IMG/VR virus record: IMGVR_UViG_3300020166_000106
Coordinates: 1-25,135 of that record
Direction: 5' to 3' (one strand)
From: a virus
Length of the DNA: 25,135 nucleotides
Shown: one piece after another, positions 1-25,135 of the stretch
Position numbering within the stretch: position 1 is the stretch's first letter
Layout: each line of letters begins with the position of its first letter
Notes under the pieces: model-generated
Seen by the model: the letters and a program-made list of their open reading frames with translations, nothing else
What the model was told of the DNA's origin: nothing
Database searches by the model: none
Program-made: the position numbers and the translations under genes

Positions 1-217
1 CTAAAAAGGGAGTAAGGGATAGTAAAGAAGTTACTTTAAAATCTAATAATACTAAAACATGAGTATAGTTTTTGTTTATACTATATGATAAATTTACATC
101 AGATATTGAATATATATCTTTTTGTTGAAGGTTTAATGTAGAAATTAAATTATCTAAAATAAATAATTCATTCACATACCCCCTATCAATATAGTTTGTA
201 ATTATACATATCTTCAT
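1..217 (-). CDS. N-terminal fragment of unknown protein, cut by left window edge
   Basis: An open frame runs from an ATG at 217-215 to the window edge without a stop, giving 72 codons. The protein begins MKICIITNYIDRGYVNEL. A hydrophobic beta strand right at the N-terminus, like KICIITN, is common in Rossmann-type enzymes including glycosyltransferases, but nothing here is diagnostic and I do not assign a function. It lies 22 bp downstream of the large fibre gene on the same strand, so it may be read from the fibre transcript. The other two minus-strand frames here contain stops, which supports this one. An inverted repeat (CCCCCTAT at 223-216 with ATAGGGGG at 186-179) would fold over the start codon. 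An 8-mer TATTTTTG (237-230), which fits the Bacteroidetes -7 pattern TAnnTTTG, lies 12 bp upstream of the ATG, but no matching -33 box was found. Confidence 0.6.
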   Translation of the reverse strand, partial: MKICIITNYIDRGYVNELFILDNLISTLNLQQKDIYSISDVNLSYSINKNYTHVLVLLDFKVTSLLSLTPFL

Positions 218-223
218 AGGGGG
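179..223 (-). promoter_or_regulatory. Inverted repeat covering the start codon of the left-edge gene
   Basis: On the coding strand CCCCCTAT (223-216) is perfectly complementary to ATAGGGGG (186-179), separated by 29 nt. The 5' arm ends inside the ATG at 217-215. In mRNA this would place the start codon in an 8-bp, G-C-rich stem. No T-run follows, so a terminator is unlikely. A role in controlling translation is inference. Confidence 0.4.
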
Positions 224-239
224 AATATACAAAAATATT

Positions 240-3200
240 TTAGATATCCCTACTTATTTTTAATTCTAATTCTTCTACTTTAACTGTTAAGTCTTTAATT
301 GCTTCAATTAATAAAGGTACAATTTTTTCATAGTTAACGGCTTTATATCCACTATCTCTAGTTGTAACAGCTTCTGGTAGTATTGCTTCTATTTCTTGTG
401 CAATTACTCCTACATCTTTACCTGTATTACCGTGTATAGTTTTTGTTTCTTCTTTAGTTAATTCTTTCCAATCAAATGTATTACCACTTACTCCAATTAC
501 TTTACATAAAGAATTTTCTATAGGTTTAATATTACATTTTAATCTTTTATCAGAAGTAGCATAAGCTACAATATCATTTGTTGCATCAATTCTACCTGTA
601 GTTGTATTACAAGCATTTCCAGTACCCCCTACATTTAAATGATTTCTAACATGAGAACATTGAGTATAAAAGGTACAATTTTGATTTGAAGATAAGTTAT
701 AACCAGCAAGAAAGGAATAATCATGACCATTAATGTAATTGCTATACCCACCTAATATAGCACTACAATTAGCACCATTACATATACAATTTAGTCTACC
801 TCCTAAGATAGCAGAGGTGTTAGAATTATAAATTTTATTCGTAGTACCTCCAACAATAGAACTCTTAGGTGAACTTACACAAATTACATTGAAATCTCCT
901 GCACCTATAAAACTACAATTTGTACCTGTTTGACAGATGCAGTTGTTACATCCTGCAACTATAGCACTATTACCAACACAAGTATTAATTTTATTGGCAC
1001 CTCCTGCTCCTATAAAATTTCCTGAACAAGCAGTATTATTATTGACTATACAATTTACTGATCCTCCTGCTATTACACTAGTTTTACCACTGGATATATA
1101 ATTTCTACAACCACCACCAATAAAACTTTCAGTTGAACTTGAACCTGTGTTTTTTAATCCACCAGCTATAGAAAATCTAGTAGCTGAATTTGTTTGGCTA
1201 CTTCCTATAGTTATTTGCATAGCCCTAATTTGAGCTAATGCATCTCCATCACCCTCTGTAAAGACATGACATTCACCAGGAGTAGCATAAACGTTTTGGG
1301 CACCATAACCAGCTAAATTATTTAAATCATAAGATATGTTTCCAAAACTATCTCCATCATAATCAAGTATGAATTTCTGGCCTTCATTAATGGCTATATT
1401 TTGGGAATCGTTATGTAATATGTTACCATCAAATGTTAAACTACCTTCAGCATTTAATTGGCCTTGTGTACCTGTTGAAGTTGTAACTCTGTTGTTACCT
1501 AAATTTGTTATAGTAGCTGTTCCGCTTGTTCCTGAAGAACCTGAAGAACCTGAGTTACCTGATGTTCCTGAAGAACCTGAAGAACCTGAGTTACCACTTG
1601 ATCCTGAACTACCTGAAGTACCAGAGTTACCGCTTGTTCCTGATGAACCACTAGAACCTGAGTTACCACTTGATCCTGAACTACCTGAAGTACCAGAGTT
1701 ACCGCTTGTTCCTGATGAACCACTAGAACCACTTGTACCACTTGATCCTGAACTACCTGAAGTACCAGAGTTACCGCTTGTTCCTGATGAACCACTAGAA
1801 CCACTTGTACCACTTGATCCTGATGAACCACTTGAACCTGAGTTACCACTTGATCCTGAACTACCTGAAGTACCAGAGTTACCGCTTGTTCCTGATGAAC
1901 CACTAGAACCTGAGGTTCCTGATGAACCACTAGAACCTGATGTTCCTGGGGTACCTGTTCCACCACTTGTTCCTGAAGAACCTGAACTACCCGATGAACC
2001 TGAACTACCGGATGAACCCGAAGTTCCTGAATTTCCTGATGAACCAGATGTACCACTTGATCCAGATGAACCTGAAGTTCCAGATGAACCACTTGATCCT
2101 GAGTTTCCTGAAGAACCACTTGTTCCTGAAGATCCTGATGATCCACTTGTTCCTGAAGAACCTGATGAACCAGATGAACCACTTGAGCCTGATGTACCAC
2201 TTGAGCCTGAACTACCACTTGAGCCTGAACTACCACTTGAGCCTGAACTACCTGAGGTTCCACTTGAAGCGGCATTTGTTTCATATCCTACATTACCACT
2301 TGAATCTACAACTAATACATCATTACTAGTTGTTATATTAGGTAAATTAGGGGCATTTAAAGTACCATCAATCATTGTTAAACCTGAACCACTTACAGAT
2401 AAGATTGGAACACCTGATATATCAGATGCTGCAAATACTATCCCTGTCAAATCATCTGTTACTGAAAATAATTGACCTTGAGATCCTTGTACATCTAAAA
2501 TTGTGCTACCTGATCCTGATACTGTAAGTTTAGTACCATCAAATGTAAAATTAGCTTCAGCATTTAATGCACCTTGAGTTCCTGTTGATGTAGTTACTCT
2601 ATTGTTACCTAAATTTGTTATTGTTGCTGTACCACTTGTTCCTGATGAACCAGATGTTCCTGATGAACCACTTGAACCTGAGGAACCACTTGAACCTGAA
2701 GTTCCAGATGAACCACTTGAACCTGAAGAGCCTGAAGAGCCTGAAGAACCAGATGAACCACTTGAACCAGATGTTCCTGAGGAACCTGAAGAGCCTGAAT
2801 TTCCTGATGAACCTGATGTACCTGATGATCCACTTGAACCTGAAGTTCCAGATGAACCACTTGATCCTGAGTTTCCTGAAGAACCACTTGTTCCTGAAGA
2901 ACCACTTGAACCTGAAGAACCTGAAGTACCACTATTACCTGAACTACCTGATGAACCCGAAGTTCCACTTGAACCAGATGTTCCTGATGTACCATCATCT
3001 CCTCTATCACCTACTAAGGCGAAAGAAACAATTACATCTTCATTATTAGTAAATGGGGATGCAGCTGATGATGCTTGTTCACTTATGTTTATTGTCCAAT
3101 ATACACCTAAGTCTGTTAGGTTTGATATTGAAAACAATATAAAATTTTCTGGAGCGAATTTATCCGCTATTCTCATATGACCCTTTACTGCTGATGTAGA

Positions 3201-5150
3201 GGCATCAATACTCTCTAAAAATGACTGTATATTATCACCATCTTCTGTAGTCTGACTAATAATGGATAATGTAGATGCGTTTTGTGTAGTGTTATTTAAT
3301 CTTATATCTCCATTACCTGGATCAGCAGTACCTGTTGCTGTGTCAAATGTATAATTAAAAGTAGCACCACCAAAATTACCATCTTGTCCTGATGTACCAC
3401 TTGACCCAGATGAACCTGAAGTTCCCGATGAACCTGAAGTACCACTTGAGCCTGAAGAACCACTTGAGCCTGAACTACCTGAAGTACCAGATGACCCTGA
3501 TGAGCCACTTGTTCCTGATGAACCTGATGAGCCTGAAGTTCCTGATGTACCACTTGATCCTGTATTTCCTGAAGTTCCAGATGAACCACTTGATCCTGAG
3601 TTTCCTGAAGAACCTGAAGAACCTGAAGTACCAGAGTTACCGCTTGTTCCTGATGAACCCGATGAGCCGGAGTTACCACTTGTTCCAGAGGAACCTGATG
3701 AACCATCTGAACCTGAAGTTCCTGAAGTACCAGATGACCCTGAAGAACCACTTGTGCCTGATGAGCCTGAAGAACCACTTGTTCCAGGATTACCTTGGAC
3801 ACCACTTGTTCCTGATGAACCACTTGAACCACTTGTTCCTGATGAACCTGAAGAACCGTTTGAACCTGAAGTTCCTGAAGTTCCTGAAGAACCGGTATTA
3901 CCTGAAGTACCTGATGTACCGGATGAACCAGATGAACCTGAGTTACCACTTGTTCCTGAAGAACCAGATGAACCATCTGAACCTGAAGTTCCTGAAGTTC
4001 CGGATGAACCTGAACTACCTGATGTTCCTGAAGTTCCTGAAGAACCTGTATTACCTGAAGTTCCTGAAGAACCACTTGATCCTGATGAACCTGATGTACC
4101 ACTTGTTCCTGGGTTACCTTGGACACCACTTGTTCCTGATGAACCACTAGAACCACTTGTTCCTGAAGAACCTGAACTACCTGATGTTCCTGAAGTTCCC
4201 GAAGAACCAGTATTACCTGAAGTTCCTGAAGATCCACTTGAGCCTGATGTACCTGATGAGCCCGAACTTCCTGAAGTACCTGATGAGCCTGATGAACCTG
4301 AAGTGCCTGAAGAGCCTGAGCTACCGCTTGTACCTGATGAACCTGAGCTACCTTTATCACCTATAAGTTCAATAGCCATAAAGGTAGCATCGCTATTACC
4401 TACATTATTCCAACCACTTTTATCAATATGAGTGATATCTAATGTTCTCCAACCACCATTATCTGTTTGGGCAGTAACATATGCTGAATCATAATATATT
4501 TGATTTGATTCTAATCTAAATGTTATAACAGATTTATTATTATTTGTAGAATCTGTTAGAGTACCTAATATTGGGTCTATACCTAATCCATCTAAATCAG
4601 TCTCACTAATATAAACTTCAGTAGCTGCAGCCGGGTCAGCGGCGTTAAATCTAAATTTACCTGAGCCTGGGTCTGCTGATGTTGTAGATGTAGAGTATTC
4701 TATACGGAATCCATAAGTGGAAACACCTGAAGTACCAGATGTACCTGAACTACCTGATGAACCACTTGTTCCTGAAGAACCAGATGAACCATCTGAACCT
4801 GAAGTTCCTGATGTACCCGAAGAACCTGAAGAACCTGATGTGCCTGAAGAACCAGATGAACCATCTGAACCTGAAGTACCTGATGTACCGGATGAACCAG
4901 ATGAACCACTTGTTCCTGAAGAACCACTAGAACCACTTGAACCTGATGAGCCACTTGAACCTGAACTACCATTTGAACCAGAAGTACCAGAAGTACCACT
5001 AGATGCAGCATTTTCTCTGGTACCTACAGTACCATCACTATTTATTACAAGCGTTGTGTTTTCAGATCCTTGAGTTGAAAGACCTGTTAATTTAATTTCA
5101 TTTAACTCAGCATTACTACCACTAAGTATTACTTTTTTCCAATTTGGCAT
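240..5150 (-). CDS. Giant collagen-like tail fibre with C-terminal S74 self-cleaving chaperone domain
   Basis: A 1636-residue fibre, probably trimeric and at the tail tip or side. Seen in order: an N-terminal module (about 1-50, WKKVILSGSNAEL) shared with the fibre gene upstream; Gly-X-Y arrays rich in Ser and Thr; a beta module with ADPGSGKFRFN (about 145-266); more Gly-X-Y; a second copy of that module with ADPGNGDIRLN (about 590-715); Gly-X-Y; a TITNLGNNRV module (about 838); Gly-X-Y; a second TITNLGNNRV module (about 1210); Cys-rich repeats (about 1340-1487); and an S74 domain from TSDKRLK (Ser1533, Lys1538), including DVGVIAQEIE. S74 domains in phage spikes and endosialidases promote trimer folding and cut themselves off at the Ser of this motif, which would release about 104 residues. 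X and Y are almost only Ser, Thr, Asn or Asp, with very little Pro. The gene follows a promoter-like motif at 5208-5222. The fibre role is strongly inferred; the receptor is unknown. Confidence 0.88.
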   Translation of the reverse strand: MPNWKKVILSGSNAELNEIKLTGLSTQGSENTTLVINSDGTVGTRENAASSGTSGTSGSNGSSGSSGSSGSSGSSGSSGTSGSSGSSGTSGTSGSDGSSGSSGTSGSSGSSGTSGTSGSDGSSGSSGTSGSSGSSGTSGTSGVSTYGFRIEYSTSTTSADPGSGKFRFNAADPAAATEVYISETDLDGLGIDPILGTLTDSTNNNKSVITFRLESNQIYYDSAYVTAQTDNGGWRTLDITHIDKSGWNNVGNSDATFMAIELIGDKGSSGSSGTSGSSGSSGTSGSSGSSGTSGSSGSSGTSGSSGSSGTSGNTGSSGTSGTSGSSGSSGTSGSSGSSGTSGVQGNPGTSGTSGSSGSSGSSGTSGNTGSSGTSGTSGSSGSSGTSGTSGSDGSSGSSGTSGNSGSSGSSGTSGTSGNTGSSGTSGTSGSNGSSGSSGTSGSSGSSGTSGVQGNPGTSGSSGSSGTSGSSGSSGTSGTSGSDGSSGSSGTSGNSGSSGSSGTSGNSGTSGSSGSSGNSGSSGSSGTSGNTGSSGTSGTSGSSGSSGTSGSSGSSGTSGSSGSSGSSGSSGTSGSSGTSGSSGSSGTSGQDGNFGGATFNYTFDTATGTADPGNGDIRLNNTTQNASTLSIISQTTEDGDNIQSFLESIDASTSAVKGHMRIADKFAPENFILFSISNLTDLGVYWTINISEQASSAASPFTNNEDVIVSFALVGDRGDDGTSGTSGSSGTSGSSGSSGNSGTSGSSGSSGSSGTSGSSGNSGSSGSSGTSGSSGSSGTSGSSGNSGSSGSSGTSGSSGSSGSSGSSGSSGSSGSSGTSGSSGSSGSSGSSGTSGSSGTSGTATITNLGNNRVTTSTGTQGALNAEANFTFDGTKLTVSGSGSTILDVQGSQGQLFSVTDDLTGIVFAASDISGVPILSVSGSGLTMIDGTLNAPNLPNITTSNDVLVVDSSGNVGYETNAASSGTSGSSGSSGSSGSSGSSGSSGTSGSSGSSGSSGSSGTSGSSGSSGTSGSSGNSGSSGSSGTSGSSGSSGTSGSSGNSGTSGSSGSSGSSGSSGSSGTSGGTGTPGTSGSSGSSGTSGSSGSSGTSGNSGTSGSSGSSGNSGSSGSSGSSGTSGSSGSSGTSGNSGTSGSSGSSGTSGSSGSSGTSGNSGTSGSSGSSGNSGSSGSSGTSGNSGTSGSSGSSGNSGSSGSSGTSGNSGSSGSSGTSGTATITNLGNNRVTTSTGTQGQLNAEGSLTFDGNILHNDSQNIAINEGQKFILDYDGDSFGNISYDLNNLAGYGAQNVYATPGECHVFTEGDGDALAQIRAMQITIGSSQTNSATRFSIAGGLKNTGSSSTESFIGGGCRNYISSGKTSVIAGGSVNCIVNNNTACSGNFIGAGGANKINTCVGNSAIVAGCNNCICQTGTNCSFIGAGDFNVICVSSPKSSIVGGTTNKIYNSNTSAILGGRLNCICNGANCSAILGGYSNYINGHDYSFLAGYNLSSNQNCTFYTQCSHVRNHLNVGGTGNACNTTTGRIDATNDIVAYATSDKRLKCNIKPIENSLCKVIGVSGNTFDWKELTKEETKTIHGNTGKDVGVIAQEIEAILPEAVTTRDSGYKAVNYEKIVPLLIEAIKDLTVKVEELELKISRDI
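685..1135 (-). repeat. Cys-rich YadA-head-like peptide repeats in the large fibre
   Basis: About eight imperfect units of 16-22 residues follow the pattern S-[FAV]-I-[GA]-G-G-x-x-N-x-I, for example SFIGGGCRNYI, SAILGGRLNCI and SAILGGYSNYI. Many units carry Cys after the N-x-I step (NCICNGANC). The spacing resembles left-handed beta-roll head repeats of trimeric adhesins. The structure is inferred, not shown. Confidence 0.6.
1520..2270 (-). repeat. Gly-Ser/Thr collagen-like array 4 of the large fibre
   Basis: Continuous Gly-X-Y triplets between the two TITNLGNNRV modules. They are made almost only of GSS, GTS and GNS, with one GGTGTPG interruption. The DNA contains exact 65-bp and 47-bp repeats listed separately. 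Confidence 0.9.
1594..1910 (-). repeat. Four identical 65-bp repeats in the fibre gene
   Basis: The same 65-bp block occurs at 1594-1658, 1666-1730, 1738-1802 and 1846-1910. Start-to-start distances are 72, 72 and 108 bp, that is 24, 24 and 36 codons, so the reading frame and the Gly-X-Y phase are kept. I compared all four by eye and found no mismatch. Confidence 0.9.
2071..3614 (-). repeat. Three dispersed identical 47-bp repeats
   Basis: An exact 47-bp block occurs at 2071-2117, 2839-2885 and 3568-3614, that is in three different collagen-like arrays separated by globular modules. All copies are in the same orientation and frame. Identity at synonymous positions suggests recent copying between arrays. 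Confidence 0.85.
2635..3000 (-). repeat. Gly-Ser/Thr collagen-like array 3 of the large fibre
   Basis: Gly-X-Y triplets (GSS, GTS, GNS) link the second ADPGNG-type beta module to the first TITNLGNNRV module. The array opens with GDRGDDG, a charged cap like the GDKG that opens array 2. Confidence 0.88.
3388..4350 (-). repeat. Gly-Ser/Thr collagen-like array 2 of the large fibre, the longest
   Basis: About 320 residues of Gly-X-Y triplets lie between the two beta modules. GVQGNPG occurs twice (near 3780 and 4110), and these give two of the very few prolines in the whole array set. GNTGSSGTSG is also repeated several times. Confidence 0.9.
4726..4999 (-). repeat. Gly-Ser/Thr collagen-like array 1 of the large fibre
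   Basis: Gly-X-Y triplets (GTS, GSS, GSN, GSD) lie between the shared N-terminal module and the first ADPGSG-type beta module. Confidence 0.88.
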
Positions 5151-5207
5151 ATCATTCTTATTAGGTTGGTTACTGACTGTTCAGTCCACTTCCCTTGCGG
5201 GCCGTAA

Positions 5208-5222
5208 TATAGTTATAAATAT
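5208..5222 (-). promoter_or_regulatory. ATATTTATAAyAAAA-type motif, copy upstream of large fibre gene
   Basis: The coding strand reads ATATTTATAACTATA. The core ATATTTATAA is exact, but the A-tract is degenerate. It lies 57 nt before the ATG at 5150, farther than in most other copies. The intervening leader contains a GACT/AGTC inverted repeat and a locally GC-richer patch. Confidence 0.5.
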
Positions 5223-5239
5223 GGTTTTAATATTCCCTA

Positions 5240-5425
5240 TTAACTAGGAGGGGGAGGTATTTTTTCTTCTTCTAATTGTTGTTCAATACTTTCAATTTTT
5301 TGATTTAATTTTACTTGTATTGTACCTATAAAGATAGCATCGATACCTGTAATTGGAATGTAATCAGTTGATTTTCTAAGAGCACGTAATTCTCTTAGAG
5401 ATAAACCTGTTAGATTGTAAGACAT
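5240..5425 (-). CDS. Small unknown protein in fibre region
   Basis: A 61-residue protein that I do not recognise. It has a Leu/Arg-rich helix (LSLRELRALRKS), a short hydrophobic stretch (TGIDAIFIGTIQ), an acidic helix rich in Gln and Glu (about 38-54), and ends in four prolines and a serine. The start codon lies just 2 bp after the stop of the preceding gene, so the two small genes are probably co-transcribed and possibly translationally coupled. Its place between two related fibre genes suggests a virion or fibre-assembly role, such as a fibre chaperone, but there is no sequence evidence for that. It could also be a non-structural small protein. Confidence 0.6.
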   Translation of the reverse strand: MSYNLTGLSLRELRALRKSTDYIPITGIDAIFIGTIQVKLNQKIESIEQQLEEEKIPPPPS

Positions 5426-5427
5426 AA

Positions 5428-5658
5428 CTATATATTTTTATATTTTTCTTGAATTTTTAAAGTTAAATTATAAAGTATCTCTACATATTCTCCTTTAAAT
5501 AACCCATTTTTAATAGTAAGTAATATTAATTCAATTTCTTTTTCTGTTAATTCTATATTGTGAGTTAAAGGAGTACCCACTTTTTCAGTAGGTACTCCTT
5601 TTATTTCAACTTTATTAGATTTAAATCCCATAAACCTTTTTATTTTTTTTAAAAACAA
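5428..5658 (-). CDS. Small unknown basic protein in fibre region
   Basis: A 76-residue protein with no recognisable domain. The first 15 residues are basic and contain Phe (MFLKKIKRFMGFKSNK). The rest looks like two helices, one of them ELTEKEIELILLTIKNGLF, which is typical of small helical phage proteins. It lies 10 bp after the 409-aa fibre gene and 2 bp before the next small gene. Codon and base use match the neighbours. No signal peptide or membrane segment is evident. Function unknown. Confidence 0.6.
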   Translation of the reverse strand: MFLKKIKRFMGFKSNKVEIKGVPTEKVGTPLTHNIELTEKEIELILLTIKNGLFKGEYVEILYNLTLKIQEKYKNI

Positions 5659-5668
5659 TTTTTATATA

Positions 5669-6898
5669 TTAAGAATAGATATAAATATCTTGTGATGAAG
5701 ATACAAATATATTTCCTTTAGCCGTATATCTTGATACTACAGTTGATGTAGTATCATTAGCATCGGCACCTATTACAACAGTTGACATAAAAGCATCTGG
5801 AGTAAATCCTGAACCACTTGCATGGAATGAACTTGTTACACCCCATCTTAATGATGATAATCCATCATAAGCAAAGGCATCACCATAATCCTGATCTGTT
5901 TGTTGTATTACAATACCACCATCTCCAGCAGAAGTAGAACCAGAAGCTAATAATATAAATCTATCTTTTATTAGTAAATTTTCTGAATTTTGGAATGATG
6001 CTGTACCTTGTACTGTTAAATCATGGCTAATTACAACATCACCGGTTACTGTTAATAAACCACCTACTGTAGAACCACCATTACTTATAAAAGTTAAATT
6101 AGATTCTGCTTCAGCACTTGATCCATCAATATCAGTTAATACTCTATTATTACCAGAATTATTAACATTAATTACACCACTTGTTCCTGAAGAGCCACTT
6201 GAACCATCTGAACCTGAAGAACCTGATGTACCACTTGAACCTGAAGAGCCTGATGTACCTGAGGAACCGGACGAACCATCTGAACCTGAAGTTCCTGATG
6301 TTCCACTTGAACCAGAAGAACCAGAAGAACCATCTGAACCTGAAGTACCTGAAGAACCACTTGAACCATCTGAACCTGAAGTTCCTGATGTTCCGCTTGA
6401 TCCTGAACTTCCAACAGCACCATCTGCACCACTTGTTCCTGAAGTACCTGAAGAACCACTTGAGCCTGATTCACCAGAAGTTCCTGATGAGCCACTTGAT
6501 CCACCAGCACCGTCAGCACCACTTGTACCTGATGTACCTGAAGAACCTGAAGAACCTCCTGCACCATCTGCACCACTTGTTCCTGATGTACCTGAAGAAC
6601 CTGAAGAACCGTCAGAACCACTTGTTCCTGAAGAACCTGAAGAACCTCCTGCACCATCTGCACCACTTGTTCCACTTGAGCCACTTGAGCCACTAGTTCC
6701 ACTTGAACCTGAGGAACCATCTGAACCTGAAGTACCACTTGAGCCTGAACTTGATGCATTTTCTCGTGTCCCAACTACCCCTGCAGGGCTGATTACCAAT
6801 ACTGTCTCTTCACTTCCTTGTACCGATAAATCTGATAAGGACAACTGCGCTAGTTCTGCGTTCGAGCCACTAACAATTACTTTTTTCCAATCTGCCAT
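5669..6898 (-). CDS. Collagen-like tail fibre, paralogue of the large fibre
   Basis: A 409-residue fibre. The first 50 residues (WKKVIVSGSNAEL, QGSEETVLVI, VGTRENASSSG) closely match the N-terminus of the 1636-aa fibre, so both probably attach to the same virion site. Residues about 50-240 are Gly-X-Y repeats of GSS, GTS, GSD and GAD. Then comes a NNRVLTDIDG...AEAESNLTF module, followed by a beta-rich tail (DLTVQGTASFQN, DRFILLASGST, GGIVIQQ, LRWGVTSSF) of a kind I associate with marine phage virion fibre proteins. There is no S74 domain, unlike the paralogue. A near-match to the promoter-like motif lies at 6914-6928. Compared with the large fibre it has many more Asp/Ala triplets (GAD, GAGG). 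A structural role is likely; the exact location is inferred. Confidence 0.82.
   Translation of the reverse strand: MADWKKVIVSGSNAELAQLSLSDLSVQGSEETVLVISPAGVVGTRENASSSGSSGTSGSDGSSGSSGTSGSSGSSGTSGADGAGGSSGSSGTSGSDGSSGSSGTSGTSGADGAGGSSGSSGTSGTSGADGAGGSSGSSGTSGESGSSGSSGTSGTSGADGAVGSSGSSGTSGTSGSDGSSGSSGTSGSDGSSGSSGSSGTSGTSGSDGSSGSSGTSGSSGSSGTSGSSGSDGSSGSSGTSGVINVNNSGNNRVLTDIDGSSAEAESNLTFISNGGSTVGGLLTVTGDVVISHDLTVQGTASFQNSENLLIKDRFILLASGSTSAGDGGIVIQQTDQDYGDAFAYDGLSSLRWGVTSSFHASGSGFTPDAFMSTVVIGADANDTTSTVVSRYTAKGNIFVSSSQDIYIYS
6178..6748 (-). repeat. Collagen-like Gly-X-Y array of the second fibre
   Basis: About 190 residues of Gly-X-Y triplets. A GADGAGGSSGSSGTSG unit repeats several times. The array contains no proline. 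Confidence 0.88.
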
Positions 6899-6913
6899 TT
6901 TATATTAATTAAA

Positions 6914-6928
6914 TTTTATTATACATAT
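6914..6928 (-). promoter_or_regulatory. Near-match to the recurrent promoter-like motif
   Basis: The coding strand reads ATATGTATAATAAAA, one mismatch from ATATTTATAAyAAAA. It lies 15 nt before the ATG of the 409-aa fibre, within the spacing seen for the exact copies. Confidence 0.45.
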
Positions 6929-6945
6929 TAAACTTTATTCTTAAG

Positions 6946-7323
6946 TTAATAACCTAAAAAGAATTCATTAGAAGAAAAAACAATTCCTCCTTCTACTGCT
7001 GTGGGTAATGAACTAAATTCTAATAATTGTAATACCCCACTATTTTTTATTTTTATACCTTGATTACTAGAGTTTTTAATTAATAGTAAATCATTTGAAG
7101 TATTATCATTTATTTCAAATCTAGCACCATTTGAAGGACCACCTATTCCTAAGTTTACCCCATCAAATTGAAGGTTGGCGTTACCATCTATTTCTTGGTT
7201 ACCCGTAGCAGTTAGAACATAATTATCAATATTATTATTAATGGTTATACCACTACCTCCAGTATTTTGGGTATTATATGCTCCTACTTTTAAGGAATCG
7301 ACAAATCTTATATTATTAGCCAT
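6946..7323 (-). CDS. Small fibre-like virion protein
   Basis: A 125-residue protein without collagen repeats. It contains ITINNNIDNYVLTATGN...NANLQFDGVNLGIGG, clearly the same kind of module as NNRVTTSTGTQG...AEANFTFDGTKLTVSG in the large fibre and NNRVLTDIDG...AESNLTF in the second fibre. The second half (ARFEINDNTSNDLLLIKN, GIKIKNSGVLQLLEFSSLP) is beta-rich and typical of phage fibre shafts. It lies 4 bp after the gp15 homologue and 47 bp before the second fibre. It may be a short fibre or an adaptor. The functional assignment is inferred from the shared module and the position. Confidence 0.65.
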   Translation of the reverse strand: MANNIRFVDSLKVGAYNTQNTGGSGITINNNIDNYVLTATGNQEIDGNANLQFDGVNLGIGGPSNGARFEINDNTSNDLLLIKNSSNQGIKIKNSGVLQLLEFSSLPTAVEGGIVFSSNEFFLGY

Positions 7324-7327
7324 TAAT

Positions 7328-8311
7328 CTATTGTTTTAATTCTTTACCACTCTTCACATCATAAATACCAGTAAGTCCTCCTTCATTTTCACTACTTTTT
7401 CTAGTTCTACCATCTCTTGTTTTAGTTACACCTTCTTTAAATATTTCAGAATTAGAAGTTGTTTCCATTGAAATAATAAATTTAGATTTAGAATTGTATT
7501 TAGAAATAGAATTCATATCTTTTTGTACTGTATCAGGAATAATGTATCCTCTTAATCTTATATTAAATGTACCTTTTACTAATCTATCTTTTCCATTAGT
7601 TAAAGAAGTTTCAGTAGTAAAGGAATCAATAAAAGATCTAAATTTAAACCTTTCTGGATTACCCCAATAAGCATCAGAAGCATATTCACATGCTTCAATG
7701 ATTTTATTTAATTGTTCCATATAGTAAGTTTGGATTAAACAACTATATTCTATATTAACAAAGTCCGGGACAGCTACAGCATAAAATTGTTTTGCTGGGA
7801 TTGCGTTATTAATAGCATCAAAATTATTGTAAAAGGTTTTAGGATTATAAGCACGTTGAAAACTACCATATAAATTAGGACTATTAGCATCCAGTTTATT
7901 ATATACTGTTCTATCTTTAGTGATTGAATTTCTTTTAAGTACTATAATGGGTAACATAATAGCACCATTTTTATCCCTATAATAATTATCTTTTTGGAAT
8001 GATTTCCACCTTTCAGGAGAACCATAAATAATAGGTACTTCTCTTCTTTCACCATTTTGATAAACAAAAGGTTTTATCACATTTTGAAAATAATAAAATA
8101 CAGCTTCATCTAAATCCTTTATTCCAATTGAAAAGGGTTTAGTTGTATCTCCTGTCCAAGATAGTTTTTCTGATCTATTAAAGGGAATACCTGTTTCACT
8201 TTCATTAGATGCAAGTGGGATATTGGGATTACCATATCTAGCTGAAGAAGGTCTTTGTTGATCTATGCTTAACTCTTTTTGAGTTTTTGGTATTGGTTTT
8301 CTTATAGCCAT
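7328..8311 (-). CDS. 15: Tail sheath stabiliser and completion protein, T4 gp15-like
   Basis: A 327-residue protein. In T4, gp15 caps the tail tube and sheath and connects them to the neck. Resemblance to gp15 is seen in REVPIIYGSPERWKSFQ followed by MLPIIVLKRNS (about 90-128), matching the gp15 pattern VPITYAS...LPRINL. It is also seen in NIEYSCLIQTYYMEQLNKII (about 186-205), a FKFRSFIDSF stretch, and TFNIRLRGYIIPDT. An extra N-terminal extension of about 45 polar residues and a C-terminal tail of charged residues make it longer than T4 gp15 (272). It overlaps the gp14 stop (TAATG), implying translational coupling, and follows gp13-gp14 in the T4 order. This was recognised by eye from remembered family patterns. 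Confidence is good because of the gene order. Confidence 0.72.
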   Translation of the reverse strand: MAIRKPIPKTQKELSIDQQRPSSARYGNPNIPLASNESETGIPFNRSEKLSWTGDTTKPFSIGIKDLDEAVFYYFQNVIKPFVYQNGERREVPIIYGSPERWKSFQKDNYYRDKNGAIMLPIIVLKRNSITKDRTVYNKLDANSPNLYGSFQRAYNPKTFYNNFDAINNAIPAKQFYAVAVPDFVNIEYSCLIQTYYMEQLNKIIEACEYASDAYWGNPERFKFRSFIDSFTTETSLTNGKDRLVKGTFNIRLRGYIIPDTVQKDMNSISKYNSKSKFIISMETTSNSEIFKEGVTKTRDGRTRKSSENEGGLTGIYDVKSGKELKQ

Positions 8312-8841
8312 TAAAATCTTTCTTTATATGGTGAAATAGCAACTTTATCTGCTGGTATATAATATGTTGATACTAATACTGATACACTTTCTCCAAATTT
8401 ATCTAAACCTGGATTTAATGGGTTTGGTTCCCCATCTGAATCATTATTTGGGTATGCAGGGTTTTTTCCACCCCAATATTGGTTTCCTACTGTGCCTTGT
8501 ACCCCGTAATATCCTTCTTGGTATAAGATAATATCACCTACTTCAGGTACAACATTAGCTACTTTTAAATCATCTCTAAGGAAATAAAAATCAATAGCTT
8601 GATTAAATTGTATTCCTTCTTCATCTTCTCCATATTGTTGATCTGATCTATTTATTAAAACATTAAATAAAAAAGGACCATTATAAAACTTTTCACCAGC
8701 AGCTTCACCATATATATTAACTTTAGTTTCTTCTAGTTTAAATTGATATATAGCACATTGTTGGGTAATAATATTACCCATTAACTCTCTATTTAAATGT
8801 CTCAGAAGAGATACATCTCTGAGTCCTGTATACATTGCCAT
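8311..8841 (-). CDS. 14: Neck protein, T4 gp14-like
   Basis: A 176-residue protein between gp13-like and gp15-like genes. In T4, gp14 joins gp13 to seal the packaged head and dock the tail. Supporting signs are the run FLFNVLINRSDQQYGEDEEG, then IDFYFLRDDL, then VVPEVGDIILYQEGYYGVQ, which resembles the gp14 segment with PKEGDLIYFP, and the closing VSVLVSTYYIPADK. It is shorter than T4 gp14 (256). It starts 3 bp after the gp13 stop and its own stop overlaps the start of gp15. The C-terminal third contains a Pro/Asn/Asp-rich loop (NPAYPNNDSDGEPNPLNPG). The name depends partly on synteny. Confidence 0.65.
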   Translation of the reverse strand: MAMYTGLRDVSLLRHLNRELMGNIITQQCAIYQFKLEETKVNIYGEAAGEKFYNGPFLFNVLINRSDQQYGEDEEGIQFNQAIDFYFLRDDLKVANVVPEVGDIILYQEGYYGVQGTVGNQYWGGKNPAYPNNDSDGEPNPLNPGLDKFGESVSVLVSTYYIPADKVAISPYKERF

Positions 8842-8844
8842 ATG

Positions 8845-10035
8845 CTATCCTATATAAATAAAATTTGGAACACCTTCTAATTCTCTATCTCTACTTTCTT
8901 TTTCATTTGCTCTTCTTTCTAATAAAGAGGCTCGTGAAGTTTCATCAAAATATGCTCTTAATCTTTCTAATAATGCTGTTTTTTCAGCAGTTGCTGCAGC
9001 TAATAAATCAGCTTGATTTAAAGTCATATTAGCATTAGGTATAGGGATTGTAGAATATTTTCCTCTTACATACCCTAAAATTTCTTTTACTAATGCTAAA
9101 GTATACTCAAAAATCCATTGTCTACCAATTGAATTAATTAAGGTATAATCAGGATTAGTATAGGGCATATTAGAGGCATTTGTTACCTGCCCACATGCTG
9201 GGTCTACACTTCCGCTAGTTCTATCATTTACTTTAATATATTCAAACCACATATTTCCTACACATGAACCACTAATCATTTCATCATCATTAGTATGAGT
9301 AAAGGGTCCAGGGATTGGAAATACTCTTAAAATATTATTGTGCATTTCAAAGCTATAATTAGATCTTCTGACCATATCATTCATTTCAATAGCTTGAATA
9401 ACTTGCATATCATAATTAAGGGGCATCATTAAATAACCCATTCCACCTCCAAAACCACCAAGTCCAGTTACTCCAGCAGCTGCTGCTCCTCCAAATCCAA
9501 AACCATCAAAAGGTGCTAGATATCTAGCTGATGCAGGGGTTGGTTCTTGATAAAATACTCTTTTTATTTCTATACTACCTGTTATATTTTTTTCTTTTGC
9601 CCATGCTTTTAAATCATAATCTTGAACACTGGATGTTAAGGGTATACTACCTTTATACCAAGGCACATTACCACCAGTACCTGCTTCTGCTCCATACTGC
9701 TCTGACATTCTAATTACTGCTCCTAAATTAGGAGTAATAATACTTTCATTTAAAAATATAAAATCATCTATAGCAAACCCTTCTAAAGTTAACATATTAT
9801 CCCTAACAAGGTAAGCATATAATTCATTTCCATATACGGTAATTGCTTCTTCAAATGCTGTAAAGAAGGAACTAGATTGTAATTCTATATCAACTAAAGG
9901 ATAACCTAATCTGGTAGCACAAAATTCTGCTACTTTTACACAATCAGTTTGAAAATCTATACTATTATTGTAAAAGCCAAAAGGTACTGAATTTGGGTTC
10001 CAAATTGGGTCACCATTATATATAGGTACATTCAT
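8845..10035 (-). CDS. 13: Neck protein, T4 gp13-like
   Basis: A 396-residue protein. T4 gp13 binds the portal after packaging and forms the head-closure neck with gp14. Similarity is visible at both ends. Residues 35-75 (ATRLGYPLVDIELQ...FEEAITVYGNELY) match the gp13 pattern RLGAPIINVELT...ALELYGEYH. Residues 305-365 (RQWIFEYTLALVKEILGYVRGKYSTIPIP...AEKTALLERL) match NRWVKDYATALAKELNGQ...GG...EALREEL. A Gly-rich loop (180-200) lies between. It is longer than T4 gp13 (309) and has a charged C-terminal helix. It is preceded by a terminator and an exact promoter-like motif 11 nt before the ATG, so it probably heads a new transcription unit running into gp14 and gp15. Confidence 0.75.
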   Translation of the reverse strand: MNVPIYNGDPIWNPNSVPFGFYNNSIDFQTDCVKVAEFCATRLGYPLVDIELQSSSFFTAFEEAITVYGNELYAYLVRDNMLTLEGFAIDDFIFLNESIITPNLGAVIRMSEQYGAEAGTGGNVPWYKGSIPLTSSVQDYDLKAWAKEKNITGSIEIKRVFYQEPTPASARYLAPFDGFGFGGAAAAGVTGLGGFGGGMGYLMMPLNYDMQVIQAIEMNDMVRRSNYSFEMHNNILRVFPIPGPFTHTNDDEMISGSCVGNMWFEYIKVNDRTSGSVDPACGQVTNASNMPYTNPDYTLINSIGRQWIFEYTLALVKEILGYVRGKYSTIPIPNANMTLNQADLLAAATAEKTALLERLRAYFDETSRASLLERRANEKESRDRELEGVPNFIYIG

Positions 10036-10046
10036 AATCTAATTAG

Positions 10047-10061
10047 TTTTATTATAAATAT
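10047..10061 (-). promoter_or_regulatory. Promoter-like motif upstream of gp13 homologue
   Basis: Exact ATATTTATAATAAAA on the coding strand. It lies directly after the T-run of a terminator and 11 nt before the ATG at 10035. The arrangement terminator-motif-start strongly suggests a promoter for the neck genes. Confidence 0.65.
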
Positions 10062-10062
10062 G

Positions 10063-10089
10063 AAAAAAGAGGACTCAAATTGAGTCCTC
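10063..10089 (-). terminator. Intrinsic terminator after small fibre-like gene
   Basis: GAGGACTCA (coding strand, 10089-10081) pairs with TGAGTCCTC (10077-10069) around a 3-nt loop, followed by TTTTTT (10068-10063). It ends transcription from the 10398-10940 and 10131-10367 genes. Confidence 0.85.
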
Positions 10090-10130
10090 CGGAATTTTAT
10101 TTTAAATTAAGTGTAATTTTTAAGTACTAA

Positions 10131-10367
10131 TTATATTGATACTTTTAAAGTCCCAGCATCATTCCAAAGTTGACCTACTACTGAGGGGTCTGATGTTGGT
10201 AATGCTGCTAATGAAACTACTGATCCTTCAACTGTTAAATTAGTTGATACTGTAAGAGACCCAGTAATTGCGTGTGATCCAGTAAAATGTCTAAAGTTGT
10301 TATCTAATTCATTAATTGTTAATGCTGAATCTTTACCGTCTGATCCTGTTCTGTATGTTAATGCCAT
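10131..10367 (-). CDS. Small fibre-like virion protein
   Basis: A 78-residue protein. The sequence TGSDGKDSALTINELDNNF, then GSHAITGSLTVSTNLTVEGSV, then LPTSDPSVVGQLWNDAGT is typical of short beta-structured ends of phage fibre proteins. The LPTSDP...GQLWND...LKVS ending in particular recurs at the C-terminus of many phage fibre and structural proteins. It probably makes a small trimeric spike, fibre or capsid appendage. It lies 30 bp after the 180-aa protein gene with a promoter-like motif in between, and is followed by a strong terminator. The exact place in the virion cannot be told. Confidence 0.65.
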   Translation of the reverse strand: MALTYRTGSDGKDSALTINELDNNFRHFTGSHAITGSLTVSTNLTVEGSVVSLAALPTSDPSVVGQLWNDAGTLKVSI

Positions 10368-10383
10368 TTTTTATTAAATTTAA

Positions 10384-10398
10384 TTTTGTTATAAATAT
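10384..10398 (-). promoter_or_regulatory. Promoter-like motif upstream of 78-aa fibre-like gene
   Basis: The coding strand reads ATATTTATAACAAAA, exact except for the variable position. It lies 16 nt before the ATG at 10367, and its first base overlaps the TAA stop of the upstream gene. Confidence 0.6.
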
Positions 10399-10940
10399 TA
10401 TGAAGATGCTACAAAATACTCTATCTGAACACTTGCTGTATCTGCTTTTGCTTTAATCGATGATAAAGTAGCAAATGAAGAAAAATATTGAATATCAACA
10501 TATCCTTCTACTACATAATCATAATAATCAGTTCCTTGAAATTGGGCATTTGAAAACACCATTGATTTTCCGGCATCTAATTTAAATAAAGATTCATCTC
10601 CTGATCCTACATTACCAGTATTAGGGTTTTGTGCTTCTGGGCTATCTTGGATTAAATATAAGGATACAAAATTAGTTGAACATAAATTTGTAAATCTCAT
10701 ATATTTAACTGTATCTCTTACAAAGGAACCTGCTGTTTGTTGTTCTTCAGAATCTACAAACCTTAAAATTTCAATTCCACTTCCACTAAAGGTAGGAGCT
10801 ATAGTATCAGTTCTTTTCATTATCTGATTAACATCCTTAATAACCTCGGTATTGATAGATTGCTCCATATTACCATTAGGTAATCTTATTTCTTCTCTGA
10901 TTGTTACTGATAATGAACCAGTAGGGTTACATATTGCCAT
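10398..10940 (-). CDS. Unknown protein, probable virion component
   Basis: A 180-residue protein without a family I can name. It appears mostly beta-stranded (GSLSVTIREEIRL, VKYMRFTNLCSTNFVSLYLI, SVQIEYFVAS) with a central Gly/Asn loop (NPNTGNVGSGDES), as in small capsid-decorating or head-tail proteins with a jelly-roll fold. No signal peptide and no membrane segment. The start at 10940 is preceded by an exact promoter-like motif ending 7 nt upstream. The gene lies between phoH and a small fibre-like gene in the late region, which argues for a structural role such as a head decoration protein. That is inference only. A glycine-rich domain from an adaptor is an alternative. Confidence 0.6.
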   Translation of the reverse strand: MAICNPTGSLSVTIREEIRLPNGNMEQSINTEVIKDVNQIMKRTDTIAPTFSGSGIEILRFVDSEEQQTAGSFVRDTVKYMRFTNLCSTNFVSLYLIQDSPEAQNPNTGNVGSGDESLFKLDAGKSMVFSNAQFQGTDYYDYVVEGYVDIQYFSSFATLSSIKAKADTASVQIEYFVASS

Positions 10941-10947
10941 TAGATAA

Positions 10948-10962
10948 TTTTATTATAAATAT
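10948..10962 (-). promoter_or_regulatory. Promoter-like motif upstream of 180-aa gene
   Basis: Exact ATATTTATAATAAAA on the coding strand, 7 nt before the ATG at 10940 and 4 nt after the phoH stop. Confidence 0.6.
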
Positions 10963-10966
10963 GGTA

Positions 10967-11704
10967 CTAATTTTTATTATTATAATTGTATGAACCAGAA
11001 GTAGTAATACTTACACCTTTGTCAATAGCTTCTTTATAATAGTCTAATAAATCTTCTACAATTTCATTTCTATGATTAGTATTTAAAGTAATAGCTTCTA
11101 GATTTTTAATCCTTCTAGCAGCTGAGTAGAGAAACTTAAAACCAGAATCCGATTTCTTTTTTAAATCTGTCTGATGGGCATCACCACATATCATCATTTT
11201 ACTTCTTAAACCTATTCTAGATGTAATCATTTCCATTTGTTCATGAGTAACATTTTGTGCTTCATCTACTATTATCATAGCATCTAAAAATGTTCTACCT
11301 CTCATAAATGATACTGGTACTATTTCTATTTTACCATCTTCAATAAGTTTTTCTATTTTAACTTTATCATACAATTGAAAGAAATTTTGGTAAATAGGTT
11401 GTACCCAGGGATCCATTTTTTCTCTTAAATCACCAGGTAAAAAACCTATTTCTTCTTTTGATACCGTAGGTCTGGTGATTATAATTTTGTCGTATTGTCT
11501 ACGTAATAGTCCATCTAATGCAACATTACATGCAAGTAATGTTTTTCCACTACCTGCACCCCCTCCAAGGAGAGTAATTGTATTTTCCAGGATGTGTTTT
11601 TTAGCGTCTTTTTGTTCTTCATTAAGTTGGAGTTTGAACTTAATTGGGTTTTTAGGAATTCTTTTAGACCGAAATACTTCGTCTGTATGGTGTTTACTTG
11701 CCAT
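10967..11704 (-). CDS. phoH: PhoH-like P-loop ATPase
   Basis: A 245-residue PhoH family (PF02562) protein. It has Walker A GGGAGSGKT (47-55), an ITRPTV motif (76-81), the EEIGFLPGDLREKM segment (84-97), Walker B MIIVDEAQN (143-151), and a GDAHQTD motif (174-180). The family belongs to the helicase-like superfamily 1 ATPases. It is induced by phosphate starvation in E. coli, and its role in phages is unsettled. It is very common in marine T4-like phages. The length is normal and all motifs are intact, so it should be active. It lies in its own block between the capsid gene terminator and a set of virion genes, with a 118-nt leader and a promoter-like motif at 11823-11837. The C-terminus ends in a low-complexity Ser/Tyr/Asn tail. 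Confidence 0.93.
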   Translation of the reverse strand: MASKHHTDEVFRSKRIPKNPIKFKLQLNEEQKDAKKHILENTITLLGGGAGSGKTLLACNVALDGLLRRQYDKIIITRPTVSKEEIGFLPGDLREKMDPWVQPIYQNFFQLYDKVKIEKLIEDGKIEIVPVSFMRGRTFLDAMIIVDEAQNVTHEQMEMITSRIGLRSKMMICGDAHQTDLKKKSDSGFKFLYSAARRIKNLEAITLNTNHRNEIVEDLLDYYKEAIDKGVSITTSGSYNYNNKN

Positions 11705-11822
11705 AAATTCTTTAAATTAGGGATTGTGTTATCAGTGAATACAACTGTTGTAAATACGTTAAGAAACAGTAAATTATTGATATAATTATATAATAAGATA
11801 AATATAGTTTGTGTATAACGCA

Positions 11823-11837
11823 TTTTGTTATAAATAT
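11823..11837 (-). promoter_or_regulatory. Promoter-like motif between capsid terminator and phoH
   Basis: The coding strand reads ATATTTATAACAAAA, starting directly at the end of the terminator T-run. It is 118 nt before the phoH ATG, so the leader would be unusually long. The terminator-motif order is the same as at 10047-10089. Confidence 0.55.
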
Positions 11838-11871
11838 AAAAAAGAAAAAAAAACCCGGCCTAAGCCGGGTT
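11838..11871 (-). terminator. Strong intrinsic terminator after major capsid gene
   Basis: AACCCGGC (coding strand, 11871-11864) pairs with GCCGGGTT (11859-11852) around a 4-nt loop, followed by a long T-rich tract interrupted by one C (about 11851-11838). It lies 29 nt after the capsid gene stop. This is the clearest terminator in the window. Confidence 0.93.
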
Positions 11872-11900
11872 AATTTTATTAAGATTTAATTAATCTTCTA

Positions 11901-13592
11901 CTATAGAAGGTCTAAACCTGATACATTGATTTTTCCATAAAATTCTGGACGAACCATTTTCTTAGCATATCTAGTTAATAGACCTTTTCTTGGTACGAAC
12001 GTATCTGGATCGTATACAAGTGGAGTCATGATTAACGGAATGTAAGGAGCAAATACAGCACCACTTTCTAGGAACTGAGTACCACGGTATCCTAATAGGA
12101 TTGTGTTAGCAGTCATGTAAGGGTTTTTGTATACTTTTTGGCGGCTATTTAAAGCACCAACTTTTTGTACACCAAATGCATAGCTCATTTTAGCAGCATC
12201 ACCATCTGTATCAGCAGCAAATCCTGGAATTGATTCCAAAATTGTTGCTACTTGTGGAGAAACAACCATAAAGTTAGCACCACCACGTAGAGTTTTCTGG
12301 TGAATGATGTTACTTAATTTCTGAATTTTAGTTCCTAATGTTTGGAACCATTGTCCTTGAGAATTGTAAAATCCAAGATTAGTATCTGTGATACCAGCAC
12401 CTGTTCCTGAAAGTTGTTGGTTATTTTTAACCGACCATGTTTCAGTTCCTGCAGCAGCAGAATCAATTAACATACTTAAGATCTCTAAGTCAATTTCTAA
12501 TGAAATGTACTCACTTAAGATTGAAGTTAATTCAGCTTCAGCATCTAGTGCATGATATGCATTTAAATCTTGTGCAAATTCTGGTGTCCATACAGCTTTC
12601 AGTTTTCTAGTTTTAGCAACAATTGCAGATGATTGCATCTGGATGTTGATTTCTGGAATTACTTGGTCTGGGCAAAAGTTAGCTCCTGATTCATCGTTAA
12701 ATGCATTTGGATGTGGGTTACCTGCTTCAAAATCACCTCTGTTATTATCAGTTGGTTGAATTTGGTAGTTTACATTTACATCATTAACTGTAATAGCAGT
12801 ATCTAAAGCATAGAAATATACTTTTCCAGCTGCTGCATCGTATTCTGTAAATTCAGATACTTGTACACCAGCTACAGATCCATCAGATCCTGTTGGTACA
12901 ACACCAGTTAAAGATCCAGTAAATAATTGGAATCCTTTAACAGCTTCGAAATCAGCAAATCCTAGGTCACTAGCATCAACAGCAACTCTTTGGTAATCAC
13001 CAGCTGCAACAGATGCAGAATAATCACTGTTAAAGTTAAATTGATCCCAAGAAGCATTTGTTCTTGCAGAAGTTAATGCTAAAGACTGAGTATTTTGGAT
13101 AGAATATCCAAAACGACCTGATCCATAAAGACCACCTGTGTTAGTGTTACCGAAAGGTTCATTACCACCTTTGTCACCATATAATGACCCACCAGCAGTA
13201 AATGGAGATTTGTTAGATCCATATTGGAAATCTAAGAAAAATACAAGTCCTGAAGGTAAATTCATTGGTTGTACTGATACAAATTCTTGTGCAGCAATTT
13301 GTCCGAATACTTTACGTACTAATGGTAAAGCAACTCCAGCCCACTGTCCACCAACGTTTACGCTAGTTTGAGATGAAAAAGTACCACCTGTTCCTACACC
13401 ACCACTAGTTTGTGATGATTCTACTACAAGTTGTTTAGCTTGGTTTTCAAGAATAAGACCCATATTGTTTTTGTGGGCACCATTCAAACCTTCTAATAAA
13501 CCTGTCTTTTCCCATTTGCTAGCTAATCTAGCCGCGTCAGACTGTAAAGACTGATATGGGTTCGCGCTTTCTAATAGAGTATTTAAGCTCAT
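11901..13592 (-). CDS. 23: Major capsid protein, T4 gp23-like
   Basis: A 563-residue HK97-fold shell protein of the gp23 type (521 in T4). The N-terminus matches the gp23 pro-region pattern WEKTGLLEGLNG...MGLILENQAKQLVVE. Family knowledge says this is removed by the gp21 protease after a Glu in an (I/L)-x-E context; LILE49 and LVVE58 are candidates. The mature part contains VALPLVRKVFGQIAAQEFVSVQPM followed by GLVFFLDFQYG, both typical of gp23, and a C-terminal segment AKKMVRPEFYGKI. Insert loops rich in Gly and Asn (130-160) probably explain the extra length. It is preceded by scaffold and protease genes as in T4 and followed by a strong terminator. The start is chosen at 13592 after an A-rich stretch with no Shine-Dalgarno sequence. 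Confidence 0.95.
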   Translation of the reverse strand: MSLNTLLESANPYQSLQSDAARLASKWEKTGLLEGLNGAHKNNMGLILENQAKQLVVESSQTSGGVGTGGTFSSQTSVNVGGQWAGVALPLVRKVFGQIAAQEFVSVQPMNLPSGLVFFLDFQYGSNKSPFTAGGSLYGDKGGNEPFGNTNTGGLYGSGRFGYSIQNTQSLALTSARTNASWDQFNFNSDYSASVAAGDYQRVAVDASDLGFADFEAVKGFQLFTGSLTGVVPTGSDGSVAGVQVSEFTEYDAAAGKVYFYALDTAITVNDVNVNYQIQPTDNNRGDFEAGNPHPNAFNDESGANFCPDQVIPEINIQMQSSAIVAKTRKLKAVWTPEFAQDLNAYHALDAEAELTSILSEYISLEIDLEILSMLIDSAAAGTETWSVKNNQQLSGTGAGITDTNLGFYNSQGQWFQTLGTKIQKLSNIIHQKTLRGGANFMVVSPQVATILESIPGFAADTDGDAAKMSYAFGVQKVGALNSRQKVYKNPYMTANTILLGYRGTQFLESGAVFAPYIPLIMTPLVYDPDTFVPRKGLLTRYAKKMVRPEFYGKINVSGLDLL

Positions 13593-13624
13593 TTTTTTAG
13601 TTTTTTAAGGGTTATTTTAATAAT

Positions 13625-14716
13625 TTAAATTAATCCAGCAAGTTTACGCATACGATTGTATACATCATTGCTTTCAATAATCGGTTTTTTAGCTTCAGTT
13701 ATTGTTCCAGTTGCTTTAGATGCAGCACCTTTTGGTCTTACAATAGCTTCTGTTTTTGATACTAAACCTTCGTTTAATGTTTCAAAAATAACTTTAGCTT
13801 CTTTTACTGTTGACGCTTTGTCAAATGCTTTAAGCACTTTAACTTTTTTGTCTTCAGATAAGTTTTTAGATTTAAAAACTTTGTTTGTGTAGAGTAATTT
13901 AGCGTTAAGCAAATTAACTTCGTTTAATTCAACTTTAAGAGCTTCGATTTCATCTAATGCTTCTTTAAATCTCATTTTTTCAGTTTCTTTCTCGATTTTA
14001 GTGTCATCTTTGTCACCATCTTCGTTTCCAGCACCTTTTTCTCCGTCAACTGCTTCATCAATTTCTACATCAACATCAACGTCTTCAACGTCTTCAACGT
14101 CTTCAACGTCTTCAACATCTACAATGTCTTCTTCATCTTCCATTGCTTCCTCACCTGCTTCAATTGTTCCGTCTGCTACTAAATCTTTAATAACATCCTC
14201 AATGAATCCTTTTAAGTCATCTTCTGACATATCTTCAAGGTCAATTTCCTTGTCGTCTTTGTCTTCCATGTCTTCTTTTTCGTCTTTTTCGCCATCTAAA
14301 TAGCCTTCTTCCTCAGCATCCGTACGTTCGTCCTCTTTCAAGTCCTCTTTTTCGTCCTTCATACCGTCTTTGTAGCCTTCTTCTTCAGCGTCTGTTCGAG
14401 CGTCTTCATCCAATTCAAGTTCAGCAAGTAACTCGTCAAGGTTAATTTCATCAAGCTCTTCTTTAGCTTCATCCATATCTTCTTTCTTTTCTTCTACTGT
14501 ATCTTCAGAAACTTCTTCTTTAACGTCGTCTTCTTCATACTTATCGTATCCTTCGTCAACGTCTTCGTTGTCCATTTCTTCTAATTTTGCAGAAAGCATA
14601 GATTTCAAATGTGGTGTGAATGCTTCTTCAAGAGCAAGTTTTGCGTTTGCAATAGCAGTTTCTTTAACAGCTTTAGCATCAGCGATTGCTTCTTTTAACA
14701 AATCATTGTTTGCCAT
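13625..14716 (-). CDS. 22: Prohead core scaffolding protein, T4 gp22-like
   Basis: A 363-residue, very acidic protein. Scaffold gp22 forms the prohead core around which gp23 assembles, and is then digested by gp21. Seen here: a helical N-terminus (DLLKEAIADAKAVKETAIANAK); an Asp/Glu-rich centre (about 50-245) with a duplicated unit RTDAEEEGYxDGxKDEKED (107-125 and 131-149) and a (VED)n run (201-212); a coiled-coil segment (245-320); and a C-terminus ending in VYNRMRKLAGLI, a short conserved end typical of gp22 in these phages. It lies between protease and capsid genes, as in T4. The 190-bp leader upstream is structured. It is larger than T4 gp22 (269) mainly because of the acidic centre. Confidence 0.85.
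   Translation of the reverse strand: MANNDLLKEAIADAKAVKETAIANAKLALEEAFTPHLKSMLSAKLEEMDNEDVDEGYDKYEEDDVKEEVSEDTVEEKKEDMDEAKEELDEINLDELLAELELDEDARTDAEEEGYKDGMKDEKEDLKEDERTDAEEEGYLDGEKDEKEDMEDKDDKEIDLEDMSEDDLKGFIEDVIKDLVADGTIEAGEEAMEDEEDIVDVEDVEDVEDVEDVDVDVEIDEAVDGEKGAGNEDGDKDDTKIEKETEKMRFKEALDEIEALKVELNEVNLLNAKLLYTNKVFKSKNLSEDKKVKVLKAFDKASTVKEAKVIFETLNEGLVSKTEAIVRPKGAASKATGTITEAKKPIIESNDVYNRMRKLAGLI
14079..14114 (-). repeat. Four perfect 9-bp tandem repeats in scaffold gene
   Basis: The unit acgtcttca (+ strand) occurs four times in a row and encodes the Val-Glu-Asp run. Degenerate copies flank it. Such a repeat can change length by slippage without a frameshift. Confidence 0.9.
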
Positions 14717-14906
14717 AATCTCAAAATTTTTTTTGTGAAATACGATTATTAAGAATCGTAATAGGGAATAATATATATCGGTGCCATATCTAAGTATTCA
14801 TGACACATTGCGGTCATACGTATGTAAAAATATCTTAAGACACAAGAAGCGCTCAAAAGAGCGCTTTATGCATAAAATCCGTCGGTAGCGTCCGAAGAAA
14901 TATTAT
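14717..14906 (-). promoter_or_regulatory. 190-bp structured leader between protease and scaffold genes
   Basis: No gene was found here, and this is one of the two longest gaps in the window. In transcription order it holds: a hairpin AAGCGCTC-TTTT-GAGCGCTT (14866-14847) with only a broken T-rich tail, possibly a weak terminator or mRNA-stabilising hairpin; the 10-bp palindrome CATACGTATG (14815-14824); and a hairpin TACGATT/AATCGTA (14760-14741) about 24 nt before the scaffold start. The parts of the gap with these hairpins look more GC-rich than the surroundings. Confidence 0.5.
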
Positions 14907-15512
14907 TTATGTTATAGGACATGAACCTTTTGAACAAAGAATTTCATGTATTACTTTATTAACATTTGTATAATCATATGTGATTATATTTTTTCCTTCA
15001 TTTAAGGTATGCATAAAAGAACCAGGATTTGATGGGGTTGAAACAAAATCCCAACATAATAATTCAAAATCATCTTGTACTTCCATTACACCACCTTTAT
15101 CTTCTAAAGAACCCATACCACGAGAAGACACACCTACGGTAACTCCACTTTTAATTAGTTCTTTAAGAATATTTCCTGAAGGAGTAGGTAAAATTTCTAT
15201 CTTACCTATACAATTATCACCATCCCACCAATATTCGGATATTAAATGTGATACGTTTTTTAAATTGATAACAGTTGATTCTGGGTGGTCAAGTTCTCCC
15301 ATTGAACGTCTTTGTTCAATTAATTCAGAATATTTGTCCATTTCTCTATCCCACAGACCTTTTGAGTAGTAACGACCATTTCCGTTTTTTACTTCAGCCG
15401 TAGCTAAAATACCTTCTACCATTAAATTTCCACTCTCCTTATTAACATTTTCAGTTAATTGGGAGGGGGAGATTTTTACAGTATGAGTTTCTATTAATAG
15501 CTTTTTGCTCAT
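14907..15512 (-). CDS. 21: Prohead core protease, T4 gp21-like
   Basis: A 201-residue serine protease of the gp21 type (MEROPS S80; 212 residues in T4). It processes scaffold, core and capsid proteins during head maturation. The His of GELDHPE (His76) and a Ser in GVTVGVSSRGMG (Ser129 or 130) fit the catalytic His and Ser motifs. WDFVSTPSNPGS (154-165) contains the conserved segment near the acidic residue. The N-terminal sequence NGNGRYYSKGLWDREM is also typical. The length is normal and the motifs are intact. The C-terminus ends in a Cys-containing tail (ILCSKGSCPIT), perhaps a self-cleaved end. It is directly upstream of the scaffold gene and 3 bp downstream of a putative core gene. Confidence 0.93.
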   Translation of the reverse strand: MSKKLLIETHTVKISPSQLTENVNKESGNLMVEGILATAEVKNGNGRYYSKGLWDREMDKYSELIEQRRSMGELDHPESTVINLKNVSHLISEYWWDGDNCIGKIEILPTPSGNILKELIKSGVTVGVSSRGMGSLEDKGGVMEVQDDFELLCWDFVSTPSNPGSFMHTLNEGKNIITYDYTNVNKVIHEILCSKGSCPIT

Positions 15513-15515
15513 GTT

Positions 15516-16826
15516 CTATTTGTTTACAGCATAAGCAGAAACTGATTGTCCTACTTGTTTAGGATCTCTTTCACCTGCAGCACCACGAGTTGGGTTATTT
15601 TTTTCATTCCAACTTACCTCATCCATTTCATCTACCATTTCTTTTTTGGAATATTTTGATCCACAAGATTTTTCATAGATTCTTTCCATTTTCATTTTCT
15701 TTCTTTCCAAATCTTTGATTTCTCTCTGCATTTGTTTCATTTTCGTCTTGTCAATTAATTCACTAAGATTTTCATCTTCTTGGATTGAACTAACTCTATC
15801 TACTTTTTCTTGAATATGATCATGTAAGAAGTCTAATTGAGCTTCCATTTTTACTTTTTCAGCTTCTTTTCCTATTTCCGCTAATTTACTATCTATAGAT
15901 TCTTTTTTCACTTTTTTCTTTTTATCTTTAGCTGCTTGTTTCATTGATTCTTTTTTATCTCCGTCTCCGTCGATATCTGCAAAATCAGGTTTTGCAGCTT
16001 CTGATGTAGTATCTGAATAAGATACTGCTGTACCTTCATCTTCCATTTCATCCATTGGTAATTTTTTCTCTTCTTCTTTTTCAGCCATCATCTGACGAAT
16101 AATATTTCCTGATTGTGCTGCTAATGAGTTTGGATTACCTGATGTTACTACTTGTCCAAATGCCTCTAAAACTAATTCTTTAGATTCTTTTACTAATTCC
16201 ATAGAATCACCACCATCTTTTAATTTAGTACTAAATCCACTACCACCATAACTTTCGCCATCGTTTTGTTGTTGTTTTCCTTCTTTATATCCTAAACCTT
16301 GAACTCCAAATTGTCCTTCTTTTACATAATGTAATGGGTCTTTAGCTAAGTTTTTAACAGCTAATTCCATTGCTTCATCTAAAGATAATTCTTTATTGTA
16401 GTTAATTTCTAATTGAACACCACTTAATACTTCTTGAGCATTAACATTATTAATATTCTCTACTTTAGGATCGTAGTCATAATTATGGGAATCAATATTT
16501 TCTACACCATCTGATATTTTGTATGACCCAGCTAATTTGCTATCCATTTCATACTTTAATTTAGAATCAGCTTTAACTTTTTCGTCTTGTTCTTTAGAAT
16601 TATATTTAACTTTATCTTCATTATTTACAATAGGCTCTAATGTACCACCTTCTGCTAAGAAATTTTCAAATTTAGTCCAGAATGGGTCTTTAGCACTTGC
16701 CTCAATAGTATTAATTGGTTTTAAAGTTACTATTTGACCTAATTCTTCATTAATTAGTTCTTTATCTTTTTTAGAACTAAATTCTTTTGAAAGTTGTTTG
16801 AATAATTGATTTGGTGTTTGTTTCAT
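15516..16826 (-). CDS. Putative prohead core or accessory head protein
   Basis: A 436-residue, highly charged protein I cannot assign to a named family. Residues 1-30 look helical (PNQLFKQLSKEFSSKKDK). FADIDGDGDKKESMKQAAKD (about 287-306) is a Ca-binding-like acidic loop followed by a Lys-rich helix, seen in several core proteins of T4-like marine phages. A long coiled coil follows (about 305-390), and the C-terminus has a Gly/Arg-rich motif (NNPTRGAAGERDP). Its place just before the protease gene is where T4 carries its small core proteins gp67 and gp68, so a prohead-core role is likely. It is about three to five times larger than those. No membrane segment. Assignment by position and composition only. 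Confidence 0.6.
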   Translation of the reverse strand: MKQTPNQLFKQLSKEFSSKKDKELINEELGQIVTLKPINTIEASAKDPFWTKFENFLAEGGTLEPIVNNEDKVKYNSKEQDEKVKADSKLKYEMDSKLAGSYKISDGVENIDSHNYDYDPKVENINNVNAQEVLSGVQLEINYNKELSLDEAMELAVKNLAKDPLHYVKEGQFGVQGLGYKEGKQQQNDGESYGGSGFSTKLKDGGDSMELVKESKELVLEAFGQVVTSGNPNSLAAQSGNIIRQMMAEKEEEKKLPMDEMEDEGTAVSYSDTTSEAAKPDFADIDGDGDKKESMKQAAKDKKKKVKKESIDSKLAEIGKEAEKVKMEAQLDFLHDHIQEKVDRVSSIQEDENLSELIDKTKMKQMQREIKDLERKKMKMERIYEKSCGSKYSKKEMVDEMDEVSWNEKNNPTRGAAGERDPKQVGQSVSAYAVNK

Positions 16827-16830
16827 AATG

Positions 16831-17067
16831 TTATTTATCTAGTAATATTTCAATATCTTTTATATAGTCTCCTATTATGTCTGTAGGTTTTATTACAGCA
16901 AAAGTATTAGGTTGTTCTCTGTAAGCTTTTATAGTTTCTATTTTTGCTAAACGTAATAATTTTTTTACTACATCTAATCTATTTTCTAAAACATCAAAAG
17001 CTTCAATACGTTCTTTTTGGTATTGTGCTGCTTTAGATTCTTGTTCATTAATACTTCGGTTATACAT
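16831..17067 (-). CDS. Small unknown helical protein, head module
   Basis: A 78-residue protein with Gln/Glu/Lys-rich helices (EQESKAAQYQKERIEAFDVLENRLDVVKKLLRLAKIE) and a short C-terminal helix (DIIGDYIKDIEILLD). No recognised domain. It starts 1 bp after the stop of the preceding gene and ends 4 bp before the next, so it is embedded in the head operon. Size and charge fit a small core protein similar in role to T4 gp67 or gp68, but no residue-level similarity is claimed. Confidence 0.6.
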   Translation of the reverse strand: MYNRSINEQESKAAQYQKERIEAFDVLENRLDVVKKLLRLAKIETIKAYREQPNTFAVIKPTDIIGDYIKDIEILLDK

Positions 17068-17068
17068 A

Positions 17069-17719
17069 TTAATAAAGTTTTTTAACTATCATTCCTGCTC
17101 CCTTTTGTACATAAGTACCATCTTTATTTTTAGGAACTAATTTATATTTAAATTGTTTTGTATAAGCGCTATTAGTGACTCCATCAGGACCTGCTTTGGG
17201 GCCAGGACCTAAATCTGCTCCATCACCTAATTTACCCTCACCCATTGTATAACCTAAAGAACTTACCATACCCGATGGCATTTTCATTTTATATTTAGAT
17301 TTTTTATTTTTTTTCTTTTTACCTGGTTGTAATTTTTTTCTTACAAAAGCATATGGTGTATTATAAGCACCTGCGGCACCAGAGGTTGAAATTTCATCTA
17401 CATCTTCTTCTCTGATTGCTTTTTTATAATCGGAAGGGTAATTATTTCTAACATGAGTACGAATTACATTTCTTAATTGTTTTGCCTGTTCGTATATGTC
17501 TAAGAATTTTTTATCATCTTTAGCTTTTTGATATACACCTTTTGCTGTAGATGCTAATTCCATAGAATCTTCAACTAGCTTAGATAAATTAGGAACATAA
17601 TCAATAGACCAGGATATAGCACCAGTTTCGGGATCTTTATCTGTAACTACAGATTTTACACCTCCAGTAACCTTAGTATCACCTACCTCTATTTCTTTAA
17701 GTTTATATTTGTACGCCAT
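17069..17719 (-). CDS. Unknown conserved-type protein of the head module
   Basis: A 216-residue protein. It contains VDEISTSGAAGAYNTPYAF, a motif I associate with head-module proteins of marine T4-like phages, followed by a very basic stretch (KKLQPGKKKKNKKSKYKMK) that may bind DNA or the acidic scaffold. The N-terminal half is helical (LVEDSMELASTAKGVYQKAKDDKKFL). The C-terminus is Gly/Lys-rich. It overlaps the preceding gene by 17 bp and is followed after 1 bp by the next. It probably belongs to the prohead core. Function unknown. Confidence 0.6.
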   Translation of the reverse strand: MAYKYKLKEIEVGDTKVTGGVKSVVTDKDPETGAISWSIDYVPNLSKLVEDSMELASTAKGVYQKAKDDKKFLDIYEQAKQLRNVIRTHVRNNYPSDYKKAIREEDVDEISTSGAAGAYNTPYAFVRKKLQPGKKKKNKKSKYKMKMPSGMVSSLGYTMGEGKLGDGADLGPGPKAGPDGVTNSAYTKQFKYKLVPKNKDGTYVQKGAGMIVKKLY

Positions 17720-18566
17720 TTGCTATTTGTATTTCGTTTACTAATTGGTAATAACGTAACAAATCAACTAAATTATTATCTCCAACTTTATCTGTTTTCT
17801 TTAATTCAGTTAAAAATTTAGCTACTTCAGTAATTTTAACTTTTGTAGCTTTATCTTTAATATTTTTTGTTTCTTTAACTAAAATACTTTTTAATTCATT
17901 AATTTTAACATTGTAGAAATTTCTTAAATCTGGTGTTGAATCTACTGAATTAATGTATTCTTTAAGTACTTGTTTTTGATCATTAGTTAATATGTCGTAC
18001 TTATTATTAAACTTTTCTAATAATACCTTATAAGTAAGAGTTCTTATATCACTATCATATGTAGAAAATTCTTCAATTACTGTTTGTTTTGAATCTTGAG
18101 TAACTTCCTTTTTAGTTAAATGTTCTAATAAAGTTACTTTATTATCTACTAATTGTGTTGGGTTAGATATAGACTTTGAATTAACATTTTCTACTAAAGT
18201 GTATAAAGCCGCTAATTCTTTATAATTTGTTATTTTAGAACCAAAAAAGGATTCTAGATTATAATGTTTTTTAATTTCATTAATCAAATTATATTTTTGT
18301 TTTTTTAAAGACTTTCTATTAAACTTAGTAGAGGCCTCTAATATAGTATCAATTACTAATGTAGCCCTACCCTCAGTTACTACTTTAGATTTAAGTATAG
18401 ATTCATATAATTTATACTCTTTACCTAAAGAAGTATTTACGAAATATTCTTTTAAAATATCTATAGCTGGTGAATTACCACCTTTAAGTGTGTCAGCGGT
18501 GATTTGGCGTACTAACAGTTCAAATAATATGCCTGTGTTTTTGTACTTTGAGTGTTTAATTTTCAT
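17703..18566 (-). CDS. Unknown conserved-type protein downstream of portal
   Basis: A 287-residue protein rich in Lys, Leu and Asn, all helical by appearance. The N-terminal KYKNTGILFELLVRQITAD is a distinctive opening that I recall from uncharacterised proteins next to the portal in marine T4-like phages. There is no catalytic motif, membrane segment or signal peptide. The frame also allows a TTG one codon upstream (18569), but the ATG at 18566-18564 is chosen. A promoter-like motif lies 10 nt upstream of it. It overlaps the next gene by 17 bp. A head-assembly role is likely from context, possibly core or portal-associated. Unknown otherwise. Confidence 0.65.
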   Translation of the reverse strand: MKIKHSKYKNTGILFELLVRQITADTLKGGNSPAIDILKEYFVNTSLGKEYKLYESILKSKVVTEGRATLVIDTILEASTKFNRKSLKKQKYNLINEIKKHYNLESFFGSKITNYKELAALYTLVENVNSKSISNPTQLVDNKVTLLEHLTKKEVTQDSKQTVIEEFSTYDSDIRTLTYKVLLEKFNNKYDILTNDQKQVLKEYINSVDSTPDLRNFYNVKINELKSILVKETKNIKDKATKVKITEVAKFLTELKKTDKVGDNNLVDLLRYYQLVNEIQIANGVQI

Positions 18567-18576
18567 CAAGAATATA

Positions 18577-18591
18577 TTTATTTATAAATAT
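18577..18591 (-). promoter_or_regulatory. Promoter-like motif downstream of portal gene
   Basis: The coding strand reads ATATTTATAAATAAA. The core is exact and the A-tract slightly changed. It is 10 nt before the ATG at 18566. Confidence 0.5.
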
Positions 18592-18601
18592 GTGGAGTAT
18601 T

Positions 18602-20524
18602 TTACTTCTTTAATTGTTTTTCATCTAATAATGAAGAATCGTCTTTATCCTCTTCAAATATTAATACCTTTTTATCTAAATCCTTAAACATATTTAAATT
18701 TTTCATATATGAAGACCGAGCACTTTCTAAAGCTAATGGACTTCCTCCTTTGAATTTATTTTTAATACTATTAGAATCATTTTTATCTGTATCTTTCATA
18801 CGTTTAACTCCTAATCTATCTTTCCCAAAATTATCACCTTGTGTATTACGTTTTACATTAGTATCTTTTGGTCTACCTAATTTAGGATCATCAGCTGCAT
18901 ATTCTTCTGGTTTTGGTACTGCTCCTGGGTTAGTGTACATTCTACCACTTCCATATAATGAGGCTAAATCATGAGGTGTACCATATGATTTACCAGTTTC
19001 AACAGGATCATTTCCTTCTGCTTCTATTTGTGCCATTCTAAACTTACGTTTAGCATCTTCTCTAGATAAATCTCTATATTCATCATATTGGTCTTCGCTA
19101 AAATGGTAAACATGATCATAAATCCAATCAGAGGGTACTAAACCTTGTTCTAATAAAGTACCAGCTAATTCGGTTTTAGATTTAAGTAATTCAATTTTTT
19201 CTTGTTCTAAGATAATAGAAGGACTAGACATTTCTAAAGTAAAATTAGTTAATGTTTCATCAGTATATCCTTGGGTATATAAATGAACTAATGCAATTTT
19301 ATTTAATTCAGAAACTAATATTCTTTGTATTCTTTCAATTGTGCGTGCAAATCTAATATCTTGTTGTGCTAGTGTAGCTTTACCTTCAACTCCTTCTTCG
19401 TATCCTAAGAAAGCTTTTGGAATTTTAAGTGCGGCAAATAATTTACCTCTTAAATATTCAACATCGGCAATCCCATCATATTGTAATCCTGGTGTGGTTT
19501 CTATTTTAGTTGTTTGGTCATTACCACGAACAGGGATATAAAAATCTTCCAACATATTTTGCATGTTGTATTTAAGGTTGTATTCTCCTGTTTTATTATC
19601 TTGGAAAGGTGTACGTTTTAAATTACCAATTGTTTTTTGCATAAATGCATCTATTTCATTTGGTGGGATAGAACCAACATTCATATAAAATATACGTTTT
19701 TCTGGGGCACGAGCAATTCTATGAATTAACATTGCATCTTCCATTAAAACATATTGTTTATATAATTTACGAGCGGGTTCAATATAAGCCCTACCATAAG
19801 GTAAATAATTAACATCTGAAAGAAGTCTAAAGTGAGCCATTTCATAATTGTCAAAGAAAATACCTTGTTCATCGTTTAAATTCCCAGCGGTTGAACCTGG
19901 TACAGGATACATACCTGAACTTAGATTATCCATTCCATCAGGAGCGTATCTAAACCTAATAGCAGAAGGATTCTGTGGGTTATAACCTTCTTGTCTTTCT
20001 ATGTGATAAGCAGTATAAGGAATTACATTGTAAACCCCATACTTTTCAGCAATTTCTAATTTTAAGAAAAAATCACCATATTTACACATTTGTCTAACCC
20101 ACATCCATAAGTTAAACTCAACATTTAATACATCGTAAAATAGGTTATACAACAATTTCTGGATATCTTCATTAGCACTTCTAATTTGAAGTACTTCACC
20201 CATATCATTTTTTAAAGTTGATTCATCTGCTAAGACATCAAGAGCAGATGCTATAATAGCATCATTATCCATTAAATCATATTCAGAATATAATTGAGGT
20301 CTTAAATATTGGTAATTCATATTGAATTGAGCACCATATAAAGAAGAAGGGCTTGTAGAAAAAACCCTATTATATCTATCCATTAATGAATTAGTTTCTA
20401 ATTCACCTGTAGATTGTATTTTAGCACTATCAATTACTTTTATTTGGTTTCCACCTACATTTCTTATTACTACGTCAGTAGAAAATAATCTTTTTAGTCT
20501 TGAAAATACGCTTTTATCAGCCAT
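18602..20524 (-). CDS. 20: Portal vertex protein, T4 gp20-like
   Basis: A 640-residue portal (524 in T4) that forms the dodecameric ring at one head vertex, nucleates prohead assembly and serves as the DNA channel docking the gp17 motor. The segments YSEYDLMDNDAIIASALDVLADEST and FNLWMWVRQMCKYGDFFLKL are typical of gp20. Others are the wing/crown region GRAYIEPARKLYKQYVLMEDAMLIHRI, and the channel-helix area with GKATLAQQDIRFARTIERIQ. The C-terminal 120 residues are polar and low in complexity and account for the greater length. A promoter-like motif lies 10 nt before the ATG. It follows the terminase with 27 bp between, without sheath or tube genes. Confidence 0.93.
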   Translation of the reverse strand: MADKSVFSRLKRLFSTDVVIRNVGGNQIKVIDSAKIQSTGELETNSLMDRYNRVFSTSPSSLYGAQFNMNYQYLRPQLYSEYDLMDNDAIIASALDVLADESTLKNDMGEVLQIRSANEDIQKLLYNLFYDVLNVEFNLWMWVRQMCKYGDFFLKLEIAEKYGVYNVIPYTAYHIERQEGYNPQNPSAIRFRYAPDGMDNLSSGMYPVPGSTAGNLNDEQGIFFDNYEMAHFRLLSDVNYLPYGRAYIEPARKLYKQYVLMEDAMLIHRIARAPEKRIFYMNVGSIPPNEIDAFMQKTIGNLKRTPFQDNKTGEYNLKYNMQNMLEDFYIPVRGNDQTTKIETTPGLQYDGIADVEYLRGKLFAALKIPKAFLGYEEGVEGKATLAQQDIRFARTIERIQRILVSELNKIALVHLYTQGYTDETLTNFTLEMSSPSIILEQEKIELLKSKTELAGTLLEQGLVPSDWIYDHVYHFSEDQYDEYRDLSREDAKRKFRMAQIEAEGNDPVETGKSYGTPHDLASLYGSGRMYTNPGAVPKPEEYAADDPKLGRPKDTNVKRNTQGDNFGKDRLGVKRMKDTDKNDSNSIKNKFKGGSPLALESARSSYMKNLNMFKDLDKKVLIFEEDKDDSSLLDEKQLKK

Positions 20525-20534
20525 AGTATGTTAT

Positions 20535-20549
20535 TATTGTTATAAATAT
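20535..20549 (-). promoter_or_regulatory. Promoter-like motif upstream of portal gene
   Basis: The coding strand reads ATATTTATAACAATA, with an exact core. It is 10 nt before the portal ATG at 20524 and 2 nt after the terminase stop. Confidence 0.55.
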
Positions 20550-20551
20550 TA

Positions 20552-22123
20552 TTAAAGAAGCCATTTAATGTCTTCCTTACCATCGGGTGTGTTTATGTGA
20601 TAGGGATTATCTGAGCCTTGTGAAAAACCATATCCACCTTGGTACGAAGTCCTATCTACAGACATATTACCTAAAGCATTTTTAGTTGCTTGTAGTCCTT
20701 GTTGTCTTAATTTTAGCGCTGTATCTCTAATATACATAGCTATACCAAAGGACATTACTAAATCATCATTATACCCACTTTGAGCTTCTGCCCTATTATT
20801 TTTCCATATAAAGGTTTTCATTTCTTCTAGCAATCTTTTTGATTGTATTGTTACTCCTTTATCACTAATATATTCCTGAAATTTACCTATTACCATAGGT
20901 CTAGTTCTAGAAGACATTGTAAAACCGGCTACCATTTTTGAATGGTCCTGGTATTTGTCAAAATACGAACTAGCATTTGGGGAATCACTCTTTTGTGAAT
21001 AGTAAAGGTTAGGATATTGTCTATCTAAAGCAACTTGTATTGTTGCCCAACCTATATTAGCATTCTCTATTACTAACATTGCTTCATTATATTCAGTAGC
21101 TAAACCAACTAATAAATGCCCGTATTCTTTTGTACCTAATTGTCCTTTATATTCAGCAACTTGTACATTATTGGCTACATCAATTACATGACATGCGGAA
21201 TAATCTTTTCCATCTCCACGAGCAACGTCTGCTACTACCACATAATCTCTTGTGTAATCAGGTGATTCCCAAACCCATAAGTTTTGGTCTGCTCCTCTTC
21301 TTTCCATAGGATCTTTTATATAAGTTTTTTCATAAAAGTCTATATATTCAGGATAAAATACAATATCACCAGAGGTACTAAAATCACAATCACATTCTTG
21401 TGCAGCCATTCTAGGATCACCTAATAATTCATCTTGTGTATCCCTCCATTTTTGATCTCTTTCTGGGTGGACATACCAGGGGAGTTTTATAGGTAAAAAT
21501 TGATTTTCTCTATTTTCTGCTCTAACCCATGTTTGATGAAACCAATTTCCAGTACCATAAGGGGTAGATAATGCTATACAACCACCACCAGTTGCTAATG
21601 TTTGTTGTGCTGAGGCCCATATTTCTCCAATATTATCAATAAAAGCTGCCTCATCAATTAGTAGTAAAGATACTGCTTCGGATCTACCTGCATCACTTGA
21701 AGCCGATGTTGCTTTAATTTGTGATCCATTTGCTAATCGTAAAGTTAATTTATTATTTTCAGGAGCATCTATTTTAAGCCATGAAGGTAAGTTTTCATAC
21801 ATGAATTTTACCTTTGTTACCATGTTTTTAGCTGTTTCTTGCTTAGTTGCAATACAAAGAATATTTTTATCCTTATGGAATGTCATTAACCACAATGAAT
21901 AACCAGCACCTAAAGTAGATATACCTAACTGTCTAGATTTTAATACTACACTATAGGGATTTTCTTGAAATAACGTTAATACTTTTTCTTGGAATGGGTA
22001 TAGATTAAACTGTATACGCCCACGTTGTGGGTGCTGTATATAACAGTATTTACGCATAAAGTGTACTGGGTCTTGAGCACATTTTAAGTATTCTTGGCGT
22101 ATTACTTTTTTTAAATCAGACAT
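20552..22123 (-). CDS. 17: Terminase large subunit, T4 gp17-like packaging motor
   Basis: A 523-residue ATPase-nuclease that cuts concatemeric DNA and pumps it through the portal. Seen in order: Walker A-type SRQLGIST (63-70), Walker B LLLIDEAAF (153-161; Asp157, Glu158), coupling motif STPYGTGNW (186-194), then an RNase H-fold nuclease with Asp299 in VVVADVARGDGKDYSA, Glu353 in LVIENANIG, and Asp453/454 in GYNDDLVMS. All key residues are present. It is slightly shorter than T4 gp17 (610). The gene begins 1 bp after the stop of the spanin-like gene. No small terminase (gp16) was recognised in the window. Confidence 0.96.
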   Translation of the reverse strand: MSDLKKVIRQEYLKCAQDPVHFMRKYCYIQHPQRGRIQFNLYPFQEKVLTLFQENPYSVVLKSRQLGISTLGAGYSLWLMTFHKDKNILCIATKQETAKNMVTKVKFMYENLPSWLKIDAPENNKLTLRLANGSQIKATSASSDAGRSEAVSLLLIDEAAFIDNIGEIWASAQQTLATGGGCIALSTPYGTGNWFHQTWVRAENRENQFLPIKLPWYVHPERDQKWRDTQDELLGDPRMAAQECDCDFSTSGDIVFYPEYIDFYEKTYIKDPMERRGADQNLWVWESPDYTRDYVVVADVARGDGKDYSACHVIDVANNVQVAEYKGQLGTKEYGHLLVGLATEYNEAMLVIENANIGWATIQVALDRQYPNLYYSQKSDSPNASSYFDKYQDHSKMVAGFTMSSRTRPMVIGKFQEYISDKGVTIQSKRLLEEMKTFIWKNNRAEAQSGYNDDLVMSFGIAMYIRDTALKLRQQGLQATKNALGNMSVDRTSYQGGYGFSQGSDNPYHINTPDGKEDIKWLL

Positions 22124-22124
22124 A

Positions 22125-22529
22125 CTATTTTACTAAAAGTACAGCAGCTAATACTGCTACTACTCCAGCCCCTGCTGTTAATTTATTTTTAAACTTTTGT
22201 TTTTTTACTTCAAGTTTTAACTTTTCATTTAACTGTTGGGAAAGTATAAGTTGTGACCCCTTTGTATCTAATATAGAATTAAAATTATTGATTTGAAAAT
22301 TAAGGTTATTAATAACACTATCTTTTAATATAATTTTATTTTTTAATAAAGAGTACTTTGTATTGATTAAACTTAATTCTTGTTTAAAACTATCTCCAGT
22401 TATTAAATCCTTAATTACTAGTCTGACTATTGGTTTTTTTAATTGAATCGAAGTACTGTCTATAACGTTCTGTGAAAAACCGTTCAAGCTCATCATCCCC
22501 AAAAGAATCAACATTATTAACTTTCTCAT
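22125..22529 (-). CDS. Exported coiled-coil protein with C-terminal membrane anchor, spanin-like
   Basis: A 134-residue protein. Residues 1-20 (MRKLIMLILLGMMSLNGFSQ) form a clear signal peptide ending in a Bacteroidetes-like GFSQ. No Cys lipobox is present. The segment KPIVRLVIKDLITGDSFKQEL is followed by a coiled coil (about 50-112) and a C-terminal hydrophobic stretch GAGVVAVLAAVLLV (120-133). Its start lies 119 bp inside the preceding gene in another frame, as in Rz/Rz1 spanin pairs of lambda. The layout, with ends near both membranes and a coiled coil between, fits a fusion-spanin role in lysis, but the missing lipobox means this is inference. It could also be a Bacteroidetes-specific envelope protein. 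A later Met (M12 or M13) would destroy the signal peptide, so the first Met is chosen. Confidence 0.7.
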   Translation of the reverse strand: MRKLIMLILLGMMSLNGFSQNVIDSTSIQLKKPIVRLVIKDLITGDSFKQELSLINTKYSLLKNKIILKDSVINNLNFQINNFNSILDTKGSQLILSQQLNEKLKLEVKKQKFKNKLTAGAGVVAVLAAVLLVK

Positions 22530-22794
22530 TTGTTTGTCTTTTTAATATAACTATTTTATTATCTTGTTTACTAATTTCTTGGTCTAATTTTGTTATTTGA
22601 CCATTTAAGGTATCAATTTCCAAGGTTAATTCTTCATTTATGTTATGTAAAGAATTAATTTTATTTTCTAATGCCTCTATTTTACTATTATACTCATTGA
22701 TATATTCATCTTCATTTGAAGAGTACATATTAATTAGGTAGTAAGCACCAAAAAATACTATAGCAATATATAAAAACCTTTCCTTAGATGACAT
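22411..22794 (-). CDS. Membrane-anchored coiled-coil protein, i-spanin-like
   Basis: A 127-residue protein with an N-terminal transmembrane helix (RFLYIAIVFFGAYYLINMY, 6-24), then a charged coiled coil (about 28-95: KIEALENKINSLHNINEEL, DTLNGQITKLDQEI) and a C-terminal DDELERFFTERYRQYFDS. The topology, with a short cytoplasmic N-terminus and a long periplasmic coiled coil, is that of inner-membrane spanins such as lambda Rz. Its 3' end overlaps the next exported protein gene by 119 bp out of frame, which supports a spanin pair. The start overlaps the stop of the upstream gene (TAATG). Lysis function is inferred. No endolysin or holin is visible next to it. Confidence 0.7.
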   Translation of the reverse strand: MSSKERFLYIAIVFFGAYYLINMYSSNEDEYINEYNSKIEALENKINSLHNINEELTLEIDTLNGQITKLDQEISKQDNKIVILKRQTNEKVNNVDSFGDDELERFFTERYRQYFDSIKKTNSQTSN

Positions 22795-23543
22795 TATATC
22801 TTCTTATTATCTAGAATACTTTCTAGTTCTTTTTTTAGTTTAGTTTTATCTTTTAAGATTTTAACTAATTTTTCTTTTTCTTCACCTTCAGCTTTAGAAT
22901 ATTTTTTAGCTAATGATTTCATCTCACGAGTTAATAGTGCCAATTCTTCTTTTGCTTTAGCTAAACCTTTAGTTTTTTTAATATCGGATTTAGTTGGTTC
23001 TGCATCTTCGTTTTCATTTAAACCCATAGAACTAGCTATATCAGAGAGCCCTCGCATAAGTCCCTTTTGAAAGTAACGAAAATCTATTTGAGAATTAAGG
23101 TATGATTTTCTTATTATTGTAAAAACTTCATCAGCAGCATTATACCCCATTTCTTCTATTTCATCTAAACCCACATTTGCATTTTCTTTTATATCGTAAG
23201 GGTTTTTATGGGGATTTACAACGGCATCATATGCTTTACCAATATCACCACCATATAAATTATCAGTGATTTTTTTGCCTAACATTTTTAACTGGTCATT
23301 ATTTAGGGTATGTTTTTTTCCAAATCCTTCTAAATAGAATTGACCTATATCTTCATAGTCATAAGTAAAATCTTTCATTAATGGTGTTGCATCTTCTTCT
23401 ATACCAGCTTCTTTTTTAGCTGATTCTAGATCCTTAATAGCGGCAGTTAATTCTTTAGTTTTTTCAATTTCTGCTTCAGTATCTTCAGATAATGTAGAGA
23501 TAATATTTTCTCTAATATAATTTTTTAATTCAGATTTTTTCAT
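22794..23543 (-). CDS. Unknown helical, charged phage protein
   Basis: A 249-residue protein rich in Glu and Lys. The N-terminus (KKSELKNYIRENIISTLSED) is an amphipathic helix like those at the start of many phage core-type proteins. The middle (DFTYDYEDIGQFYLEGFG...LNNDQLKMLGKKI) is less charged. The C-terminal 65 residues form a likely coiled coil (AKAKEELALLTREMKSLAKKYSKAEGEEKEK). No catalytic motif, no signal peptide. Its stop overlaps the start of the i-spanin-like gene by one base. An exact promoter-like motif lies 10 nt upstream. Possibly a virion-internal or assembly protein, but I do not assign a function. Confidence 0.65.
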   Translation of the reverse strand: MKKSELKNYIRENIISTLSEDTEAEIEKTKELTAAIKDLESAKKEAGIEEDATPLMKDFTYDYEDIGQFYLEGFGKKHTLNNDQLKMLGKKITDNLYGGDIGKAYDAVVNPHKNPYDIKENANVGLDEIEEMGYNAADEVFTIIRKSYLNSQIDFRYFQKGLMRGLSDIASSMGLNENEDAEPTKSDIKKTKGLAKAKEELALLTREMKSLAKKYSKAEGEEKEKLVKILKDKTKLKKELESILDNKKI

Positions 23544-23553
23544 TATAATAAGG

Positions 23554-23568
23554 TTTTATTATAAATAT
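23554..23568 (-). promoter_or_regulatory. Promoter-like motif upstream of 249-aa gene
   Basis: Exact ATATTTATAATAAAA on the coding strand, 10 nt before the ATG at 23543 and 1 nt after the kinase stop. Confidence 0.6.
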
Positions 23569-23569
23569 G

Positions 23570-24100
23570 TTAAAGATTAGTAAACTTTAATATTTGTTGG
23601 ATTCGTTCCTCTGTAGATCCAGATATCTTTTCTATTTTACCTGCTTTATGACCATGTCTTTTAATAAGTGTGGTAATAGTAAAATCAATTAAATCTCTAT
23701 AGTGCTCATCTGTTTCACGTACTCCATTATCTTCAATATCTATTCCATAAGGAGATATGTAAAAAATATAATCATATTCTCTAACAAATTCACTAGCATA
23801 TGTTTCAAATGCTTCTTTATCCTGGTGAGGTATTGATTTTGCATTTAAAGTAAATGCCATAACATCAAGAACTGTTCTATCTGTAATAATATCTGTTTGA
23901 ATTAATTCAGCACAACGTTCAGCCAAGAATATGGTTTGACCCTTTAATGTTGAATCTGTATTAAGTGGAATACCTTGCTCCATCAAGTATTTAGAACGTT
24001 CTGTTCTAAACATATAATCTTTAAATTGCCTTGTTTCTTTTAAAGCATTTACTAATGTAGTTTTACCTACACTCATTGTACCACATAAACCTATTTTCAT
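23570..24100 (-). CDS. P-loop nucleotide/nucleoside kinase-like protein (AAA_28 type)
   Basis: A 176-residue P-loop protein. Walker A GTMSVGKTT (7-15), a DRTVLDVMAFTL segment (74-85) with the Asp-Arg lid-type motif, YDYIFYISPYGI (109-120) as the second beta strand, and a NGVRETDEHYRDLID segment (125-139) with an Arg that could hold phosphate. This arrangement fits the NadR-kinase/AAA_28 group (PF13521), which includes nucleotide or nicotinamide-riboside kinases. The substrate cannot be told from sequence. In a phage it may feed dNTP or NAD supply. The length is normal and the motifs are intact. It starts 3 bp after the preceding gene and shares the transcript with the flavoprotein. Confidence 0.8.
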   Translation of the reverse strand: MKIGLCGTMSVGKTTLVNALKETRQFKDYMFRTERSKYLMEQGIPLNTDSTLKGQTIFLAERCAELIQTDIITDRTVLDVMAFTLNAKSIPHQDKEAFETYASEFVREYDYIFYISPYGIDIEDNGVRETDEHYRDLIDFTITTLIKRHGHKAGKIEKISGSTEERIQQILKFTNL

Positions 24101-24103
24101 ATC

Positions 24104-24370
24104 TTAGTTTCTATAATCTGAAAGGTGTGCTTTCATTGATTGATTTTTATAATAAGGTAAACCTTCTCTTTGTTGTCTTGCTTCATTCCATTCCTCTTTG
24201 GTATGTTTAATACCATATAAATGATATTCTCCTAATTTTTCTTTACCTTCAGGAATTAAAGCATGTCCCTCCCAATTGTGGAGTTTATTATCCCATACAT
24301 AAGCGATAGTACCATCTGCTTTTTTTAATCTTTTACTTTGTGGAAACGGTGTTTTTGTTGATTTTGCCAT
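24104..24370 (-). CDS. Small unknown basic phage protein
   Basis: An 88-residue protein. It has a Lys-rich N-terminus (MAKSTKTPFPQSKRLKK), then GTIAYVWDNKLHNWEGHALI and EYHLYGIKHTKEEWNEAR. The pattern HNWEGHAL...G...EYHLYGIKH resembles short WEGPA-type tiles that recur in phage and toxin-immunity proteins, but only one copy is present and no function follows. A near-match to the promoter-like motif (ATATTGATAACAAAT) lies 7 nt upstream of the ATG. It sits between the flavoprotein and the kinase in the same direction. Confidence 0.6.
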   Translation of the reverse strand: MAKSTKTPFPQSKRLKKADGTIAYVWDNKLHNWEGHALIPEGKEKLGEYHLYGIKHTKEEWNEARQQREGLPYYKNQSMKAHLSDYRN

Positions 24371-24377
24371 AATTTTT

Positions 24378-24392
24378 ATTTGTTATCAATAT
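24378..24392 (-). promoter_or_regulatory. Near-match to promoter-like motif upstream of 88-aa gene
   Basis: The coding strand reads ATATTGATAACAAAT, two mismatches from the consensus. It is 7 nt before the ATG at 24370. Confidence 0.35.
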
Positions 24393-24404
24393 ACGAAATT
24401 TATT

Positions 24405-25135
24405 TTAATTTTCCAAAAGTGATTCAGCAACATATGTCCCTTGTGCACCACTTACCGTTATACCTCTAGCTGATAAAGCATCGCCTACGAAGTGTACGTT
24501 AGGATACTTAGTGAGTGCTAAATTGGCATAATCGACAAGTGGCTCAGGAGAAAGATATTTTACTTCAGGTACATAAATACCCCAATCATCTTTTAATGTT
24601 GGGAATACTTTTTTCATGTCCTCAATAAAATCATATACATACATAAAGTAGGGTTGCATTGATTTTGAAATTTTATGTAATGTATCTACTTGAATAGCTG
24701 ATACATTTACACCTTCAGATGTTTGTGATGGTTTTCTACTTGGGCTATAATATAAACCAGTACCGTCTATTTGTAATTTTTTAACTACATCTCTAGACCA
24801 ATCAAATGGTTTATCAATGCCTTGCACTTCCATTAATATACCAAAATTGGTCATATCATTTCGGAATGCTTCATCTTTTTTAGCGTGTCCGTTGTACGAA
24901 TGATCTCCATACGTTTCTTCAACGGCAACATATGCTGCATTGTTGTTTGTACAGAAAGAACGTAATGATACTCCTTTGTCTTCATATTTTCTATATAATT
25001 TGAAATCATAAGATACATCAATTAATTTTTGGAAGTGTTTTTGTGGTGCTTCAAATCGAACACCTATTTGTACTGGTTTTGGTTCAGTTGGTAAATCGTA
25101 TTTTTCAGCTAATTGTTTACCAAAGTCAATACCTG
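24405..25135 (-). CDS. C-terminal part of FAD-dependent dehydrogenase-like flavoprotein, cut by right edge
   Basis: The open frame continues upstream of the internal Met at 24854 to the window edge without a stop, giving about 242 residues of C-terminal sequence. Seen: KPVQIGVRFEAP, SLRSFCTNNNAAYVAVEE, NFGILMEV, and near the end NVHFVGDALSARGITVSGAQGT. The last matches the C-terminal Gly-Asp FAD-contact motif followed by a Gly-Ile helix in two-dinucleotide-domain flavoproteins. The pattern GVRxE...RxFC...GD fits uncharacterised FAD-dependent dehydrogenases of the COG2509 type. The N-terminal GxGxxG dinucleotide fold lies outside the window. Substrate unknown; in a phage it would be an auxiliary metabolic or nucleic-acid-modifying enzyme. 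The gene is the first in this run and is followed by two small genes. Confidence 0.7.
   Translation of the reverse strand, partial: GIDFGKQLAEKYDLPTEPKPVQIGVRFEAPQKHFQKLIDVSYDFKLYRKYEDKGVSLRSFCTNNNAAYVAVEETYGDHSYNGHAKKDEAFRNDMTNFGILMEVQGIDKPFDWSRDVVKKLQIDGTGLYYSPSRKPSQTSEGVNVSAIQVDTLHKISKSMQPYFMYVYDFIEDMKKVFPTLKDDWGIYVPEVKYLSPEPLVDYANLALTKYPNVHFVGDALSARGITVSGAQGTYVAESLLEN

Follow-up and report, generated by a model that had tools for sequence, protein, structure and literature searches.

Can a phage attack the outer membrane with a two-component spanin whose second subunit carries no lipid? This question is raised by two overlapping genes in an IMG/VR virus fragment of 25,135 nt, the whole of which we refer to as the window. 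Lambda Rz/Rz1 represents the embedded class of two-component spanins, and T4 PseT.3/PseT.2 is a two-component pair too. In two-component spanins the second subunit is a lipoprotein, whereas the second protein of the window pair, B, has a signal peptidase I site of the Q-rule type, a long helix and a hydrophobic tail. From the sequences and their conservation we judge it probable (about 0.7, a figure that does not cover the location of B's tail) that A and B are a spanin-type lysis pair acting at the outer membrane in a phage of a Bacteroidota host. The best reading is a two-component spanin-type pair in which the second subunit is not a lipoprotein.

A and B are conserved overlapping genes

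The initial annotation had described two ORFs that overlap out of frame by 119 bp, and both are present as such (Table 1). It had called the arrangement embedded; however, B extends beyond the stop codon of A, and in the terms of Kongari 2018 a second gene that runs past the stop of the first makes a pair 'overlapped', with 'embedded' denoting another class. Two-component spanin genes are embedded, overlapped or adjacent, so A/B has an arrangement known from them. The ATG starts of both genes are conserved, each with an A-rich leader ahead of it, and read-through of the A stop codon would drop the first 40 residues of B.

Two independent IMG/VR searches, started from A and from B respectively, found 139 distinct loci. 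All of them carry the two ORFs in an identical frame relationship, which argues that the overlap is not due to chance. Wider profile searches returned 487 to 490 relatives. The pair is preserved in about 160 unique IMG/VR loci; A and B are retained jointly in two genomic settings, window-like (105/105 unique loci) and immuto-like (59/59), the latter resembling Flavobacterium phage immuto. With immuto B as the query, 80 loci were retrieved, 79 of them with both genes; in the remaining one (L269) the B start is only 91 bases from the locus end. Homologues occurring singly, which the initial annotation had named as evidence against a pair, were not encountered in the retrieved loci. The overlap is 74-128 nt long in nearly all relatives, with one apparent value of 146.

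We found that the overlap is constrained in both frames. Where paired sequences carry the same residue, codon differences in A were 0.117 in the overlap versus 0.256 elsewhere, and those in B were 0.159 versus 0.320 (67 unique pairs, permutation p <= 1e-4 for each). This dual-frame constraint, together with the conservation, excluded a chance overlap or a pseudogene. A and B are real genes under joint constraint.

Table 1. The A/B pair and its neighbours in the window
Feature	Position	Strand	Remarks
ORF A	22411..22794	minus	127 aa; i-spanin-like
ORF B	22125..22529	minus	134 aa; second partner
A/B out-of-frame overlap	22411..22529	minus	119 nt including the A stop codon; constraint in both frames
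Terminase large subunit (TerL), T4-type	20552..22123	minus	adjoins B downstream; 60.7% identical to TerL of Flavobacterium phage immuto
249-aa protein, function unassigned	22794..23543	minus	upstream of A; homologue in 83/105 window-like loci

Protein A resembles a first spanin subunit

The A sequence contains an N-terminal membrane helix (about residues 7-25) with acidic residues on its C side, followed by a coiled coil. An AlphaFold2 model (single chain, window-family alignment, mean pLDDT 84.3) consists of helices 3-96 and 100-123. The periplasmic helix runs to residue 96, and the C-terminal helix follows with a conserved VD..ELE.FF..RY motif, of which V95-D96, E102-L103, F106-F107 and R110-Y111 are invariant in an alignment of A relatives. 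At 0.15 nm per residue, the extramembrane helix of about 71 aa would be about 10.6 nm long in this model. Sequence and model agree with the first subunit of the Rz/Rz1 type, which has an N-terminal TMD, N-in C-out topology and a periplasmic coiled coil. A-type proteins matched Rz-like spanin PHROGs weakly. Among curated families (Pfam, NCBIfam, PHROGs), A gave sub-threshold coiled-coil-type noise and B nothing solid, and Foldseek searches of both models against BFVD gave no significant match, as expected for single long helices.

Protein B has a predicted Q-rule signal peptide and no lipobox

Simple scales served to assess the signal peptide, topology and hydrophobicity. The predicted signal peptide of B is MRKLIMLILLGMMSLNGFS followed by Gln, with a cut after S19 that would make Q20 the new N-terminus. 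A Bacteroidetes-specific rule has been described in which the signal peptidase I cut exposes a Gln that then cyclises (PMC5837995). F-S-Q at the predicted site is invariant in two alignments (A2 and A3) and likewise throughout the immuto-like set, being present in 68/68 window-like and 55/55 immuto-like unique pairs, and the putative signal peptide of B follows this Q-rule. A lipobox or a Cys at the mature start was found in 0/68 window-like and 0/55 immuto-like unique pairs. Because none of these 123 pairs has a lipobox while FSQ is invariant, its absence is a conserved trait rather than a sign of decay. In alignment A3 the invariant features of B are the ATG, F18-S19-Q20, L37 to I43, G45 and D46, so that a conserved head, LVIKDLI.GD (residues 37-46), is found in the mature protein.

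Window B has no Cys anywhere, and four immuto-like members have one two residues ahead of the signal-peptide FS. Most immuto-like B proteins contain a periplasmic Cys (DGC), and their A partners have none beyond the membrane region. Kongari 2018 discussed Cys-mediated links in spanins and found about 4% of two-component spanins to lack a periplasmic Cys, as the window pair does. These results bear out the earlier description of a first protein with an N-terminal membrane helix and a coiled coil and a second with a signal peptide and no lipobox Cys, and the Q-rule agrees with the suggested fit to a Bacteroidetes envelope.

The hydrophobic tail of B

The AlphaFold2 model of B (single chain, window-family alignment, mean pLDDT 70.6) has a signal helix (2-16), a loose linker (17-31) and one helix (32-133). 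At the C-terminus, a K-rich stretch precedes about 17 hydrophobic residues. The extramembrane helix of about 84 aa would measure about 12.6 nm at 0.15 nm per residue. Placed end to end, the helices of A and B would match the width of the periplasm approximately, and side by side about half of it.

We compared tails on a rough scale in one table, within which alone the values are comparable: the mean charges of the N-flank of the B tail were +3.8 and +3.3, with 0 to +1 after the tail, whereas the u-spanin-like tails of phages 11b, P12002S and 6H carried +2 to +3 after the helix and were clearly more hydrophobic. Judged as a C-terminal TMD, the hydrophobic tail is marginal in Mel-JY01 as well as in the window-like and immuto-like proteins, and in the latter two groups its flank charges are reversed. 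The B tails of phages PAU and cr127_1 are strongly hydrophobic, enough for ordinary inner-membrane insertion. On the same rough scale, the membrane helix of A in window-like phages scarcely exceeds the B tail in hydrophobicity. A GlyGly-CTERM-like sorting signal in the tail was also considered and set aside, as no basic cluster follows the helix.

Most likely, at roughly even odds, the tail stands in for the lipid of an o-spanin as an outer-membrane anchor. We favour this location because of the K-rich N-flank, the charge of 0 to +1 after the tail and the lower hydrophobicity relative to the 11b, P12002S and 6H tails, and because a partner protein in phage P2559S (below) has a beta-strand-like end. 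We know of no outer-membrane-anchoring helix of this kind. A type I helix inserted in the inner membrane is almost as probable. Both subunits would then lie in the inner membrane, B (N-out, C-in) side by side with A, and the outer membrane would be reached through the distal tips or a third, outer-membrane partner only. This is the simplest reading of a signal peptide plus a C-terminal hydrophobic helix, and the similar length of the periplasmic helices, both with conserved tips distal, speaks for it, as do the strongly hydrophobic tails of cr127_1 and PAU. However, the positive charges lie before B's tail and not after it, and the immuto-like tails are poor stop-transfer sequences. The flank charges and the lower hydrophobicity argue mildly against a standard type I helix in the inner membrane, and in favour of a tail that passes through this membrane. 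Moreover, the relatives have exchanged A's membrane segment but retained a similar tail on B, and the link to the outer membrane is left unexplained. We regard this arrangement of the pair as a serious alternative of somewhat less than even probability. Kongari 2018 noted that the place of a spanin might be taken by a type I protein of the inner membrane or by an OMP.

Homologues of the pair lie in a lysis cassette

The nearest isolate, judged by TerL (Table 1), is Flavobacterium phage immuto. Its gp84/gp85, annotated merely as hypothetical proteins and with a truncated B start, are homologous to the window pair (37% identity for A, 42% for B) and share the same kind of overlap, the Q-rule signal peptide and the hydrophobic tail. 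Unlike the window pair, they lie 73 kb from TerL in a lysis cassette, and immuto B has the DGC cysteine. In immuto, a GH19 chitinase-type endolysin and a PF05105 holin lie upstream of the pair, two genes separating the holin from A. Of the 37 immuto-like loci that were informative (unique, at least 1.1 kb upstream, no TerL downstream), 33 have an endolysin and a holin upstream of A, in most cases directly adjoining it. Among the exceptions (L255, L254, L258 and L261), L255 carries an Amidase_2 gene at two genes' distance upstream of A, and L254 has a window-type kinase context interrupted by the contig end. The order GH19 endolysin-holin-A-B is a canonical lysis cassette, which supports the spanin-like reading given in the initial annotation.

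Window-like loci have TerL after B instead. Their genes are arranged as kinase, 249-aa protein, A, B, TerL and portal. TerL adjoins B in 105/105 unique loci (within a few bases in the window), and the 249-aa protein is treated here as a neighbour of the pair. We found no endolysin or holin in the window, and no GH19 above the cut-off in ten longer window-like contigs, themselves fragments, which gave one sub-threshold match inside a 1333-aa frame. The T7 spanin pair likewise lies directly ahead of TerL, and T4-like phages do not have their lysis genes in a cluster (PMC6139136). The packaging neighbours would suit a membrane complex of A and B with another role (superinfection exclusion, lysis inhibition or a minor virion component) that lies among late genes by chance. 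Against such a role stand the endolysin-holin-A-B order in the homologues and the endolysin neighbours in cr127_1 and P2559S, and we consider it unlikely.

Elsewhere in the window, positions 240-5150 and 5669-6898 encode long collagen-like or repetitive tail fibre proteins with many tail-fibre PHROG matches. Positions 24405-25135 encode the C-terminal portion of a protein that resembles flavin-dependent oxidoreductases and is truncated by the end of the window; the gene is upstream of a thymidylate/deoxynucleoside-kinase-like gene, and a 449-aa relative is found at L254 1947-3296.

The same architecture in other phages

We scanned phage genomes for an ORF with an N-terminal helix that is overlapped by an exported ORF. 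The scanner found such pairs in the window, immuto, the crAss-like phage cr127_1, PAU and P2559S; in each, Gln follows a site of the signal-peptidase-I type and a lipobox is absent. It also picked up one spurious 28-aa frame in P2559Y. In the controls lambda, T7 and P2 it returned lipoprotein partners, although the P2 start and lipobox picked may not be the true ones. No A/B-type pair was returned from 11b, P12002S, 6H, P12024S, B124-14, P2559Y or the crAss001 stretch examined. The GenBank annotations of immuto, cr127_1, PAU and P2559S set the start of B too far downstream, so that the signal peptide is hidden.

The PAU pair is gp291/292, and the gene directly upstream of A in cr127_1 matches an endolysin PHROG (E 2e-16). 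Because these two phages were chosen through weak tblastn matches to A (E 0.05 for PAU, 0.5 for cr127_1), only their B features count as independent evidence. In phage Mel-JY01 (TerL 53.6% identity) the pair is found as adjacent, non-overlapping genes directly ahead of TerL. The architecture recurs without clear sequence similarity in cr127_1, PAU and Mel-JY01. Neither the Mel-JY01 nor the cr127_1 B protein had relatives in IMG/VR scans, and a scan of bacterial genomes returned one MAG contig, by which no host could be assigned. The cyanobacterial host recorded for Mel-JY01 (PP395634.1, 'Microcystis phage Mel-JY01') may be wrong, given a TerL near to the Flavobacterium phage type and a Q-rule signal peptide.

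Croceibacter phage P2559S has a comparable pair right behind its endolysin, in which gp29, an N-terminal helix protein, shares an out-of-frame overlap with an exported partner of the Q-rule type (ORF 27508-28065). It has no sequence similarity to A/B, and its C-terminus looks like about four beta-strands and not a helix. Within 27300-28065, this coiled-coil partner ends in about 55 residues that by eye resemble four beta-strands ending in W, recalling a trimeric outer-membrane anchor. The annotated gp30 is a truncated version of the partner.

Relation to known spanins

Overlapped two-component spanins such as P2 LysB/LysC share with the pair a first protein with an N-terminal membrane helix and a coiled coil, an exported second protein that starts out of frame inside the first gene and, as in the A/B homologues, a place beside endolysin and holin. 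Unimolecular spanins (T1 gp11, and the candidates gp49 of Flavobacterium phage 11b, gp36 of Flavobacterium phage 6H and gp33 of Polaribacter phage P12002S) resemble B in having an N-terminal export signal and a C-terminal hydrophobic segment, the candidates also coming from Bacteroidota phages. Unlike them, B has no lipobox, is K-rich before the tail rather than positive after it, and has a constant partner in A. According to Kongari 2018, a lipobox is required for o- and u-spanins; B matches neither the lipoprotein second subunit nor the N-terminally lipoylated u-spanin. Lacking a lipobox, the pair, although probably spanin-like in function, belongs to neither defined class. That B is a degenerate unimolecular spanin without its lipobox, beside an unrelated neighbour A, is very improbable: proteins with a lipobox and a C-terminal TMD do exist in Bacteroidota phages, as in 11b, P12002S and 6H, but the lack of a lipobox in all 123 unique pairs, with FSQ invariant, does not indicate sporadic loss, and A is always there, always overlapping or adjacent and equally constrained.

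For the spanin-type pair that we prefer, the following course can be proposed. A would lie in the inner membrane (N-in, C-out) and raise a coiled coil of about 10 nm into the periplasm. B would be exported by Sec and cut by signal peptidase I before Gln20, which is probably cyclised to pyroglutamate, leaving a helix of about 12 nm that ends in the hydrophobic tail. After the action of holin and endolysin, we infer that the conserved tips (the C-terminal helix of A and the LVIKDLI.GD head of B) would join in a physical complex, which, with the tail in its presumed location, would bridge the membranes and disrupt or fuse them, thereby breaching the outer membrane.

A 2025 survey concluded that Bacteroidetes phages use exclusively unimolecular spanins (PMC12596118), and a paper on North Sea flavophages annotates unimolecular spanins only. 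The A/B pair extends the picture given by the survey. In the literature that we searched, which covered work outside subscription, we found no description of a lipid-free two-component spanin. Since lipoprotein u-spanin candidates occur in Bacteroidota phages, the lipid-free pair would be an alternative and not a necessity. Tentatively, and at rather less than even odds, a third class of system for disrupting the outer membrane may be in common use among Bacteroidota phages. It would be a two-component spanin in which a signal-peptidase-I (pyroglutamate) protein with a C-terminal outer-membrane anchor (a helical tail or P2559S-type beta-strands) and no N-terminal lipid forms the outer subunit. 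Kongari 2018 listed B124-14, P2559S and P2559Y among the phages in which no spanin was found. A conserved lipid-free pair in Bacteroidota lysis cassettes would explain part of this spanin-less gap (Bacteroides and Croceibacter phages), would mean that spanin searches based on the lipobox overlook a class, and would open the breach of the outer membrane by such phages to a test in an isolate, immuto on Flavobacterium sp. LMO8.

Other candidate envelope-lysis proteins

Unannotated candidate u-spanins with a lipobox and a C-terminal membrane helix were seen beside endolysins at L238 28129-28593, L240 28366-28776 and L241 29452-30006, in phages 11b, 6H and P12002S. DUF6549-type proteins with an N-terminal membrane helix lie next to endolysin or holin genes in the Bacteroides phages B124-14 (L144 6765-7370) and crAss001 (L242 94-696, a match below the cut-off) and are candidate envelope-lysis proteins. 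In Croceibacter phage P2559Y, gp23 (22998-23621), beside an amidase, combines an N-terminal membrane helix with a beta-strand-like C-terminus and might be a one-chain linker from the inner to the outer membrane.
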